Origin: Verrucomicrobiia bacterium
GTDB taxonomy: Bacteria > Verrucomicrobiota > Verrucomicrobiia > Opitutales > Cerasicoccaceae
Direction of reading: 5' to 3'
Length of the DNA stretch: 64,000 nucleotides
Assembly: GCA_030425485.1 (NCBI GenBank)
Contig: JAUIAM010000019.1
Span: 1-64,000, forward strand
The notes under the pieces: generated by a model
The model's database searches: none
What the model saw: only the letters and a program-made list of their open reading frames with translations
Told to the model about the DNA's origin: nothing
Program-made: the position numbers and the translations under genes
In this document: positions 1 through 64,000 of the stretch, in pieces
How positions within the stretch are numbered: the stretch's first letter is position 1
Layout: each line of letters opens with the position of its first letter

Positions 1-124
1 AAGGGTCTTTTCGCGTCTTTTTCCGTTTTCTCAGTTCATGAATCTGGATTCACACCACTTCGAAAGCCGAAAAAATCCTCAAAATTACCTCTTTTTCCCT
101 CGTTTCTTAATTTGAAAACACAGC

Positions 125-1021
125 CTAGGCTATGTACAAGCCTGCCACGGTTTGGACGGTGTTGGCGTGGAGGCGGCCCGTCATGCCCGCTTGGCGATTA
201 TAGCCGCCACCATAGGTCACGACGAGGGGGACTTCCCAGCGCTGGCACAGGTGGGCGACGTAGGCGTCGCGCTGGCGCATCTGCTCGGTGCTGAGCTGCA
301 TCTGGCCAAAGCGGTCGTCTGCGTGGGGGTCGGCCCCGCTCACCCAGAACACCAGATCGGGCTCAACGGCGTGCATGCTGCGTTCGAGGGTGCTCTGGAG
401 GGCGTCGAGGTAGGTTTCTCCGCTCACGTAACGCTCCAGCGGCACGTCGCAGTCGCCGGGCTCCTTGACCGCAGGGTAGTTGCGCCCGACGTGGATCGAG
501 TAGGTGTAGGTGTTGGCCTGCTCGCGCAATAGGGCGTGTGTGCCATTGCCCTGATGGGCGTCCGTATCGATCACCATGACCCAGAGGTCGGGCTGAGTAA
601 GGCGCAGCTCGGCGATGGCCACGACAACATCGTTGAGCACACAGTAGCCTAGCCCACGGTCGGCAAAGGCATGGTGGGTGCCCCCGGCCAGGTTGCAGGC
701 GACGCCGTCATCCAGTGCGGCCCACATAGCTGCAATGGTGCCAGCGGTTTCGCGGGCCGAGCGTTCGAGCAGGATGGTGCGGTGCGGGAGGCCGAGACGG
801 CGTCGGTCATAGCCGGTGAGCCCGTCCGTGCGGATGGCTTCGAGATAGTCGGCCCGGTGTACGCGCAGGAGTTGCTCGCTGCTGGCGGGCTCGACAAAGC
901 TAAAGCGCAGGCTCGGTGTTTCCTCGCAGAGGATCTCGTAGGCACCGGGAAATTTCTCCATGGGGAAGGGGTGCCCCTCGGGCAGCGGCATGTAGTAGCC
1001 GGGGTGGTAAAAACACTTCAC
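125..1021 (-). CDS. Histone deacetylase-family (arginase-fold) amidohydrolase
   Basis: This is a complete 298-residue zinc amidohydrolase of the HDAC/AcuC/acetylpolyamine amidohydrolase superfamily. The family hallmarks are visible in order: GGTHHAF near residue 113, the DTDAHQGNGT metal loop at 152-161 (D154 and H156 are the likely zinc ligands), GADPHADD near 229 (D231 the third ligand), and the GGGYN turn at 271-275 carrying the probable transition-state tyrosine. The start is a GTG with no clear Shine-Dalgarno. Bacterial members deacetylate small molecules or protein lysines, and the substrate here cannot be read from sequence. It lies 42 bases downstream of addA on the same strand and may be the last gene of an osmC-addB-addA unit, although no functional link to recombination is known to me. 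Confidence 0.9.
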   Translation of the reverse strand: MKCFYHPGYYMPLPEGHPFPMEKFPGAYEILCEETPSLRFSFVEPASSEQLLRVHRADYLEAIRTDGLTGYDRRRLGLPHRTILLERSARETAGTIAAMWAALDDGVACNLAGGTHHAFADRGLGYCVLNDVVVAIAELRLTQPDLWVMVIDTDAHQGNGTHALLREQANTYTYSIHVGRNYPAVKEPGDCDVPLERYVSGETYLDALQSTLERSMHAVEPDLVFWVSGADPHADDRFGQMQLSTEQMRQRDAYVAHLCQRWEVPLVVTYGGGYNRQAGMTGRLHANTVQTVAGLYIA

Positions 1022-1063
1022 GGGGAAAAGGCTATGTCCGATCGGGCATTTCGCAAATATGCG

Positions 1064-4000
1064 CTACAGGGCGATCCATTCTCCGCGGCGGGTGCTGTAG
1101 AGGCGGGCTTCGACGAGGGTGCCAAAGAGCGCGTTGAGTGCCTGTTGGTAGCATTGGAGCTGGGGGCCGTAGGTGTCGATGAGGCCGGGCAGGCCGGCGG
1201 GCGGGATGATGTCCGTCTTCCAGTCTACCACGAGCCAGTGACCATCCTCGTGGCAAGCGGCGAGGTCGATGGTGCCGTCGTAGACGCGCTCCTCGCCGTC
1301 GGGCCAGAACATAGGGACCTCAGTACGGACGCACCACGCCGGGTTTGCCAAAACGGATGCCACCTCCGAGGTGAAAAACTGGGCCAGCTCCTCGCGGCCA
1401 CGCTCGGGCATGGGGCAGGCATTCAGGCGGGCCTTGGTGTGCTCTGGCCAGAGCTCGGGTGTGGCCCAGGGGAGGGTTTCCATGGTCAGATGCCACCAGT
1501 TGCCGTAGTCTGCGCCCTGCTTGGCCGCGGCTGCCGCAGCGACTTCGGGGAACATTGGCTCGGCGACCAGGTCGCGCTCGTCGCGGTGGTGTCCGCCGCC
1601 GGCTTCGTGCTTGGCTAGTCCGCTGGGAAGTAGGCGACGGGGGAAGTTGCTGGCTACGCTCAGGGCGCGAGCGGTGTCGAGCGGGGCGGCGTCCTCGGTA
1701 TGGGAGTTGGTTTCATCCTGGTCAGCATCGGGCTCCGCGGGCGGCTTAAAGCGGGTGATTTTGGCGGAAAAGGGCGGGAGTCCGTGCCACCAGGGGGCGT
1801 TGGCCTGGTCTTCGCCGATGCCGAGTTGATTGGCGAAGGCTTCGTTGGTCTTCTTGGGGGTGGGGCTTGCGTCCACGAAGACGAGGCTGTGCCGGGCGCG
1901 GGTGGCGGTGACGTAGAGCAGGCGTGCGTCGCTCTGGCGGCTGCGTTGCTGGTTGGCGGTGAGTACGGGCCCGACATCGTGCGCGTTGCAGACCTGGATA
2001 AGCGGTGGCTCCCCGGGGGCTTGGTGCAGGAGCGGGTATTGCTGGCGGGGCTCGCCCAGGTTGTGGTGGAAAAAGGGCACGATGACCACGGGCCACTCCA
2101 GGCCCTTCGATTTATGGCAACTGAGCAGTTGGAGGCGCTCGGGGTCCCGTGCCAGTTCCTCGGAGGCTTCGGCGTGGCGTTCGCGCAGGTGGATAGCAAA
2201 GTCCACCAGCGACTCGCCCCGGAGCTCGGCCAGTCCGGCGTCGAGCCGGAGTTGCTCCAGTGATTTTTCCAGGTGCTCAGGGCGATAGCCGGGGAGCACG
2301 GCCAGCCGCGCGCGCAGGGAGGTGTCGGCCAGTACGCGGTCGAGGGCTTCGCGCAGGGGGAGGTTAGCCACGGCGTGCCGCAGGCGATAAAGTTGCTGGA
2401 GAACCTGGCCCGCCTCGCCGGGAAGCTCCGGCGGGGATTCAAGTTGGAGGGGGTGGGGGAGTTGCGCGTCGAGCGCCTCGCGGACGTGGAGCGAAAGCTC
2501 GCCGTCGCCCAGGGCGTAGACTTCGCGCAGGACGCCGAAGAGCTCGAAGTGATCCTCGGGATGGGTTAAAACCCAGAGCAGGGCACTGGTCCAGGCAAAG
2601 GCCGGGTCGTCCCCCCTGAGGTCGAGGCGGGAGTGGTTTTGGTAGGGCAGGCCGACGCGGTTGAGGGCGTAGGTGAGGGCATCGAGGGCGGTTTTTCGCG
2701 GGGCCAGCAGGGCGATTTCCCCCCAGGTGCTGACGCCGAAATCCGCTGGCCGCTGGGCGGCGATCCATTCGGCCAGGGCTTGCGCTTCGGCCCGCCGGAG
2801 GTCGTCGGCTTTGCTGCTTTCGGGGGAAATGCCCAGTTGCAGGCGCTCGACACGTCCCTCGCCCGCCGCCGGACGCGCTTCAAGTGGTACGAGGTGAACC
2901 TGTCCGCGCTGGCCGTCGAGCACGGAGGGAAAGGTGGTGTTGACCGCGCTGACGACGGCCTCGTCACAACGCATGGTGACGCAAAAGGTCAGGGCATCTC
3001 CGCCCGGGGCGGTGGTCAGGGCTTCGTGGAGGGTGAGGTAACCCGTAAGGTCGGCCCGGTCACTGTAAATGGATTGCTGGGGGTCGCCGACCATGCAGAA
3101 GCGTCCTCCGGGTGGGGCTTGATCGGAACCAGGCCAGGGGGCGCCGGAGTTGCCAGCGCGGGCCACTCCGGTCAGAACGCGGAACTGCGCGGGGTCGGTG
3201 TCCTGGGCTTCGTCGAGAATGACATGGTAGTCGCAGGCGCGGATTTCTGCCCGGGCCGCGGGAAGGGTCAAAAGTTGGTCCGCCAGCGCGATCATGTCGT
3301 CAAAGGTGAGCTTGCCCTGCTCCAGGCGGTAGGCACGGAATTTCTCCGCCACGGAGGTGACGAATCCCAGGCCGACTTCGGCCAACCATGCGTGGATGGG
3401 GTGAAAGGCGATTTCCCAGAGCGGGACAAAGTCTTTGGCCTTGGTTTGGAGCTCCGGAAAGCCCAGGCCGCGGGTTTGATCGTTTTCCAACGCCTCCAGC
3501 CAACGCCTGACGGCGGCCTTGCTGCGGGCAATGGTGGCCTTGGAGCGCCCGGTTTCCTCGGCTTCGAGGAGGGCGTCCATGTCCGGCTTGGGACAGACAC
3601 CGGGCCAGGTGGGCGGTTCGCTGGGGGTGAATTCGCGGGCCAGCTCGAGCATGCCACCGAGGGCGGCGAGCTGGAGGAAGCGTGTGCGCAGGGGCTCGGG
3701 CACGCAGGCACTGAGGGTGTCCTCGCCGCGGACAAAGCGGTCCCACAGGCGCTGGCGGGCGTCGTCGGACTCGACCAACTCCAGACCGGGGGCCAGGCCG
3801 AGGTGATGGCCGTAGCGGCGGAGCAGATCGAGGCAGAAACTGTGGATGGTGCCAAAGGTGGCCTGGCCGAAGTTTTGCAGCGTAATCTCGTCGCAGGCTT
3901 CGTCATCGAGCAGCTTGCGCCGGGCACGGTCTTGAAGTTCCTGGGCGGCTTTTTTTGTATAAGTGACGACAACGAGCCTGGGCAGAAGCGGGCTGATGCG

Positions 4001-4144
4001 GCCTGCATCCTCGCGCCCGATCTGGGCGATACGCCCCACGATCGCGGTCGTTTTGCCCACGCCTGCCGGGGCGATAACGGAGAAGTTCTGGTCCGTCTCC
4101 TGCAGGAAGCGGTCGCGGTCGCGTTGGTCGACGAGGGGGCTCAC
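1064..4144 (-). CDS. addA: AddA/RecB-like UvrD-family helicase with C-terminal nuclease
   Basis: The 1,026-residue protein is the helicase-nuclease subunit of an AddAB-type double-strand-break resection enzyme. Superfamily 1A motifs are present: Walker A APAGVGKTT at residues 25-33, DEAQD at about 311-315, GDPQQSIY at about 353-360, HKSKGLEWP in the second half, and YVTATRARH as motif VI. A RecB-type PD-(D/E)XK nuclease lies at the C-terminus, with DWKTD at about 974 followed by a Q-x-x-x-Y motif. I chose the GTG at 4144 because it overlaps the addB stop as GTGA and follows GGAAGGAG by a short spacer. An upstream ATG at 4183 would lie inside addB. At about 1,030 residues it is shorter than Bacillus AddA. 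With addB it would process broken ends for RecA loading. Confidence 0.88.
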   Translation of the reverse strand: MSPLVDQRDRDRFLQETDQNFSVIAPAGVGKTTAIVGRIAQIGREDAGRISPLLPRLVVVTYTKKAAQELQDRARRKLLDDEACDEITLQNFGQATFGTIHSFCLDLLRRYGHHLGLAPGLELVESDDARQRLWDRFVRGEDTLSACVPEPLRTRFLQLAALGGMLELAREFTPSEPPTWPGVCPKPDMDALLEAEETGRSKATIARSKAAVRRWLEALENDQTRGLGFPELQTKAKDFVPLWEIAFHPIHAWLAEVGLGFVTSVAEKFRAYRLEQGKLTFDDMIALADQLLTLPAARAEIRACDYHVILDEAQDTDPAQFRVLTGVARAGNSGAPWPGSDQAPPGGRFCMVGDPQQSIYSDRADLTGYLTLHEALTTAPGGDALTFCVTMRCDEAVVSAVNTTFPSVLDGQRGQVHLVPLEARPAAGEGRVERLQLGISPESSKADDLRRAEAQALAEWIAAQRPADFGVSTWGEIALLAPRKTALDALTYALNRVGLPYQNHSRLDLRGDDPAFAWTSALLWVLTHPEDHFELFGVLREVYALGDGELSLHVREALDAQLPHPLQLESPPELPGEAGQVLQQLYRLRHAVANLPLREALDRVLADTSLRARLAVLPGYRPEHLEKSLEQLRLDAGLAELRGESLVDFAIHLRERHAEASEELARDPERLQLLSCHKSKGLEWPVVIVPFFHHNLGEPRQQYPLLHQAPGEPPLIQVCNAHDVGPVLTANQQRSRQSDARLLYVTATRARHSLVFVDASPTPKKTNEAFANQLGIGEDQANAPWWHGLPPFSAKITRFKPPAEPDADQDETNSHTEDAAPLDTARALSVASNFPRRLLPSGLAKHEAGGGHHRDERDLVAEPMFPEVAAAAAAKQGADYGNWWHLTMETLPWATPELWPEHTKARLNACPMPERGREELAQFFTSEVASVLANPAWCVRTEVPMFWPDGEERVYDGTIDLAACHEDGHWLVVDWKTDIIPPAGLPGLIDTYGPQLQCYQQALNALFGTLVEARLYSTRRGEWIAL

Positions 4145-6981
4145 AGGGCGGCTCCTTCCAGATGAGGGTGGGTATGAGCCCATTTTGCCGCGAGAACGTT
4201 GGCCGCAATGGGGAGATTGGCCAGGGGGTAATGGCCGCTGAAGCTAAAGTCGGAGCGGTAGGCGCCGCGATGGCCGAGGGTGCCCGTCCGGTGGATGTCA
4301 GCCACGCCTTGCCAAAGCGACTCCTGTCCGAGGGCGTCTTCAGCCGTGAGCTGCTGCTGGAGCGATTTGCCCGGGCTGAGCAGGGAAAAATGGACCGGGT
4401 GGTAGCCGAGCTGGCGCAGGGCGAGGGCGTAGAGGGCCAGTTGGAGGCCTTCGCCCCGGGACAGGCGTTTGTCGGTGATGGGGTCGCGCTTGCCGGTTTT
4501 AAAGTCGAGTAACCAGACCATGCCGGTGTTGGGGGCGGATGCGCTGAGGCGGGCCATGAGGTCGATGCGTCCCCGGGCCCGGAGGGTGAGCACGTCGGGC
4601 ACGAGCTCAAGTTCGCCCACGGGCAGGGCGTACTCGCCGCAAACCTCGTCCCCGGGACCCGCTGCAACGACGGCTTCGGCCAGCTCATCGGCCATGTTCT
4701 GGGCCTGCGAGATGACTTCTTGGCACCAGTCGGGCAGTTGGCGGTTGGCCTCGGTGTAGGCAGTGGCCAAGCGGGTGCGGAGGCCCGCGGTGCGCTCGCG
4801 GATGAGTTCGCGCCAGAGCTTTGTCGTGGGCAGCGGCACCCAGTTGTCCGAGTTGGGGAGGGGGTTGAGCCAGTCGTGGACCCATGTCCCGATGACCATC
4901 TCGCGTCCGGCACCCTCCTCGGGACGCCAGAGGGTGTCGCAGGCGATGGCCTGTTTGATCCAGGTGTAGCCGGGGTGCTTGAAGGCGTTTTCCCACTGGG
5001 AGAAAGAGAAGTCGAGTCCGCACGGCGGGGGTGTGTCGAATCCGAAAAAGTGGCCGTCAAAGGGCAGGGCGTGATTACGGCGGTTCTGGTGAACGCCGAT
5101 GAAGTGCGCACTGCCGCGAAAGGTTTCCCTCGGGCGAGCCTGCCCGAGACGTTGCGCGGTGGCATCGGCCAATGCGCGGAGGCGTGCCTCGTCCGGCAGG
5201 TGGCCGGTGGCTTCGCGGTAGGCCTTGAGAAAGGGCTCGTTGACGGGGCTCGACTGGGTGGCGGCGGGGCTGTCGTGGAGGGAGGCAGAATAGACCAGAC
5301 TGGTGCCGGGGGAGTGGGCGAGGTGTTCACACGCCGCAATGACGAGGGCTGCCCGCTCTCCGTGGGTGAGCAGTCGTCCGTGGCTCGGGGCCTGCCCCCC
5401 CGTGCCCTCTGGCCGGTAGCCCGCCCGGTGATTAAGCCGGGCAATGCTGGCCTCGTCGAGCAGGCCGCTGGCGGGCTCGACCGGTTGCCACTGTTTGCCA
5501 CACATCCCGGCAAAAATGAGGTGCGTCCAGCGCTCGCTCAGGGCTTCCCGGGCGGTGACGACGGCCACACGCCCGAAGGGATGTTGCCCGTGTGTGCTGC
5601 GGGTGCGGCCCGGGATGTCCACCACCACGCCGAGCCAGCCGAGGAATGCGCGGCGCTCGACGGAACCGCTCAGGCGGGAGGCCAGCAGACCGAGCCGCTC
5701 GGTGAGAAAGTCCATCCGCTCGGGCCAGGCGAAGCGTTCCAGCACGGGGCGTGCGGCTTCGAGAAAGGCCTCCAGCCCCGTGTGCTCGGGCAGCTCGGGC
5801 CAGGCGCGGGCAAAATCGGCCACGGGCTCCTGCTCCTTGCAGGCGGCAAAGAGGACCGCGAGGTCGTCGGTCATGGTTTGCTCAAAGGCTTCGCGCAGGT
5901 GCTTGAGCAGCTTGTCGGCCTGGCCGCCGGAAAGTTGTCGGTGGGCGCGCAGGGCCCGGATGAAGGCCACGGCCTCGGGCAGGCGGCGCGTTTCCTGCAT
6001 GGCGCTCCAGGCTTGCAGCAGGAGGAACCCGGCTGGCCGGGCAGCCAGGTGGCCCCCGGCGTCGTAGTAGGGGACTTTAGCCGCATCCAGCGCGAGGGTG
6101 ATCTCCCGGCCAAGCGGTAGCGAACGGTGCGGCAGGACGATGCCGATGCGGGGAGCGGGGTGCTGGTCGAGCCAATGGAGGCACTGGCGGGCGATGTGCG
6201 CGGCTTCCTCCAGTGGGTTGTGATGGAGCAGGAACTGCGTTGCCTCGGGTGGTTCGGGGGGCGCATCCTCCTCGGCCAAATCGGTTTCTTCGGGCGGACC
6301 GAGGCGGGCCTCCCAGGCGTCAGCCCAGGCAAAGTCAAAGGCCTGGTCCGAGGGCGGTTGGGAGAAGATGTAGTTTACCTCATCGGCGGCGGTGGCAGCG
6401 GCCTGTAGGAGGAAGTCGTGCTCTACCTGATCCGGGCCAAAGCCCGTCACGAGCAGATGGGTCAGCACGGCCTTACCGCCGATAGCGACGCGGTCGGCTT
6501 GCCGGGTGGTCTGGACGCCCGCCTCTTGGCAGGTAGTGCGAAAGGCCTGGGCCAGCTCCGCAGCAGGGGCGAAGCGCAGCTCGGAGCCCTCCCAGCCCGC
6601 GGCGTCGAGGGTGTCGAGATCGCGTAAAAAGGCCTGCGGATCGGTCAGCACGCTGCGGGCAAAGGGGTTGTCGGGCAGGCTCTGGGCGGCTTGGCGCAGG
6701 AGGAGAACGAGCTCCTCGCGCACGGCAATCAGGGTCTCGCTGCCGGTGCTCAGGCGCTGGCGGAGACGACCCGGAGTGAGGATTTCAATGCCCAGCAGGG
6801 GGATGTTCTCCAGGGCGAGTTTCCGCTTGAGAGAGGCGGCAGCAAAGCTGTCGGGCACAAGGATAGCCGAGGGCTTATCCGCCCGCCAGGCGTTCATGCC
6901 GTGGCTTTGTAGCCAGGGGCGAAGGGCTTCCCCCCAGGCTGCCTCGGGCACGGAGCAGCGTAGATGCCGGACGATAGCCAC
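4141..6981 (-). CDS. addB: AddB-like PD-(D/E)XK nuclease subunit
   Basis: This 946-residue protein is the partner subunit of the AddAB-type helicase-nuclease encoded just downstream with a 4-nt overlap. The N-terminal half has the degenerate helicase look of AddB: it opens a Rossmann-like segment (SAILVPDSFAAASLKRKLA) without an obvious Walker A. The C-terminal quarter carries a RecB-type nuclease core with LLDFKTGK (D826, K828) followed by the GLQLALYALA helix. Bacillus AddB holds an iron-sulfur cluster with C-terminal cysteines. No cysteine cluster is visible after residue 826 here, so this member probably lacks it. The start is a GTG eight bases after the osmC stop. I infer translational coupling with addA. 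Family assignment rests mainly on context and the nuclease motif, as AddB sequences are divergent. Confidence 0.82.
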   Translation of the reverse strand: MAIVRHLRCSVPEAAWGEALRPWLQSHGMNAWRADKPSAILVPDSFAAASLKRKLALENIPLLGIEILTPGRLRQRLSTGSETLIAVREELVLLLRQAAQSLPDNPFARSVLTDPQAFLRDLDTLDAAGWEGSELRFAPAAELAQAFRTTCQEAGVQTTRQADRVAIGGKAVLTHLLVTGFGPDQVEHDFLLQAAATAADEVNYIFSQPPSDQAFDFAWADAWEARLGPPEETDLAEEDAPPEPPEATQFLLHHNPLEEAAHIARQCLHWLDQHPAPRIGIVLPHRSLPLGREITLALDAAKVPYYDAGGHLAARPAGFLLLQAWSAMQETRRLPEAVAFIRALRAHRQLSGGQADKLLKHLREAFEQTMTDDLAVLFAACKEQEPVADFARAWPELPEHTGLEAFLEAARPVLERFAWPERMDFLTERLGLLASRLSGSVERRAFLGWLGVVVDIPGRTRSTHGQHPFGRVAVVTAREALSERWTHLIFAGMCGKQWQPVEPASGLLDEASIARLNHRAGYRPEGTGGQAPSHGRLLTHGERAALVIAACEHLAHSPGTSLVYSASLHDSPAATQSSPVNEPFLKAYREATGHLPDEARLRALADATAQRLGQARPRETFRGSAHFIGVHQNRRNHALPFDGHFFGFDTPPPCGLDFSFSQWENAFKHPGYTWIKQAIACDTLWRPEEGAGREMVIGTWVHDWLNPLPNSDNWVPLPTTKLWRELIRERTAGLRTRLATAYTEANRQLPDWCQEVISQAQNMADELAEAVVAAGPGDEVCGEYALPVGELELVPDVLTLRARGRIDLMARLSASAPNTGMVWLLDFKTGKRDPITDKRLSRGEGLQLALYALALRQLGYHPVHFSLLSPGKSLQQQLTAEDALGQESLWQGVADIHRTGTLGHRGAYRSDFSFSGHYPLANLPIAANVLAAKWAHTHPHLEGAAL

Positions 6982-6989
6982 GCGTTAGC

Positions 6990-7400
6990 CTAGTCCTGCC
7001 AGTTAAAGGTGATGGGCTTGTCGATCTCCGGGTGCAGGCTGCGATGGACGGGGCAGCCGTGGGCGGCGCGGTCGAGGGCCGTGCGTTGCTCCGGGGTGGT
7101 GGGGACGGGGACGTTGATCGTGACCGGGAGCCGGGCGATGCGTCGGGGGCTGTCTGCGCTCATGTGTTTTTCAACCGAGAGGGTCATGCCCGCCAGTTCG
7201 AGGCCGAGGGAGCGTCCCTTGATGCCCATAATCGTGGCGATGCAGCTGATGAGCGCGGAGGCGCAAAGGTCGGTGGGGGAGAAGGTCTCGCCCCGCCCCT
7301 GGTTGTCCACGGGGGCGTCTGTGGCGATGGTGGTGCCGGAGGGACCGTGGGTGAGGGTGGTGTGGAGTTCGCCTTCGTAGTGTGCGGAGATGGAAACCAT
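6990..7400 (-). CDS. OsmC-family peroxiredoxin-like protein
   Basis: The 136-residue protein matches the OsmC/Ohr family, small cytoplasmic dimers that reduce organic or fatty-acid hydroperoxides with a two-cysteine active site. Both expected cysteines are present: C53 in the SALISCIATIMG helix and C116 in HGCPVHRSL. The ETFSPTDLCASAL segment before the first helix is also typical. The second-cysteine context (GCPVHRSLHPEI) resembles the YhfA/OsmC branch more than Ohr, so substrate preference is uncertain. It starts with ATG at 7400 and ends eight bases before addB. The tight spacing suggests co-transcription with addBA, although redox defence and recombination are not an established pair. 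Confidence 0.9.
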   Translation of the reverse strand: MVSISAHYEGELHTTLTHGPSGTTIATDAPVDNQGRGETFSPTDLCASALISCIATIMGIKGRSLGLELAGMTLSVEKHMSADSPRRIARLPVTINVPVPTTPEQRTALDRAAHGCPVHRSLHPEIDKPITFNWQD

Positions 7401-7437
7401 GCCTGAGCTCTAGAGAGGCAGGCGGCACTTGTCAGGG

Positions 7438-8148
7438 CTAAACATTTTTCACGTAAAATTCGTCGCCCAGGCGAGCCCGTACCTTGTAGCCATTGCGCTT
7501 CATAATGCTGGGGATGCGCGGGTCGCGGTAATTGTTTTCGATGGCAAAGGCGGTGATGTCCACGCGGGAAAAGTCGAGGCTTTCGAGGATGGAGAGTTCG
7601 GCGCCCTCGACGTCGATGGAGAGAAAGTCCACCTGCTTGATGCCATGCTCGTCGAGCAGGTCATTGAGGTTATAGCACTGGATGGTGATGTCCTCGTAGT
7701 GGGCGCCGCTGCTGGCCATTTCGAGCTCGATGCGCTCGATGTGCTTGGGGTCGAGTTCTTCCTTGAGGCCGCTGAGCATCTCCGGCCCGCCCACGACCTG
7801 GCGAAAGGTGTAGTTGCCCGCTTTGGCCGCGATACCACCGTGGACACAGGTGCACTTGCGGCTGGCGATAAGCTTGTCGTAGGCCGTTTGGATGGGCTCG
7901 ATGGCGAGCCCGGTCCAGCCCTGCTGTTCGAAGAAGAGGGAGTTGCTGAGGGTGACGCCGTCGTTGGCGCCGATGTCGACAAAGACCCCGTCGCGTTTGC
8001 CCGGAAAGAGGTTTTCGAAGACCCACTTGTCCTGCCCGTACTGGCTGGCATAGCCTTCGGCCCGTAACGCATCCTTGTCATACCTGGGCCGCTCGGCAAA
8101 GCGGAAGTACATACTGTAGCGCAGCTTGTTGATGCGTTCACATAGCAT
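7438..8148 (-). CDS. FkbM-family SAM-dependent methyltransferase
   Basis: This FkbM-type O-methyltransferase has SQYGQDKWVFENLF leading into the SAM-binding motif VFVDIGANDG (about residues 55-64). It then has AIEPIQTAYDKL as the acidic loop and VDFLSIDVEGAELSILESL near the C-terminus. Such enzymes methylate sugars or polyketides, and bacterial ones often sit in surface glycan loci. The open frame continues to 8361, but its extra N-terminus would overlap the promoter region and 5' end of the divergent gene and has no family similarity. I therefore use the ATG at 8148 (236 residues), although no Shine-Dalgarno is evident there and ATGs at 8232 or 8112 remain possible. No glycosyltransferase neighbours identify a substrate. 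Confidence 0.82.
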   Translation of the reverse strand: MLCERINKLRYSMYFRFAERPRYDKDALRAEGYASQYGQDKWVFENLFPGKRDGVFVDIGANDGVTLSNSLFFEQQGWTGLAIEPIQTAYDKLIASRKCTCVHGGIAAKAGNYTFRQVVGGPEMLSGLKEELDPKHIERIELEMASSGAHYEDITIQCYNLNDLLDEHGIKQVDFLSIDVEGAELSILESLDFSRVDITAFAIENNYRDPRIPSIMKRNGYKVRARLGDEFYVKNV

Positions 8149-8263
8149 GGTTTTATCAAGCGTGAGGCGGATTATTCCGTCAATCCTTTCTCGCTTGGGT
8201 CTTGAAACGCTTCTGCCTGCTGCCAGAGTCATCGGGATGAACGGGGGGGTAATCGAAGGCTCC

Positions 8264-9208
8264 ATGTGCAGGACGTCGCGTTTACGCGGGGTGATTTCCG
8301 TGTTCTGCTTTGTGATCGTGCTCTGCATGGGGGCGATGACGGTGGCCACGCTTTGGGCCACGCGGGACTGGCGGCTGGACCTGCTTACGCATTTCCGGGT
8401 GCAGTACTACGTGGGCTTTCTGCTCGCGGCGATTTTCCTGCTTTATACCCGGCGCTGGGTTACGCTCTGCATTGCCCTGGTGTTTCTCATCTGGAACGGC
8501 ATCCTGATCTTTAATTTCCCGAGCAGCACCAGCCCTCTGCCCGATAAGCCCATCTACAAAGCGGTGGCTTTTAATATCCTCGCCCACAACAACGAGGTGG
8601 CGACGTTTCGGGAGTGGGTGCTGGAGGAAAATCCGGACATCCTGGCCTGTGTCGAGGCCACGCACACGCAGGAGGTTTTGTGGAAAGAACTGGCCGCGAT
8701 TTACCCCCACTCTGAGCTGCGGCAACGCGGCGGGGGCACGGGAATCGTCGTCTTCAGTAAGTACCCGCTGCGGGCATATCGTCCGCAGAAGTGGCCCGGT
8801 ACGGGAAACATGGTGCTGGAAATCACCCTGCCCGAGGGCTTGGTGACCTGTGTGGTCATGCACCCGCAGGCCCCCGGTGGTAAGCGTCCGTGGGAGTGGC
8901 GCAACCGCTCCCTATCTGACTTGGCAGCGTACTGCGCCAGCGTGGAGACGCCCGTCATCGCGATGGGGGACATGAACTGTTCGCCCTGGTCGCCCTTTTA
9001 CCGGCAGTTTACTGAGGAAAGTGGCCTGCGGCCGCTCGACGTGCGGGTGCTGCCCCGGCGCACCTGGCCCAGCACCATGCCGCTTATCTGGACCGAGATC
9101 GACCAGTTTCTCGTCTCCCCGGCGATCAAGCCGCTCTCCGAAACGACGGGCCCGCCCTCCGGTTCCGATCACTATCCGATCATGATGACCTTTCAGGTCA
9201 AGGAGTAG
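8264..9208 (+). CDS. Membrane-anchored endonuclease/exonuclease/phosphatase family protein
   Basis: The 314-residue protein has two or three N-terminal membrane segments (within residues 8-80) followed by an EEP-fold metallophosphatase domain. Active-site motifs are in the usual order: KAVAFNILAHNNE, NPDILACVEAT (catalytic glutamate), GGGTGIVVFSKYPL, CVVMHPQAPG, IAMGDMNCSPWS and the terminal GSDHYPIMM. This architecture matches the YafD-like group of membrane-tethered EEP proteins, whose substrate is not settled. The frame is open from 8126, but the ATG at 8264 follows GAAGG at a suitable distance and removes most of the overlap with the divergent methyltransferase gene. No downstream gene lies on this strand. 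Confidence 0.85.
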   Translation: MCRTSRLRGVISVFCFVIVLCMGAMTVATLWATRDWRLDLLTHFRVQYYVGFLLAAIFLLYTRRWVTLCIALVFLIWNGILIFNFPSSTSPLPDKPIYKAVAFNILAHNNEVATFREWVLEENPDILACVEATHTQEVLWKELAAIYPHSELRQRGGGTGIVVFSKYPLRAYRPQKWPGTGNMVLEITLPEGLVTCVVMHPQAPGGKRPWEWRNRSLSDLAAYCASVETPVIAMGDMNCSPWSPFYRQFTEESGLRPLDVRVLPRRTWPSTMPLIWTEIDQFLVSPAIKPLSETTGPPSGSDHYPIMMTFQVKE

Positions 9209-9309
9209 ACAGCGCGCACGCGTTGGCAGAACGTGGTCCTGCTCCTTGTGTTTCCTTCCGACACATTCTAATACTGTCTTCCCATCAAAATGATAAAGTC
9301 AGTAGGCCG

Positions 9310-9364
9310 GGTAGGGCTGCCTGCCCCAGGCAGCCGCGGACGGCTGAGGACAGCCGTCCCTACC
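9310..9364. repeat. REP-like cloverleaf element with two perfect hairpins
   Basis: Outer arms GGTAGGG (9310-9316) and CCCTACC (9358-9364) are perfectly complementary. Inside lie GGCTGCCT/AGGCAGCC (9315-9322 with 9328-9335, 5-nt loop) and GGACGGCTG/CAGCCGTCC (9338-9346 with 9351-9359, 4-nt loop). The compact, fully paired layout between convergent genes is typical of interspersed palindromic elements. Similar sequences recur, as I recall, in Verrucomicrobiota genomes, but copy number cannot be judged from one window. Confidence 0.75.
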
Positions 9365-9469
9365 AACATCTTATCAATCATAGATGAAAATGGTCTTATC
9401 CTGAGCTGGCGCACCACCCATACTCAGGGGTAGCGACCATCGGGAGCGTAGGGGCGAGAAGCCCCTCAA

Positions 9470-9546
9470 TGCCAGCGGGTGTAACCCGCCGTAGTGGCCA
9501 GCCCCTCTAATGCTGCTCCAGCCGGAGTGCCAGCGGGTGCTACCCG
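9470..9546. repeat. Two direct copies of a short hairpin-forming repeat
   Basis: TGCCAGCGGGTGTAACCCG (from 9470) and TGCCAGCGGGTGCTACCCG (from 9528) differ at two bases and lie 58 bases apart. Each folds as CGGGT-3nt-ACCCG. The second copy ends one base before the mscS stop codon, so the hairpin would form immediately 3' of that gene. It may act as a transcript-end stabiliser, or it may be a decayed interspersed element. Confidence 0.55.
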
Positions 9547-9547
9547 T

Positions 9548-10978
9548 TTACTGGGGGGCGTTGGGGCCGAAGTCTCCGGGCAGGCGACCTTCGGGGTTGC
9601 TGTCGTCGAAGCCTGCCATCTTGCGAGCCACTTGGCCTTCGAGGTAGAGCGAGCGCGTGGGGAAGGCCACACTGAGGCCGCGGGCTTTAATGGCGCGCAT
9701 GATCTTGCAGTTGACGCGCTGGCGCACGTCCATGTGCTGCACCCAGGCGGTGGTCTTGGTGAAGTAATAGACCAGGATGTCGAGCGAGCTGTCGCCGAAG
9801 TCGGTGAAGTTGACCAGGATAAAGTCCTGCTGGACGCCGTCGTCCTCGGCCAGGAGCTGGCGGATGTCGGCCACCAGGCCCTCCATGTCCTCGGCGCTGG
9901 CCTCGTAGGTGATGCCCACGTATTGCTTGACGCGGCGCTTGGGCATGCGGGACCAGTTGTTGATGTACTCATTGGCCAGGATGGAGTTGGGGATGGACAT
10001 GACCGTCTTGGGCCAGGTGCGAACCTTGGTCGAACGCAAACCGATGGACTCCACGTCGCCGTCTACCTTGTCCCCGACGATGATCCAGTCGCCGACTTTG
10101 AACGGGCGGTCGAGCACGATCATGAGCGAGCCGAAAAAGTTGGCTACGGTGTCCTTGGCCGCCAGTGCGATGGCCGCGCCACCCAGGCCAAGGGTGGCCA
10201 GGATGCCCGCGACGTTGTAGCCGAGGTTGTCGATGACCATGAGGATGCCCACGCAGAGGATGAAGACCTTGGTCGTCTTTTTCAGCAGCGGAACAAAGCC
10301 AAAGATGGCCGACTTCTGGTCCTTGATGCGGCGGGCAAGGACGTCGCCCATCACGTCGACCATGCGCAGCATGCCCCAGACCACGAGCAGCATGGTGCTG
10401 CCGTGAAAGAGGTTCTGGATAAAGAGGGTGATGTCGTCGTCCAGCGGGAGGATGGCCAGCGAGACGTAGAGCCCGAGGAAGAAAATGAACCACGAAACGG
10501 GCTTCTCCAGCGCGTGGACGAGGTCGTCGTCGAAGTCGAATTTCGTGCGCTTGGTGATGAGGTGCAGGCGACGGAAGATGAACATCGCGATGACGTTCCG
10601 GAAAATGAGCGAGATGAGCAGGATGACAAAGCTCACCGTGAGCTGCCCGGCGGTGAAGCCGAAGATGTTCATGTTCCAGAAGCCACCCGTCAGCTCAAAG
10701 GGGGCGTCGAGGTGAACGGGCACTTGCTTGGGCTTGGGTTCGTCGCTGCTTTCGGTCTCCTTGGTCGCATCGGTGGCGTCGGATTTAATGACTTCTGCGG
10801 TGACCAGAGCGGAGGCGGCTCCGCCGACGGCTTCGGTATCGGATTCCCCGGTATTATTGTCCAGGACGTTCTGAGATGCGCTGTCCGTGGGGGCATCTGT
10901 GGCGGGTGCGTCTTGTGCCTGCACGGGCAGGGTCAGGCAGAGAACGAGAAAAATGGGAAGGAGAGCTGTCCAGCGCAT
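9548..10978 (-). CDS. MscS-family mechanosensitive channel
   Basis: This 476-residue inner-membrane channel has a cleavable signal peptide (RWTALLPIFLVLCLTLPVQA), an acidic Ala/Thr-rich periplasmic linker and several membrane segments. The family's pore helix reads ILATLGLGGAAIALAAKDTV, followed by the NFFGSLMIVLDRPFKVGDWI beta-domain entry. The middle and C-terminal cytoplasmic vestibule follows (VESIGLRSTKVRT, SIPNSILANEYINNWS). It is longer than E. coli MscS (286 residues) because of the added periplasmic and membrane part, as in the YnaI/MscM-like group. I use the ATG at 10978 that opens the signal peptide rather than 11047. The expected role is release of osmolytes under hypo-osmotic stress. 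It ends against the repeat at 9528-9546. Confidence 0.9.
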   Translation of the reverse strand: MRWTALLPIFLVLCLTLPVQAQDAPATDAPTDSASQNVLDNNTGESDTEAVGGAASALVTAEVIKSDATDATKETESSDEPKPKQVPVHLDAPFELTGGFWNMNIFGFTAGQLTVSFVILLISLIFRNVIAMFIFRRLHLITKRTKFDFDDDLVHALEKPVSWFIFFLGLYVSLAILPLDDDITLFIQNLFHGSTMLLVVWGMLRMVDVMGDVLARRIKDQKSAIFGFVPLLKKTTKVFILCVGILMVIDNLGYNVAGILATLGLGGAAIALAAKDTVANFFGSLMIVLDRPFKVGDWIIVGDKVDGDVESIGLRSTKVRTWPKTVMSIPNSILANEYINNWSRMPKRRVKQYVGITYEASAEDMEGLVADIRQLLAEDDGVQQDFILVNFTDFGDSSLDILVYYFTKTTAWVQHMDVRQRVNCKIMRAIKARGLSVAFPTRSLYLEGQVARKMAGFDDSNPEGRLPGDFGPNAPQ

Positions 10979-11045
10979 AGGGCCTAGCTTTATAGCCCTG
11001 AGGCGGCTGGCGAAAAGCAAAAACCAAAGTGGTCCGCATTTGGGC

Positions 11046-11074
11046 AAAAAGTGCCCCCGCCTTTCGGCAGGGGC
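11046..11074 (-). terminator. Rho-independent terminator of the EF-hand gene
   Basis: Reading the minus strand, GCCCCTGCC-GAAA-GGCGGGGGC (11074-11053, one G-U pair) is followed by ACTTTTT. It lies about 40 bases after the EF-hand gene stop and separates that gene from mscS. Confidence 0.7.
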
Positions 11075-11115
11075 TTCGCTACTATATACTACTACTATTT
11101 GCTTCGGTAAAAAAC

Positions 11116-11574
11116 CTAGTCTTCGAGGTAGGGGAGCGGGGGCTGACCGCCTTGGGGCCCGCCCTTACCGCCAGTGCAGGGGCAGTCGCCCGCCTTGGGC
11201 CCTTTGCTGCCGGGGCCACCTTTGCCAGCACTTTTTTTGCCCTGCTGCCCAGCCATGCGCTCCTCTATGGAGATCTGGCCGTCGCCGTTGGTGTCGAAAC
11301 GCTCGAGCATTTTCTGGTGGTGAGCATCTGCCTTGGCCTGCTCATCGGCGGAGAGTTGGCCGTCCTTGTCGGCGTCAAAGCGCTTGAGGATCATGGCCTG
11401 GCGTGCGGCGTTACGCTCGGTTTGGTCGAGCTGGCCGTCGCCGTTGGCGTCAAACTGTTCCAGCATCTGCTGGTGGCGTGGGCCGCCTGGGCCCTGTTGG
11501 GGTTGGGCCATCGTCTGGCTGGCGAAAAGGCCGGATGCTGCGAGCAGCGTGAGGAGGAGGGTTGTGTTTTTCAT
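11116..11574 (-). CDS. Secreted three-EF-hand calcium-binding protein
   Basis: The 152-residue protein starts with a signal peptide (KNTTLLLTLLAASGLFASQTMA). Three canonical EF-hand loops follow: DANGDGQLDQTE at 42-53, DADKDGQLSADE at 67-78 and DTNGDGQISIEE at 94-105, each with acidic residues at positions 1, 3, 5 and 12. The tail is Gly/Lys/Pro-rich with a CPC motif near 135. Proteins of this layout are common in Planctomycetes and Verrucomicrobiota and are probably periplasmic or surface calcium binders. No enzymatic domain is present. The frame is open to 11763, but only the ATG at 11574 gives a signal peptide. No Shine-Dalgarno is obvious. A terminator follows. Confidence 0.85.
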   Translation of the reverse strand: MKNTTLLLTLLAASGLFASQTMAQPQQGPGGPRHQQMLEQFDANGDGQLDQTERNAARQAMILKRFDADKDGQLSADEQAKADAHHQKMLERFDTNGDGQISIEERMAGQQGKKSAGKGGPGSKGPKAGDCPCTGGKGGPQGGQPPLPYLED

Positions 11575-11674
11575 GTGCGTGATCGTGTTTGAATGGTTAT
11601 GAATGAGGAAACACACCCTGGCTTTAAAAGTTGCACATCGGGCGCGGCATGCTCTGAATGTTTCTTCACTGCGC

Positions 11675-12025
11675 ATGTACCAGGTAAACTTCAGCGAACA
11701 AAGTATGAGCGAGCTCAACCAGCTCGACATCGAAGTGCAGATGCCCCTGATCGAGAAGTTCACGGGGTTGACGCAGTTTGAGCTGGACCACCCGAAGGAA
11801 GAGCTGGGACGCTTCGAGCGCGGCGGGCGTACCTACTACCGGTTGCGCGCGGGTGAGTTTCGCATCTATTTTGAGAAGCGTGGGGACACGCTCTACAGTC
11901 ACTACATCCTGCACCAGCATTCGCTGGCCGACTTTATTTTCCGCTTCAAGCTGCCGTATAAGGAGGAAACCCTCGTCGAGCAGCACCAGTCCTTTTGGAA
12001 ATACCTGGAGAGCCTGACCAAGTGA
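11675..12025 (+). CDS. RelE/ParE-like toxin-fold protein without adjacent antitoxin
   Basis: The 116-residue protein has the RelE/ParE-like pattern: MYQVNFSEQSMSELN, then basic strands GRTYYRLRAGEFRIYFEKRG and a closing YSHYILHQHSLADFIF segment. In RelE and ParE toxins such a core cleaves ribosome-bound mRNA or poisons gyrase. No antitoxin-size gene lies on either side. The gene instead overlaps pssA by one base (TGATG), and an LPYKEETLVEQHQSFWKYLES tail extends the fold. I infer a domesticated or regulatory role rather than an addiction module. The start at 11675 is the first ATG of the conserved part. An upstream in-frame start at 11603 is less likely, and neither has a good ribosome-binding site. 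Confidence 0.65.
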   Translation: MYQVNFSEQSMSELNQLDIEVQMPLIEKFTGLTQFELDHPKEELGRFERGGRTYYRLRAGEFRIYFEKRGDTLYSHYILHQHSLADFIFRFKLPYKEETLVEQHQSFWKYLESLTK

Positions 12026-12049
12026 TGCCTGACCAAGTGATGCCTGACC
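12013..12049 (+). repeat. 15-bp tandem duplication at the toxin/pssA junction
   Basis: CCTGACCAAGTGATG occurs twice head-to-tail (12013-12027 and 12028-12042) and is followed by a partial third unit CCTGACC. Each unit contains the TGATG stop/start overlap, so pssA has two equivalent in-frame ATG starts, at 12025 and 12040. Five added codons are tolerated because the unit length is a multiple of three. Confidence 0.9.
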
Positions 12050-12921
12050 CTGCCGACAGCAAACCACCCGAGACGGAGCAGGACGCGCCCAAGGAGCCGC
12101 AGCTTTGGAAGGATACGACCGAGGCCGGGCGCATCTACATCCTGCCCAATCTCTTCACTGCGGGTAACCTCTTCTTTGGCTTTCTGGCCATCATCTGGTG
12201 CATACGCGGTAAATATGTGGCGGCGGATGAAGCGCAGGCCGCGGGCTTTTTCACCGAGGCGGTCTTTTTTATTCTCGGGGCGGGGCTGTGTGATGCGCTC
12301 GACGGGCGCGTGGCCCGGCTGGGGGGGCGCGAATCCCTTTTTGGCAAGGAGTTCGACTCCATCGCCGACACGGTGTCCTTTGGGCTGGCCCCGGCCCTGA
12401 TGATGTTCTTCCTCATCCTCGACCCGACCACGGGCTATCCGTTTTTTCGCCAGATCGGCTGGCTGATCGGCTTTCTCTACCTGCTGTGTGCGGGCGTGCG
12501 CCTGGCCCGCTTCAACGTCCTGACGAACCCCTACATCCCGCCGGGCGACATCGGCTCTTCGGCCAAGCCGGACGACTTTCTCGGGCTCCCCGCGCCGATG
12601 GCTGCCGGGACGGTAGCCTCGCTCGTGCTCGTGCTGCTCAACTTCGACCTGAAAGTTTTCTCCCTGCTCCTGCCACCGCTCATGCTGCTTATCGCCTGGC
12701 TCATGGTCAGCCTGATTCCCTACCCGTCCTTTAAGCACGTGGACTGGCAGACGCACACCCAGATGCGGCACTTTATCGCGCTGGTGGCCTTTGTGGCGGC
12801 GCTGTTCCTCTTTTGGCGTTTCTCCTTCGCCATCCTGTTTCTGGTCTACATCGGCTGGGGCTTTATCGCCCACCTGATGCGGCGCAAGAAAGCACCGCCG
12901 GCGGAAGAGTCCGCCACCTGA
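12025..12921 (+). CDS. pssA: CDP-diacylglycerol--serine O-phosphatidyltransferase
   Basis: This 298-residue integral-membrane enzyme makes phosphatidylserine from CDP-diacylglycerol and serine, the entry to phosphatidylethanolamine. The CDP-alcohol phosphatidyltransferase signature is complete: DALDGRVARL followed by GKEFDSIADTVSFG, giving the D-G-x2-A-R-x8-G-x3-D-x3-D metal and substrate site. About eight hydrophobic helices surround it. The acidic, proline-rich N-terminus is not conserved. GGAG at 12007-12010 lies 14 bases before the ATG at 12025 and further from the alternative at 12040. The class is the membrane type II (Bacillus/archaeal-like) enzyme, not the E. coli PLD type. No psd gene is in the window. 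Confidence 0.9.
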   Translation: MPDQVMPDPADSKPPETEQDAPKEPQLWKDTTEAGRIYILPNLFTAGNLFFGFLAIIWCIRGKYVAADEAQAAGFFTEAVFFILGAGLCDALDGRVARLGGRESLFGKEFDSIADTVSFGLAPALMMFFLILDPTTGYPFFRQIGWLIGFLYLLCAGVRLARFNVLTNPYIPPGDIGSSAKPDDFLGLPAPMAAGTVASLVLVLLNFDLKVFSLLLPPLMLLIAWLMVSLIPYPSFKHVDWQTHTQMRHFIALVAFVAALFLFWRFSFAILFLVYIGWGFIAHLMRRKKAPPAEESAT

Positions 12922-12939
12922 TTATGACCTGCGCGGCCT

Positions 12940-13332
12940 CTAGGCGGCGCCGTACCAGTTGTGGAACGTGACGATGAGCCCGGACTCGTCGTAGCCGAGG
13001 TGGAGGGCGTTGGCCATGTCGAAGCTGCTGCCGTCGGTGTTGCGCCCGGCCACGCGCACGATGCAGGCGATGCTGCGCTGTTGGGCATCGACGATGCGGT
13101 CAGTATACTCGGCGTGAAAGTGCTCCACGAGGTCGAAGAAACGCTGGTACTCCCTGCGGATGGCCTCCGGGGTGGAGGCGGCCTTGCTGTTCCATGCGCT
13201 GGCGTCGTCGTCTAGCCCGTGAACGCGATAGGCGTGCTCGGGAGCAAAGCAGGCCGCGACGGCCTGAGCATTGCGGGCGTTGACGGCTTCGCCGTAACGT
13301 TCGAGGAGGGCGTTGAGTTGGGCTGCGTCCAT
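12940..13332 (-). CDS. SnoaL/NTF2-like fold protein
   Basis: The 130-residue single-domain protein has the NTF2-like cone-fold pattern: LNALLERYGEAVNARNAQAV, then CFAPEHAYRVHG, a PEAIRREYQRFFDLV helix, and strands ending in GLIVTFHNWYG. Such proteins act as small isomerases, hydrolases or ligand carriers, and catalytic residues vary too much to assign one. It converges with pssA, with only 18 bases between the two stops. It lies four bases downstream of the next minus-strand gene, so the two are probably co-transcribed. Confidence 0.75.
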   Translation of the reverse strand: MDAAQLNALLERYGEAVNARNAQAVAACFAPEHAYRVHGLDDDASAWNSKAASTPEAIRREYQRFFDLVEHFHAEYTDRIVDAQQRSIACIVRVAGRNTDGSSFDMANALHLGYDESGLIVTFHNWYGAA

Positions 13333-13336
13333 CGGG

Positions 13337-13975
13337 CTACTGAGTGACGCTGAGCATGTCCACTTCCTCGGCCAGATCGCAGAGCAGGTCGGTCATGTGC
13401 TGGAGGTGGAGGCGTTTCGCCTCGTCGTAGGGCAGGCCAAACTCCAGGTAGAGCATGACGCCGGCGGAGAGCTCCAGAAAGCCTTTGCTCTCGCCCCATT
13501 CCTTTTCGAGAAGCTTGCGGCGGTCGCGGTTAAAAAACGCGGCGATGGCTTCGGGCTGGTTGCTGCGGAGGGAAAACGCCTTGTCGAACTCCGGGTCTTC
13601 GCTCGGGGTGTACTTCAGTCGGGCCACTTGCCCGAGCTTGTCCAGGGCATGCTGGCGGGCCAGCGTGAACTTGATTTCCTTGGGGGCGCGGGTGGCAATG
13701 CTGATGGCGATGTCGGTCTGGCGGGTGTTGTCCATGCCGTAGCCCTTGGGGTAGATGGCCAGTTCTCGCCCGCGATAGCGCCCGTAGAGGGTGGGGTTGC
13801 GGCGATAGAGGCCCATCATGGAGGCTGCGGGCACGGTGAGCTCGATGCCGAAGTGCTCGGCCAGGGCCGACATCTGGGTTTCCAGCTTACGAAAGTTCTT
13901 TAGTTGGGTGGTGATGGCAGCGATGCAGACCGCCAAAAACGCCCCGCCAACCACGGCCAGCAGTATCCATTCCAT
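13337..13975 (-). CDS. Unknown protein with N-terminal membrane anchor
   Basis: I do not recognise this 212-residue protein. One hydrophobic helix at residues 3-22 (WILLAVVGGAFLAVCIAAIT) is followed by a short coiled segment and a mixed alpha/beta soluble domain. Notable strings are GLYRRNPTLYGRYRGRELAIYPKGYG and TRQTDIAISIATRAPKEIKF. The region resembles uncharacterised proteins in which a small beta domain reports on membrane state, but I make no functional claim. The ATG at 13975 is the only reasonable start. Sixty-seven bases separate it from proA, and the NTF2-like gene follows four bases later. Confidence 0.7.
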   Translation of the reverse strand: MEWILLAVVGGAFLAVCIAAITTQLKNFRKLETQMSALAEHFGIELTVPAASMMGLYRRNPTLYGRYRGRELAIYPKGYGMDNTRQTDIAISIATRAPKEIKFTLARQHALDKLGQVARLKYTPSEDPEFDKAFSLRSNQPEAIAAFFNRDRRKLLEKEWGESKGFLELSAGVMLYLEFGLPYDEAKRLHLQHMTDLLCDLAEEVDMLSVTQ

Positions 13976-14042
13976 GAAGAAGTAATGCCACAGCTACGCG
14001 AGGGGGGGCAAGCGTGATCGCCCCGCTTTTTAGGGCAAGATA

Positions 14043-15308
14043 CTACTTAATCTGCCCGGTGCCGTGGACGACGTATTTGTAGGTGCAGAGCTCGCGCAGG
14101 CCCATCGGGCCGCGTGCGTGCAGGCGGTCGGTGGAGATACCGATCTCTGCGCCGAGGCCAAACTCGTTGCCGTCGGTGAAGCGTGTCGAGGCGTTATGGT
14201 AAACGGTCGAGGCGTCCACCCCGGTGAAAAAGGTCTGCGCGGCGGTCTTGTCCTCCGTCACGATGGCCTCGGAGTGCCCGCTGCCATAGCGGTTGATGCA
14301 GGCGATGGCCTCGTCGATGTCCTTCACCACCTTGATCGAGATGATGTAGTCAAGGTACTCGGTGGCGTAGTCCTCCTCGGTGGCGGGCACGGTCTTCATG
14401 TCCTTGAGGATGGCGGCGGCCAGATCGTCCACCCGCAGCTCGACGCCTTTCTCGGCTAAAGCTTGGGCGATGTCGGGCAGCAGCTTGATGGCGGCTTCCT
14501 CGTGGATGAAGAGATTCTCTGCCGCGTTGCACACGCTCACGCGCTGGGCCTTGGAGTTGACGGTGATGGACACGGCCAGCTCGGGATCGGCGGCCTTGTC
14601 CACGTAGACCGAGCAAACGCCGTCGTAGTGCTTGATGACGGGGATGCGGCTGTTGTCCGTGACGAAGCGGATCAGCCCCTCGCCGCCGCGGGGGATGATG
14701 CAGTGCACGTACTCATGGAGCTTGAGGAGCTGGTTCAGCGCGTAGCGGTCGGTTGTCGGGATGAGCTGCACGGCGTGCTCGGGCAGACCGGAGTCTCTTA
14801 ATGCGCGGGAGATGAGCTCGGCCAGCGCGGTGTTGGAGTGAAAGGCTTCCTTGCCTCCGCGCAGGATGCAGGCGTTGCCGCTTTTCAGGCAGAGCACGGC
14901 GCAGTCGATGGTGACGTTGGGGCGCGACTCGTAGATGATGCCCACGACGCCGATCGGCACCCGCACCTTGCGGATGTCCAGCCCGTTCGGGCGCACGGTT
15001 TGCTCCAGCTCTTCGCCCACGGGGTCGGGCAGGGCGGCGACTTCGCGGACGCCCCGGGCGATGCCTGCGATGCGCTCGGAGGTAAAGGTCAGGCGCTCGA
15101 TCATCGGCTTGGCCAGGTCCAGTGCGCGCGCCGCGGAGAGGTCGCGGGCGTTCTCGTTGAGCAGGAGCGCTTCGTTTTCTTCGATCAAGTCGGCCAGGCG
15201 CATGAGGGCGGCGTTCTTCTGCTCTGTGGTCAGAGCTGCGGTTTTGAGCGCAGCCTGCCGGGCCTGCTTGGCGATCGTTTCAACGATTTCTGTGATCTTG
15301 TCTGTCAT
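14043..15308 (-). CDS. proA: Glutamate-5-semialdehyde dehydrogenase (gamma-glutamyl phosphate reductase)
   Basis: The 421-residue enzyme catalyses the NADPH-dependent second step of proline synthesis from glutamate. Its length and motifs match Pro[18 protein letters not shown] at about 117-133, [17 protein letters not shown] at 143-159, the catalytic cysteine C260 in [18 protein letters not shown], and [18 protein letters not shown] near the end. It starts at the ATG at 15308. The proB partner is not adjacent or elsewhere in the window. The gene lies after the terminator of the kinase cluster, so it has its own promoter in 15309-15417, where I see no convincing boxes. Confidence 0.96.
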
Positions 15309-15419
15309 CGCAATAAAAGGAGATAAGGGGAAAATGTGTACGATCTGCCCACAAAAGGCAAACGGTTAGCGCAGGTCCTGCGGAACGAGGATGGTCCCTG
15401 CATCCCGCGTTGTTTCCAT

Positions 15420-15450
15420 AAAAAAGCCCCGGGTGCTTGCGACCCGGGGC
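15420..15450 (-). terminator. Strong intrinsic terminator after the PfkB kinase gene
   Basis: On the minus strand, GCCCCGGGT-7nt-ACCCGGGGC (15450-15426), a perfect 9-bp GC stem, is followed by six Ts (15425-15420). It lies 25 bases after the kinase stop and marks the end of the long minus-strand MoxR-to-kinase cluster. Confidence 0.9.
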
Positions 15451-15475
15451 GTGAAAGTGTCCCTTGGCGGTTTGC

Positions 15476-16465
15476 CTAGAGCGCGGCGTCGAGGGCGGCC
15501 TTGATGTGCGGCCAGCGCTCAGACGGGATGGCTGCGCCCATGACCTGCACGATCTCAGCGCCGAGGATGGAGCCGTTACGCCCGCACTCTGCGAGGGGGC
15601 GTCCGCGCAACCAGCCATAGAGGAAGCCGCTGGCCCAGAGGTCGCCTGCACCGGTGGTATCGACGGCCTGGACGACGTTTGGCGCGATGCGCTCAAGCTT
15701 GTTACCCTGCTGGATAAGCGAGCCTGCCTTGCCCAGCTTGACCACGGCGACGTCGCACATGCCGGCCAGGTCGGCCACCATTTTATCGTAGTCCTTGGAG
15801 TCAAACAGTGCGCCGGCTTCTTCCTCGTTGGCAAAGACCACGTCCACGTACTCGCTAAGGATGTCTGCGAGGATATCCTTGGTTGCGCCGACGACTTCGA
15901 AGGAAGCGAGGTCGAGGCTCACGGTGCAGCCTGCGGCCTTGGCCGAGTTGAGCACCTTAAACATCAGGTCGCGGTTAAAGAGGATGTAGCCCTCGATGTG
16001 GACGTGGCGGCAGCCCTGGAAGTCTGCCGTAGTGACTTCCTCCGGGGAGAGGGTCATGGCCGCGCCGAGGTCGGTGCGCATGGTGCGCTCGGAGTCGGGC
16101 GTTACGAGGGAGAGGCAGCGGCCGTTGGGCACTTCGCCGATTTTGAAACGCGAGGCGTCTCCGCCGAGGGCGACAAAGCGGTCCTTATAAAACTCGCCGC
16201 CGGAGTCATTGCCCAGCTTGCCGAGAAAGGTGGTGGGCAGGCCCAGGTGGGCCACTGCCACGGCGGTATTTCCGGCTGAGCCGCCGGGGGCTTCGGTCAG
16301 CGGGCTGTCGACTTTGGCCATCAGCTCTCCGATGGTTTGGGAGTCGACGAGCTCCATGCCGCCCTTATCTCCGGGGATGGAGTCGACGAAGGCTTCCGTG
16401 ACTTGCGCGAGGCTGTCTACGACCGGCGATCCAACGCCGATCAGGTCAAAAGTGGTATTACTCAT
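15476..16465 (-). CDS. PfkB-family carbohydrate/nucleoside kinase (adenosine-kinase-like)
   Basis: This 329-residue ribokinase-superfamily kinase has the substrate-binding GGSAGNTAVAVAHLG at about 61-75. It also has an N-x-x-E-like FANEEEAGAL near 211 and the catalytic anion-hole motif DTTGAGDLWASGFLYG, with D275 as the general base. The N-terminus (FDLIGVGSPVVDSLAQV) and size resemble the bacterial adenosine-kinase-like group, but PfkB substrate calls from sequence alone are unreliable. The stop of the DUF6941 gene lies 14 bases upstream and a strong terminator follows. It is the distal gene of the MoxR cluster, perhaps only by read-through. Confidence 0.85.
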   Translation of the reverse strand: MSNTTFDLIGVGSPVVDSLAQVTEAFVDSIPGDKGGMELVDSQTIGELMAKVDSPLTEAPGGSAGNTAVAVAHLGLPTTFLGKLGNDSGGEFYKDRFVALGGDASRFKIGEVPNGRCLSLVTPDSERTMRTDLGAAMTLSPEEVTTADFQGCRHVHIEGYILFNRDLMFKVLNSAKAAGCTVSLDLASFEVVGATKDILADILSEYVDVVFANEEEAGALFDSKDYDKMVADLAGMCDVAVVKLGKAGSLIQQGNKLERIAPNVVQAVDTTGAGDLWASGFLYGWLRGRPLAECGRNGSILGAEIVQVMGAAIPSERWPHIKAALDAAL

Positions 16466-16479
16466 AGAACAATTTTCGT

Positions 16480-16863
16480 TTAGGCTAAAACGCCAAATGA
16501 CGTCACAAGGATGGGTTCGTCGTCAACCTCAATCGCTGCGGCGTAGTCCCCGGCTTGTTCGAAGCGCAGGTTTTTGAGCTGGTTGACGAGGTGGATGCGG
16601 TGCAGCGGGCTCTTCGACTCGAACTGTCGCTCAACCTGCATGATGGGCACCTCGCCCGGCAGGCTGAGCGAGAGCCGCAACTGGTGATCGCCGATGCTGA
16701 CATCTGCCAGACTGATGAACCAGACCATCTGCGGGTGCACGACCGGGTACTGCGCCGCGCGCAGGCTGGAGAACATCCCCAACAGGTAGTACTTGCCCGA
16801 GGTCGGGTCGAGGTGGACACCATCGCAGGTGGCAAAACATAGGAGCTGTGGCTTGGACTGCAT
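16480..16863 (-). CDS. DUF6941-like small protein
   Basis: The 127-residue protein has a beta-rich pattern (FATCDGVHLDPTSGKYYLLGMF, QMVWFISLADVSIGDHQLRL, DYAAAIEVDDEPILVTSFGV). I associate this with the DUF6941 family of unknown function. It has no signal peptide or membrane segment, so it is probably cytoplasmic. The gene lies 52 bases downstream of the TolQ/ExbB-like gene and 14 bases upstream of the PfkB kinase, suggesting co-transcription. No catalytic residues stand out. Confidence 0.65.
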   Translation of the reverse strand: MQSKPQLLCFATCDGVHLDPTSGKYYLLGMFSSLRAAQYPVVHPQMVWFISLADVSIGDHQLRLSLSLPGEVPIMQVERQFESKSPLHRIHLVNQLKNLRFEQAGDYAAAIEVDDEPILVTSFGVLA

Positions 16864-16915
16864 GAAGTCAGCAGGCTGTCATGGCGCGGGCGTCGGGGCA
16901 ACAGCCGATTCGCGC

Positions 16916-17647
16916 TCAATCTGCGGAAGGGGGCGCGGCCTCGCCCGCGAGGTCATCGATCAGGTCTGTCGCGACCTGCGCGGTTTCGCTCATGGCACTG
17001 GCAAGGCGGTTCTTTAAAACGAAATAAGCCACCATAGCCGGGATGCCGATGACCAACCCTGCCGCCGTGGTGATAAGTGCCTCGCCAATGCTTCCGGCAA
17101 AGGCCTGCGGTTGCCCCATGCCTACGGCCTTCATGGTCTGAAAGGCTCCGATCATCCCGCTGACGGTGCCAAGGAGGCCGATCATGGGTGCGGTGGAAGC
17201 AATGACATTGAGGTAGTTAATCCACTGGGCGAGCTTGCCCTCTTCGGCTTCGAGGGCTTCGAGCATGGCGGCCTCGACCTTGGCCTTGCCGGCGTCGGGC
17301 AGGTTGGGTTGGGCCTTGCGCAGCGCGCGGTCAAGTGTCCGGGCGAGCAGGGTGTCGCCGCTTTTTAGCAGCTCACGCGCTTCCGCCAGTCGCCTTGCAG
17401 CAAGCTCACGCGAGAGGGACTCTAGCGTATCTTGTGGGATGAAGCGTGTGCGTTTTGTTTCGCGGGTACCGTGGAAGATGAGGAAGAACATGGCCAGCGA
17501 GCACAGCCCCAGGGGCCACATGGCCCAGCCGCCATCACGAATCATCGTCCACAGGCTCTGCGAGTCACCCGTCGCCGCACTAAGGCCTTGTAGTGGAAAA
17601 ACCATGACAAGTACGATCAGGGCAATGGGGCGGAGGAAGCGAAACAT
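16916..17647 (-). CDS. MotA/TolQ/ExbB-family proton channel subunit
   Basis: The 243-residue inner-membrane protein begins with a signal-peptide-like helix (MFRFLRPIALIVLVMVFPLQG). It then has the three ExbB/TolQ helices: WAMWPLGLCSLAMFFLIFHG, the APMIGLLGTVSGMIGAF helix with the conserved proline and glycines at about 155-172, and ALITTAAGLVIGIPAMVAYF near the C-terminus. Family members form a pentameric channel around an ExbD/TolR dimer and convert proton flow into envelope work. No ExbD/TolR-like gene is adjacent or elsewhere in the window, which is unusual. Its place downstream of the TPR genes suggests it energises the envelope machine encoded by the MoxR cluster. Confidence 0.88.
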   Translation of the reverse strand: MFRFLRPIALIVLVMVFPLQGLSAATGDSQSLWTMIRDGGWAMWPLGLCSLAMFFLIFHGTRETKRTRFIPQDTLESLSRELAARRLAEARELLKSGDTLLARTLDRALRKAQPNLPDAGKAKVEAAMLEALEAEEGKLAQWINYLNVIASTAPMIGLLGTVSGMIGAFQTMKAVGMGQPQAFAGSIGEALITTAAGLVIGIPAMVAYFVLKNRLASAMSETAQVATDLIDDLAGEAAPPSAD

Positions 17648-17703
17648 GGGGGTGTATTAGTCTGTGGTGAAGCTGGGGTCAAACTCGCTTTGCTCGGCGC
17701 GTG

Positions 17704-18558
17704 CTATTCATGGGCGTGGCCGGCTTTGCGGTCTTCCGGGGTGGGCAGGCCGCGCGCTTCGAGTTCATCGGTTAAGGCTTCGGCTTGCGGTGTGTCGCCG
17801 AGCGTTTCTGCGGCCAAGATCGCCATGTCATAGGCATCGTGGAGATACTCCATCGGGTACTGGCTAGAGAAAACAATGGGCTCAAGTGCTATGTCGAGGG
17901 CGGCCTGCCAGTTTCCTACCTCGATCTCCAACTGGGCGAGCACAACCCAGCCCAGGGCCGAGGGTCCGTAGTGCGGCTCGCGGGCTATCCACGCTTGCGC
18001 CAGCTTGCGGGTTTCATCCGGCAGGGGTAGGTCGAGGTAGGCGAGCAGGATCTGGTCGCGTAGCGCGGAGGTGTGCGCTTCACCCTCGACCGCCATGAGC
18101 AGGCGTCGGGCCATGCCGACGGCAAGATAAGGGTCTCCGGCGTGGCGGGCCAGTGGGACCAGTTCGCATAGGGTCTTGCGGTCCTGCTCGGAGAGCAAAT
18201 CGAGGTAGGCGGCACGCGGGAGATAAATCTGTTCGATCAGGGCGAGAGCGTCGTCGCGCCTTTCGAGGCTTAGCAGGCTTTCGATTTGCTCGATGTTGAC
18301 TTCGTCTGTGAAGCGGAGCGACTTGATCTGCCTCGCATCGTAGGTGTATTCGGCTTCGCCCACCGTGAGTGGGACAACGAAGACAAGCCCGTTCTCATCG
18401 ACGCGCCCTCGTGCGTAGCCCTCCAGGGGTGCGCCATTGTAGAGCGTTAGCTGTTGGGGCGATTTCAGCTCTAAATTGCTTTCTGGCGAAGCGACAGCTT
18501 GTGCTTGTATCGATATTATCGATACAAATATAATGATACTTGATCTGAGGAAGTTCAT
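17704..18558 (-). CDS. Secreted protein paired with the 946-residue TPR protein
   Basis: The 284-residue product has an N-terminal signal (SSIIIFVSIISIQAQAVA). A short beta region follows (LTLYNGAPLEGYARGRVDENG), then alpha-helical repeat-like segments rich in Ala, Leu and Glu that resemble degenerate TPR units (for example EQIESLLSLERRDDALALIEQI). The ATG overlaps the stop of the upstream TPR gene as ATGA, so translation is coupled. It is probably periplasmic. The first part of the mature protein looks like a small sheet that could bind a partner. I do not recognise a named family. The TolQ-like gene follows after 56 bases. Confidence 0.7.
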   Translation of the reverse strand: MNFLRSSIIIFVSIISIQAQAVASPESNLELKSPQQLTLYNGAPLEGYARGRVDENGLVFVVPLTVGEAEYTYDARQIKSLRFTDEVNIEQIESLLSLERRDDALALIEQIYLPRAAYLDLLSEQDRKTLCELVPLARHAGDPYLAVGMARRLLMAVEGEAHTSALRDQILLAYLDLPLPDETRKLAQAWIAREPHYGPSALGWVVLAQLEIEVGNWQAALDIALEPIVFSSQYPMEYLHDAYDMAILAAETLGDTPQAEALTDELEARGLPTPEDRKAGHAHE

Positions 18559-21395
18559 GGCGTGACCTCGATTTTATGATGTACTGGCTCGCGCTGGGTG
18601 AGCTCCTCGAGCAGCGCAAGTGCTTCGTCATGCTCAGAAAAGTCGTCCAGGCGCGGGTCGGTGGTCATTTCAACCAATGTCCTCTTGGCGGCGTTCATGT
18701 CTCCTAGCTTGAGAAACCATTGTGCGCTTTGCCAGTAGGCACGTGACAGCAGATCCGGGTAGGCGCGGTAGAGGGTGTAGACGCGCTGCGCGTAGGCGAT
18801 GGCCTTTGTCGTTTCGCCCTGCTCTTGGCTGATTGTGGCCATGAGGAGGAGGGCTTCGGCGTGTGGGCGCCCGCGGGCTGCCTTCATCGTGAGGAGTTCT
18901 TCGCAAACGTCCATCGCCTCAGCGGGTTGGCCGAGCTGAAGCAGGACTTCTGCGCGGAGCAGGGCCACAGCGGCCGCGTCTGCCTGATAGGGCGTCTCGG
19001 CTTGAAAACGGGCCAGCCATTGTTCAGCTTCGGTATAGTTCTGCTGAGATGCGGCGAGCGTGCCCAGTCCATAAAGGGAGCGTCCTGTGTATCGATTTTT
19101 TGGATACATTTCGAGTTGCTGTGAAAAGAGCTCTTCTGCGTGTGAAAACCCCTGTCGAGTCAGGAGCCACCCCAGCTCAGTCAAACCCTTGGCATCGATT
19201 TGTTCCGGCGGTGCGATTTCCAGGATGTCGTAAAGGATGTTGTCGGCTTTGTTTGTTTTTCCTGCGTCGCGAAGCAGCGCAGCAGAGGCGAGCGACAACC
19301 TGCTGTAGCGGGTGAATTCGCCGCTCTCTCGTGCGGCGGCTCGCTCCTGCTCCAGCCAGGTTTCATAAGACATGACGCGGGCGTTTGTGCCCGCCGCGCT
19401 CCAGATGTCTTGTTTGCCCAGTGCATGCAGGAGTTCCCCCATTTCGCCTGCCTGTGGATCGTTGCCGTAGCGGGCGAAAGTTTCGACAAAGAGCTGACGG
19501 GCCTGCTCGGGTTTCCCGGCTTGGGCGAGGCCCCATCCGGCCCAGTAGAGGGCCTCGGCCAGACGTGGTCGCGGGGATAGGGCGGAAGATTCTGCATAGC
19601 TGCGAAAGTGTGCGATCATGGCAGGGTAGTTCTGCTGGGCGCGAAAGATTTTTCCCTGTTGAAAGACGGCGTAGGCGTAGAGCGCGGGGTCGGTGTCGGG
19701 CACATTGGAAAACTGCTCCGACGCGGCCTGATAGTCCCCGGTGCCCATGAGCGCATCGCCCAGCAGGACTTGTGCAGGGAGTGTTTGCGGCGCGTCGGGG
19801 AAGTCGGAAATGAGCCAGTTCAGTGCGTCGATGGCTGAGATGTATTCCGCCATGGCATACAGTGTCATCGCGCGGCGATAGGCTATCTCGGCTTCCAGCG
19901 GGTGCCCTTTGGCCTCAGCGAGTAGGGGGTCGAGGACGCTTATGGCGTGCTTGTACTCGCGCGGAAAGAACCAGCAGAGCCCGAGCCAGAGTTTTACCTG
20001 TAACTTGTCATGGGAATTTGGATACAACTCGAGGCAGCGGGAAAAGGCCTCCCGCGCCGCGGGGTAGTCTTGGGCGAGCGCTGAGTTGAGCCCGCGGGTA
20101 AAGCGCCAGCGTGGCTGCTCCCGGTGCTCGGGGTAGCTCTGGATGAGCCAGTCAAGAACCTCGATGGCAGCGCTGTGCTGCTCTTGTTGCTGGTAGGCGT
20201 TGGCGGCAAGGTAGCTTGTCTGGGCCAGTAGTGGCTGCTTGGGGTAGATTTGCTGAAAGGCTTTGGCTATGTCGACCACCTTGTCCCATTGCTCCAGTTC
20301 GCTTTGGGCCATCGCCCAGCAATAGAAGGCGTTTGTGCGGATGTCGGTCGGGAGCGTATTGTCCTCTGCCAGCAGGCGAAAGAGGAGGGTAGCCTCGCGG
20401 GGGCGGGCATCCCGAAGGAAAGCTTGGCCGAGGCGCAGTTGCCAGCCCGGAGTGTAGTCCTCCATGGAGCGGAGGGCCTCAAGTTGTGACTGTACCGAGG
20501 CGATGATGGCGGTGAAATAGTCCTGCCAAAAGGCAAATGCGGGGACGCTCTGGGCAAGGGGGAGAAGGCGTTGCTGGCGGATTTGCTCTAGTTGTTGCAG
20601 GCGTGCCTGCTGAAGCGTAACGAGCTGGCTGTGTGGCGGTACAAGGCGGTAGGCGAGAATGGCGTCGGCGGTGCGTAGCTCGCGCATAAGCGCATCGCCT
20701 GCGCGCAGGGCGCTGAAGGCGAGCACCGCCAGCTCTGGCATGGTGTCGATGGCCCACGGGGCGCTGAGGAGGATGTCGGCAGCGCGGGTGTCGTCACCTA
20801 TGGCTTGAGTGGCCTGGACGGCCCGTAGCCGTGCCTGCGCCCTGAGGGTGCGCGGGACTTGGGGCGAGTTGGCAAAGCTGAGCAAGAGCTGGATGCCTGT
20901 TTCGGTTTGGCCGGAGTTTAGGTATAGCTCGGCCTCGCGGAGGACGCTGACGAGTGCCTCGGGGCGGTAGGGGTCGTGCGCACGGTAGCGCTGGTAGGTG
21001 GCAGCGGCTTGCTCGACCATGTTCTCGGTCTGGTAGGCTTCAGCCAGTTGATAGGTGACAAAGTGTCGATGCTGCGCGTGGGGATCGGCCCGGGTGAGGT
21101 ATGCCTCGAAGAGCTCGATGGCCTGCGTGCTGTTGCCGCTCTGGCGGCAGGCGTGGCCCCAGTAAGGGAGGAGCTGCAGCTCAAGATCGCGGTAGGCATC
21201 CTCTTGCCCATAGGTGGCTTGAGTGTAGGCAAAGGCCTCGGCAGCGCGGGCATAGTCGCCGCGCTCGTAGGCGGTCATGGCCTCCTGCAAAGTTGCTTGC
21301 ATACCCTGTTCGCGCGGGACCAGTTCGGCTCGCAGGGATAGGCTCAGCCCGAGAATGGCGATGATAATCCACGCGGTGGGTCGGAGGGGCGGCAC
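18555..21395 (-). CDS. Large periplasmic tetratricopeptide-repeat protein
   Basis: This 946-residue protein has a hydrophobic export signal (AWIIIAILGLSLSLRAELV) and is otherwise almost entirely helical repeats. Recognisable TPR/Sel1-like units include AMTAYERGDYARAAEAFAYT, AEAYQTENMVEQAAATYQRY, GDALMGTGDYQAASEQFSNV and GLGTLAASQQNYTEAEQWLA. The composition resembles YbgF/BamD-type scaffolds but is far longer. No enzymatic domain is present. The stop overlaps the next gene (ATGA). The gene begins 66 bases after the DUF4159 gene and is followed by a TolQ/ExbB-like gene. I infer a periplasmic scaffold for the envelope complex. Confidence 0.85.
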   Translation of the reverse strand: MPPLRPTAWIIIAILGLSLSLRAELVPREQGMQATLQEAMTAYERGDYARAAEAFAYTQATYGQEDAYRDLELQLLPYWGHACRQSGNSTQAIELFEAYLTRADPHAQHRHFVTYQLAEAYQTENMVEQAAATYQRYRAHDPYRPEALVSVLREAELYLNSGQTETGIQLLLSFANSPQVPRTLRAQARLRAVQATQAIGDDTRAADILLSAPWAIDTMPELAVLAFSALRAGDALMRELRTADAILAYRLVPPHSQLVTLQQARLQQLEQIRQQRLLPLAQSVPAFAFWQDYFTAIIASVQSQLEALRSMEDYTPGWQLRLGQAFLRDARPREATLLFRLLAEDNTLPTDIRTNAFYCWAMAQSELEQWDKVVDIAKAFQQIYPKQPLLAQTSYLAANAYQQQEQHSAAIEVLDWLIQSYPEHREQPRWRFTRGLNSALAQDYPAAREAFSRCLELYPNSHDKLQVKLWLGLCWFFPREYKHAISVLDPLLAEAKGHPLEAEIAYRRAMTLYAMAEYISAIDALNWLISDFPDAPQTLPAQVLLGDALMGTGDYQAASEQFSNVPDTDPALYAYAVFQQGKIFRAQQNYPAMIAHFRSYAESSALSPRPRLAEALYWAGWGLAQAGKPEQARQLFVETFARYGNDPQAGEMGELLHALGKQDIWSAAGTNARVMSYETWLEQERAAARESGEFTRYSRLSLASAALLRDAGKTNKADNILYDILEIAPPEQIDAKGLTELGWLLTRQGFSHAEELFSQQLEMYPKNRYTGRSLYGLGTLAASQQNYTEAEQWLARFQAETPYQADAAAVALLRAEVLLQLGQPAEAMDVCEELLTMKAARGRPHAEALLLMATISQEQGETTKAIAYAQRVYTLYRAYPDLLSRAYWQSAQWFLKLGDMNAAKRTLVEMTTDPRLDDFSEHDEALALLEELTQREPVHHKIEVTP

Positions 21396-21461
21396 GGCGG
21401 GCGGGAGTTAGCGAGGTGGTGGGTTAAGGTTAAGCGCGGGCCGGGCATTCCTCTGGTCCGC

Positions 21462-22451
21462 CTATTGCGTGTAAGCGTAGACGAAGATATTGACACCGAG
21501 CCGGGTGTAAAAGGAGTGGGCGTAGTCGCTGATTTCCTGTGTGTAATAGTAGCTGAACACGCGCCAGGTGTCGTCGGGTTCATTGACCCAGGCGGGCATG
21601 GCGGCTTCCTGGGTGTAGATGGTGTCCTTGCGTCCGTCCTCGCGCACGACTTCAAACGAGGTGCCGGTGTTGACGGCTGTTGCCAGCCGGTCGGAGAGAC
21701 CCTCGGCGCCTTCACGGATGCGGAAGCCGATGAAGGTCGTCCATTTGCCATAATCGTCCTTGCCCCAGCCCATGGCGAGAATAGGCATGGCGAGCACGGC
21801 CAGACGACCGTCGATATTAAACCCCATCGCGGCGTAGGTGCCCTGGGGCCACTTCTCGTTGACTACGAATTCGCGCACGGTTTCGGGCAGGATGGAGGCG
21901 TCGGGCAGGCCGGAGTAAAAGGCGCTGAAGAGCGGGTGTGAACGCGGCAGGGCTTGGAAGCCCTTACCGGGGAAAATACTGCCGAAGGCCTCTTCGAGCT
22001 CCGGGGTGACGCGCCACTCGGCGAAGCTGTGGAACTGGCCATGCTTGCCCCCGTCGCGCAGAAATGAGGCGGTGATGCCGGCGTCGATGTAGATGAATCC
22101 GCCGCGCTCAAGGTAGTCGCGCAGGTTGTCTTTCTCTGCCTCGGAGAGGGTCCAGTCCTTGCGGTCGGCGTAGTTTACATAGATGAAGGGGTGCTCGAAA
22201 ATGACGGGGTCGGCAAAGGTATCGATAAAAACGGGGTCGGGATCGACGCGGAGTGTCGTCGTCTCGTTGATTTCCTCCAGCAGGCTGGGTAGGCCATCGG
22301 CGTAGTTGCGCTGGACGAGATTTCCCGGGGCGAGCTGGACGATACGGATGGGGTCTGGCTCGCGCAGCGGGGCGTTGCTCTCGCCGACTGTAGCGGCGGA
22401 AAGGCTTAGGGGAAGCGCGAGCGCAAGTGTTGCGAGGTGGCGTAGGCTCAT
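21462..22451 (-). CDS. DUF4159-domain secreted protein
   Basis: The 329-residue protein has a signal peptide (SLRHLATLALALPLSLSAAT) and the DUF4159 pattern. Visible strings are IRIVQLAPGNLVQRNYADGLPSL, PVIFEHPFIYVNYADRKDW, LRDYLERGGFIYIDAGITAS and HPLFSAFYSGLPDASIL. The domain looks like a divergent class I glutamine-amidotransferase/Rossmann fold without the catalytic cysteine. DUF4159 genes recur beside MoxR/BatA clusters in several phyla, as here, but no biochemical role is known to me. The start codon overlaps the stop of the HEAT-repeat gene by 4 nt (ATGA). Confidence 0.85.
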   Translation of the reverse strand: MSLRHLATLALALPLSLSAATVGESNAPLREPDPIRIVQLAPGNLVQRNYADGLPSLLEEINETTTLRVDPDPVFIDTFADPVIFEHPFIYVNYADRKDWTLSEAEKDNLRDYLERGGFIYIDAGITASFLRDGGKHGQFHSFAEWRVTPELEEAFGSIFPGKGFQALPRSHPLFSAFYSGLPDASILPETVREFVVNEKWPQGTYAAMGFNIDGRLAVLAMPILAMGWGKDDYGKWTTFIGFRIREGAEGLSDRLATAVNTGTSFEVVREDGRKDTIYTQEAAMPAWVNEPDDTWRVFSYYYTQEISDYAHSFYTRLGVNIFVYAYTQ

Positions 22452-23980
22452 AGCGTTTCCTGGGATTGACTGTCGAGGTAGATACGGATGTGCGGGGCCA
22501 GGGGGGAGTTGGGGTTTGCCTGCAGGTAGTCGCTGAGCAGGGCGTTGCCTCCGGGCATATTGGTGCCCATGATGAGGTCAACCGCGCTTCGCTGAATCTG
22601 AAAATCCGGGTCTTCGAGAGAGACGGCCAGGATGTCTCTCCAGCCGTCCATGCGGCGCATGACGGCCTCGCGCATGGCCATTTGCCGGATGGTGATTTCC
22701 TCGTCGAGAAGGAGGTCGAAAATGATGTCGTTGGCCTCGGGGCTTTGGTCGTTGCGTAAGATGAAAGTCAGGGCCAGGCGCACGTCTGGATAGGTGCTTC
22801 CGAGCATGGCTTGCCGCAGGGTGGGGGGTAGCGGTTGGCGCTCGCGGCTGAGGTTGTCGAGGACGACTTCGCGGACGCTGGGGGAGGGGTCGCTGAGAAA
22901 CGTGATGACGGCCTCGGGGCGGCGCTCGCTGTAGCCCAGGTCGAAAAAGGTGCGCACGGCCTCGCGGCGCAAGACCGCGTCGTCGAGCTGGGTAAGCTGC
23001 TCGATATAGGGTGCGGACTGGTCGGGCTGGAGGCGGAGCATCTGGATGAAGCGGATGGCCTGCTCTTGCTTGAGGCGGTTTTGGTTCAGGCGCTGGTAGA
23101 GCTCTTGAAAGACGGTGCGTGAGGCGGTGTTGCGGTAGCGTCCAAGGAGGGCTTCGGCGGCGATCTCGTCATCTTCGTCTTCGCTGAGCTGGCGCAGGAG
23201 GGCTTCCTGCTTGGTGGTGGGCCAGCGGGCGAGTTCACGGGCGAGGCGCAGCCTTAACTTACGGTTATCGGACTGGGCCAGTGTGGTGGCTTTTTGGATA
23301 AAGGCTTCGGGGTCGGTGTGACGTATGGCCAGGCTGATGGCTTCGAGCTGCACTTGCTCGTCCTCGTCGTCCATGAGCTGGAGCAGCACCTCGTCGGGAA
23401 CATCAAGGCCGAGCATGTAGTGGTGCGTGAGCAGGTTGCGGCGGACGATGGGGTCCTCGTCGAGATAGGCTGCGATGAGGGTTTTCCGGAGTTGGCGGTC
23501 GAGGGTGAGCTTGCGCCCGGGCATGGTGATTTCGTAGGCCTGCTTTACGCTCATCATGAGCGGAATGGCAGCCGAGGCGGTGCGGCGAATTTCCAAGTCC
23601 TCATCCCCGACAAGTCTCAGGACCGGGATGACGGCCTCGGGCGGGGCGCTGCGGTTCCACTCACCGACAGAGACGAGGGCGGCCCGGCGCACACGCGGGC
23701 TCTGGTCACTCAGGGCCTGAATGACGCCCATGCGGGCCTGTCGCGTGTGGTACTTGCCCAGGAGCATCACGGCTCCGGCGCGGTATTCGCTGTTGTCGGA
23801 ATTGAGGTCGGCCAGGGCGCGTTCGATGGTGGCCTGCTCTTCGGCACTCAGGCGCGGCTCGGCGGCTGAGCCAAAGGGGAGGATGCTGCGCGGGAGCGAC
23901 TGGTCCTGTGCCCACAGCGGGCCGGCGGCCAGGCATGCGCCCAGTGCGAGGAGGGAGAGGATGTGTTTGGGCGCGCTCAT
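22448..23980 (-). CDS. Secreted HEAT-repeat protein
   Basis: The 510-residue product has a signal peptide (SAPKHILSLLALGACLAAGPLWAQ) and a superhelix of HEAT/PBS-type repeats. Examples are YRAGAVMLLGKYHTRQARMG, SPRVRRAALVSVGEWNRSAP and DEDLEIRRTASAAIPLMMSV. Others are DPSPSVREVVLDNLSRERQP and PEANDIIFDLLLDEEITIRQ. Such arrays scaffold protein complexes. The initiation codon at 23980 is part of a TGATG overlap with the preceding VWA gene. A longer frame from 24013 would not expose the signal peptide. The stop in turn overlaps the DUF4159 gene. The position between two VWA/DUF genes points to an assembly role in the periplasm. Confidence 0.82.
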   Translation of the reverse strand: MSAPKHILSLLALGACLAAGPLWAQDQSLPRSILPFGSAAEPRLSAEEQATIERALADLNSDNSEYRAGAVMLLGKYHTRQARMGVIQALSDQSPRVRRAALVSVGEWNRSAPPEAVIPVLRLVGDEDLEIRRTASAAIPLMMSVKQAYEITMPGRKLTLDRQLRKTLIAAYLDEDPIVRRNLLTHHYMLGLDVPDEVLLQLMDDEDEQVQLEAISLAIRHTDPEAFIQKATTLAQSDNRKLRLRLARELARWPTTKQEALLRQLSEDEDDEIAAEALLGRYRNTASRTVFQELYQRLNQNRLKQEQAIRFIQMLRLQPDQSAPYIEQLTQLDDAVLRREAVRTFFDLGYSERRPEAVITFLSDPSPSVREVVLDNLSRERQPLPPTLRQAMLGSTYPDVRLALTFILRNDQSPEANDIIFDLLLDEEITIRQMAMREAVMRRMDGWRDILAVSLEDPDFQIQRSAVDLIMGTNMPGGNALLSDYLQANPNSPLAPHIRIYLDSQSQETL

Positions 23981-26157
23981 CAGGTCAGGCCGATACGGCG
24001 TCGGAGTATCCATTCACTACCGGCCAGGGCGACCAGAAGCAACAGAAAGGTGGCGTTGCGGGTCCAGTAGAGGTGCTCCTCGCGCAGCGGGATGCTGGCG
24101 CTGAGGGGGAGCTGGTCGAGGTCGTCGGCGTCGCGCCAGTCGTAGTAGTCGCCCCCAGTGATGCGTGCGAGGTCGCGCAGCTCGCGCTCGCGAAAAACAA
24201 GGTCGGTGTTTTCCTGTCCCAGAAATGCTCCGGCAAACCAGACCTGTTCTTCGAGTACTTCGCCATCGGGGAAGTGCACGCGGTAGTCGACGCGGTATTC
24301 GCCGGGGGTGTTGACCGTGGTGGTGCCACGGTAGCGACCGGGGATGGTGGGGTCGGACACGAGATTGATGGAGGGGCCGAGGGAGCCGTCAGCCAGACGC
24401 AGCACCGCTGAGATGCGGGCGTCTTCAGCCGGACGGAAGTCCGCACCGCGCACTTCGACGTCCAGCGGGACGGGTTCGCCTGCGGCTTGCAGCGTGCCCT
24501 GTAGCGGGAGTTCCAGACGGGGCTTGCCCCCGGTGCCAAGCCAGCCGAGCAGGTAACGCCAGAACAGCGCGTACTGGCGCAGGCCATGTTCACTGCTCAT
24601 GCGCCAGCGCCAGGTGGCCTCGGAGCCAAGGTAGGCCACGCGTCCCCCGCCGTAGGCATGGAGACTGAGCAGCGGGTGCTGGCCCTGACGGGTGGAGAGC
24701 ACGGTGCGTCCGCCCAGCGAAAGCTCGGTGGCTAGAAAGGCGGTTTTGCCCTCGGGCAAAAAGAGCGGCGGTGGGCGGAAGAGGGTGCCTCCGGCTAGCT
24801 CAGTGAAGACGGGCTCGGGCTCGATTTCGAGGGCCAACTGAATGGGGCGCTCGACAGTTTCTGTCTTGCGCACGGGCAGGAGCGAGCGGAGGTCGGCGGT
24901 GATGTTGCCGGGGGCACCGATGAAGAGCACCCCGCCGCCGCGGCGGGTAAGGAATGCCTCCAGGGCTTCGCGTCCGGGCTCGTCGAGGTCGCGCACAACG
25001 CTGGTTTCCATGATGATGACGCTGTGCTCGTAAAAGACCTGGCTGGCTTCGCTGAAGTCGGCTTCGGGATTCTCGGGCTCTTCCTCAAAGCCGTAGAAGG
25101 CAAAGCGGTCTTCGCTAAGGCGGATCACGGCGTTGAGCTCCCAGTCGGGGTCTTCGCGCAGGGCCTCGCGTAGAAAGCGGTAGTTGTCGGTGAGGTAGTT
25201 GCTGAGGTAAAGGACCTTGAGCACGCGAGGCTCGGAGACATCCGCCGTGGCAAAGGCGATGTTGTTGGCCTGGTTGCGGTCGCCCGCGGGAGGATTGGCG
25301 ATGCGGGCGCGGTAGCTGTGGAAGCCGGAGCGTTTCGGGAGCGAGCTTTCCACCACGTCGAGACTTTCACCCGCCGGGACGGTGACCTCCCGCGCGCCAA
25401 GGAGGGTGTCGCCTTCGAGAAACTCGACCGTGGTGGTGAGAGGTTGGGCAAAGCGGTTGTTCAGGGTGGCCTTGAGATCAACGGGCTGGTTGACGATTGG
25501 GTCGGCCGTGGCCACAGCGAGGCTGACCCCGAGGTCGCCGCCGTTATGGCGGTTGCCGATACCCACCACCGTAACCGGGATGTCTGCCTGGCGATAGTGC
25601 CGGGCGGCCTCAAGCAGGGGTTCGCCTTGGAGAGAAATGCCATCGCTCAACAGCACAACGGCGGCCAAGGGGCTGCGGTGAGCGGATTCTGCACGGAGGG
25701 CTTCGAGCGCGTCACCGAGTGCGGTCAGGCCGCTTTCGACCTGAAGCTCGCCTGTGGGGAGCGAGAGTAATTTGTCGCTGAGGCCGTATCGGTCGAGCTG
25801 ATACAGTGCCTCAAGGCGTGCCTGCAAATTCTCGGGATTTTGCGGGCTGAGTTGTGTATTGAGAAAGTCGATACGCGAGAGGCCGTCGGCCAGGTCTTTG
25901 GCATGCATGCTGCCGGAGACATCGGCCAGCAGGGCGACGCGGAACTCCTCCGGGTCGGGGTGGCGCAGGGTGTGGTAGGGGTTGAGCAGGAGCAGGATGA
26001 AGGCGGCGGCGGTGAGGATGCGCAACAGGAGCAGGCCAAGCCAGGTGCGGGCAGGCAGGTGGGCACGCTGGCGCCGGGCCGACCAGAGGATGAGGGCGGC
26101 CAGCCCGAGCCCGATCAGGGCGATGGCGATAGGCGGTATGGGGGTGTCGATGGGCAT
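23980..26157 (-). CDS. Membrane protein with VWA domain and amidotransferase-like domain
   Basis: The 725-residue protein has two N-terminal membrane helices (residues 8-26 and about 43-61). A von Willebrand A domain follows, with the MIDAS motif DVSGSMHAKD near residue 79. After a CARDB/Ig-like stretch comes a class I glutamine-amidotransferase-like (DJ-1 fold) region: VFYEHSVIIMETSVVRDLDE and RRGGGVLFIGAPGNITADLR. A final helix (FLLLLVALAGSEWILRRR) closes the protein. This layout occurs in BatA-linked proteins of Planctomycetes and Verrucomicrobiota, and no peptidase or transferase chemistry is apparent. Both ends are TGATG overlaps with the neighbouring genes, arguing for tight co-translation. 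Confidence 0.88.
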   Translation of the reverse strand: MPIDTPIPPIAIALIGLGLAALILWSARRQRAHLPARTWLGLLLLRILTAAAFILLLLNPYHTLRHPDPEEFRVALLADVSGSMHAKDLADGLSRIDFLNTQLSPQNPENLQARLEALYQLDRYGLSDKLLSLPTGELQVESGLTALGDALEALRAESAHRSPLAAVVLLSDGISLQGEPLLEAARHYRQADIPVTVVGIGNRHNGGDLGVSLAVATADPIVNQPVDLKATLNNRFAQPLTTTVEFLEGDTLLGAREVTVPAGESLDVVESSLPKRSGFHSYRARIANPPAGDRNQANNIAFATADVSEPRVLKVLYLSNYLTDNYRFLREALREDPDWELNAVIRLSEDRFAFYGFEEEPENPEADFSEASQVFYEHSVIIMETSVVRDLDEPGREALEAFLTRRGGGVLFIGAPGNITADLRSLLPVRKTETVERPIQLALEIEPEPVFTELAGGTLFRPPPLFLPEGKTAFLATELSLGGRTVLSTRQGQHPLLSLHAYGGGRVAYLGSEATWRWRMSSEHGLRQYALFWRYLLGWLGTGGKPRLELPLQGTLQAAGEPVPLDVEVRGADFRPAEDARISAVLRLADGSLGPSINLVSDPTIPGRYRGTTTVNTPGEYRVDYRVHFPDGEVLEEQVWFAGAFLGQENTDLVFRERELRDLARITGGDYYDWRDADDLDQLPLSASIPLREEHLYWTRNATFLLLLVALAGSEWILRRRIGLT

Positions 26158-29100
26158 CAGTTTTCTTCAGCCAGGTCTTTAAAGTATTCCTCCACGAGGT
26201 GGCGGTACTGCTCCGGTGGCGGGGCGGATTGTCGCTTGTAGCGGATGCGCTCGTCCACGAGCTCACGGCGCAGGTACTGCTGTAGGATGGTGTCGGCGCT
26301 GTCGAGGTCCTTGAGGACGTCGGAGTAGCCGCCATCGGTGCTGCTGCCGCTGGTGCCTTCGGGGGCGCTCATGCGCTCGCCAAGCTCGGTCAGGCTAGGG
26401 TCTTTCAAGCGTTGGCCGGCCTGCTCAAGCTTGGAACCGAGGCGGCCAATCTGCTCGCTCAAGCCCTGGCTTTCGGGACCGTTTTCACCCTGCCGGCCCT
26501 CTTGCCGTTGGCCCTGCTGCTGGGCCTGACGGGTTGACTCGCGGGTGCGCTGTACCTCGGAGGCGAGTTGCTGGAGCTCGGAGCTGGACATGGAGGGGAC
26601 CATGTCACCAGCCTCACGGAGTTGCTCTGCCAGGGCGTCGAGCCCCTCTGCGGCGTCGGACTGGAGCTCGCCCGCCTTGCCATAACGACCGTAGAGCAGG
26701 GCGTTGGCGGCGCGTTGCATGTCGGGCTGGGTGCGGGCCTGAGCGGCTTCTCTCCCGGCCTTGGTCAGGGCTTCGCCCACTTGCGGAAATTGCTGGCCGA
26801 GCTCGGAGGCGTTTTGCTGAATCTCGTTCAGGAGCTCGGTCAAGGTGTCGTTGAGGTCGAGTTGGTCGGCATGCATGGCCTTGCGGTCTGCGTTCTGCCC
26901 GCCGCTGGCTTCGGCGTCCTGACTGGCCTGGGCGGCAGTGGCTTGTTGCTGGGCGAGGGACTCGGCCTGGGCGGCGAGGGCGTCGAGCTCGCCGCTGACG
27001 GCCTGGCGGATGTGCTCGTCGAGCATGCCAATGGCGTTTTTAAGCGATTCGTTTGAGCGGGCGCCTGCGCTCTGAGCACGCTGGGCGTCTCCGCTTTCGA
27101 TGGCCTGGGCGGCGTCTTCCATGTAGCTGGCTGCTTCCTGAAGCTCGCGCTGAAGGCCACTGTAGCCGGGCAGGCTGTTGACGGACTCTCCCTGCGAAGC
27201 CGTACCGGACTGGAGTTCAGACTGGGTCTGGCCGAGTTGGTTGAGCTCGGATTGGCCGGGCTGGGTGCGTGCGGCGCGGTCGTAGCGTTGATTCTGCCCG
27301 GCCTGGTCGTCCGCCAGGCGGTTTAGGTCGGCCATCATTGCCTGCATCTCGGCCAGGGTAAGCGGCTCCTGGTACTGCTTGGGCTCGCTCTCCTGCTCAC
27401 CTTGCTGACCGGACTGGCCCTGTTGTGGCTCACCCTGCGAGGGCATGCCAGCGGTGGGGGGGGAGTTGGCTTTGATGAAGCTTTCGAGCTTAAGCAGGTC
27501 GCTGAGGGCTTCCTCTTGGGAGGGGATGGAGTCGAGGGGACGGTCTTCGTTCAGGAGCTGCTCGGCCTCGGCCAGGCGTTCGAGCGCGTTTTGCATCATG
27601 AGGTAGAACTCTCCGCCTTCGACCATCGCGAGCATCTGGCCGATCTCAGAGAGGAGGGTGAGGGTTTCCTGCTCGACGTTGTTGAGGTCGCTGCCGAGTT
27701 GCTGGAGGGCCTTGCTGCGCGGTTCGTCTTTTAACAGCGCGCCGCGGTGGGTTTCGCGTATGATGCGCTTGAGTTCAACAATGATGGAGCGGATATCGAC
27801 CTCGCGCTGCTCGCCGCCTTCCCCGCCAGCGTCCTCGGAGGATTCCGGCTCGGGGGATTCGATGTCGGCGGAGATTTCGACAAAAAAGACGTCTGTCTGG
27901 GTGACGTTGGGTGTGGGCTGGCGGTTGTCTGAGGCGGTGAAGTAGTACGAGACGATGTCGCCGTGCTCGGCGTTGAGGTCGCGTATCTCGAGCTGGGTGA
28001 GGAATTGGTGCTCGAGCAGCGGCTCGGCGTCTTCGCCGGCGGTGTAAACGACGATCGGTCGGCGCGGGAGGCCGGAGACGGAAGCGTGGAGCTCCACGCG
28101 GGCCAGCCCGAAGTCGTCCCCGCCGTAGAGCTCGAGCGGGATGATGCCCTTGAGCCCGGCGCGGGTGTCTTCGCCGGGGTCGAGCACGTCGGCCACGGGG
28201 GGCTCGTCCGGTGTGACTTCGATGGTGTAGCTCTCGGTGACGGCTTTGCGACCCTCGGGGTTGGTGAGGGTAAACTGGTAGTCGGCGTCGTCCTGGGCCG
28301 TGATCGTTATCTGGCCGTCGAAGACCTGAGCGCTATCGTCCAGGTTTAGCACCGTGGTGATGCCGGAAGACGTAGTGAGCGTGAAGGTGATTTCGCTGCC
28401 CTCGATAGGAAAGAGGTCGAGGAGCTTGGAGTAGGCCAGGGGTTCAAGCCGGGTGTAGGCGGGGGGAAGTATCCCGATCTCTACGGACTCAATGGTGGGC
28501 GGCTCGTAGAGCTTGATCGTGTAGGTCGGGGAGCTAAGAGAGGAGGTCTGCACGCGGTAGGTGGTGTCCGCTTGCAGGTCAAAGAGGGTAAACTGGCCGA
28601 TGCCATCTTCGTCGAGCATCATGGGGTAAGTGGCGTCGCGTCCGTCCTCGCGCACGGTGATGACGGGGTCGCGCTGCCAGCGGGTTACCTCGGCGCGGAT
28701 GACCAACTCGGAGCCGAGGGGGAGTTCGATGTCCCCTGGCTCGACGATGAGCCCGGATGAGGTGCCGCGCAGCTTGTCCTGTTGGTAGTACTGGGCCTTG
28801 CGGGCAAGCTCGGTGCCGGACATGAAGTCCATTAGCAGCAGGGAGCCGATAACGAGGACGAAGGCCAGCGAGGGGTGGAAGCGGGGCGGCAGGGTGGCGG
28901 TGCGGAAGTTGATGCCCTCGGTCTCGCGTTCGACCTGCCGCAAAAGTGCGGCCTCGATGGCGTTGGGGATTTGCTGGCTCTCGCGGCAGCGGTCGATGAC
29001 CTCGACGGCGGTAGAAAGGGATTCCTTGAGGGCGGGGTGACGACGCTCGACCAGCCGGGCGAGGTCCACCATGCTCGGACGGCGCTTGAGGATAAGATAT

Positions 29101-29312
29101 ATGCCCGCGATGAAAAGCGCCCCGCAGATGAGCATGAGGATATTGAAGAGGAGCCAGGCGCTGTGTTCCTGCCACGAAGAGAGGGCGTTGAGGCCCGCCG
29201 CGAGGAGTGCCGCCAGGCTGAAGCTGCCCAGCAGACTGAAGACAAAGACGAAGAGCAGGAAGAGCAGCACCATGCGACGTTGGTGCTCAAGCTTGTGGTA
29301 AAACTCAGGCAT
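26157..29312 (-). CDS. DUF4175-like large membrane coiled-coil protein
   Basis: The 1,051-residue protein starts with two membrane helices (about 14-40 and 53-72) and a third near 149-166. A periplasmic region with beta/Ig-like segments follows (ITVREDGRDATYPMMLDEDG). The second half is a long Gln/Glu/Ala-rich coiled coil with runs such as EPQQGQSGQQGEQESEPKQY. It resembles the DUF4175/TIGR02302 group of alpha-proteobacterial and PVC membrane proteins. No catalytic site is visible. It overlaps BatA by 8 nt upstream and the VWA gene by TGATG downstream. I infer a stalk or tether within the envelope complex. Confidence 0.8.
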   Translation of the reverse strand: MPEFYHKLEHQRRMVLLFLLFVFVFSLLGSFSLAALLAAGLNALSSWQEHSAWLLFNILMLICGALFIAGIYLILKRRPSMVDLARLVERRHPALKESLSTAVEVIDRCRESQQIPNAIEAALLRQVERETEGINFRTATLPPRFHPSLAFVLVIGSLLLMDFMSGTELARKAQYYQQDKLRGTSSGLIVEPGDIELPLGSELVIRAEVTRWQRDPVITVREDGRDATYPMMLDEDGIGQFTLFDLQADTTYRVQTSSLSSPTYTIKLYEPPTIESVEIGILPPAYTRLEPLAYSKLLDLFPIEGSEITFTLTTSSGITTVLNLDDSAQVFDGQITITAQDDADYQFTLTNPEGRKAVTESYTIEVTPDEPPVADVLDPGEDTRAGLKGIIPLELYGGDDFGLARVELHASVSGLPRRPIVVYTAGEDAEPLLEHQFLTQLEIRDLNAEHGDIVSYYFTASDNRQPTPNVTQTDVFFVEISADIESPEPESSEDAGGEGGEQREVDIRSIIVELKRIIRETHRGALLKDEPRSKALQQLGSDLNNVEQETLTLLSEIGQMLAMVEGGEFYLMMQNALERLAEAEQLLNEDRPLDSIPSQEEALSDLLKLESFIKANSPPTAGMPSQGEPQQGQSGQQGEQESEPKQYQEPLTLAEMQAMMADLNRLADDQAGQNQRYDRAARTQPGQSELNQLGQTQSELQSGTASQGESVNSLPGYSGLQRELQEAASYMEDAAQAIESGDAQRAQSAGARSNESLKNAIGMLDEHIRQAVSGELDALAAQAESLAQQQATAAQASQDAEASGGQNADRKAMHADQLDLNDTLTELLNEIQQNASELGQQFPQVGEALTKAGREAAQARTQPDMQRAANALLYGRYGKAGELQSDAAEGLDALAEQLREAGDMVPSMSSSELQQLASEVQRTRESTRQAQQQGQRQEGRQGENGPESQGLSEQIGRLGSKLEQAGQRLKDPSLTELGERMSAPEGTSGSSTDGGYSDVLKDLDSADTILQQYLRRELVDERIRYKRQSAPPPEQYRHLVEEYFKDLAEEN

Positions 29313-31254
29313 GCTGGACCTTTCGTGTGGCCGCAGGCGGGGCGGAAAGCGCGGACTCGATCAGGAGCAGGACGAGAGCGCCCAGGGCCAGCCAGGGCCA
29401 GAGCTGGATGGTGCGGGTAGTGGGCTCGGCTGCGGCGCGGCGGGTGGACTCACGGGTAAGCTGGGCCCGAAGGTCGCTGAGGTCGGCCAGTTGGGTGCTG
29501 GATTCGGTCCGCGAGACATTGACCTGCAAAATTTTCTCTCCCAGCGCGGCAACGCCGGGTGCGGAAGTCAGCAGCGCGGTGTTGGGGTCGCCCTGAGACT
29601 GGAGTTCTGGCGGGAGAGGATCGCCCACCGCGAGCTCGACCACGGTGTCATCCTCCACGGTTTGGCTGAGGACTTCGCGCAGGATGGGGAGAAAGGCGTT
29701 GCGCAGCGGGAGGTCGGACCAGCTTGGGTCAAAGCCGAGGGCGCTGATGATGAGCTGCCCGCGGCCGACGCTCTCGCGGAGCAGGAGGGGGTCGCCGTCC
29801 TCGGTTTCGAGCAAGATGTCGGCGCTGTCGCTGGGGCGGAGTTTGATGTACTGGTAAAGCTCGGTCAGGGCGAGGTCTTGGGCTGACTCACCGTCGAAGA
29901 CCCCGCTGAGGGGGTTGCCGGGTTGGAGGGGAGCGATGCGGAAGGGCTCGCGGCGGTCGCCGTGGCGACCGGGGCGGCCCATGAAGGCAGTTTCGGTCAG
30001 TCCGTTTTCGCGCAAAAGGCGGAACTGGCGCGGGGCGGCCTCGCCGGGAGTCATGAGCACGACACCGCCAGCCTCAAGGTAGGCGCGGATTTGCTCCAGT
30101 TGGGGGGCGTCGAGGTAAGCGGTGGTGCCGGGGAGGTAGAGCACTTCGACGAGGGGGGCGTTGGCGGCGAGGTCGAAGTCCGGGGCGGCGCCGCTGAGGG
30201 CAAAGCTGGGGGGCATGTCGCCGCGCCGGGCCTGGAGGGCTTTCTGGACAAAGGCGACCTCGTTGAGCTTCTCCGGCTCATCCACGCTGGGAAGGAGGGT
30301 GAGCACATCCGCCGGGAGGGGCATGCCGAGCCAGAGCTGGTAGGTGTTATCCGCAGCGTAGGCGTCGGGCTGGAGTTCAAGCTCTCCGAGCAGATTCTCG
30401 GGCTCCGGAACGAGAAAGGCAAAGGTCTGGGTCTGGCCGGGGGCAAAACTGAGGGTCTGGCTTTGGGTGTCGCCCGTGGTGCTGAGGCTGAGGGTGATGT
30501 CCCAGGGCTCGGGGGCGTCATTGCGGACGCGGGCCAGCACGCGTAACATGCCCTCGCTGGCGGGGTAAGCGCGGGCGTTGAGCAGGGCGGCGTTGGGGGT
30601 GGTGAAGTTACCGACCTGTTGCAGCTCCACGGCGACATCTTCTCCGGCGGCGGGGAGGGCGGCTCCCTGCCAGGTGGTGCCCTGAAAATCGCTGATGATG
30701 ACAAGGCGGCGCGGGCCTTCGGAGCCAAGGAGGTCGAGTGCGGCTTCGATGGCCGGGGCGGGCTTTCCGGTGAGCTGGCCTGGTTCAATGTCGTCCAGAA
30801 GCTGGCGCACATGCCGGGTTTCGCCCTCGGGGGGCAGGGTGGCCAGGACTTGCTCGTCAAAGAGAACGAGGCCTGCGGCGTTGCGGGAAAGCTCGGCTTC
30901 GACGACCTCGCGGGCGTCCGTCCAGGCGTCCCACCCGGCCATGCTGGCCGAGGCATCGAGGAGGAGAACGACGCGCTCACGGCCTTTTTCTGCGGGAGTG
31001 GCGGCCTGCTCCGGCGTCCACTGCGGCCCGGCCAGTGCGAGGATGGCCAGCGCGAGTAGCCCCAGCCTGAGCAGGAGCAGGAGGATGTCGCGCAGGCTGC
31101 GGCGCTTGTCCCGGGGCAAATTCGAGGGGGTGATAAAGCGGACGGAGGGAAAGCGCAGGGGCAGAGCCCGGGAGCGGTTAACCAGGTGGGCCAGTAAGGG
31201 CAGGGCGAGTCCGAGCAGCCCCCAGAGCAGGATGGGTTGGGCGAAGCTGAGCAT
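29305..31254 (-). CDS. BatA-type VWA membrane protein
   Basis: The 649-residue protein has the classic BatA N-terminus (FAQPILLWGLLGLALPLLAHL, then NRSRALPLRFPSVRFI) and a second helix at about 58-78. The VWA domain carries MIDAS DASASMAGWD near residue 103. The middle contains an amidotransferase-like Rossmann stretch (AYLEAGGVVLMTPGEAAPRQ). A C-terminal helix (LWPWLALGALVLLLIESALS) anchors the other end. Bat proteins, named for Bacteroides aerotolerance, cluster with MoxR and DUF58 proteins. One base separates it from the DUF58 stop upstream, and it overlaps the DUF4175-like gene by 8 nt downstream. Confidence 0.9.
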   Translation of the reverse strand: MLSFAQPILLWGLLGLALPLLAHLVNRSRALPLRFPSVRFITPSNLPRDKRRSLRDILLLLLRLGLLALAILALAGPQWTPEQAATPAEKGRERVVLLLDASASMAGWDAWTDAREVVEAELSRNAAGLVLFDEQVLATLPPEGETRHVRQLLDDIEPGQLTGKPAPAIEAALDLLGSEGPRRLVIISDFQGTTWQGAALPAAGEDVAVELQQVGNFTTPNAALLNARAYPASEGMLRVLARVRNDAPEPWDITLSLSTTGDTQSQTLSFAPGQTQTFAFLVPEPENLLGELELQPDAYAADNTYQLWLGMPLPADVLTLLPSVDEPEKLNEVAFVQKALQARRGDMPPSFALSGAAPDFDLAANAPLVEVLYLPGTTAYLDAPQLEQIRAYLEAGGVVLMTPGEAAPRQFRLLRENGLTETAFMGRPGRHGDRREPFRIAPLQPGNPLSGVFDGESAQDLALTELYQYIKLRPSDSADILLETEDGDPLLLRESVGRGQLIISALGFDPSWSDLPLRNAFLPILREVLSQTVEDDTVVELAVGDPLPPELQSQGDPNTALLTSAPGVAALGEKILQVNVSRTESSTQLADLSDLRAQLTRESTRRAAAEPTTRTIQLWPWLALGALVLLLIESALSAPPAATRKVQHA

Positions 31255-31255
31255 A

Positions 31256-32158
31256 TCAGGACATAGCCTCCCGGTGGTGGAGGTAGCGCGCGAGGGCGTA
31301 GCCGAGGGATTCGTCGGTGGTCAGGCTGAGATGATCGACCTGCGAGCGCATGAAGGAAGCCTCCAGGGTAGCCATGTAGTCACTCATTTGTGACTTGTAG
31401 CTTCCGCGCACGGCGTCGGGCCAGGAAATGACTTCGCGTCCGGTCTCGCTGTCGCGAAAGCGCATGACGCCGGTTTCGGGCAGGTCGAGCTCGTCGGGGT
31501 CGAGAACTTGAAGGGCCAGCGCGTCGCAATGCCTTAAACGGTAGTGCTTTAGCTGCTCGGGAAGGACATCCTCGCATTCGAGCATGTCGGAAAGGGAAAC
31601 GACAATGCCGCGGTGGCGGAGTTGGTTGCCAAAAGTTTCCAGCATCTGGGCATGGTTGGCCGGGCCGGTGGGTTCAAGGCGGGTCAGCGCTTGTAGTATG
31701 CGCTCAAGCTGGCCGCCTCGGTGGCCGGGAGGAATGACTTCGCAGAGGCTTTCGTTATAGGCAAATAGGCCGACATTGTCACCTTGTCGTGACGCCATGT
31801 AGGCCAGGCAGGCCGCGAGCATGCAGGCGTAGCGAAACTTGCTCACGGCGGCCTTTTCCCCCTGATAGTCCATCGACGCGCTGGCGTCGAGCAGGAGGTA
31901 AATGTTCATGTTGGTCTCCTCCTCGTAGACCTTGGTGTAGAGGCGGTCGCTGCGGGCCATCAGCTTCCAGTCCAGGTACTTGAGGTCGGCGCCGGGGGTA
32001 TAGTCCCGGTACTGGAGGAACTCCGTGCCGATGCCGTGGACGAGGCTGCGGTGCATGCCGGAGAGGAAACCTTCCACGGCGGAGCGGGCCATGAGCGCAT
32101 AGTTGCCCAGTTGCGCCAAGTGGGCAGGATCGAGCAGTTGGTGCGCGCTGGAGGACAT
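31256..32158 (-). CDS. DUF58-domain protein
   Basis: The 300-residue protein carries the DUF58 signature RDYTPGADLKYLDWKLMARS followed by a VWA-like strand with DASASMDYQGEK, a MIDAS-like D-x-S-x-S. DUF58 proteins are the usual partners of MoxR ATPases. The open frame extends to 32377, but the extra 73 residues are Arg/Pro-rich shadow of the MoxR gene. The ATG at 32158 starts five bases after the MoxR stop and gives the normal N-terminus (SSSAHQLLDPAHLAQLGNYA). There is no membrane segment, so this member is cytoplasmic. It probably links the MoxR ATPase to the membrane VWA proteins downstream. Confidence 0.92.
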   Translation of the reverse strand: MSSSAHQLLDPAHLAQLGNYALMARSAVEGFLSGMHRSLVHGIGTEFLQYRDYTPGADLKYLDWKLMARSDRLYTKVYEEETNMNIYLLLDASASMDYQGEKAAVSKFRYACMLAACLAYMASRQGDNVGLFAYNESLCEVIPPGHRGGQLERILQALTRLEPTGPANHAQMLETFGNQLRHRGIVVSLSDMLECEDVLPEQLKHYRLRHCDALALQVLDPDELDLPETGVMRFRDSETGREVISWPDAVRGSYKSQMSDYMATLEASFMRSQVDHLSLTTDESLGYALARYLHHREAMS

Positions 32159-32163
32159 GAGGC

Positions 32164-33168
32164 CTAGCGTTTGAGCTGGCTGATGATTTCGGCGATCAAC
32201 TGGTCCGAGGTGGTGCCTTCGGCTTCGGCGTGGAAACTGGGGATAATGCGGTGGCGCAGGACGGGCAGGGCCAGGGCGTTGATGTCCTCGATGGAAACGG
32301 CGTAGCGGCCATCGAGCAGGGCGCGGGCCTTTCCGGCGAGGACGAGGGCCTGCGAGGCGCGGCTGCCGGCACCCCACTTGATCTTGTCCTTGGCCAGCGG
32401 GAGGGCGTCGGGGTGGCTGGGGCGCGTCGCGGCGGTGAGATTGACCGCGTGACGGACGACGTCTTCGGCCACAGGGACTTCGCGCACGAGTTGCTGCAGG
32501 GCTAGGATCTCCTCGGCGGTAAAGACAGCTTGCGGCTTGCTCTTTTTTGGCGCGGTGGTGGCAGCAACCATCTTGACTTCGTCTTCGAGGGGGAGGTAGT
32601 CGATGTGGATGTTTAAAAGGAAGCGGTCAAGCTGGGCCTCGGGGAGGGGGTAGGTGCCCTCCAGCTCGATAGGGTTCTGGGTAGCCAGGACGAAGAACGG
32701 GGGGGCGAGTTTGTGGGTCTGGCCTGCGGCGGTGACTTGACGCTCTTCCATGGCTTCGAGGAGGGCGGCCTGAGTCTTGGGCGGGGTGCGGTTGATTTCG
32801 TCGGCCAGCAGGATATTGGCAAAAACGGGTCCGGGGACGAAGCGGAAGCTACGTTTACCGCTGGCGGGGTCTTCCTCGACAATTTCGGTGCCGTAGATGT
32901 CTGCCGGCATGAGGTCGGGGGTAAACTGGATGCGCTTGAAGCTGAGGGAAAAGGTCTCGGCCAGGCTGCGCACGAGGAGGGTTTTACCCAGGCCAGGGAC
33001 GCCGGTGAGCAGGGTGTGCCCGGAGCAGAGCAGGCCGATGACGATCTGCTCGATGGCCTCCTCCTGCCCGATAATGGTGCGGTTCAGCTCCTCAAACAAG
33101 CGTGAACGTGCGTCTTTAACTTGGGCGACGATGGTCTCGCCGTCTTGGGACTGGGTAAGGTCTGGCAT
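32164..33168 (-). CDS. MoxR-family AAA+ ATPase
   Basis: The 334-residue ATPase has Walker A GVPGLGKTLLVRSL at about 55-68. Walker B/sensor regions read NILLADEINRTPPKTQAALL and VLATQNPIELEGTYPLPEAQ, and the sensor-2/lid region follows SIEDINALALPVLRHRI. MoxR proteins act as chaperone-like ATPases that mature or insert metal centres in partner proteins, usually together with VWA-domain proteins encoded downstream, as here. It is the promoter-proximal gene of the long minus-strand cluster. The upstream 171-base gap probably holds the promoter, although I could not pick convincing boxes. Confidence 0.95.
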   Translation of the reverse strand: MPDLTQSQDGETIVAQVKDARSRLFEELNRTIIGQEEAIEQIVIGLLCSGHTLLTGVPGLGKTLLVRSLAETFSLSFKRIQFTPDLMPADIYGTEIVEEDPASGKRSFRFVPGPVFANILLADEINRTPPKTQAALLEAMEERQVTAAGQTHKLAPPFFVLATQNPIELEGTYPLPEAQLDRFLLNIHIDYLPLEDEVKMVAATTAPKKSKPQAVFTAEEILALQQLVREVPVAEDVVRHAVNLTAATRPSHPDALPLAKDKIKWGAGSRASQALVLAGKARALLDGRYAVSIEDINALALPVLRHRIIPSFHAEAEGTTSDQLIAEIISQLKR

Positions 33169-33339
33169 GGTGAGAAAATCCGGAGCTGAGATGCAACTCG
33201 TGTCTATGGACTATAGAAGCGTTGGGTACGAGATTGTTCCGTTTCGCGACAAAGGCAAGGGCCATGCACGATTCGGGCCAGGAGAGTATGGATACTGACT
33301 GGAGTAAGTATCACAAAAGGATGGCAGGCAGAACGGGCC

Positions 33340-34599
33340 CTAATAATCCTTTTCGTAGACCACGTTGTACTCATCCACAAAGTAGAGCAGCTTGAGTTTG
33401 GGCTTGTGCCCTACCCAGCGCAGACCAAGTTCCTCGCTAACGATATCGCCCTGGGCGTAGGTCTGGTTCTTGATAATGATCTTGTCTCCGCGGACGGCGT
33501 ATGAGGTGAGATTTTCAATCCAGTTCTGGATGGCCGGGTCCGGGCGGCGATCTCCGGCGGGGAGCTGGTTCAGGGTGGGCTGATCGGGATGGCCGTAGTC
33601 GATGACGGGCAGATCGGGATCGACGGTGGCGACGACCTTGTCTTCCTCGCGAACTTTGATGTCGAGCTCGGGGGCTTTGGGGCTGTCCTTAGCCGCAGTT
33701 TCAGCGATTTCGTCCACGTGGGAGCTGGCTTCAGACTCGGTGACTTCGTAGGGCTCGGCTTTGGTATCGCCTTCGGCGGCATCGTCCTTGAAAAGGTTGA
33801 GCACGCCGTAGGCGAGAAATGCGACCCCGGCCAGCAACACGATGAGAATGCCACCGACGAGGAACAGGTCCTTGTTTATGCTCTTTTTCTTGGTCTCGAC
33901 TTCGCTGAACTCATCGTCGAGCAGTCCTGCCGAAGGATTGATGGGGGGCAGCGGGGCGAGGTCGATGTCGTCATCATCGTCGTATTCGTCCCGATCAAGG
34001 CTGGTAGAGGGTGAAGTGATGACGGGCGGAAGGAGGGGATCGTGGCCGTCTTCATCTTCGGGTTCGTGGGCAGCGTCCTCCTCGCTCACGATTTTTACGC
34101 CGGGCGGGGCCTTGGGGGCTTTCTTCTCCTTTTTCTCCTTGGGTGGCAGCGGGGGCGGGGTGTCGCCCGGGTCTTCGGCAACACGGATAGGAATGCGCTT
34201 GGCGGTGCTTTCGGGAGCAGGTGGGGCCTCCTCCGGCTTAGGGGAGTCTGACGGGGCGGGGGGCTCGGGAGCGGGGTCTGGGTTTGGGCCAGGTTCGGGC
34301 GCTGTGGCCTTGAGCTTGACGGCCGGGGGGGTGTCCTTGGGTTCCTCCGCCTTGGGCTTCAATGTGGGCAGCTTGGGGGCTGGCGTGGGGGGTTCGGCGG
34401 GCTCTGCTGGCGTGGGGGTGCTGTTCTCGCTTGGCTTGGGCTTGAGCGAGAGCGACACCTTGGGCTTGTCCTCCGAGGTGGTTTCCGGCGCAGGGGCAGC
34501 AGGCGGCGTTTGCTCGGGCGTGCTGGTGGCGGGTTTCTTTTTCAGCGTAAGCTTTTTCTTAGCGCTGGAATTGTTTTCGGTATTCGAGTCCTGCTCCAT
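33340..34599 (-). CDS. Proline-rich single-TM protein with GspB-like C-terminal domain
   Basis: The 419-residue protein has a long Pro/Lys/Glu-rich cytoplasmic stretch (residues 1 to about 200) and an acidic run DEYDDDDDID. One membrane helix follows (LFLVGGILIVLLAGVAFLAYGV), then a periplasmic linker and a small C-terminal domain. That domain (IIIKNQTYAQGDIV, LGLRWVG, LLYFVDEYNVVYEKDY) parallels the C-terminal domain of the upstream GspB-like protein: N-Q-x-[FY]-x2-G-x-[LI]-V, L-R, F-[IV]-D, and E/Y ending. I chose the ATG at 34599, which gives a 41-nt overlap with that gene. Function is unknown, but the architecture suggests a second periplasmic connector of the same secretion-type machine. 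Confidence 0.7.
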   Translation of the reverse strand: MEQDSNTENNSSAKKKLTLKKKPATSTPEQTPPAAPAPETTSEDKPKVSLSLKPKPSENSTPTPAEPAEPPTPAPKLPTLKPKAEEPKDTPPAVKLKATAPEPGPNPDPAPEPPAPSDSPKPEEAPPAPESTAKRIPIRVAEDPGDTPPPLPPKEKKEKKAPKAPPGVKIVSEEDAAHEPEDEDGHDPLLPPVITSPSTSLDRDEYDDDDDIDLAPLPPINPSAGLLDDEFSEVETKKKSINKDLFLVGGILIVLLAGVAFLAYGVLNLFKDDAAEGDTKAEPYEVTESEASSHVDEIAETAAKDSPKAPELDIKVREEDKVVATVDPDLPVIDYGHPDQPTLNQLPAGDRRPDPAIQNWIENLTSYAVRGDKIIIKNQTYAQGDIVSEELGLRWVGHKPKLKLLYFVDEYNVVYEKDY

Positions 34600-35473
34600 C
34601 GATGAATTCGATCTCGTTCTCACGGATCGTTTTGATGCGTAGTTGTGTAGTAGGGTCGACCAGTTGCCCGGCCTTAAAAATCTGGTTATTCATCAGCACG
34701 CGGCTCTCGCTGCCTGCGACTTTAATGCCAGTGATGCGGGATTGCTCCAGAAAGGCAACAACTTGTGCATCGGGTTGGGCACCTTCCACGGGGGTGGGCA
34801 GAGGGTCGGTGGGAGCGGGGGCTTGCTCGCCCTCGACGGTGACGGGCTGCGCGGGCAGGGAAAAGGTGATGTCCACCGGTTGCTGGGATATGGGCTGCTG
34901 ACTGGTGGTCGGAGCCGCTGGGGGAGTGGGTTCGGCGGGAGCAGTCGCCACGGGCTGTGTCGTGACGGGTGGGGCTGGAGGCGTTGCCGCGGGCGGTGGT
35001 GTTACGGGCTGGGCGGGGGGCGTTTGCGCCACGGGCTGTTGTGGGGTACTGGGTGCAGGCTGAGCGGTGGGGCTGGCTGGAGGAGATGCGGGGTGCTCGA
35101 CCGGGAGGGCAAAGTTGATCTGGGACTCGGGTGCTTGTCCCAGAGCGGTGGATTCGGGCTGCGGGCTTGGCGGGGGTGTGGAGAGCTTGATTTTGACCGC
35201 GACCTCGCTGGGGAGCTCGGGCTGGACGACTTCGACTGGCTCGGGGTTGATGATGTCCGAAAGGAGGAAATAGGCGGCCACGGTGCCTCCGATGGCCAGG
35301 GCTACGCCCACGGCGGCGACAGTGAGCTTAAAAGAGGTGGCGGAGGCGGGGTTGCCGGGACGCGGGGCATGGCTGCCCATCGGGGCTGGACTGGGGGCCG
35401 AGGGATTGGGGGTTGCGGCCTGGGACTCCCGGTCGCGCTGGGCTTTTTTAAGGGCTTGGTTAATCAGGCTCAT
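34559..35473 (-). CDS. GspB-like general secretion pathway protein
   Basis: The 304-residue protein begins SLINQALKKAQRDRESQ, the characteristic N-terminal tag of GspB/ExeB-like proteins. A membrane helix (LTVAAVGVALAIGGTVAAYFLL), a long Pro/Gln/Ala-rich periplasmic linker and a compact C-terminal domain follow (SRVLMNNQIFKAGQLVDP, EIEFIDGAGLEYRKQFQR). In Aeromonas, ExeB with ExeA helps assemble the ExeD secretin in the outer membrane through peptidoglycan. The true start is the ATG at 35473 inside an ATGA overlap with the ExeA-like gene. The frame open to 35575 is not coding. The locus lies far from the secretin at 55.9 kb but may serve it. Confidence 0.8.
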   Translation of the reverse strand: MSLINQALKKAQRDRESQAATPNPSAPSPAPMGSHAPRPGNPASATSFKLTVAAVGVALAIGGTVAAYFLLSDIINPEPVEVVQPELPSEVAVKIKLSTPPPSPQPESTALGQAPESQINFALPVEHPASPPASPTAQPAPSTPQQPVAQTPPAQPVTPPPAATPPAPPVTTQPVATAPAEPTPPAAPTTSQQPISQQPVDITFSLPAQPVTVEGEQAPAPTDPLPTPVEGAQPDAQVVAFLEQSRITGIKVAGSESRVLMNNQIFKAGQLVDPTTQLRIKTIRENEIEFIDGAGLEYRKQFQR

Positions 35474-36288
35474 GCGTTTTCGAGGCGTTTGATTTCCTTG
35501 ACGGCTCGGCGGACGTCCCACCAGTTGACGTCGTCGGCGTTGCGGATGTAGGCCGAAAGGAGGGCCTTGTCGCACAGGTTGTTTATCAGGCGCGGCGTGC
35601 CGCGGGTTTGTCGGAAGATCTTGCGCAGGGCGCGGGGAGTAAAGCGCGGGCGGCCATTGGCCCCGGCGAGGGAGAGGCGGTGCTGGACGTAGGATTCGGT
35701 TTCCTTGCGGTCAAGGGGGTGCAGGTCGTAGTAAACGAGCACGCGTTGCCGGAGCTGGCGCAGACGCTTTTCGCGGAGCTTGGCCTTGAGCTCGGGCTGG
35801 CCCATGAGGATGATCTGGAGCAGCTTCTGGTCGTCGGTTTCGAGGTTGGAGAGGAGGCGAATCTGCTCCATGACTTCAAAGGAGAGGTTTTGGGCCTCGT
35901 CGATGAGCATGACGATTTCCTTGCCCGCTTCGATGCGTGCAAGGAGGGCTTCGTTGAGGCGTCCGGTGCGGTCGGCGTGGGTGTGCTCGTCCACGGGCTC
36001 GCCCAGCTCTCGGAGGATATTGAGGATGAGCTGCTCTTCGTCGATACGGGGGTTGAGCAGGAGAACGGTCTCGTAGCGCTCGTCATCCAGCTCGTTCAGG
36101 AGTGCGCGGCAGAGGGTGGTTTTTCCGCAGCCGACTTCGCCCGTGAGCACGATAAAGCCTTTGCGCTCGGAGATGCCGTAGCGCAGGTGAGAGAGGGCCT
36201 CCTGATGAGTCGGACTGAGAAAGAGGAACTTTGGGTCCGGCGTCACATTGAAGGGCATCGCCTGAAATCCGTAAAACTGCTGGTACAT
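35470..36288 (-). CDS. ExeA/GspA-type AAA ATPase
   Basis: The 272-residue ATPase opens with MYQQFYGFQAMPFNVTPDPK, the typical ExeA/GspA/MshM start. Walker A is TGEVGCGKTTLCRALL at about 50-65 and Walker B is EIVMLIDEAQNLSFE at about 132-146, followed by sensor LLQIILMGQPELKAKLREKR. Aeromonas ExeA continues into a membrane helix and a peptidoglycan-binding domain. This protein ends at the ATPase domain, so the envelope part must be supplied by the coupled GspB-like protein. It starts at 36288 and overlaps the next gene by ATGA. It is the first gene of a three-gene unit. Confidence 0.88.
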   Translation of the reverse strand: MYQQFYGFQAMPFNVTPDPKFLFLSPTHQEALSHLRYGISERKGFIVLTGEVGCGKTTLCRALLNELDDERYETVLLLNPRIDEEQLILNILRELGEPVDEHTHADRTGRLNEALLARIEAGKEIVMLIDEAQNLSFEVMEQIRLLSNLETDDQKLLQIILMGQPELKAKLREKRLRQLRQRVLVYYDLHPLDRKETESYVQHRLSLAGANGRPRFTPRALRKIFRQTRGTPRLINNLCDKALLSAYIRNADDVNWWDVRRAVKEIKRLENA

Positions 36289-36461
36289 GAGGCTTTGCGT
36301 CGCCCAGTCGTGATGGCGAAACTGGGGGGTAGGCTATAGTCCCGCGCGGGCTCAAGGCCAGTCAAAACCCATCAAAACACGGTAAGTCACTTGTAAAAGA
36401 AGGGTTGTCAGTGCCTCGATTCTTGCGCAAGGTTTGGGCTTAACCTATTCCCTCTCCGCAG

Positions 36462-36761
36462 ATGGCTCCGTCCCGCACCCTATTGTACAAGACCATTGTT
36501 GCCGCGCTTTCAGTTGTATTGCTGGCCGTGGTGAGTGTGTTTGGTGTCTTGCTGGTGCGGACTTCGGGAGAGTACAGTGGTTACCGGGAGCGGGAAATCG
36601 TTCTGCTGGAAGAGATTGAGACGGCCAAGGAGGAGCGAAGCTACAAACAGGCTTACCTCAAAAAGCTGCTCAACGACCCGGAGTTTTTCGAGCGGGTGGC
36701 GCGGGAACGCCTGGGGTACTCGCGCGATGGGGAGATCATCATTCGCTTCGAAGAAGAGTAG
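36462..36761 (+). CDS. FtsB/DivIC-like septum formation initiator
   Basis: The 99-residue protein has one N-terminal membrane helix (IVAAALSVVLLAVVSVFGVLL region), a coiled coil (YREREIVLLEEIETAKEERS) and the family's terminal signature NDPEFFERVARERLGYSRDGE. FtsB/DivIC partners FtsL and FtsQ in the division complex. Division genes are not adjacent, and the gene stands alone, divergent from the ExeA-like operon. The ATG at 36462 is the only suitable start, with a weak ribosome-binding site. The membrane-proximal and terminal motifs make the family call firm, while the choice between FtsB and DivIC naming is arbitrary. Confidence 0.85.
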   Translation: MAPSRTLLYKTIVAALSVVLLAVVSVFGVLLVRTSGEYSGYREREIVLLEEIETAKEERSYKQAYLKKLLNDPEFFERVARERLGYSRDGEIIIRFEEE

Positions 36762-36886
36762 GTCTCACTCCGGCTTTTACGGCTTTTTTATCCTTCCCGT
36801 TGCTTAATGCAGGGATGAGTTGAGCCGATATACAGGGTAAGCACCACTTATAGCACAACCCATAACCTGAGTAGGAGTTGAAAGCG

Positions 36887-37270
36887 ATGATTACCCACAA
36901 GTTAGATTTTGGCACCTTTACTATCCATGACCGCTGCATGGTCGGCGAGTTTGCTCGCGGTGTGGACTTTGATCGCGATAAGCTGCTCACCCTGAAAGCC
37001 CTCTCCGAGGAGCACTTTGACGGGGCTTTTGGCTACATCGCCAACCGAGTGAACAGCTACTCCATCGATCCGTGTATCTACAAAGATGTCGGCCCGATCA
37101 ACCACCTCACCTCGATTGCCTTTGTGACTTACCGCAACGCGCAGTTGCAGGCCCTTCAGGTCGAGCGTTGCTTTATGCCGACCCTGCCCACGGGGAGCTT
37201 TTTCTCCCTCATTGATGCGATTAACTGGACGCACAGCACCTTGCGCCAGGTTGAGTCGCTGCGGCGATAG
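36887..37270 (+). CDS. Unknown 127-residue protein
   Basis: I do not recognise a named family. The sequence (ITHKLDFGTFTIHDRCMVGE, KALSEEHFDGAFGYIANRVN, SIAFVTYRNAQLQALQVERC) has the strand-helix rhythm of SpoIIAA/STAS-like folds, and the central FGYIANRVNSYSIDP resembles a YkoF or STAS strand, but this is weak. No signal peptide or membrane helix is present. The ATG at 36887 is preceded by AGGAG (36873-36877) at nine bases. An in-frame TTG at 36878 is less likely. It stands between ftsB-like and UDP-sugar genes with no clear operon link. Confidence 0.6.
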   Translation: MITHKLDFGTFTIHDRCMVGEFARGVDFDRDKLLTLKALSEEHFDGAFGYIANRVNSYSIDPCIYKDVGPINHLTSIAFVTYRNAQLQALQVERCFMPTLPTGSFFSLIDAINWTHSTLRQVESLRR

Positions 37271-37371
37271 CGAAAACCTGGGCCGTCCGGGCACCTGCGC
37301 GGGCAGGCTTTTGCGGGCGCGAACCCGCTTTTTCATTGCCCTCAGGGGTGTGCATCTTGTACACCCGCTGC

Positions 37372-38799
37372 ATGTCTATGCACGCTGCTTTAAAGGAAAG
37401 TTTTGAACAGGCCGGACAGGGGCACGTCTTCCGTTTTTGGGACCGCCTGATCGAGGAAGAGCGCGACGCGCTCTGCGCTCAGGCCGCACAGATTGACCTC
37501 TCGGAGGTTGATCGTTTGGTCAAGGAGCTGGTTTTCGGTGATGGCGCCCACGGGGTTGATCTGAGCGACCTCGCTCCGGCACCCTATATTCCGCTGTCCG
37601 GCAACGGCGGCAAGGCAGACGATTGGGCCGAGGCCACGCAACTGGGCGAAGACGCCCTGCGGGCCGGACGCGTGGCTGCCTTTGTGGTGGCGGGTGGTCA
37701 AGGCACGCGTCTGGGCTTTAACGGCCCCAAGGGCACCTACCCGGTGACGCCCGTGCGCAAACACAGTCTCTTTCAGGTTTTTGCCGAGAAAATCAAGGCC
37801 GCGAGCACCCGCTACGGTAAGCCCATCCCATGGTTTATCATGACCAGTAACCTCAACTACGAGGCGACGGTGCGCTTCTTCGAGCAGCATGCCTTTTTCG
37901 GTCTGGATGAGGACACGGTGCATTTCTTCCAGCAGGGGCTCATGCCGGCAGTCGATTATGACGGCAAGATCCTGCTCGAGACTCCGGGCCGCATCGCCAT
38001 GACGCCTGACGGGCACGGTGGTTCGCTCCGCGCGCTGGTCCGCAGTGGTGCCGTAGCCAAAATGGAAGAGGCCGGCATCGACGTCATCAGCTACTTCCAG
38101 GTGGACAATCCCTTGGTCAAGTGCATCGACCCGGCTTTTATCGGTTTCCACCTCAAGGCGGAGTCGGAGATGTCCTCCAAGATGCTCCCCAAGCGTCACT
38201 CCAAGGAAAAGCTCGGGCACTTCTGCACCCAGCGCGGTAAGACCGTCATCGTCGAATACAGCGACATGCCGGACGAGTTGACCGAGGCGACGGACGAGCA
38301 GGGTAACTTGCGCTACATCGCGGGCAGCATCGCCATCCACACCCTGAGCCGCGACTTTATCAAGCGCATGGGCGGCAACGATGTTTCCGCCAGCCTGCCT
38401 TTCCACCGTGCGGACAAGAAGATCCAGACCGTGACCGACGAGGGGCACCCCATCAAACCCGAGAGCCCCAACGGGGTGAAGTTCGAGATGTTTGTCTTCG
38501 ATGCGCTGCCCTTTGCCCAGCAGCCCGTCATTCTGGAGACGGCCCGCGAGGACGACTTCAGCCCGGTGAAAAATGCCGAGGGCGCGGACTCGCCGCAGAC
38601 TTGCCGCGAGGACCAGCTCCGCGAGTATACCCGCTGGCTCAAGGCGGCCGGAGTTGAGATTGATACTGACGGGGCTGGGTTGCCCGCCGCGAGCTTCGAG
38701 ATCAGCCCGCTCTTTGCCGACAGCGAGCGCACCTTTGTCGATGCCTGGTCAAAGCTGGCCAACCCGCCCGCTATCACCGAAGGGCTGGTCATCGAGTAG
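37372..38799 (+). CDS. UDP-sugar pyrophosphorylase (UDPGP family)
   Basis: The 475-residue protein belongs to the eukaryotic-type UDPGP/UAP1 family. It has the nucleotide-binding loop VAGGQGTRLGFNGPKGTYPV at about 106-125, the uridine-binding PWFIMTSNLNYEAT segment and DGHGGSLRALVRSG at about 218-231. The family makes UDP-GlcNAc or UDP-glucose from the sugar 1-phosphate and UTP, and residue patterns do not settle which. A phosphohexomutase follows on the same strand, which would supply the sugar 1-phosphate. Two ATGs (37372 and 37378) can start it, and neither has a strong Shine-Dalgarno. The end and length agree with family members. Confidence 0.88.
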   Translation: MSMHAALKESFEQAGQGHVFRFWDRLIEEERDALCAQAAQIDLSEVDRLVKELVFGDGAHGVDLSDLAPAPYIPLSGNGGKADDWAEATQLGEDALRAGRVAAFVVAGGQGTRLGFNGPKGTYPVTPVRKHSLFQVFAEKIKAASTRYGKPIPWFIMTSNLNYEATVRFFEQHAFFGLDEDTVHFFQQGLMPAVDYDGKILLETPGRIAMTPDGHGGSLRALVRSGAVAKMEEAGIDVISYFQVDNPLVKCIDPAFIGFHLKAESEMSSKMLPKRHSKEKLGHFCTQRGKTVIVEYSDMPDELTEATDEQGNLRYIAGSIAIHTLSRDFIKRMGGNDVSASLPFHRADKKIQTVTDEGHPIKPESPNGVKFEMFVFDALPFAQQPVILETAREDDFSPVKNAEGADSPQTCREDQLREYTRWLKAAGVEIDTDGAGLPAASFEISPLFADSERTFVDAWSKLANPPAITEGLVIE

Positions 38800-38903
38800 G
38801 TCGAAACTAAGGCGGAGTTGAGAAAGAGTGGCAGGTTTACTGCTAGACTGAAAAAGCAACCGCTCTCGACTCACGCCCTTTGGTCATACGAGAACGTCCC
38901 CCC

Positions 38904-38934
38904 TTCATCACTCAACATTCATCATTCATCACTC
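38904..38934 (+). repeat. ATTCATCATTCATCACTC-type degenerate repeat
   Basis: The sequence TTCATCACTCAACATTCATCATTCATCACTC immediately precedes the mutase ATG. Its reverse complement recurs as GAATGATGAGTGATGAA at 62944-62960. The TCATYA-rich low-complexity core suggests a dispersed filler element rather than a coding or regulatory signal. Confidence 0.5.
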
Positions 38935-38936
38935 CC

Positions 38937-40901
38937 ATGAGCACTCTGGAATCTGTTAAAAAGGCCGGTCAGTCCGGCAAACTGCTGGCCACCAGCGTTG
39001 AGAATATCGAGTCCTGGCTTAGCGCCGGATTCCTGCCTGCATGGGCGGTGGCCGCGGTTGACGAACTGGTGGCAGACGAGGCTTGGGATGAGCTCAACAA
39101 CCGCTTTTACCAGCCGATCAAGTTTGGCACGGGCGGCATGCGCACGCGCACTATTGGCGAGGTCACGCCCCCGAGCGAAATGGGCACGCCGGACAAGCTT
39201 GGGGCTCCCGAGCACCCCGCCGTGGGCACAAACATGCTCAACGACTTCAACGTCGTGCGCGCCACGGTCGGCCTTTACCGCCACTGCGAAGCTTACCTGG
39301 CCGAGACGGAGACCTGCGACGTGCCCAAGCTGGTCATCGCCCACGACGTGCGCCACTTTTCGCGTCACTTCTGCGAGCTGGCCGCCTCGACCTGGAGCAA
39401 GCTCGGCGGTCTGGCCATGATTTTTGACGGTCCCCGGGCCACCCCGCACCTGAGCTTTGCCGTGCGCTATCTCAAGTGCACCGCCGGTCTGGTGATTACC
39501 GCCAGCCACAACCCACCCCACGACAACGGCTACAAGGCGTACTTCTGCGACGGCGCACAGGTCGTGAGCCCGCACGCCGAGGCCATCATCGAGGAATTTA
39601 CCTCGGTTGCGCTCGGTGATTTGCCGCCCTTTTTGGAGATAGATTTGAGCAAGGTGGTCACGCTGTCCGAGTCTGTCGACGAGGCCTACTACGAGGCACT
39701 GGAGGACAACGTGCTCGACCCGGAAGTCTTTGAAACGGCCCGGCCCTCGCTCGTTTTTACGCCCAACCACGGGACGGGTGCGATCAGTGCCATTCCGCTC
39801 ATGGAGGCCTTTGACATCGAGGTGCATCCCGTCGAGGAGCAGATGGTGCAGGACGCCCGTTTCCCCACGGTCGAGTCGCCTAACCCCGAGGTGAAGAGCG
39901 CCTTCGACCTGGCCTTGAAGAAGGCCGAAGCGGTCAAGGCCGATGGCGTCATCGCCACGGACCCGGACGCCGACCGCCTCGGCGTTGGTGCGCGGAACAA
40001 GGAGGGCGAAATGGTGCTCTACACGGGCAACATGCTTGGCTCCTGCCTGGCCGAGTACCGCGTGAGCAAACTCAAGGAGCTGGGCATCATCCCGCTGGAG
40101 GGCAGCAGCAACGCCGCGCTTATCAAGACTTTCGTGACCACTCCGATGCAGGAGGCCATCGCCGAAGCCCACGGCTTGAAGTGCATAAACACGCTGACCG
40201 GGTTCAAGTGGATCGGCGAAAAGCTCAAGCACTACCAGGAGGATCTGGAGGACAAGCTCTTTGACGAGGAGGGGCTGGCCATCGACTACGACGAGACCGA
40301 CCTCTCGACCCGCGTTGGCCTGCTCATGGACTACAGCACGTACTACGTCTTTGGCGGGGAGGAGAGCTACGGCTACCTGGCCAGTGACCGCGTGCGCGAC
40401 AAGGACGCCACCGGCGCGATCCTGATGTTTAGCGAGCTCATGGCCTACCTCAAGGGGCAGGGACTCACGCTGGCCGAGTACCTGGACGGTTTGTATTTAA
40501 AATATGGATACTACGCCGAGTCCCTGCTGAATATTTACTTTGAGGGCGCGGCGGGCTCGCAGAAGATCAAGAACATCATCAACAGCTACCGTACGGACCC
40601 GCCAAAGGAGATCATGGGCGCGAAGGTGACCAGGCTGATCGACTTCGGTAAGGACGACCTGCACGACGCGGACGAAAAGCCCATCCCGAAGGAGGACTTT
40701 TACTTCGTCGAACTGGACAATGGCTACCGTTACGCGGTGCGTGGCTCAGGCACGGAGCCCAAGATCAAGTTCTATTGCTTCGCCCGCGAGGACGTCGAGT
40801 CGGCCGAAAGCCTGGAGTCCGTTAAAGCAGAGACGCAGAAGAAAATCGCCGAAATGAAGGCCGTGCTTGAAGCAGATGCCCGCAAGCGTGCCGGAGAGTA
40901 G
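38937..40901 (+). CDS. Phospho-sugar mutase (phosphoglucomutase/phosphomannomutase)
   Basis: The 654-residue enzyme is an alpha-D-phosphohexomutase with all four signature blocks. These are the phosphoserine loop TASHNPPHDNGYK (Ser near 190), the metal loop ATDPDADRLGVGARN, the sugar loop GGEESYGYLASD and the phosphate loop RGSGTEPKIKFYC. It interconverts hexose 6- and 1-phosphates. It is longer than typical prokaryotic mutases (about 450-580), partly through N-terminal and C-terminal additions. I use the ATG at 38937. The upstream in-frame codons to 38880 read through the repeat and are not conserved-looking. It probably works with the UDP-sugar pyrophosphorylase just upstream. Confidence 0.92.
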   Translation: MSTLESVKKAGQSGKLLATSVENIESWLSAGFLPAWAVAAVDELVADEAWDELNNRFYQPIKFGTGGMRTRTIGEVTPPSEMGTPDKLGAPEHPAVGTNMLNDFNVVRATVGLYRHCEAYLAETETCDVPKLVIAHDVRHFSRHFCELAASTWSKLGGLAMIFDGPRATPHLSFAVRYLKCTAGLVITASHNPPHDNGYKAYFCDGAQVVSPHAEAIIEEFTSVALGDLPPFLEIDLSKVVTLSESVDEAYYEALEDNVLDPEVFETARPSLVFTPNHGTGAISAIPLMEAFDIEVHPVEEQMVQDARFPTVESPNPEVKSAFDLALKKAEAVKADGVIATDPDADRLGVGARNKEGEMVLYTGNMLGSCLAEYRVSKLKELGIIPLEGSSNAALIKTFVTTPMQEAIAEAHGLKCINTLTGFKWIGEKLKHYQEDLEDKLFDEEGLAIDYDETDLSTRVGLLMDYSTYYVFGGEESYGYLASDRVRDKDATGAILMFSELMAYLKGQGLTLAEYLDGLYLKYGYYAESLLNIYFEGAAGSQKIKNIINSYRTDPPKEIMGAKVTRLIDFGKDDLHDADEKPIPKEDFYFVELDNGYRYAVRGSGTEPKIKFYCFAREDVESAESLESVKAETQKKIAEMKAVLEADARKRAGE

Positions 40902-40911
40902 GGGGCTCGCG

Positions 40912-41133
40912 ATGAGAACGTGCTACCTGGTCATCGGCTCTGTGCTCTGCCTGCTTATCAGCGCAGGCTGCGAGAGCTCGGATCACGTAAACGAGCAGGT
41001 GCTGCTGCATCCGCAGGCTGGGTCGACGCCCAACTTTACGCCGCACGATGATGTCTACGACCGCCGCGCGCCTAACGACAACCCCCACGGCTACCCCTTC
41101 GAGGCGGATTCGCCCCGGGCCGCACAACAGTAA
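40912..41133 (+). CDS. Small lipoprotein (73 residues)
   Basis: This small protein has a lipoprotein signal (YLVIGSVLCLLISAGC), with the lipobox cysteine near residue 20. The tail is short and polar, ending in NPHGYPFEADSPRAAQQ. No domain is recognised. The ATG at 40912 lies ten bases after the mutase stop and follows a purine-rich GGAGAGTAGGGGG, a good ribosome-binding site. It is probably co-transcribed with the mutase. It is anchored in the envelope, and nothing more can be said of its function. Confidence 0.65.
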   Translation: MRTCYLVIGSVLCLLISAGCESSDHVNEQVLLHPQAGSTPNFTPHDDVYDRRAPNDNPHGYPFEADSPRAAQQ

Positions 41134-41184
41134 GGCATCCGCTGCTTGACTTTCCCGGCTCAGCTAACACCTTTATTCTCAACT

Positions 41185-41463
41185 ATGAAGATGTTACTCG
41201 CTGCTATCGCCGTATCTGGAGCTTGCCTGTTGACGTTGAGCGGGTGTGACACCTACAAGGACGATGTCGGGCGCGACCCGATTCGCTCGACCATCTCGGG
41301 TAACCCCGACGAGGTGAATACCTACTCGGAGCGCGTGCGTGCGGCTAACCAGAAGCGGACGGCAGAGCAGGCGGAGAACCCGACCTACGACCCCGGCCAC
41401 ACCTCACGTTCGGCCTTTGACTCGAATAATCAGGGCCCGCTGGATACGCTCAAGAAGTACTAA
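41185..41463 (+). CDS. Small lipoprotein (92 residues)
   Basis: A second lipoprotein, with signal KMLLAAIAVSGACLLTLSGC (lipobox LTLSGC) and a polar mature part rich in Asn, Asp and Arg (DDVGRDPIRSTISGN, QAENPTYDPGHTSRS). It is not clearly homologous to the preceding lipoprotein, though both are short, Asn/Pro/Asp-rich and adjacent. The ATG at 41185 begins the signal peptide. No function can be assigned. Confidence 0.65.
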   Translation: MKMLLAAIAVSGACLLTLSGCDTYKDDVGRDPIRSTISGNPDEVNTYSERVRAANQKRTAEQAENPTYDPGHTSRSAFDSNNQGPLDTLKKY

Positions 41464-41501
41464 GTTTGCCAATAGGCTAAACGTAGGCGGTCAGCATTGA
41501 T

Positions 41502-41534
41502 AAAAAAGCCACTGCTGCCCGGGCAACAGTGGCT
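41502..41534 (-). terminator. Intrinsic terminator of the SRPBCC-VOC gene
   Basis: On the minus strand, a 14-bp stem (41534-41521 with 41520-41507, one mismatch) with essentially no loop spacer is followed by TTTTTT (41507-41502). It lies 25 bases after the stop of the SRPBCC-VOC gene. Confidence 0.85.
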
Positions 41535-41558
41535 GGTGATAAACGCTGTGGTGCGGGA

Positions 41559-42395
41559 TTAGCAGTTGCCCTTCCAGAAGGCAATGGTGCCACCTTGCGG
41601 ATCAGCGATGACGGCCATCGTGCCCATGTTGCCGATGTCAGTTGCAGGCAGGACGACGCTTGCGCCGAGTTCCTTTGCTTTGGTCAGGGTCTCTTCGACA
41701 GACTCGACGCTGATGTAGCTCCCCCAGTGGGTGGGCACATTCCCATCGCCGCACTCCGGGGTGACTTCTACGACTCCGGCCAAGGGCAGGCAGCCATCAC
41801 TGAACATCGTGTAGGTCTTGTCTGTGCCGGCGATGGGCATTTCCACCGTTTCCCAACCCATGAGGGCGGTGTAGAATGCCTTCGAGGCCTGCGGGTCGCG
41901 GGTGAAGAGCTCGTTCCAGTTGATGCGTCCGGGGCGGTGCATCTGGGTGACGAAGAGCAGGCGGTCGAAGCTGCCGTTCCAGCCCTCGTGGTGATTGTCG
42001 CGGGTGGCGGCGTCGGCCAGCCCCGCGTGGAGCATGTGCAGGGTGGTGCCGCCGTTTTCCTCCTTAAAGGTAAAGCTTACGCGCGTTTCGATCCCGGAGA
42101 ACTCCGGGTGGCCGTACCACTGGAAGGTGTAGGCAATTTTTTCGTTGGGGATGATTTCGAGGTACTCGCCCTTGAGGCCGATCTGCCCGTACTCTCCGGT
42201 GCTGATCTGGAGGTCGTACTGGCCGCCGACGCGGAAGTCGAACGCACCATCGAGTACCTGGCAGGGTTCGGGGCAGAGCCACTGCTTGAGGCTCTCCAGG
42301 TTAGTAAAGTGGCGGTAGACTTTCTCCACAGGTGCGCGAAAATGGCGCGCGATGAAAAGGTCGCAGGTGGTATCGGCTGGAGGGGAATCATTCAT
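41559..42395 (-). CDS. SRPBCC (AHSA1-like) and VOC/glyoxalase fusion protein
   Basis: The 278-residue protein has an N-terminal SRPBCC/AHSA1-type helix-grip domain (RHFRAPVEKVYRHFTNLESL, FRVGGQYDLQISTGEYGQIG, WNGSFDRLLFV). A C-terminal vicinal-oxygen-chelate domain follows (NWNELFTRDPQASKAFYTAL, THWGSYISVESVEETLTKAKELGA, AVIADPQGGTIAFWKG). Separate AHSA1 proteins are frequently encoded with ArsR regulators, as here. Fusion to a VOC domain in one chain is less usual. Both domains bind small hydrophobic or metal-linked ligands. The start overlaps the arsR stop as ATGA, so the two are co-translated. A strong terminator follows. Confidence 0.86.
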   Translation of the reverse strand: MNDSPPADTTCDLFIARHFRAPVEKVYRHFTNLESLKQWLCPEPCQVLDGAFDFRVGGQYDLQISTGEYGQIGLKGEYLEIIPNEKIAYTFQWYGHPEFSGIETRVSFTFKEENGGTTLHMLHAGLADAATRDNHHEGWNGSFDRLLFVTQMHRPGRINWNELFTRDPQASKAFYTALMGWETVEMPIAGTDKTYTMFSDGCLPLAGVVEVTPECGDGNVPTHWGSYISVESVEETLTKAKELGASVVLPATDIGNMGTMAVIADPQGGTIAFWKGNC

Positions 42396-42766
42396 GAGCG
42401 TTGTTCGTTAGAGGATTGCGGTGCGTTTTGAGAGTCTTGGGCCTCCGCCTTGAGCAGGGCGTCGAGGCGGTCAAAGCTGCCCTGCCAGAAGTCGCGGTAG
42501 GGCTGGAGCCAGTCGAAGGCATCGCGCAGCGGTGTGGCGTTGAGCTGGAGAAAGTGCGTGCGGCCCTCGATGCGGCGTGTGAGCAGTCCGGCCTTTTCCA
42601 GCACCTGCACATGCTTGGAGACCCCGGCAAAAGACATCTGCCGTTGAGCTGCGAGGTCGCTGATGCGGCGTTCGCCACCGGATAGCTCCTCGATCAGCCC
42701 GCGGCGGGTGGGATCGGCCAGAGCAGCAAAGGCCTGGGAAATGTGCTGATCACTTTTATCAACCAT
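42392..42766 (-). CDS. ArsR-family winged-helix transcriptional regulator
   Basis: The 124-residue protein has the ArsR winged helix-turn-helix: FAALADPTRRGLIEELSGGE, RRISDLAAQRQMSFAGVSKH (recognition helix) and VQVLEKAGLLTRRIEGRTHF (wing). The cysteine metal site of classical ArsR/SmtB is absent, so the sensed signal is unlikely to be a metal through the canonical alpha-3 site. It belongs to the subgroup paired with AHSA1/SRPBCC proteins. The downstream gene overlaps by ATGA. A perfect 28-bp palindrome 39 bases upstream of the start is the likely operator. A GTG at 42787 is an alternative start. Confidence 0.88.
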   Translation of the reverse strand: MVDKSDQHISQAFAALADPTRRGLIEELSGGERRISDLAAQRQMSFAGVSKHVQVLEKAGLLTRRIEGRTHFLQLNATPLRDAFDWLQPYRDFWQGSFDRLDALLKAEAQDSQNAPQSSNEQRS

Positions 42767-42804
42767 TAGGTTGAGTAAAATCCGCACAGTTAGCTTTGGT
42801 CAAG

Positions 42805-42832
42805 ATAAATTAAACCAATTGGTTTAATTTAT
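42805..42832. promoter_or_regulatory. Perfect 28-bp palindrome, probable ArsR operator
   Basis: The half-site ATAAATTAAACCAA (42805-42818) is followed exactly by its complement (42819-42832), with centre AATT. It lies 39 bases upstream of the arsR ATG. Its downstream edge abuts the T-tract of the PEP-CTERM gene terminator. Winged-helix dimers bind such sites, so autoregulation is the simplest reading. No binding data are available. Confidence 0.7.
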
Positions 42833-42836
42833 GTCT

Positions 42837-42869
42837 AAAAACAAACCCGAGTATTGGACTCGGGTTTGT
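42837..42869 (-). terminator. Intrinsic terminator of the PEP-CTERM gene
   Basis: On the minus strand a perfect 11-bp stem (ACAAACCCGAG, 7-nt loop, CTCGGGTTTGT; 42869-42841) is followed by five Ts (42841-42837). It lies 14 bases after the stop at 42884. Confidence 0.85.
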
Positions 42870-42883
42870 CAAAAGGGGCAGAA

Positions 42884-43519
42884 CTAGCGGCTTCGGCGAC
42901 GCAGCGCCAGTAATCCAAGACCGAGCAGGCCAAAGAGGGCTGCATAGCTGCTGGGCTCCGGGACTTGCTGTACGCCTGTCAGGGAGAAGCGGGCAAAGTC
43001 CTGGGCCGCGCCGGGATCAAAATATAAATAGAGTCCGGTTGAGCTGGGGTTGCTGCTCCACTTGCTGAGGTCGTAGCTGGTGGGCAGGCTGCCGTCGGCC
43101 AGGGGTAGCGGATCCTGATCGGAAAACATGCGGAGAACGCCGGTCCCAAAGTCCTGCCCGTTAACCGGGTCGGCTGTATATGTGGGGGGAGAGCTTTGGA
43201 AGGTTATGCGCTGCCAGTTGAACCCTTCTTCAATTGCTACCTCCGGGTTGTCCCAGGTAGCGGTCCAGGTGCCACCCGTGCCGTAGACGATGGCTTGGGC
43301 GAAGATAGCTTCGTAGACGTTGATGGTGGAGCCTGGGGCGGGTGGGGTGTTGGTGTCGTAGGAGATGGTGAACTCCATCGCGTCGCCAACCTGAAAAGCC
43401 GGGCTTAAATTGCCGACGTAGTTGGCTTGTCCTGTGAACTGAAAGGTGAGAACAGCGGCCTGGAGGCTAACGCTGCCGAGAACAAGTGCGGTTGATGCGA
43501 GTAGGGTGCTTATTTTCAT
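42884..43519 (-). CDS. PEP-CTERM sorting-domain exported protein
   Basis: The 211-residue protein has a signal peptide (KISTLLASTALVLGSVSLQA) and a beta-rich mature domain (VLTFQFTGQANYVGN). The tail VPEPSSYAALFGLLGLGLLA followed by LRRRSR is a PEP-CTERM motif, hydrophobic helix and basic end recognised by exosortase EpsH/XrtA systems. The product is exported and likely linked to surface polysaccharide. No exosortase gene lies in the window. An AT-rich gap with four TGATCA sites precedes it and a strong terminator follows. Confidence 0.9.
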   Translation of the reverse strand: MKISTLLASTALVLGSVSLQAAVLTFQFTGQANYVGNLSPAFQVGDAMEFTISYDTNTPPAPGSTINVYEAIFAQAIVYGTGGTWTATWDNPEVAIEEGFNWQRITFQSSPPTYTADPVNGQDFGTGVLRMFSDQDPLPLADGSLPTSYDLSKWSSNPSSTGLYLYFDPGAAQDFARFSLTGVQQVPEPSSYAALFGLLGLGLLALRRRSR

Positions 43520-43638
43520 ATGATCTTGAATAAGAGTGCGCTACCATGTGCAAGTCGCTGTCGTTTGGCAAGTCAAACTGGATGGATAGCAAAGATCAAC
43601 TCCGCCTCGTGCTACTAATTAAAGCGAAGATACCTTGT

Positions 43639-43724
43639 TGATCATGTTTGTGAAACAAATGGATTAGCTGATCACATTTTCATTTTCGTGATCAACAAAT
43701 TACTTTGTTGTGCAATCGTGATCA
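43639..43724. promoter_or_regulatory. Phased array of four TGATCA sites
   Basis: TGATCA occurs at 43639, 43669, 43689 and 43719, at intervals of 30, 20 and 30 bases, in the AT-rich gap between fic and the PEP-CTERM gene. Wider matches include TTGTTGATCA shared by the first copy and the reverse of the third, and CGTGATCA in the third and fourth. The symmetric spacing suggests cooperative protein binding on one DNA face, possibly upstream control of the PEP-CTERM gene. The core contains GATC. Confidence 0.55.
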
Positions 43725-44843
43725 TCAAAAAACTTTCTGTCCTTCGGCAATGTTTAGCAATTCACGATAGGCATATATGGCTGAACTCTGACCGGATGCC
43801 GCTCTAATCTCAACCAGCAGATCATCTCTAATTGCTTGCAAAATACGCCTAGCTGTTGGCTTGGGAACGCCCTGTGGCTGCCCAAAGTCGGTAGCTTTAA
43901 AAATAGGCTGACTGAATATGTAATCGATTAGCTCAATACCGTATTGTGAGTGCGCGCGCTCCCTAATCCAGATTTTTCGATCTTCGTATAAACGCATGAT
44001 CTCTCTGGCCTTCCGTGTATTCTGGCGGGCTTGATGCTCAATCCCTTCCAGGAAAAAAATCACCCACCCAGTCCAGTCATTGTCGCGGGAAACGGCCAGG
44101 AGGCGTTCTGTGTAAATATCCTTCTTAGCCTCAAGGTATTCACTCAGGTAGAAGGCTGGATAGCTAAGATATTTTCTTTCGTATAGAAAGAGAGGAAGTA
44201 GGATACGACCAATGCGTCCGTTTCCATCAAGAAACGGGTGAATGGATTCAAACTCGGCGTGAATAATTGCTAATTGGACTAATAAATCCGGTTGTTCGCT
44301 ATGGGTATATTCTTCCCAAGCGGCCATGCCATCTTCGACACTAAGCATTTCGGGCCGGAGTGGTATGTATTTTGCCGTTGTTAAGTCCGCCCCTGGTGCC
44401 CCGATTGCATTTGGTATGGTTTTATAGCTGCCAGGCATTTTATCTTTACCCCTTACGCCATCCATGAGGATGCTATGCGTCTCTTTCAGTAGACGTCCGC
44501 ATAGGGGCAATTCCTCCATACGTCTGGTTGCTTGTTGTATGGCTCTGCGATAATTCAGGATCTCATGAATGTCATTCTTTTTCTCAACCGATGATGACTC
44601 AGCACCACCTGCCTCATACTCAAGCACCTCTCCAAGTGTCGCAATGGTGCCCTCGATTTTACTCGAAAGTACAGCCTCCTGAGTGGTCAAAGGTGCTAGT
44701 AAAACCTGCGGATTGGGAATGGCTTCGAGCAATCCTTTGAAATCTCCCAAGGCGAGGGTTGCTGGGCCTATGTAGGGGACAATGCGAGCCCAGTCGAGAT
44801 CTACAGGTGGGAATTTACCGTAGTGGTATTCGACTGGGGACAT
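43725..44843 (-). CDS. Fic-family AMPylation protein
   Basis: The 372-residue protein has the catalytic Fic motif HPFLDGNGRIGR at 202-213 and, upstream, the inhibitory helix SSKIEG at 60-65. That inhibitory motif ([S/T]xxxE[G/N]) makes it a class II Fic protein with intramolecular autoinhibition. The N-terminal region is typical (LAPLTTQEAVLSSKIEGTI). After the Fic core comes a winged-helix-like C-terminal segment (KATDFGQPQGVPKPTARRIL) common in bacterial Fic proteins. Fic enzymes transfer AMP (or other phosphate groups) to target proteins. The gene and its surroundings are clearly AT-richer than the neighbouring genes, consistent with transfer, but no mobile-element gene is visible. Confidence 0.9.
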   Translation of the reverse strand: MSPVEYHYGKFPPVDLDWARIVPYIGPATLALGDFKGLLEAIPNPQVLLAPLTTQEAVLSSKIEGTIATLGEVLEYEAGGAESSSVEKKNDIHEILNYRRAIQQATRRMEELPLCGRLLKETHSILMDGVRGKDKMPGSYKTIPNAIGAPGADLTTAKYIPLRPEMLSVEDGMAAWEEYTHSEQPDLLVQLAIIHAEFESIHPFLDGNGRIGRILLPLFLYERKYLSYPAFYLSEYLEAKKDIYTERLLAVSRDNDWTGWVIFFLEGIEHQARQNTRKAREIMRLYEDRKIWIRERAHSQYGIELIDYIFSQPIFKATDFGQPQGVPKPTARRILQAIRDDLLVEIRAASGQSSAIYAYRELLNIAEGQKVF

Positions 44844-44882
44844 GGTGCTTGTTTATAGAAAGTCTGCCCCAATAGCGTAAGG

Positions 44883-46211
44883 CTAGACGAGCATCAGGGC
44901 GGGGGTTTCCAGGACGGTTTGCAGGGCCTGGAGGAAGTTTGCACCCGTGGCACCGTCGATCACACGGTGGTCGCCGGAGAGGCCGATGGCCATGCGCTGA
45001 CCGACCACGATATTGCCGTTCTTGTCCACGACAGGCTTCTTGATCGTGGCGCCCACGGAGAGGATGGCGGCATTGGGCGGGTTGATGATGCCATAGAAGC
45101 CGGTCACGCCAAACATGCCGAGGTTGGTCACGGTAAAGGTGGAGCCGCTCATCTCGTCCGGGGTCAGCTTCTTGTTGCGTGCCTTCCCGATGAGTTCCTT
45201 AGCCTCGGCGCTGATCTGGCGCAGGCCCTTGGCCTGGGCGTCGCGAATGACCGGGGTGACGAGCCCGTCCGGCACAGCCACGCCAAAGGCCATGTGGACA
45301 GAGCCATGCTGCTGGATATGGTCGCCCATCCAGGAGCAATTGACGCCTGGTACGCGGCGCAGGGCTTCGGCAGAAGCCTTGAGGATGAAATCGTTCACGG
45401 TGAGCTTGATACCGCCCTTTTCCGGGGGAAGCTCGGCCAGGTCGGCGTTGATGTCCGCGCGGAGCTTGAGCAGGGCGGCGGCGTCGACCTCCGTTTCGAG
45501 GTAAAAGTGGGGGACGGTGGTCTTGGACTCGACCAGACGCGTGGCGATGGCCTTGCGCATGTTGGAGACCTTGATCTTTTCGTCCTCGGCAATGCCTGCA
45601 CCCGAGGGGACGACGACCGGAGCGGCGGAGCCACTGGAGGACTTGGCCGGGGCGGTCACGCCCTTTTCAGCGGCGGCGAGGACGTCCTTCTTGACGATAC
45701 GACCGCCGGGGCCGGAGCCTTCGATGGCTTCGAGTGGAACGCCCTTTTCTTCAGCCAGCTTCTTGGCCAGTGGGGAGGCCTTGATGCGTCCTCCGTCGGA
45801 CTTCTTGGCCGGGGCGGCTTCCTTTTCTTCGGGGACGTACTCCTGCTTGCGGCCCTCGGGCTTGGGAGCGTCTTTGGGAGCGGCTGACTTGGGGGCTTCT
45901 TCTTCCTCTTCCTTCTCTTCTTTCTTGGCTTCGGGGGCCGGGGCCGAGGATTCGACGGCGGGTGCCTCTTCGCCCTTTTCGCCTACGGCACACATGGGCG
46001 CACCGACGGGGATTTCGCCGCCCTCGGGGACGTAGTGCTTGAGCATGACGCCGTCAGCGAAGGCTTCGACCTCCATTGTGGCCTTGTCCGTTTCGACCTC
46101 GCAGATCATGTCGCCGGAGGCAACGGCGTCGCCTTCCTTCTTGAGCCAGGTCACCAGGGTGCCGACCGACATGGTGTCGGAGAGCTTGGGCATTTCGATA
46201 ATTTCAGCCAT
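44883..46211 (-). CDS. pdhC: Dihydrolipoamide acetyltransferase (pyruvate dehydrogenase E2)
   Basis: The 442-residue E2 subunit has one N-terminal lipoyl domain with the modified lysine in EVETDKATMEVEAF (about 37-50). A charged Ala/Glu/Lys/Pro linker follows, then an E1/E3-binding domain (IKASPLAKKLAEEKGVPLEA). The catalytic acyltransferase domain carries the HxxxDG motif GLSGDHRVIDGATGANFL. It transfers acetyl groups from E1 to CoA. It is separated from the E1 genes by a 2.2-kb DUF3857 gene instead of being adjacent, and no E3 (lpd) gene is in the window. The ATG at 46211 begins the lipoyl domain. Confidence 0.94.
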   Translation of the reverse strand: MAEIIEMPKLSDTMSVGTLVTWLKKEGDAVASGDMICEVETDKATMEVEAFADGVMLKHYVPEGGEIPVGAPMCAVGEKGEEAPAVESSAPAPEAKKEEKEEEEEAPKSAAPKDAPKPEGRKQEYVPEEKEAAPAKKSDGGRIKASPLAKKLAEEKGVPLEAIEGSGPGGRIVKKDVLAAAEKGVTAPAKSSSGSAAPVVVPSGAGIAEDEKIKVSNMRKAIATRLVESKTTVPHFYLETEVDAAALLKLRADINADLAELPPEKGGIKLTVNDFILKASAEALRRVPGVNCSWMGDHIQQHGSVHMAFGVAVPDGLVTPVIRDAQAKGLRQISAEAKELIGKARNKKLTPDEMSGSTFTVTNLGMFGVTGFYGIINPPNAAILSVGATIKKPVVDKNGNIVVGQRMAIGLSGDHRVIDGATGANFLQALQTVLETPALMLV

Positions 46212-46404
46212 GTTGGGTAAAAGAAGAAGTGTTTATGCGCCCGGCGTCAATGCCGGGGTGAGGAATAAACCACGGTTATTGCGATCGAGCGGACCGCTAT
46301 CGCCTAAGTGCGTCGTCGTTGCCAGATAAGTAGCAGGCCGAGTGCGTCGGCGAGCCCGCAGCCTGACTTATGATACCATTAAGTCAAACGCATAGGGGCG
46401 GGAG

Positions 46405-48594
46405 CTATTGTGTAAGAAAAGCAATGGCAGCAGCGATAGTGCCTACGATGGCAAGCGTACCGATGCCGAGCAGCCAGAGGGGGATATCTCTCTCGCCTTC
46501 GTCCCGGCGGCGGCTTTTCGAGCTTTTGCTTCTTGCTCTGGATGAACTGGACGAACTGCTGTATTCTCTCCCGTACTGACGCTGTGGTGTTATCTTCTTA
46601 CTTTTTTGCCGCTGAGGTGCTGGCAAATCCTCATCTAGATCGATAATCGCCAACATTGAGTTGAAATCGTCAGGACGATGCGGTCTGGCGTAGCCTTTAG
46701 CCAGGTGTAAGGATATAGTTGAATTATTTAGCGCCTGGAGAAAAGTTGCCTTATACTCGGTAATTTTATCGGGAGGTATATGATCAGATTTTGATCTTAG
46801 TGTAATAGTGCATTTCCAGCCAAGCTTTTCGTCAATATTCGCTTTCACCGCATAGAGGATATCTGCGTACTCGACTCTTTCGGAACGAAAGTGCTGATTC
46901 GGACTCTTGCCAGTGCCGGGTATTTCGACAGTGTGCTTGATATCCACATTATTGGGAAAAGCAAGAGGTGTAGTTCTGTCATTGCTCTCTGGGTAATGCA
47001 TCAATGCGAGGGGCAGGCATTCGGGTAGCGTAAAATCCAGATAGCTATGTGTTGGATTATATAGAACCGGTAGTTTATATTGCTCCACCATCCGCCAGGT
47101 GTTCTCGACACGATCATCCTCATAAAGCGGATTCTCAATCTGCTCTTGCACATTATAGCGATCTTTTGTGCGCGCAGTTAAATACTGTTTGAACCCACTT
47201 TCTCCGTTGCTAACAAGCTGCTTTCGTAGCGTATCGGCATAGGAGCCCGTGGCGACAATTTGAACTCTCAGTAATGAATGATCGCCGCGAGTATCTATTA
47301 ACAATGTATCTTTAATTCGATAGGAATCGTGAGCTTTGTTTGCCGGCTGTGCTTGCAGGTCCGAGCCTTCTACCTCTATGGGCAGGCCTTGGTAAAAGTT
47401 ACCAACCGAACGCTTGCGAAAACCGCCGCCCTGCGAACTGAGAGTGGCATCAACCCAGTACTCCTTGTCTTCGTAGAAAAAGGATACGATGGCGTGGTTG
47501 AAGAGATTGAGGCTAGGAAGCATCTGCGGGATGGACTTACCGACGCCACTGCTAACTGCGACGGGGCGAGCTTTCACGCCGAGTTTGTTGAGCAGAGACG
47601 TCGCGAGCAGGCTCAGGTCTTTGCAGTCTCCGTAGCGCCGTTCCAGTACGAGTTTTGGGTGGGCAGGAATTTGGCCGCCTACGTCATCCACGATACTCAG
47701 GTAGCGGAAATCGTCCTGGACCAGCCTGAGTGCGGCCTCGATCTGCTCTTCCAGCGTGGGGTGTGCTGACTGGATATCCGCGATGCAGGCGTCCAGCTCC
47801 GGGCAGTTGCTGACATCTGGCCACGCCTTGGCTGCAGCCGAGGAAATCACTTTCCAGCTTGATATGGTGGACAGTTGAATCCAGGCCGGTGGCAGGTACC
47901 AGGAAGGTACGTTGGGCTCGTTTTCGAAGCGGGATACGCCTTCGAGTTTCCAGCTAAGCTGGTCGTTGCCGTTGGAAGTGGTCTGCTCGGGTGAGCCCAT
48001 GCTGTCCGAGGATTTCCATTCGGGTAACTGGCCTGTTGGAGCGATAACGGAGTAGTAAAGCTGGCCAATTTGTGTGTTCTGCGGGAGGGCGTAGAAGTGA
48101 AAATAGTCTTCTTCGAGCAGGTACGGACGGGTCACGATCGTGAAAGACGCCTCAATGGTATCTCCGACCCGGATGTCCGCCAGAACGATGAGCAGCGTGG
48201 AGACGCCGTCCACGATAAATGCCTCCAGATTTCTTTCGCGATTGAGCAGGCGAATGTTGTCCTTGAGGGCGTATTGCTTGCGCTCACCGTTGCGCATGAC
48301 AGAGAGGTCATGCAGGATGATCGTCTGCGTTTTGGGTGAAAAATCCAGCGTCCACTGAGAGAGGTGTTGTACCGCGTCCATGCTCTCCAGCCGGAGAATG
48401 CTGCGACTGTAGACGGTTTGCTCACTCCGGTTGTGCTGCTGGTCGATCAGCAGTTGGGTGATGTGGTCGCCGTCCTTGCGGGGTAGGCTCTCGGGTGCAG
48501 GGTGCGAAACCACCCAATCCGGCGGAAGCGCAAGCGTTACTTTATCAAGGTCAGCGTGCGAGGCAGTCGTAGATTGAGGGATGTCTGATGGCAT
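46405..48594 (-). CDS. DUF3857 and transglutaminase-like protein with C-terminal anchor
   Basis: The protein (about 729 residues from the ATG at 48594) has an N-terminal DUF3857 region (TQTIILHDLSVMRNGERKQY, DIRVGDTIEASFTIVTRPYL). A transglutaminase-like core follows: YGDCKDLSLLATSLLNKLGV (catalytic cysteine) and LFNHAIVSFFYEDKEYWVDA (His and Asp), so the triad is intact. A Ser/Arg-rich stretch precedes a C-terminal membrane helix (LWLLGIGTLAIVGTIAAAIA). Unlike most members it has no N-terminal signal peptide in the frame as read, so topology is uncertain. The 3' half is AT-richer than its neighbours. It sits between pdhC and pdhB without relation to them. Confidence 0.8.
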   Translation of the reverse strand: MPSDIPQSTTASHADLDKVTLALPPDWVVSHPAPESLPRKDGDHITQLLIDQQHNRSEQTVYSRSILRLESMDAVQHLSQWTLDFSPKTQTIILHDLSVMRNGERKQYALKDNIRLLNRERNLEAFIVDGVSTLLIVLADIRVGDTIEASFTIVTRPYLLEEDYFHFYALPQNTQIGQLYYSVIAPTGQLPEWKSSDSMGSPEQTTSNGNDQLSWKLEGVSRFENEPNVPSWYLPPAWIQLSTISSWKVISSAAAKAWPDVSNCPELDACIADIQSAHPTLEEQIEAALRLVQDDFRYLSIVDDVGGQIPAHPKLVLERRYGDCKDLSLLATSLLNKLGVKARPVAVSSGVGKSIPQMLPSLNLFNHAIVSFFYEDKEYWVDATLSSQGGGFRKRSVGNFYQGLPIEVEGSDLQAQPANKAHDSYRIKDTLLIDTRGDHSLLRVQIVATGSYADTLRKQLVSNGESGFKQYLTARTKDRYNVQEQIENPLYEDDRVENTWRMVEQYKLPVLYNPTHSYLDFTLPECLPLALMHYPESNDRTTPLAFPNNVDIKHTVEIPGTGKSPNQHFRSERVEYADILYAVKANIDEKLGWKCTITLRSKSDHIPPDKITEYKATFLQALNNSTISLHLAKGYARPHRPDDFNSMLAIIDLDEDLPAPQRQKSKKITPQRQYGREYSSSSSSSRARSKSSKSRRRDEGERDIPLWLLGIGTLAIVGTIAAAIAFLTQ

Positions 48595-48631
48595 ACCGTC
48601 ATACAAACATCCTGATTGTCGCGCATAAAGC

Positions 48632-48656
48632 AAAAAGGGAAGGGAACATCCCCCTT
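48632..48656 (-). terminator. Weak terminator-like hairpin after pdhB
   Basis: On the minus strand AAGGG-GGATGTT-CCCTT (48656-48640) is followed by CCC and TTTTT (48636-48632). The stem is only five pairs and lies beyond the repeat at 48659-48692, so its efficiency is doubtful. Confidence 0.35.
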
Positions 48657-48658
48657 AT

Positions 48659-48692
48659 GGCTTTTGTGCCTTTTGCGCTTTTTTGTGGCTAA
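48659..48692 (-). repeat. Degenerate TTARCCRCAAAR-type dispersed repeat, copy A
   Basis: Reading the minus strand, TTAGCCACAAAAAAGCGCAAA continues to 48659 with an AAAAGGCACAAAAG-type end, 13 bases after the pdhB stop. It belongs to the same degenerate family as 62994-63024 and 63907-63936: a TTARCC start followed by CAAAR units. Confidence 0.55.
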
Positions 48693-48705
48693 TTCAAAAT
48701 TCCCT

Positions 48706-49680
48706 TTACCGCAGTTCGAGGACGCGTTTGATGACGCGGTCTACGTTGGGGATCTGGATGTCTTCGAGCTTTTTGCAGTAAATCTGCGGGGCGTCGATGG
48801 AGGACACGCGCAGGATCGGGGCGTCGAGGTAGTCGAAGGCCTTTTCCTGGATCAAGTGGGAGATCTGGGCGTCCACACCACAGAAGGGCTTGTTCTCCTC
48901 GACGAGGACGGCGCGGTTGGTCTTCTTGACCGTCTCAAGGATGGCCTCTTCGTCCAGCGGGCGAATGGAGCGCAGGTCGAGGACTTCGGCGTCGATGTTG
49001 TGCTCGGCCTTGAGTTGCTCAGCGGCCTGCAGTGCGGTGATGGCGGCGCGGCCGTGAGCGATGAGGGAGAGGTCCTTGCCTTCGCGGAGGATGTTGGCCT
49101 TACCGAGCGGGACGGTGTGGTCGCCCTCGGGCACGTCCCACTTCTGATTGTAAAGGATGGTGTTTTCCATGACGAAGACCGGGTCGTTGTCACGGATAGC
49201 GGTCTTCATGAGGCCCTTGGCGTCGGCAGCGTTGGAGGGGCAGACGACCTTGAGGCCGGGGTGGTTGGCGGCGAGATTCTCCGGCGTGTGGGAGTGAGTT
49301 GCGCCGACGTTGGTGCCGCCGTTGGCCGGGCCGCGCACGACGATGGGGCAGTTGATGAGCCCGCCGGACATATAGCGGACGGCGGCGGCGTTGTTAAAGA
49401 GCTGGTCAAAGGCGACGTAGGAGAAGCTCCAGAACATCAGCTCCATGACGGGGCGAATGCCGAGCATGGAGGCGCCGATGCCCATGCCGAGAAAGCCGGC
49501 CTCGCTGATGGGTGCGTCCACGATGCGCTTGGGGCCGAAGCGTTTGAGCATGCCTTCGGTGACCTTGTAGGCGCCGTCAAACTGGGCGACTTCCTCGCCG
49601 ATGATGACGACGTTTTCGTCGCGTTCGACCTCTTCGCAGAGGGCGTCGTTGAGGGCTTGTCGGTAGGTGATGTTAGCCAT
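48706..49680 (-). CDS. pdhB: Pyruvate dehydrogenase E1 component, beta subunit
   Basis: The 324-residue E1beta pairs with E1alpha to form the thiamine-diphosphate-dependent decarboxylase of the complex. Motifs match: NVVIIGEEVAQFDGAYKVTE (glutamate that activates ThDP), ISEAGFLGMGIGASMLGIRP, and the C-terminal LVEENKPFCGVDAQISHLIQ region. Length is normal. Fifty-four bases separate it from pdhA upstream on the same strand, so they are one operon. The E2 gene is 2.5 kb away beyond the DUF3857 gene. A weak hairpin and a dispersed repeat follow its stop. Confidence 0.95.
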   Translation of the reverse strand: MANITYRQALNDALCEEVERDENVVIIGEEVAQFDGAYKVTEGMLKRFGPKRIVDAPISEAGFLGMGIGASMLGIRPVMELMFWSFSYVAFDQLFNNAAAVRYMSGGLINCPIVVRGPANGGTNVGATHSHTPENLAANHPGLKVVCPSNAADAKGLMKTAIRDNDPVFVMENTILYNQKWDVPEGDHTVPLGKANILREGKDLSLIAHGRAAITALQAAEQLKAEHNIDAEVLDLRSIRPLDEEAILETVKKTNRAVLVEENKPFCGVDAQISHLIQEKAFDYLDAPILRVSSIDAPQIYCKKLEDIQIPNVDRVIKRVLELR

Positions 49681-49734
49681 CTAAAGTGGGTGTGTTGGTA
49701 AGTTCTAAAGTTGGAGTGTCCGTCGCCGCGCCTA

Positions 49735-50841
49735 TTATTCGAAGATAATAGTGCCCTTGGAGTTGGTTTCTTCGGTGCGATTGTCTTCTTCCCAGTAGAT
49801 GTCCTCTGTGATGGACTCGACGGGGGGGAAGGGGCTCTTGTCGGCAAAGGTGGCGGCGTCTTCGGCCTCCTTGCGAGCGTCCTTGTCGATGGAGCTGATC
49901 TGTTCTTCGGTGATGACACCTTCCTTGAGGAGGGTGTTCTGGAACAGGGTGATCGGGTCTTTTTGCTCCTTGTACTCCTGGATCTCCTGCTTGTCGCGGT
50001 AGGTCTTGTCCGGGTCGGACATGGAGTGGCCGCGGTAGCGGTAGGTAATGATTTCGAGCAGGGTGGGTTCGCTCTTTTCGTGAGCGCGCTTCATGGCTTC
50101 GGCGGTGACGGCGCGTACGGAGTAAACGTCGTTGCCGTTGACCACGTCCCAGGCCATGTTGTAGCCCTCGGCGCGTTTGGCCAGGTAGTCGTCGTAGGCG
50201 GAGGAACGGGACTGGCTGGTGCCCATGGAGTAACCGTTGTTCTCGATGATGTAGACAACGGGGAGTTGCCAGAGCTGGGCCAGGTTAAGGGCTTCGTGGA
50301 AAGCGCCCTGGTTGACTGCACCATCGCCCATGAAGCACAGGCAGCAGCCCTTGAGGTCGCGATACTTGAGCGCGTAGGCGATGCCGGCGCCGAGCGGAGT
50401 CTGCCCGCCAACGATGCCGTGGCCGCCCCAGTAGTTCTTGTCCGGCGCAAAAAAGTGCATCGAGCCGCCCTTACCCTTGGAGCAGCCGGTGTGCTTGCCC
50501 TGGAGCTCAGCCATACACTCGTTCATGCCCATGCCGACGGCGAGGGCGTGCCCGTGGTCGCGGTAGGCGGTGATGATGTGGTCGTGCTCGCCCATGAGGG
50601 AGACGGTGCCCACGGCGACAGCCTCCTGGCCGATGTAAAGGTGCAGGAAGCCACCGATCTTGCCCTGCTGGTAGACGCGGACGCTGCGCTCCTCGAAGCG
50701 GCGGATGCGTACCATGTCGCGGTAGAGCTGGATTTTCTGCTCTGGTGTGAGGTCCTTGTTGACCTTTGCGTCGGTGTGATCCGCGTCGGGCATTTTAGCG
50801 CCACCGGCGGTCTTGTTAGCGGTTTTCTTTGCTCTGCTCAC
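49735..50841 (-). CDS. pdhA: Pyruvate dehydrogenase E1 component, alpha subunit
   Basis: The 368-residue E1alpha has the ThDP-binding motif GDGAVNQGAFHEALNLAQLW...ENNGYSMG in the middle (GDG to NN). RDMVRIRRFEERSVRVYQQG lies at the start, and the phosphorylation-loop equivalent RYRGHSMSDPDKTYR lies in the second half. It oxidatively decarboxylates pyruvate. The frame begins with GTG at 50841, giving a Lys/Ala-rich leader (SRAKKTANKTAGGAK). An ATG at 50793 is an equally possible start. The gene follows a NUDIX gene after 60 bases and precedes pdhB. Confidence 0.94.
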   Translation of the reverse strand: MSRAKKTANKTAGGAKMPDADHTDAKVNKDLTPEQKIQLYRDMVRIRRFEERSVRVYQQGKIGGFLHLYIGQEAVAVGTVSLMGEHDHIITAYRDHGHALAVGMGMNECMAELQGKHTGCSKGKGGSMHFFAPDKNYWGGHGIVGGQTPLGAGIAYALKYRDLKGCCLCFMGDGAVNQGAFHEALNLAQLWQLPVVYIIENNGYSMGTSQSRSSAYDDYLAKRAEGYNMAWDVVNGNDVYSVRAVTAEAMKRAHEKSEPTLLEIITYRYRGHSMSDPDKTYRDKQEIQEYKEQKDPITLFQNTLLKEGVITEEQISSIDKDARKEAEDAATFADKSPFPPVESITEDIYWEEDNRTEETNSKGTIIFE

Positions 50842-50901
50842 GTGTGGTAAGTGTTGTGCCGGGCGGGGCCTGCGGCGATTTGAGGTGCGAATGTGAGGAA
50901 G

Positions 50902-51399
50902 CTAATGGCTTTCTTCAATAACAATTTCCAATTCGCTTTCCGGGGTGCAGTTGGCGCGCATGGCCACGAAGCGGTCCCGGTGAGAGTCATAATAAGGCCA
51001 GAGAAGCTGCCGGTCGGTGCGCGGAATCTTGAGTGTTTCGACCTCCTGGCGGGTAAAAAAGGCCATGCGCCCCTCGTCAATGGTAGCGGGTACGCGGGTG
51101 AGAGGCTTTTTGACATCGAAGAGAAACATGAGCCAGTGCCCGGTGCCCTCGTAGCTTTTTTCCGAGACCATGCCGAAGAGGTGGAGATCGCCTTCGCCGA
51201 GCTCCATGCCTGTTTCTTCCTTGGCTTCGCGGATAGCGCATTCGAAGGGCGACTCGCCTTCGGCCATCTCCAGTTTGCCGCCAACGGGGCTCCAACAGCC
51301 CTGATTGGGGGCCTTGCGCCGCTCGATCATAAGGAGCCGATCCTGCTCGTCGTGAATAAAAAGCAGCACACTGATGCGAAAAGGCAGGTTCAGGTTCAT
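50902..51399 (-). CDS. NUDIX hydrolase
   Basis: The 165-residue protein has a NUDIX box, GKLEMAEGESPFECAIREAK followed by EETGMELGE. It is the usual Gx5Ex7REUxEExGU pattern with a two-residue insertion before the second glutamate, still giving RE-x-x-EE-x-G. The family hydrolyses nucleoside diphosphates linked to a variable moiety, and the substrate is not inferable. No zinc or accessory domain is seen. It is transcribed divergently from the pilus operon and may share transcripts with pdhA, which lies 60 bases downstream. Confidence 0.88.
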   Translation of the reverse strand: MNLNLPFRISVLLFIHDEQDRLLMIERRKAPNQGCWSPVGGKLEMAEGESPFECAIREAKEETGMELGEGDLHLFGMVSEKSYEGTGHWLMFLFDVKKPLTRVPATIDEGRMAFFTRQEVETLKIPRTDRQLLWPYYDSHRDRFVAMRANCTPESELEIVIEESH

Positions 51400-51519
51400 G
51401 GATTTAGTGATAGGATATACAATCGACAGGTCAACTGTGGGCTTTGCCTGTAGCTTAACCTTTGCATAATTCGACCAGATTTTAGATTGAATCCTACGAC
51501 AGCATTCCTTTTTACTTCC

Positions 51520-52122
51520 ATGATGAGATTACCCCAACTCTTCCTATTCGCGGCGTTCACCCTTGGTCTGGGACTTGCCGTTGCCCAGGGCCAGAACGCT
51601 CCCATTACTGTTGATAACGTAAAATTTAATTCCGGTGTTAATCCCTACGACTGGAACAACATCACCATCAAGCTGCGGGCGAACAATAACCCGGACCCCG
51701 AAGCGATTAACCCCCGCTATGTGGACAATATCACCGTCCGCATGGCCGTGGCTTATGAAACCAAGTCAGAAAATCAAAAGTTCATCGCTTTTGAATGCGA
51801 GGTAAACATTGCCACGATGGAAGTGGGTAAGGACAAGACGTTCGCCCTTTGGATTCCCTACGACATCGTCGAGCGGGGCAATTTCGGTAAAGAGCCCTAT
51901 GGCTGGGCGATTGAGATTCAGGTCGACGGTAAGAAACTGCAGCCTACTCGCGACAACACCTCGAGCAACATCAGCAATGATGCGGCCCTTCAAAGTTTTT
52001 ACAGCAACGCTGTCAACCCAACGGCCAGTGAAAACGAGGGGGTAATGGTTCCTTATTACCTTTCTCCCTACGGCCCAATTGACCGCTCACCGCCCGCCTT
52101 CATCCGTAAGGAGCCCAAATAA
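51520..52122 (+). CDS. Amuc_1102-like pilus-associated protein
   Basis: The 200-residue product has a signal peptide (LPQLFLFAAFTLGLGLAVAQ) and a beta-rich mature domain (APITVDNVKFNSGVNPYDWN, NPRYVDNITVRMAVAYETKS). It is the first gene of the set that in Akkermansia muciniphila encodes Amuc_1102, 1101, 1100, 1099 and 1098, in the same order. I infer orthology from position and pattern. Function is unknown, and the family is tied to a pilus-like or type II secretion-like complex. The ATG at 51520 begins the signal peptide. Eighty-five bases with a stable hairpin (52129-52164) separate it from the PilM-like gene. Confidence 0.75.
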   Translation: MMRLPQLFLFAAFTLGLGLAVAQGQNAPITVDNVKFNSGVNPYDWNNITIKLRANNNPDPEAINPRYVDNITVRMAVAYETKSENQKFIAFECEVNIATMEVGKDKTFALWIPYDIVERGNFGKEPYGWAIEIQVDGKKLQPTRDNTSSNISNDAALQSFYSNAVNPTASENEGVMVPYYLSPYGPIDRSPPAFIRKEPK

Positions 52123-52128
52123 TCGGCT

Positions 52129-52164
52129 GCAACGAATTTGCGCTTAGACAAAGAAATTCGTTGC
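52129..52164 (+). other. 11-bp stem-loop between the Amuc_1102-like and PilM-like genes
   Basis: GCAACGAATTT (52129-52139) pairs with AAATTCGTTGC (52154-52164) across a 14-nt loop. No U-tract follows, so it is not a standard terminator. It may set relative mRNA levels or stability between the first gene and the rest of the pilus operon. Confidence 0.5.
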
Positions 52165-52206
52165 GCTAGCTGATAATACCATTGAGAACGATACCTTTTC
52201 GTCTGC

Positions 52207-53844
52207 ATGAGTTCCCCCAAAACCTTGATAATTAACTGCGGAGCCAGCCACGTCTCTGCCGCAATGTTCACCCAAAACAGCGGCGACCTGGTGCTCGAGG
52301 ATTTCGTCATCGAAGAGCTCGATTACGATTACTCGATCGATGAGGAGTGGCTCGATAGTCTGATGGTGGCCCTGCGCAATATCTGCCACAGCCACAAGCT
52401 CAGCGGTGCTGCCAGCCTGATCGCGCCCGGCTACCAACTGCTGACCAAGACGATCAAGGTGCCGCACGTCGATGATGCCAAGCGCCCGCAGATCATTGCT
52501 TTTGAGGCTCAGCAGAATATCCCGTACCCACTGACTGATGTCGTCTGGGACAATCAGGTCATCGCGGACGACGGGGTCGAAACCGAGGTTATCCTGATCG
52601 CGGTTAAGTCAGACGTCATCAATGGCTTTTGTAAGGAAATCTCCCATACCGGGCTGACCCCGCAGGCCATCCCCGCTGCCTCCATCCTCGATTACAACTC
52701 CTACCTCCTGAACTATCAGGACTCGCAGGAAGACACGCTGATCGTGAACATCGGGGCGCGCTCATCCAATCTGATTTTCTGCAACGAAGACGGGTTCTTT
52801 ATCCGCAACATCGCCCTCGGCGGTAATTCGTTGACCCAGAATCTGGCCGATAGCCTGGGTAAAAAATTCTCCGAAGCCGAAAAGGTTAAGGTCGCCTACT
52901 TCTCCGGGCAGACTAGCTACGAGGCCGACCACCCCTCCGTGCAGATCCTGCAAACCAACGCGGAGAACTTTCAAAAGCGCATGAATCAGGAGATCACGCG
53001 CTCCATCGTGAATTTCCGCCGTCAGCACGGGGCCAAGGCTCCGACTCGCATCCTTCTGACAGGGCGTGGCTCGCTGCTGCCTGACCTGCCGGACTTCCTC
53101 CGCCAGCATCAGAAGATGGAGGTCGAGTACTTTGACCCGCTCAAGAACGTCCACGTCGGTAGCAAGGTTGAAGAGGAATTGCTGGCCGACAGCCGGATCA
53201 GCCTCGGTGAAGTCATCGGTGAAGCCGCGCGTCAGGTCCTGCCCGAGCCGGTCAGCATCAACCTGCTGCCCGCGACCTTGGCCGAAGAGATGCGCTTCGC
53301 CAAGCAGCGCCCGATCATTATCGTGGCCGCCGTATTACTCGCACTGGCCACGATTCCGCCGATCCTCGGCTTCCGCAGCACAGCCAGTCAGTACGAGGCC
53401 GCTACCCGTGCCATCGAGGGTAAGGCTGCCCCGCTACAGAACACACACCGCCAGATTTTAAGCAATCAGGACGAAACCAAGAAGCTCCGGGATGACATCA
53501 CCAACCTGGAGGATCTGGTGAATTCACGGTCTAATTGGATCATTTTCTTTACCGATTTGCAGCAGCGTCTTCAGGACGTACAGGATGTCTGGCTCGAAAG
53601 CCTGGAACTCAATCGAGTGAACGGAAACCGCCTGGACATGACTGGGCGAATCCTTATTACCAACACCGAAGACGATCAGGATGTTTCAAAGCGAGTGAAT
53701 TCTCTGCTCGAAAGCTTTACCGAATCCGACTTCATTGTTGAAGTCGACGACGTGATCCTCGTGCCCGCCTCCAACGATCCGATCGGCGAGCACATCCGCG
53801 AATTCAAATTTACACTTATCGCCAACCCGGAGCGCCCCCTCTAA
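52207..53844 (+). CDS. PilM/PilN-fused pilus assembly protein (Amuc_1101-like)
   Basis: This 545-residue protein has an actin-like PilM ATPase domain: LIINCGASHVSAAMF at the start, LIVNIGARSSNLIFCNEDGFFI, FIRNIALGGNSLTQNLADSL and RILLTGRGSLLPDLPDFL. After about residue 365 there is one membrane helix (IIIVAAVLLALATIPPILGF), a coiled coil and a periplasmic PilN-like domain. PilM and PilN are usually separate genes, and the fusion fits the Amuc_1101 family. The protein would form the cytoplasmic and inner-membrane ring connecting to the secretin via the next two genes. It starts at ATG 52207. Confidence 0.86.
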   Translation: MSSPKTLIINCGASHVSAAMFTQNSGDLVLEDFVIEELDYDYSIDEEWLDSLMVALRNICHSHKLSGAASLIAPGYQLLTKTIKVPHVDDAKRPQIIAFEAQQNIPYPLTDVVWDNQVIADDGVETEVILIAVKSDVINGFCKEISHTGLTPQAIPAASILDYNSYLLNYQDSQEDTLIVNIGARSSNLIFCNEDGFFIRNIALGGNSLTQNLADSLGKKFSEAEKVKVAYFSGQTSYEADHPSVQILQTNAENFQKRMNQEITRSIVNFRRQHGAKAPTRILLTGRGSLLPDLPDFLRQHQKMEVEYFDPLKNVHVGSKVEEELLADSRISLGEVIGEAARQVLPEPVSINLLPATLAEEMRFAKQRPIIIVAAVLLALATIPPILGFRSTASQYEAATRAIEGKAAPLQNTHRQILSNQDETKKLRDDITNLEDLVNSRSNWIIFFTDLQQRLQDVQDVWLESLELNRVNGNRLDMTGRILITNTEDDQDVSKRVNSLLESFTESDFIVEVDDVILVPASNDPIGEHIREFKFTLIANPERPL

Positions 53845-53853
53845 TCGCCTGAG

Positions 53854-54915
53854 ATGGAAAACCTCAAGAAATACCCTGCCTTTTTTGGCCTCCTGGGCCT
53901 CTTCCTGGTCATATTTATTGCCGGGCTGGTCTTTATCTTTTTATCGCTCTCCGCTGCCGGCAAGGCTAAGGAAGACTTCGAGCGCGCCCAGCGTGACCTG
54001 AAAAGTGCGGCCACGCTATCACCGGCCCCCAGCAAGGAAAACCTCGCAGCCTCTGAGCAAAACATTCGTGACCTGGCCGCTGCGCTGGAGCGCCAGATCA
54101 AGGCGACCCGCGGACGCGCTCCCGAGTTGCTCGATCGCCAAAAGGCACCCACGCAACCGGTTACCATGCTCGTGCAATTGGAGAACTTTGCCTCCGACTT
54201 CACCAAGGAAGCCAAAACGATTGCTCCCCAAGGCAGTGAAGATGACGAGACACGCGCCGCAGAGGGCATCAAGCTGCCCGAGAATTTCAAGTTCGGCTTC
54301 GGTCGCTACCTCGATACCGGGCAACAGCCAGATGAGAAGATCATTCCGGAGTTGTTCAAGCAGAAGCAAATCCTCTCTTTCATCCTCCGCCGCCTATACG
54401 ACAGCCAGCCCTTCTCTATCGAGAGCATACAGCGTGAGTCGCTGGTCGAGGTTGTTCCCGAAAAGGGCAATCAGTCAAACCGCCAGCCGCAGCGCAACGA
54501 CAGCAACAGCAACAAGGGCGAGTTCAAGATCGGCGACATTACCGCCGCCGTCCCGGGCGCAATCGAGACGATGGCTTTCCGCCTGGAGTTCACCGGTTAC
54601 ACCCCGACGCTCCGCCAGTTCTTGAAGAAACTGGAAGAGTTCGAACTGCCGCTGGTCGTGCGCAGTGTGGAAGTAAAGCCAGCCAAAACCAGCAAGCCCG
54701 CTGCCAGCAGCAAACCCGCCTCGAACAATCCTTTCGGGTTCGGCTCGCCCGTGGAGACGCAACCAGCGGCCAGCACGGCTAAAACGCTTGATCCCATTGT
54801 TGAGGAAAATCTTTCTCATTTCACCGTCGTGGTTGAGTACATCCAGGTACTGATTAAAGCCCCATCCGACGTCGCTGCTCTGGAGAGCGCCGGCAACTCT
54901 CAATCCGCCCAGTAA
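53854..54915 (+). CDS. Amuc_1100-like pilus-associated membrane protein
   Basis: The 353-residue protein has one N-terminal membrane helix (FFGLLGLFLVIFIAGLVFIF) and a coiled periplasmic part (LAASEQNIRDLAAALERQIK). A globular domain follows whose final third carries PilO-like features (FRLEFTGYTPTLRQFLKKLE, EFELPLVVRSVEVKPAKTSK). It lies between PilM-like and Amuc_1099-like genes, exactly as Amuc_1100 does in Akkermansia, where that protein is exposed and immunologically active in mice. Here orthology is inferred from position, length and pattern. A PilO-type structural role is likely. The gap to the next gene is 12 bases. Confidence 0.82.
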   Translation: MENLKKYPAFFGLLGLFLVIFIAGLVFIFLSLSAAGKAKEDFERAQRDLKSAATLSPAPSKENLAASEQNIRDLAAALERQIKATRGRAPELLDRQKAPTQPVTMLVQLENFASDFTKEAKTIAPQGSEDDETRAAEGIKLPENFKFGFGRYLDTGQQPDEKIIPELFKQKQILSFILRRLYDSQPFSIESIQRESLVEVVPEKGNQSNRQPQRNDSNSNKGEFKIGDITAAVPGAIETMAFRLEFTGYTPTLRQFLKKLEEFELPLVVRSVEVKPAKTSKPAASSKPASNNPFGFGSPVETQPAASTAKTLDPIVEENLSHFTVVVEYIQVLIKAPSDVAALESAGNSQSAQ

Positions 54916-54927
54916 CTGGTCAGACGC

Positions 54928-55890
54928 ATGAAGCAATTCTACGATAAAATCCTCTTGGTTGTCGCCCTGCTGGCTCTCGGTGGGTCAGCCGCTTACTATT
55001 TTATGGGCCAGGGCGAAGCCCCCGACGGCAGCGGCGCGACCAGTGCTCTTAGCGGCAAGGCATATGACTCTCTACCCGCGCCTCAGCCTGTCGCTGGTGG
55101 CAGCACGGAGTGGCCCGAGGCCGTGCATGTTGGCGACGATGTAAACCGTCTCTACCGCGTCTTCACCCCGCCGAAGATTTACCTCGACCCCGAAACGGGC
55201 GAGTTGACTTGGGACGCACCTTTGGTCGAAGGGGGCGGGCCCGTTGAGGTCATTCCCTTTGGCGTGGAGCTGGTTGCGCTCCAGCGCGAACTCTTCCGCA
55301 TCCAGCTTGAGGCTGACTTCGGCTCCAGCACAGGCAGCAACGACGACGCCATCATCCAGCTCTACAATCACGAGAAGGGTGAAAAAATCCTCGGCAGTCC
55401 CGGTGATGAATACCCAGAGCACGAGTTCAAGATCGTTTCCTTCCGCGTTGAGCGCGTGATTCAGGAAGAAGAGGGCTCTACGGTTATTTTCAAGAACCCG
55501 ATCGTGGTCATCGAAGACCTGCGCGCTGGGCAGGAGATCACGCTTTCCGGCGCCGAGCGACTCTACGTCCCCGGCAAGTTCGAGATCGATATGCGCACCG
55601 AAAGCGAGGGCGAGGCACAGACTTTTACCTGGACCGATGCTGGCCAGACCTACGAATCTACCAACGGGGATGTTTTCACATTACTCGAGTTTAACTTTGA
55701 CAATCAAAGCATCACTGTGGAAAAAATGCCCGCTTCCACCGAAGAGGGACAGCCCGAAGCAGAGGTGGAAGTCTTAACCCCAGTCCAACAAACCCCATCA
55801 AAAACATCCGAAGTTGAGGAATCTGAAGAAATTTTTAAGACGGATTCACAACAAGGTGATACTTTGGATGCTAACTTCTTCAATTTTTAA
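54928..55890 (+). CDS. Amuc_1099-like pilus-associated membrane protein
   Basis: The 320-residue product starts with a short cytoplasmic end and a membrane helix (ILLVVALLALGGSAAYYFMG). Beta-rich periplasmic segments follow (EVIPFGVELVALQREL, IVVIEDLRAGQEITLSGAER) and an acidic tail. It occupies the place of Amuc_1099 between the Amuc_1100 and secretin genes. Its size and topology resemble a PilP/GspC-like connector between inner-membrane ring and secretin. It has no recognisable catalytic motif. The ATG at 54928 is only 12 bases from the preceding stop, and 47 bases separate it from the secretin. Confidence 0.78.
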   Translation: MKQFYDKILLVVALLALGGSAAYYFMGQGEAPDGSGATSALSGKAYDSLPAPQPVAGGSTEWPEAVHVGDDVNRLYRVFTPPKIYLDPETGELTWDAPLVEGGGPVEVIPFGVELVALQRELFRIQLEADFGSSTGSNDDAIIQLYNHEKGEKILGSPGDEYPEHEFKIVSFRVERVIQEEEGSTVIFKNPIVVIEDLRAGQEITLSGAERLYVPGKFEIDMRTESEGEAQTFTWTDAGQTYESTNGDVFTLLEFNFDNQSITVEKMPASTEEGQPEAEVEVLTPVQQTPSKTSEVEESEEIFKTDSQQGDTLDANFFNF

Positions 55891-55937
55891 CAGACAGGCT
55901 TAGCCGCCTGGCTTGCCAACAACACCGTTGCCCTAAC

Positions 55938-58697
55938 ATGATCACACTACGACAATTGTTTCGCCTGACAGCGACTTCGAGCCTGACGCTCGCACTTGCA
56001 GCCTCGGCATTCATCACGACGCCTCTGAGCGCTCAGAGCAGCGACACACAGGAGAAGATCAGCCTGATGTCGGCTGCACTTCGTGCGCGGGATGACGGGA
56101 ACCTCCAAGTTGCCAAGCAGAACCTTGAAGAGCTGCTCAAGCTCGCCCCGAATGACACCAACGTACAACGACTGCTCCTCGCCGTGAATAAGGACATCGA
56201 GCGTCGTGATGCAGGCCAGCAAACCGTCTATGGTCAGGCCGCTAATGTCAGTGACTTCTCTCCCACGGGTACGGCTGCACAGTCCACCACTATTATGACC
56301 ATCGGCGAAGCGACTGACTCCAGTGGCGACACGGTTGTGGTCAGTGAGTCGATCACGCAGTCGGGCACCAATCTCGACGCGCTGCTCCAGTCTGAAGCTG
56401 CGAATCAGGAGAAGGCCATCGCTGATGCGAAGGAAGCCATCAAAAAGGCCAAGGACCTCATCAAGGCTGAGCGCTACGAAGAAGCCGAAGCCATGCTTTC
56501 TCTCGTTCAGGGTACGCTCGTGCTCAACAATGCTACCGCTGGCACCATCGCGGCCATTCGCGAGGTACGCGGCGACATCATTCTCGACCAGGGCCAAGCA
56601 GCCCTTGACAATCATGACGCTGCCAAGGCGGCTGAATTCTTGACCCTTTATCGCGACACCCTCGGTGACGACGAGCGCTCACGCGCATTTGCCGCCAAGG
56701 TTACCGCACTTGAGAACAACCCTTGGTACCAAAATCCTGAGGAGTTGAGCCCCGAATTTATTGCAAACCAGGGTGTGGTAGATGAGCTCATCGTTAAGGC
56801 TCGGGCCCAAATGCTTTATGGTGATTACGAAGGTGCTTCCGCTACCCTGCGTGAAATCGAAGCCCGTGACCCGATTAACCCCGCCGCCAAGAGCCTGCAA
56901 ATTCAGATCCTTGAGCAGCTGCGCGAAACCAACTATCTCGACCACTCTAAGACACGTGACGAGATGCTGCACGAAGTTTCCCGCTCCTGGCAGCGCCCGC
57001 AGATTTTTGACCTCGCAACGGGCGTCACTCCTCCTCCGCCTGACGAAGGTGTCCTCGCCAAGCTGCGCAACATCGAAATTCCGCGCGTAAGCTTCTCCGG
57101 TGTTCCGCTCTCCCGCGTGATCGAGACCCTGTCCGAGCTGTCTGTTGAGTATGACACCCAGGCGATTGAGGAAAAGGACCGTGGCGTGAATATCGTTCCG
57201 GCAAGCTGGGCAGGGCAAGACCCGACGGTCAGCCTGACCCTGCGTAACATCAGCTTGGACAAGATCCTCGACTTTGTAACTCAGTCCGTTAACTACACTT
57301 GGGACGTACAGAACGACGCCGTCGTGGTTCGCCCTGGCGATACGGGTGAGTACCTCGAAACCGAGTTCTTCCCGATCTCGCAGGGGGTGGTCATCCGCTT
57401 GACCGGTGTCGGTGACGAAAGCTCATCTTCCGGCTCCAACGATCCGTTCGCGCCAGCCAGCAGCGGCGGCGGTGGTGGTGGCAGTTCCACCACAGATAAG
57501 GAAGACGCCCTGCTGCGCTTCTTCCAGAAGGCCGGTATTCCTTTCGAAAGCACCAGCGGTTCCAGCCTTGCCTACGACGGCACGCAGCTGATCGTCACGC
57601 AGACTCCAAAGAATCTCGAGAAGATGCAGAACATCCTGCGTCGCTACGACCAGACCAAGCAGGTTGAGATCGAAGCCAAGTTCCTCGAAGTGAACCAGGG
57701 TGTCCTCGACGAGGTGAACTTCAACTGGTCGGTGAATACACCTCCTGCACCTGGAAACCGCTCATCCATTACCACTAACAACCGTTCTCTTTCTAGCGCG
57801 TTCAGCATCAATTCCCAGACCAGCAACATCGTCGTTGATGATGGTGTTGGTGCTCCGCTAGCAGTTCCTCAAACTGCACCTGGCATTCCGAATACGATCG
57901 ACCTCGGCTCTGATGGTGGCCTCTCCGCTGAACTTAGTTTCGGTATTTGGGGCGCGAATGTACAGGCTCTCATTTCTGCCCTGTCCCGTAAGGAAGGAAG
58001 TGACCTGCTGAGCAGCCCGCGCCTGACCGTCCTCTCTGGCCGCACCGCCCAGATCGTTGTGGCTCAAGAGCTGCGCTATCCGGAAAACTACTCCGACATT
58101 GAGTCGGAAGTGGGCACCACCAATGCGGTTGGTGGTGGTGGCTCCGCCGGTGTGACCATTACCGCCGGTACACCGCAGGACTTCACCGTCCGCAACGTTG
58201 GTGTGGAAATGGAAGTTACGCCTACGGTCGAAGTGAACGACAACATCTCGCTCAAGCTTGAGCCGCGTGTGACCGAGTTCGAAGGTTTTGTTGAGTACGG
58301 TGGCCAGAGTGTGGCTATCTCGGGTGGTACGACGATCACCGTTCCATCGGGCTTCTATCAGCCGATCTTCAGCACCCGCGAAGTTCGCACGGAGGTAACG
58401 GTTTACGATGGCGCCACGGTGGTCATCGGTGGTCTGACCCGCGAAGAGGTTAAGACTGTGAATGACAAGGTACCGGTACTCGGTGACATCCCGCTCTTGG
58501 GCCGTCTGTTCCAGTCCAAGGGTGAGACTTCCTCAAAGCGTAACCTGCTCATCTTCATCACCGCCAACCTGGTATCTCCCGGTGGTTCCCCGAGCAAGCA
58601 GCGTCTCAAGAACGTTGAGCCGAACTCGCTCTTCCAGAACCCAATCCTGGTTACTCCCGGTGGTGGCGTGAGCCGCGAAATCCGCGAGCAGCAGTAA
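55938..58697 (+). CDS. Secretin (PilQ/GspD family; Amuc_1098-like outer-membrane pore)
   Basis: This 919-residue secretin has a signal peptide (residues 1-33) and N-terminal helical repeats (residues 40 to about 330). It then has a STN/N-domain region (SFSGVPLSRVIETLSELSVE, LDKILDFVTQSVNYTWDVQN) and a low-complexity Ser/Gly linker near 495-520. The secretin core follows (LLSSPRLTVLSGRTAQIVVA) and its signature VPVLGDIPLLGRLFQ near 850. The helical N-terminal part is unlike classical PilQ and fits the Akkermansia Amuc_1098 type. The product would form the outer-membrane channel for the machine encoded upstream. No pilotin is seen. The terminator at 58724-58757 closes the operon. Confidence 0.93.
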   Translation: MITLRQLFRLTATSSLTLALAASAFITTPLSAQSSDTQEKISLMSAALRARDDGNLQVAKQNLEELLKLAPNDTNVQRLLLAVNKDIERRDAGQQTVYGQAANVSDFSPTGTAAQSTTIMTIGEATDSSGDTVVVSESITQSGTNLDALLQSEAANQEKAIADAKEAIKKAKDLIKAERYEEAEAMLSLVQGTLVLNNATAGTIAAIREVRGDIILDQGQAALDNHDAAKAAEFLTLYRDTLGDDERSRAFAAKVTALENNPWYQNPEELSPEFIANQGVVDELIVKARAQMLYGDYEGASATLREIEARDPINPAAKSLQIQILEQLRETNYLDHSKTRDEMLHEVSRSWQRPQIFDLATGVTPPPPDEGVLAKLRNIEIPRVSFSGVPLSRVIETLSELSVEYDTQAIEEKDRGVNIVPASWAGQDPTVSLTLRNISLDKILDFVTQSVNYTWDVQNDAVVVRPGDTGEYLETEFFPISQGVVIRLTGVGDESSSSGSNDPFAPASSGGGGGGSSTTDKEDALLRFFQKAGIPFESTSGSSLAYDGTQLIVTQTPKNLEKMQNILRRYDQTKQVEIEAKFLEVNQGVLDEVNFNWSVNTPPAPGNRSSITTNNRSLSSAFSINSQTSNIVVDDGVGAPLAVPQTAPGIPNTIDLGSDGGLSAELSFGIWGANVQALISALSRKEGSDLLSSPRLTVLSGRTAQIVVAQELRYPENYSDIESEVGTTNAVGGGGSAGVTITAGTPQDFTVRNVGVEMEVTPTVEVNDNISLKLEPRVTEFEGFVEYGGQSVAISGGTTITVPSGFYQPIFSTREVRTEVTVYDGATVVIGGLTREEVKTVNDKVPVLGDIPLLGRLFQSKGETSSKRNLLIFITANLVSPGGSPSKQRLKNVEPNSLFQNPILVTPGGGVSREIREQQ

Positions 58698-58723
58698 GCT
58701 CTGCTTCTGTTAGAAACCTTTCG

Positions 58724-58757
58724 AGCGGCAAGACGTAATGTCTTGCCGCTTTGTTTT
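58724..58757 (+). terminator. Strong intrinsic terminator of the pilus operon
   Basis: AGCGGCAAGAC (58724-58734), GTAAT loop and GTCTTGCCGCT (58740-58750) form an 11-bp perfect stem followed by TTGTTTT. It lies 26 bases after the secretin stop and ends the 51.5-58.7 kb operon. Confidence 0.92.
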
Positions 58758-58776
58758 ATCTACCAAGGCTCTTGAT

Positions 58777-59655
58777 ATGGCGAAAATCCTCCTGCTCGAC
58801 GGCTTCAATCTCGCATTCCGCAGCTACTATGCCCTGCCGGATTTGACCCGCAGTGATGGCTTTCCCACCGGCGCACTCCATGGTTGGGTAAAGACCTTGT
58901 GGAAGCTGGAGGACATGGAGCGTCCGGACCGCATTGCGGTGTTCTTTGATGAGGGCGGCTCCGATCGTCACCTTGAGGTGCTGGCGGATTACAAGGCCAA
59001 CCGGACAGAGATGCCGGAGGCTCTCTCGCAGCAGTTGGAGTCACTGCGTGAGGTTACACGGCTCATGGGGTACCCGGTGGTCTCTCAGCGCGGCGTAGAG
59101 GCTGATGATCTCATTGCATCGGCCGCTCGTAAGCTTGCTTCGGACGAAGAGCGGGTTGTGGTGGTCAGCGCGGACAAGGACCTGGCCCAGCTGGTTTGTG
59201 AGCATATCTGGCAACTGCTGCCCGCGCCAACGGCTAACCCGCGTCTTGGTTGGCGGCGTTTGGACCGCGATGGTGTGGTGGCAAAGTTCGGTGTGCCGCC
59301 GGAGAAAATCCCGGATTACCTGGCTTTGGTCGGCGATAGCTCGGACAACATTCCTGGTGTTGCGGGTGTGGGGCCAAAGACTGCGGCACGCTGGATCACA
59401 GAGTACGGTGACATCGCAGGGATTCTGGCCGCGGCTTCGGCCATCAAGCCACCCCGCTTTCAAGCGCTCTTGCCAGACTGTGGCGAGCTGCTGGACCGTA
59501 ATCTCAAACTGGTCCGTTTGGAGGATACTTTCGATGTCCCGGATTTGGCGGTGAAGGCACCGTCGACCCATGCTTTGAGTGATTTTCTCTCCTCGATGGA
59601 AATGAAGAGTGCAGCAAGCCAAACGATGGATAGATATGGTTTGGGGCTGAGATAG
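58777..59655 (+). CDS. 5'-3' exonuclease (FEN/PolA-N-terminal type)
   Basis: The 292-residue protein is a stand-alone flap-endonuclease-like exonuclease. It has LLLDGFNLAFRSYYALPDL (first aspartate), GVEADDLIASAARKLA, SADKDLAQLV and the H3TH region VGDSSDNIPGVAGVGPKTAA, the usual acidic metal ligands and helix-three-turn-helix. It lacks the polymerase domain of PolA. The enzyme trims 5' flaps during Okazaki processing or repair. The ATG at 58777 begins the conserved fold, while the frame's earlier start at 58738 lies in the terminator. No operon partners follow. Confidence 0.9.
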   Translation: MAKILLLDGFNLAFRSYYALPDLTRSDGFPTGALHGWVKTLWKLEDMERPDRIAVFFDEGGSDRHLEVLADYKANRTEMPEALSQQLESLREVTRLMGYPVVSQRGVEADDLIASAARKLASDEERVVVVSADKDLAQLVCEHIWQLLPAPTANPRLGWRRLDRDGVVAKFGVPPEKIPDYLALVGDSSDNIPGVAGVGPKTAARWITEYGDIAGILAAASAIKPPRFQALLPDCGELLDRNLKLVRLEDTFDVPDLAVKAPSTHALSDFLSSMEMKSAASQTMDRYGLGLR

Positions 59656-59768
59656 CCTGTTTTTACACGGATTTTCCATAAATCGGACGAATTCTTCGGC
59701 TTGGGGGATTAATTCCCCTATTCAAACCTCCGATTATAGTATATATTTGGTATTCACCTTTTTATGAA

Positions 59769-61070
59769 ATGATGCACCTCAAGCATAGTGGTCGACTTAG
59801 TAGCGTAACGTTAGGTTGCGCAGCGACAGCTATGCTTGTTTTCATGCATTCCGGGCTTTATGCGCAGTCTACTTGGGATGGCTCCAGCAATGACCAATGG
59901 GGCACTGCGGCGAACTGGACCCCGTCGGGGGTGCCGGGTTACGCCGCTGACATCATTTTGGACGATACGCCTGGGAGTAACCAGAATATCAAGCTGGGCG
60001 GCTCGCGTCAGGTGAACCTCATTTCGGTAGACAGCCAGTACGACTACGAGATTTCCCCCAGCTCGGGTTGGCACAACATTGTCTTCGTCAATGGTGGCGC
60101 GGGTGTTGATTACGCCGGTTCGGGCGACTTTGAGATTTCGTCTAAAATCAACATCGATACAAACCCGACCTTTACCAACAGCGGTACGGGCACGATGACT
60201 ATTTCCGGGGACATCAGCAACTGGAGCGGTACGGAGGTGCATTTTACCGGTTCGGGTAACACGGTCTTCAGCGGTTCGCTCAACGGCGGTATCGACTTGC
60301 GTGTTTCTGGTACGGGGACGAATACTTTTAATGGCGGCAACTTCAGCGGTGGCTCCGAGCTCATTATCGAGGGCGGCACGAACATCATCGACGCTGGTTT
60401 CGGCGGTGGTGCCACGGTGACGATCAACGGCGGCGACACCACGATCACAGGTGGGCTGGGTGGCGGCTCGACCGTCGAGGTAAACGTTGCCTCCGGTGGC
60501 CTGACTATCGAGGGCAATATCGGCGGCGGTGCAAATATCTCTGTCGATCAGGGCCAGCTCGCGCTCTCGGGTAATGTCGGTAATGGCGCCGGCATCGACA
60601 TCCAGTCCGGTGGCACGCTGCTGCTGGAGGACGGTGCCAGCTTGGGTAATGGCTCTAACGTGGCCCTCAGCGGCGGTACGCTGGCGGTTAGCGGCACGGA
60701 TATCTCCATTGATAACCTGACGCTGACCGGGGACTCGACCATCGACCTGAACAACGACCCGACCATCCAGATTGACCTCGGTAACATCTCCGGTAGCGGT
60801 ACGATCAACATCATTAACTATGTGGATGCCCAGCAGGTGACGTATACGCCGGGCGGTTCGACCATTGATCCGACCGAGCAGGTGCTCTTTTACGGTAATC
60901 CCGCTCAGGTGGTGAATGGTGACGAGCTTGTTCCGGGTACCCCCATGACGCCGGTTCCGGAGCCCGGGACGGTGATCGGTGGCGGCGTGCTTGTCCTGCT
61001 CGCAGGAGCCTATTTGCACACGCAGCGGCGTAAAAAGTTGGCGACGACGGACCCGTTGGTTGCGGCCTAG
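59769..61070 (+). CDS. Gly-rich beta-solenoid surface protein with PEP-CTERM-like tail
   Basis: The 433-residue protein has a signal peptide (residues 1 to about 32), an N-terminal STWDGSSNDQWGTAANWTPSG module typical of autotransporter-like PEP-CTERM proteins, and then Gly/Ser/Thr/Asn-rich beta-strand repeats (for example INGGDTTITGGLGGGSTVEV). The tail VPEPGTVIGGGVLVLLAGAY followed by LHTQRRKK has the PEP motif, hydrophobic helix and basic end of exosortase substrates. The product is a probable surface-bound or biofilm-associated protein. A GGGG-GATTAATT-CCCC near-palindrome lies about 50 bases upstream of the start, but no promoter could be fixed. Confidence 0.82.
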   Translation: MMHLKHSGRLSSVTLGCAATAMLVFMHSGLYAQSTWDGSSNDQWGTAANWTPSGVPGYAADIILDDTPGSNQNIKLGGSRQVNLISVDSQYDYEISPSSGWHNIVFVNGGAGVDYAGSGDFEISSKINIDTNPTFTNSGTGTMTISGDISNWSGTEVHFTGSGNTVFSGSLNGGIDLRVSGTGTNTFNGGNFSGGSELIIEGGTNIIDAGFGGGATVTINGGDTTITGGLGGGSTVEVNVASGGLTIEGNIGGGANISVDQGQLALSGNVGNGAGIDIQSGGTLLLEDGASLGNGSNVALSGGTLAVSGTDISIDNLTLTGDSTIDLNNDPTIQIDLGNISGSGTINIINYVDAQQVTYTPGGSTIDPTEQVLFYGNPAQVVNGDELVPGTPMTPVPEPGTVIGGGVLVLLAGAYLHTQRRKKLATTDPLVAA

Positions 61071-61132
61071 GTTAACCTGAAACCTGGTGGCGCATTGTCC
61101 CGATGTGCGTGCCTGGGCTGAAAGCTTGCCCT

Positions 61133-61879
61133 TTATTCTGCCAGGGCGGCTTCCTCGTCTTTCTCGTAGATGTAGCCCACCCCGTGGATCGTGCGGAAGC
61201 GGTTGGAATCGCACTCGTGGCGCGACAGCAGGTCACGGATTTTGACGATGTACTGGTCCAGTGAGCGGCTTTTTACATCGGCGTGCACCCCCCATACGGC
61301 GTGAATCAGGCTGCGTCGCGTGAGGACAGTGCCTGGGTTGGACACGAGGTAGATCATGATGCCGAGCTCCTTGCGCCCGATTTTTTCGCTTTCACCATTG
61401 GCAAAGGTTGCCTCCAGTCGGAGCGGGTTGATCTCGGCCCCGCAGAAGTCGAAAGGCTCCTCGGTCAGCTTGGCGTTTTGTGTGACCTGAAAGTCCTGCG
61501 CGGTTTCGGCGCGCCGCAGCACGGCGTTGATGCGGGCAATGAGCTCGGGAAAGCTGAACGGCTTCGTGATGTAGTCGTCGCCACCCATATCGAGCCCCTT
61601 GACCTTGAGGATCTCGGAGTTTGCGGCGGTGAGAAAGATGACCGGGATGTGGATGTTCTTTGCCTTGAGGTTCTGAAAGAGGTCGAAGCCGTTGCCATCG
61701 GGCAGGTCGACGTCGAGCAGCATGAGGTTGGCAAAGTTCTTCGTCAGGTAGCGCTCTGCGTTCGACACAGAGTGGAAGACCTGCGTCAACATGCCAGCTT
61801 CTTCCAGCTGTTCAGAGACCATGCTGGCGATTTCTTTTTCGTCTTCGAGGATGAGAATCAGCGGCTTGGTTTTTGCCAT
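61133..61879 (-). CDS. OmpR/PhoB-family response regulator
   Basis: The 248-residue regulator has a receiver domain with phospho-accepting D56 in LMLLDVDLP, T84 and the conserved K106 in YITKPFSFPEL, then a winged-helix DNA-binding domain (RKELGIMIYLVSNPGTVLTR, RSLDQYIVKIRDLLSRHECD, RTIHGVGYIYEKD). A cognate histidine kinase is not adjacent, so it is an orphan. It is divergent from hisG. The C-terminal tail (EEAALAE) is short and acidic. Its target genes are not evident from this window. Confidence 0.93.
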   Translation of the reverse strand: MAKTKPLILILEDEKEIASMVSEQLEEAGMLTQVFHSVSNAERYLTKNFANLMLLDVDLPDGNGFDLFQNLKAKNIHIPVIFLTAANSEILKVKGLDMGGDDYITKPFSFPELIARINAVLRRAETAQDFQVTQNAKLTEEPFDFCGAEINPLRLEATFANGESEKIGRKELGIMIYLVSNPGTVLTRRSLIHAVWGVHADVKSRSLDQYIVKIRDLLSRHECDSNRFRTIHGVGYIYEKDEEAALAE

Positions 61880-61975
61880 AGAGGTGTGTGTATGTGAGCT
61901 GATGGGGCAGGTGATGGCAACATGCCCTTATTCTGCTTTTTTACAATCAAGGGTGGGAATTTTCAAACTCTTTTT

Positions 61976-62004
61976 TTTACATTTGTGATATTGTTTCGTT
62001 TAGT
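61976..62004 (+). promoter_or_regulatory. Possible hisG promoter
   Basis: TTTACA (61976-61981) and TTTAGT (61999-62004) are separated by 17 bases in an AT-rich stretch, 40 bases before the hisG GTG. A GCCCC-ACT-GGGGC hairpin (62008-62020) follows in the presumed leader. The match to the -10 box is only moderate. Confidence 0.3.
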
Positions 62005-62043
62005 CTTGCCCCACTGGGGCGGTGAGGTACTGACTGGTGGGCT

Positions 62044-62928
62044 GTGAACGAGAACAACCGCACCCTCATGTTCGGCCTGCCCAAGGGCAGCCTGGAAGAG
62101 TCTACCCTGAAACTCTTCGCGAAGGCCGGCTACAAGATCACCAAAAGCTCGCGCTCTTACCGCCCGGGCTTTGACGACCCTGAGCTCGACGGACGCTTCA
62201 TCCGTGCTCAGGAGATGAGCCGCTACGTCGAGCATGGTTTCTTCGACTGCGGTCTGACCGGCTACGACTGGGTCGTGGAAAACGGTTCCGAGGTGGTCGA
62301 GGTTTGTGACCTCATCTACAGCCGCGCTTCCAACGTGAAGAGCAAGTGGGTGCTCGTCGTGCCCGAGGCTTCTTCCGTGCAGACGGTCAAGGACCTCGAG
62401 GGTAAGCGTATCGCCACCGAGGTGGTGAACCTGACCAAGAACTACCTGGCTGAGCACGGCGTGACCGCAGACGTGGAGTTCTCCTGGGGCGCGACCGAGG
62501 TCAAAGTGCCGGACATGGTGGACGCGATTGTCGACCTGACCGAAACGGGCAACTCCCTCCGCGCGAACAAGCTGCGCATCGTCGATGTGCTGCTGGAGAC
62601 CAACACCAAGCTTATCGCCAACAAGCAGGCTTGGGAAGACCCCTTTAAGCGGGCCAAGATCGAGAACATTGCCATGCTCCTGACGGCTGCCCTGACGGCC
62701 GAGAGCAAGGTCGGGCTCAAGCTCAACCTGCCCAAGGACAAGGTGCAGGACATCCTCAGCGAGCTGCCCGCTATGCGCAACCCGACCGTCTCGCAACTGA
62801 CGTGCTCGGACTTTGTGGCTCTGGAGGTCATCCTGGACGAGAAGGTCGTGCGCGAGATCATCCCCAAGCTCAAGGCTCACGGCGCCGAGGGCATCATCGA
62901 GTACCCGCTGAACAAGGTGGTGCCTTGA
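62044..62928 (+). CDS. hisG: ATP phosphoribosyltransferase (long form)
   Basis: The 294-residue enzyme catalyses the first step of histidine synthesis, ATP plus PRPP to phosphoribosyl-ATP. It is the long form, whose C-terminal ACT-like domain gives histidine feedback without HisZ. Supporting strings are [20 protein letters not shown] at the start, [20 protein letters not shown], and [20 protein letters not shown] for the PRPP site. The C-terminal domain is visible from about 215. The start is GTG at 62044, preceded by GGTGG, since the later ATG has no ribosome-binding site. Other his genes are not present here. Confidence 0.94.
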
Positions 62929-62943
62929 GCAGGGCTGAATTTT

Positions 62944-62960
62944 GAATGATGAGTGATGAA
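62944..62960 (-). repeat. ATTCATCACTC-type degenerate repeat
   Basis: GAATGATGAGTGATGAA is the reverse complement of the type of sequence seen at 38904-38934 (TTCATCACTCATCATTC). It follows hisG by 15 bases and precedes the second repeat family copy at 62994. Confidence 0.45.
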
Positions 62961-62993
62961 TAAAATCCATAATTTGTCATTTACCATTTTTAA

Positions 62994-63024
62994 TTCCTTT
63001 GTGTCTTAGTGCCTTGGTGGTTAA
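62994..63024 (-). repeat. Degenerate TTARCCRCAAAR-type dispersed repeat, copy B
   Basis: On the minus strand this reads TTAACCACCAAGGCACTAAG and continues ACACAAAGGAA, close in pattern to copies A (48659-48692) and C (63907-63936). It sits 13 bases before the aguB start, in opposite orientation to copy C on the other side of the gene. Confidence 0.55.
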
Positions 63025-63037
63025 TTCTACTTCTCCC

Positions 63038-63895
<858 letters not shown>

Positions 63896-63906
63896 GCAGA
63901 GCTTTT

Positions 63907-63936
63907 TTAACCGCAAAGGACGCAAAGAGCGCGAAG
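63907..63936 (+). repeat. Degenerate TTARCCRCAAAR-type dispersed repeat, copy C
   Basis: TTAACCGCAAAGGACGCAAA continues as GAGCGCGAAG, 12 bases after the aguB stop. The internal period of about nine (CAAAGGACG-CAAAGAGCG) resembles widespread intergenic elements of many genomes. It is the clearest member of the family in this window. Confidence 0.6.
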
Positions 63937-64000
63937 AAGTTTGGTGTTTTTGAGGCTTCTGTTGTTTATGGCGTCGATCTCTTCTGCGGGTAACATACAA

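Follow-up and report, generated by a model that had tools for sequence, protein, structure and literature searches.

What kind of envelope machine is encoded by an Opitutales locus that resembles the Amuc_1098-1102 cluster of Akkermansia muciniphila, and what does it suggest about the native role of Amuc_1100, an immune-active protein that has been studied as a probiotic effector? The window, meaning the whole stretch of 64,000 nucleotides that we analysed (contig C39), belongs to the genome, 3.81 Mb in 62 contigs, of a marine-type bacterium; among named relatives, its 1101 protein places it nearest to MAG JB024 (69%) and to Cerasicoccus species (57-58%). NCBIfam models named five plus-strand open reading frames at 51520-58697 as Amuc_1102, 1101, 1100, 1099 and 1098, in that order (Table 1; hereafter designated by number), which bears out both the gene content and the order proposed by an earlier, sequence-only reading of this DNA. 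The strong terminator that it placed after the secretin gene was also recovered; the stem is followed by TGTTTTATCT and was the top plus-strand match of the scan. The gene directly past the terminator encodes a stand-alone 5'-3' exonuclease, a relative of the DNA polymerase I N-terminal domain, and further on lies a repetitive exported protein with a PEP-CTERM-like tail (VPEPGTVIGGGVLVLLAGAYLHTQRRKK), for which no match was found in NCBIfam or Pfam.

Table 1 Features of the five-gene locus and its downstream neighbours in the window.
Feature	Size or structure	Coordinates	Strand	Evidence	NCBIfam cut-off (bits)
Amuc_1102-like	200 aa	51520..52122	+	NCBIfam 22.8 bits, E 6e-5	55
Amuc_1101-like	545 aa	52207..53844	+	NCBIfam 355 bits, E 8e-106	650
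Amuc_1100-like	353 aa	53854..54915	+	NCBIfam 93 bits, E 2e-26	180
Amuc_1099-like	320 aa	54928..55890	+	NCBIfam 23 bits, E 4e-5	50
Amuc_1098-like secretin	919 aa	55938..58697	+	NCBIfam 389 bits, E 4e-116	750
Intrinsic terminator	13-pair stem, T-rich tail	58723..58751	+	hairpin scan	
Stand-alone 5'-3' exonuclease		58774..59655			
Repetitive exported protein	433 aa	59769..61070			

None of the five products reached the curated NCBIfam equivalog cut-off of its family (Amuc_1098/1099/1100/1101/1102_fam), and we therefore regard them as distant homologues and do not file them as equivalogs. The similarity to Amuc_1098-1102 is nevertheless real, as emerged from the profile and predicted-structure comparisons that the earlier reading had suggested. 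Single-sequence searches of the PDB with the window 1100 and 1102 proteins gave no credible match. A profile of 1100 built from Opitutales alone, with no Akkermansia rows, had the solved Amuc_1100 structures 6LAD, 6KNY and 6LAF as its top PDB matches (E 5e-7). Similarly, an AlphaFold model of 1102 made from Opitutales sequences only (pLDDT 88) matched the Amuc_1102 structure 7DSZ with a Z-score of 14.9 over 161 residues, compared to 7.8 for the runner-up structure, although the Opitutales-only sequence profile of 1102 missed 7DSZ. Lastly, the 1101 profile matched PilM (E 1e-60, positions 1-344) and PilN (E 1e-7, positions 350-527) in the PDB. Taken together, these three results exclude chance, and also exclude a likeness limited to the secretin domain. 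The Akkermansia cluster, of which amuc_1099-1102 are known as MUL2, agrees with the window locus in all five genes and in their order, but identity to its proteins is low (14% for 1102, 15% for 1100, 15% for 1099, 24% for 1101 and 27% for 1098) and the hosts belong to different orders, Opitutales here and Verrucomicrobiales for Akkermansia.

The distribution of the locus does not support one element of the earlier reading, namely that its occurrence outside Akkermansia is remarkable. The five-gene order was whole in 17 of 19 genomes sampled over Verrucomicrobiota, an Akkermansia among them; of the two exceptions, one had no detectable 1102 and the other no detectable 1099. Among named Opitutales loci with enough length, the order was whole in 33 of 35, and a 1101-type PilM was found in 258 of 289 sampled Verrucomicrobiota genomes (E < 1e-20, a cut set by the analyst on the phylum-wide match table). 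The locus has been reported across Akkermansiaceae and other Verrucomicrobiales, more rarely in Chthoniobacterales and not in Methylacidiphilales (PMC13174399, 2026). Given this published spread and the presence of 1101 in 258 of 289 genomes, occurrence outside Akkermansia is expected, and that in Opitutales widens a known pattern.

In 1101, an actin-like PilM domain (Pfam PilM_2, E 5e-26) is followed by a transmembrane segment at approximately 365-383 and a PilN-like C-terminal part; on the sequence evidence, it is a PilM-PilN fusion in a single chain with the layout of GspL. The 1100 protein has a single N-terminal transmembrane segment and is PilO-like, and its profile matched the genome's own canonical PilO weakly (E 2e-5, probability 77%). 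Iteration of the 1100 profile also recruited the C-terminal part of 1101, which fits PilN/PilO kinship but could reflect coiled-coil composition. For 1099, we found one transmembrane segment, then a disordered linker in which the motif FTPPKI is conserved, and a region rich in beta structure at approximately 109-285. No match of 1099 to canonical PilP was obtained in profile-profile comparison (probability 0.2%), and its predicted model (pLDDT 83) gave no significant fold match, with a best Foldseek E of 0.018 and a best VIA-align Z of 5.5 to unrelated viral proteins; since neither sequence nor fold matches, 1099 is likened to PilP/GspC by position and layout alone. The 1098 protein combines a TPR-like N-terminal region with a C-terminal secretin pore (Pfam Secretin, E 7e-37; TPR and STN matches were weak), and its family profile matched both TPR structures and GspD/PilQ secretins. 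No AMIN domain was matched in 1098 by Pfam at E 0.01, a missing profile match being weak evidence. GspD scored slightly ahead of PilQ against 1098 (148.6 versus 131.8 bits). Both these scores and the GspL layout of 1101 are compatible with a T2SS-like secretion machine, in which pseudopilins and a GspL-like fusion would push proteins through the secretin with no surface filament, whereas the actin-like domain of 1101 is that of PilM and speaks against such a machine.

We then compared the locus to the other secretin machines of the same genome. A five-gene operon, pilM-N-O-P-Q, lies on contig C46; it is syntenic within the genus, and its secretin scored best as PilQ. Contig C56 carries a complete T2SS, comprising GspD, E, F, L, M, K and pseudopilins. 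The window locus is thus a third, distinct secretin machine of this genome, different from both the canonical pilus ring and the T2SS. Membership of the locus in a gsp operon found no support on contig C39, from which GspE, GspF and pseudopilins are absent. It does share with the T2SS a GspL-like fusion, a secretin and a cluster of five prepilins, and differs in the PilM-family actin-like domain, in the PilT of the motor cluster linked to it (see below) and in its coexistence with a separate T2SS, which weighs against the secretion reading. A 307-aa protein on contig C60 (L116:7102-8025) matched the N-domain and part of the secretin domain only, and we regard it as a truncated or solitary secretin-like protein.

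The most familiar interpretation would be that the locus is the ring of an ordinary type IVa pilus, as when Amuc_1098 is called PilQ in reviews (PMC10688800). Homologues of PilM, PilN, PilO and the secretin do occur in an order parallel to pilMNOPQ, and a motor of PilB, PilC and, for the majority of Opitutales, PilT is assigned to the locus by orthology and by the co-occurrence of one PilB, though not by physical linkage. However, PilM and PilN are fused here and separate in the type IVa pilus, a TPR region marks the secretin, in which AMIN gave no match, 1099 is not detectably PilP, and an additional Ig-like protein (1102) is present. The canonical operon on C46 argues against the simple view that the window ring is that of the organism's ordinary type IV pilus, and across 52 Opitutales genomes 1101 and canonical PilM showed no association (both/one/other/neither: 16/15/13/8, p 0.57), consistent with independent inheritance. 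We consequently consider the type IVa interpretation highly unlikely.

A scan of the whole of contig C39 found no PilB/PilT ATPase, PilC or prepilin, so that the earlier observation that these genes are not adjacent extends to the entire contig; the gene identities likewise agree with the earlier view that the locus supplies the ring and pore part only. The search for the missing parts elsewhere in the genome, also suggested by that reading, yielded candidates on two contigs. Contig C40 carries the run PilB40b-PilT40-PilB40a-PilC40, and 1101 and PilB40a co-occurred strongly in the 52 Opitutales genomes (30/1/1/20; Fisher p 3.4e-12). Presence cuts (1101 E < 1e-60, PilB40a E < 1e-200) were set after viewing the gap in the score table, and PilB40a was the one motor gene covered by this test. 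Related genomes are not independent, a concern lessened by the count at the family level (15/1/1/11, p 6e-6) and by concordance within families, as f3, f65 and f68 each contain members having both genes and members lacking both. The clearest picture came from genomes with secretins of this type alone, in which a single PilC, also of the C40 type, is retained. The single PilC of an Akkermansia genome (G024, whose 1100 is approximately 96% identical to the PDB Amuc_1100) is 46% identical to PilC40 and has orthologues of both PilBs as neighbours (54% and 49%). An Opitutales genus, g15, has one secretin, which is of the 1098 type, one PilC (approximately 50% to PilC40) and PilB40a (54-56%). On the basis of co-occurrence and orthology, the C40 PilB-PilT-PilB-PilC cluster is likely the motor of the window machine, an assignment that for Akkermansia may be partly known already.

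Two further observations concern secretins and ATPases outside these clusters. Both secretins of the same Akkermansia genome are closest to 1098, and the second of them (841 aa; L206:6900-9425, plus strand) lies off the five-gene locus. In the window genome, contigs C8 and C57 encode PilB-like ATPases with 58% mutual identity (L086:6296-8149 and L087:6507-8879) that lie away from any PilC or secretin gene, the former preceded by two response-regulator-like genes.

The place of PilT in the motor cluster bears on whether the machine retracts a fibre or secretes proteins. In the window's own genus and in at least three other Opitutales loci, the cluster includes PilT, which argues against the secretion reading, and coordinates show a PilT-sized gap between the two PilBs in approximately 20 of 31 genomes and no gap in approximately nine. 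The cluster occurs without PilT in Akkermansia, in Verrucomicrobiales and in the Opitutales families f62, f75 and f77. Genus g15 (G116 and G205; L201-L204) retains the ring, PilB40a and PilC40 with no other secretin, and no PilT-family protein was found above the cut-off in either genome. Retraction is therefore not essential everywhere, and it is chiefly this ring and motor without PilT that keeps the secretion reading alive. Across the phylum, PilT and 1101 were associated (254/4/22/9, p 3e-7), an association to which we give little weight because a single family supplies over half of the nine genomes that lack both.

The candidate filament is a five-prepilin cluster on contig C18 (L117:5786-9264). 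Genus g15 also has a five-prepilin cluster, and Akkermansia a shorter cluster together with one prepilin adjoining pilC. With the N-terminal helix removed, pilins 1 and 2 of the window genome matched prepilins of the cluster in g15 (E 3e-19 to 8e-11), and Akkermansia gave matches to pilins 3 and 5 (E approximately 6e-9), compared to a single weak match (E 5e-5) for T2SS pseudopilins; not all five C18 pilins were matched in each of these two comparators. The C18 cluster likely encodes the filament of the window machine, and orthology covers part of its pilins. The genome as a whole (G000) has 58 prepilin-type N-terminal methylation motifs, 53 of them above the curated cut-off and mostly in solitary genes of 240-290 aa, which is far above the needs of three filament machines. 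A weak T2SSG match in pilin 1 adds to the points in favour of the secretion reading, which, with the evidence from the separate T2SS, the PilM domain and PilT on the other side, we judge unlikely overall.

It could also be supposed that the machine is a glycan-attachment pilus with 1102 (MUL2A) itself as the pilin, given its Ig-like fold and a published likeness to archaeal type IV pilins (PMC13174399). In the window protein, a Sec-type signal peptide precedes an Ig-like beta sandwich, and the N-terminal regions of its homologues close with a cleavage site of the Sec type; one of 44 homologues has a class III prepilin motif, probably because its start was mis-called. The presence of Sec signal peptides without a prepilin motif disfavours 1102 as a pilin, and separate true prepilins were present in every genome examined, making this supposition barely credible. 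We propose instead that 1102 is an exported Ig-like accessory.

Given the separate T2SS and pilMNOPQ operon, and the PilT gene or PilT-sized gap in most Opitutales, we favour a dedicated filament machine. It seems reasonably probable that the window locus is the trans-envelope part of such a machine, with its motor on C40 and its filament on C18; the genes for ring, motor and pilins are spread over three contigs, and physical linkage was not seen. The sequence-only reading, which holds for gene identities, order and scope and fails on the oddity of the locus outside Akkermansia, had left secretion-like and pilus-like function side by side; the data lean towards the filament machine, with secretion kept as the rival. 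We infer the assembly, retraction, substrate and function of the machine as follows. An inner-membrane alignment complex would be formed by 1101 (PilM-PilN), 1100 (PilO-like) and 1099 (PilP/GspC-like), and the two PilB paralogues of C40 would polymerise the C18 prepilins via PilC. The alignment complex would steer the fibre through the outer-membrane secretin 1098, where it would exit, and the fibre would retract where PilT is present. In this way the cell would hold on to glycans or particles, and it may also draw in polymers.

The most economical reading is that the machine probably makes a surface filament with which the cell attaches to glycans or takes them up. The Amuc proteins of Akkermansia are abundant in the envelope (PMC5332112), MUL genes are required for intracellular mucin accumulation (PMC12418764), and marine Akkermansiaceae take up fucoidan (PMC13174399); the role in mucin or glycan accumulation and the surface display of 1100 have been reported for Akkermansia only (PMC5332112, PMC12418764, PMC13174399). 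We propose that much of Verrucomicrobiota inherited the filament machine from a common ancestor, and that it is distinct from the canonical type IV pilus and the T2SS of the same cell. A bolder version, possible though doubtful, would make it a distinct ancestral Verrucomicrobiota branch with its own ring, a dual-PilB motor and a five-prepilin filament, in which glycan polymers are pulled through the TPR secretin and Amuc_1100 is primarily a PilO-like strut of this uptake machine. The literature that we found assigns no motor or filament to the machine of Amuc_1100, and the present comparison names candidates for both. Together, these results suggest that Amuc_1100 natively plays a structural part, one that long predates life in the gut.
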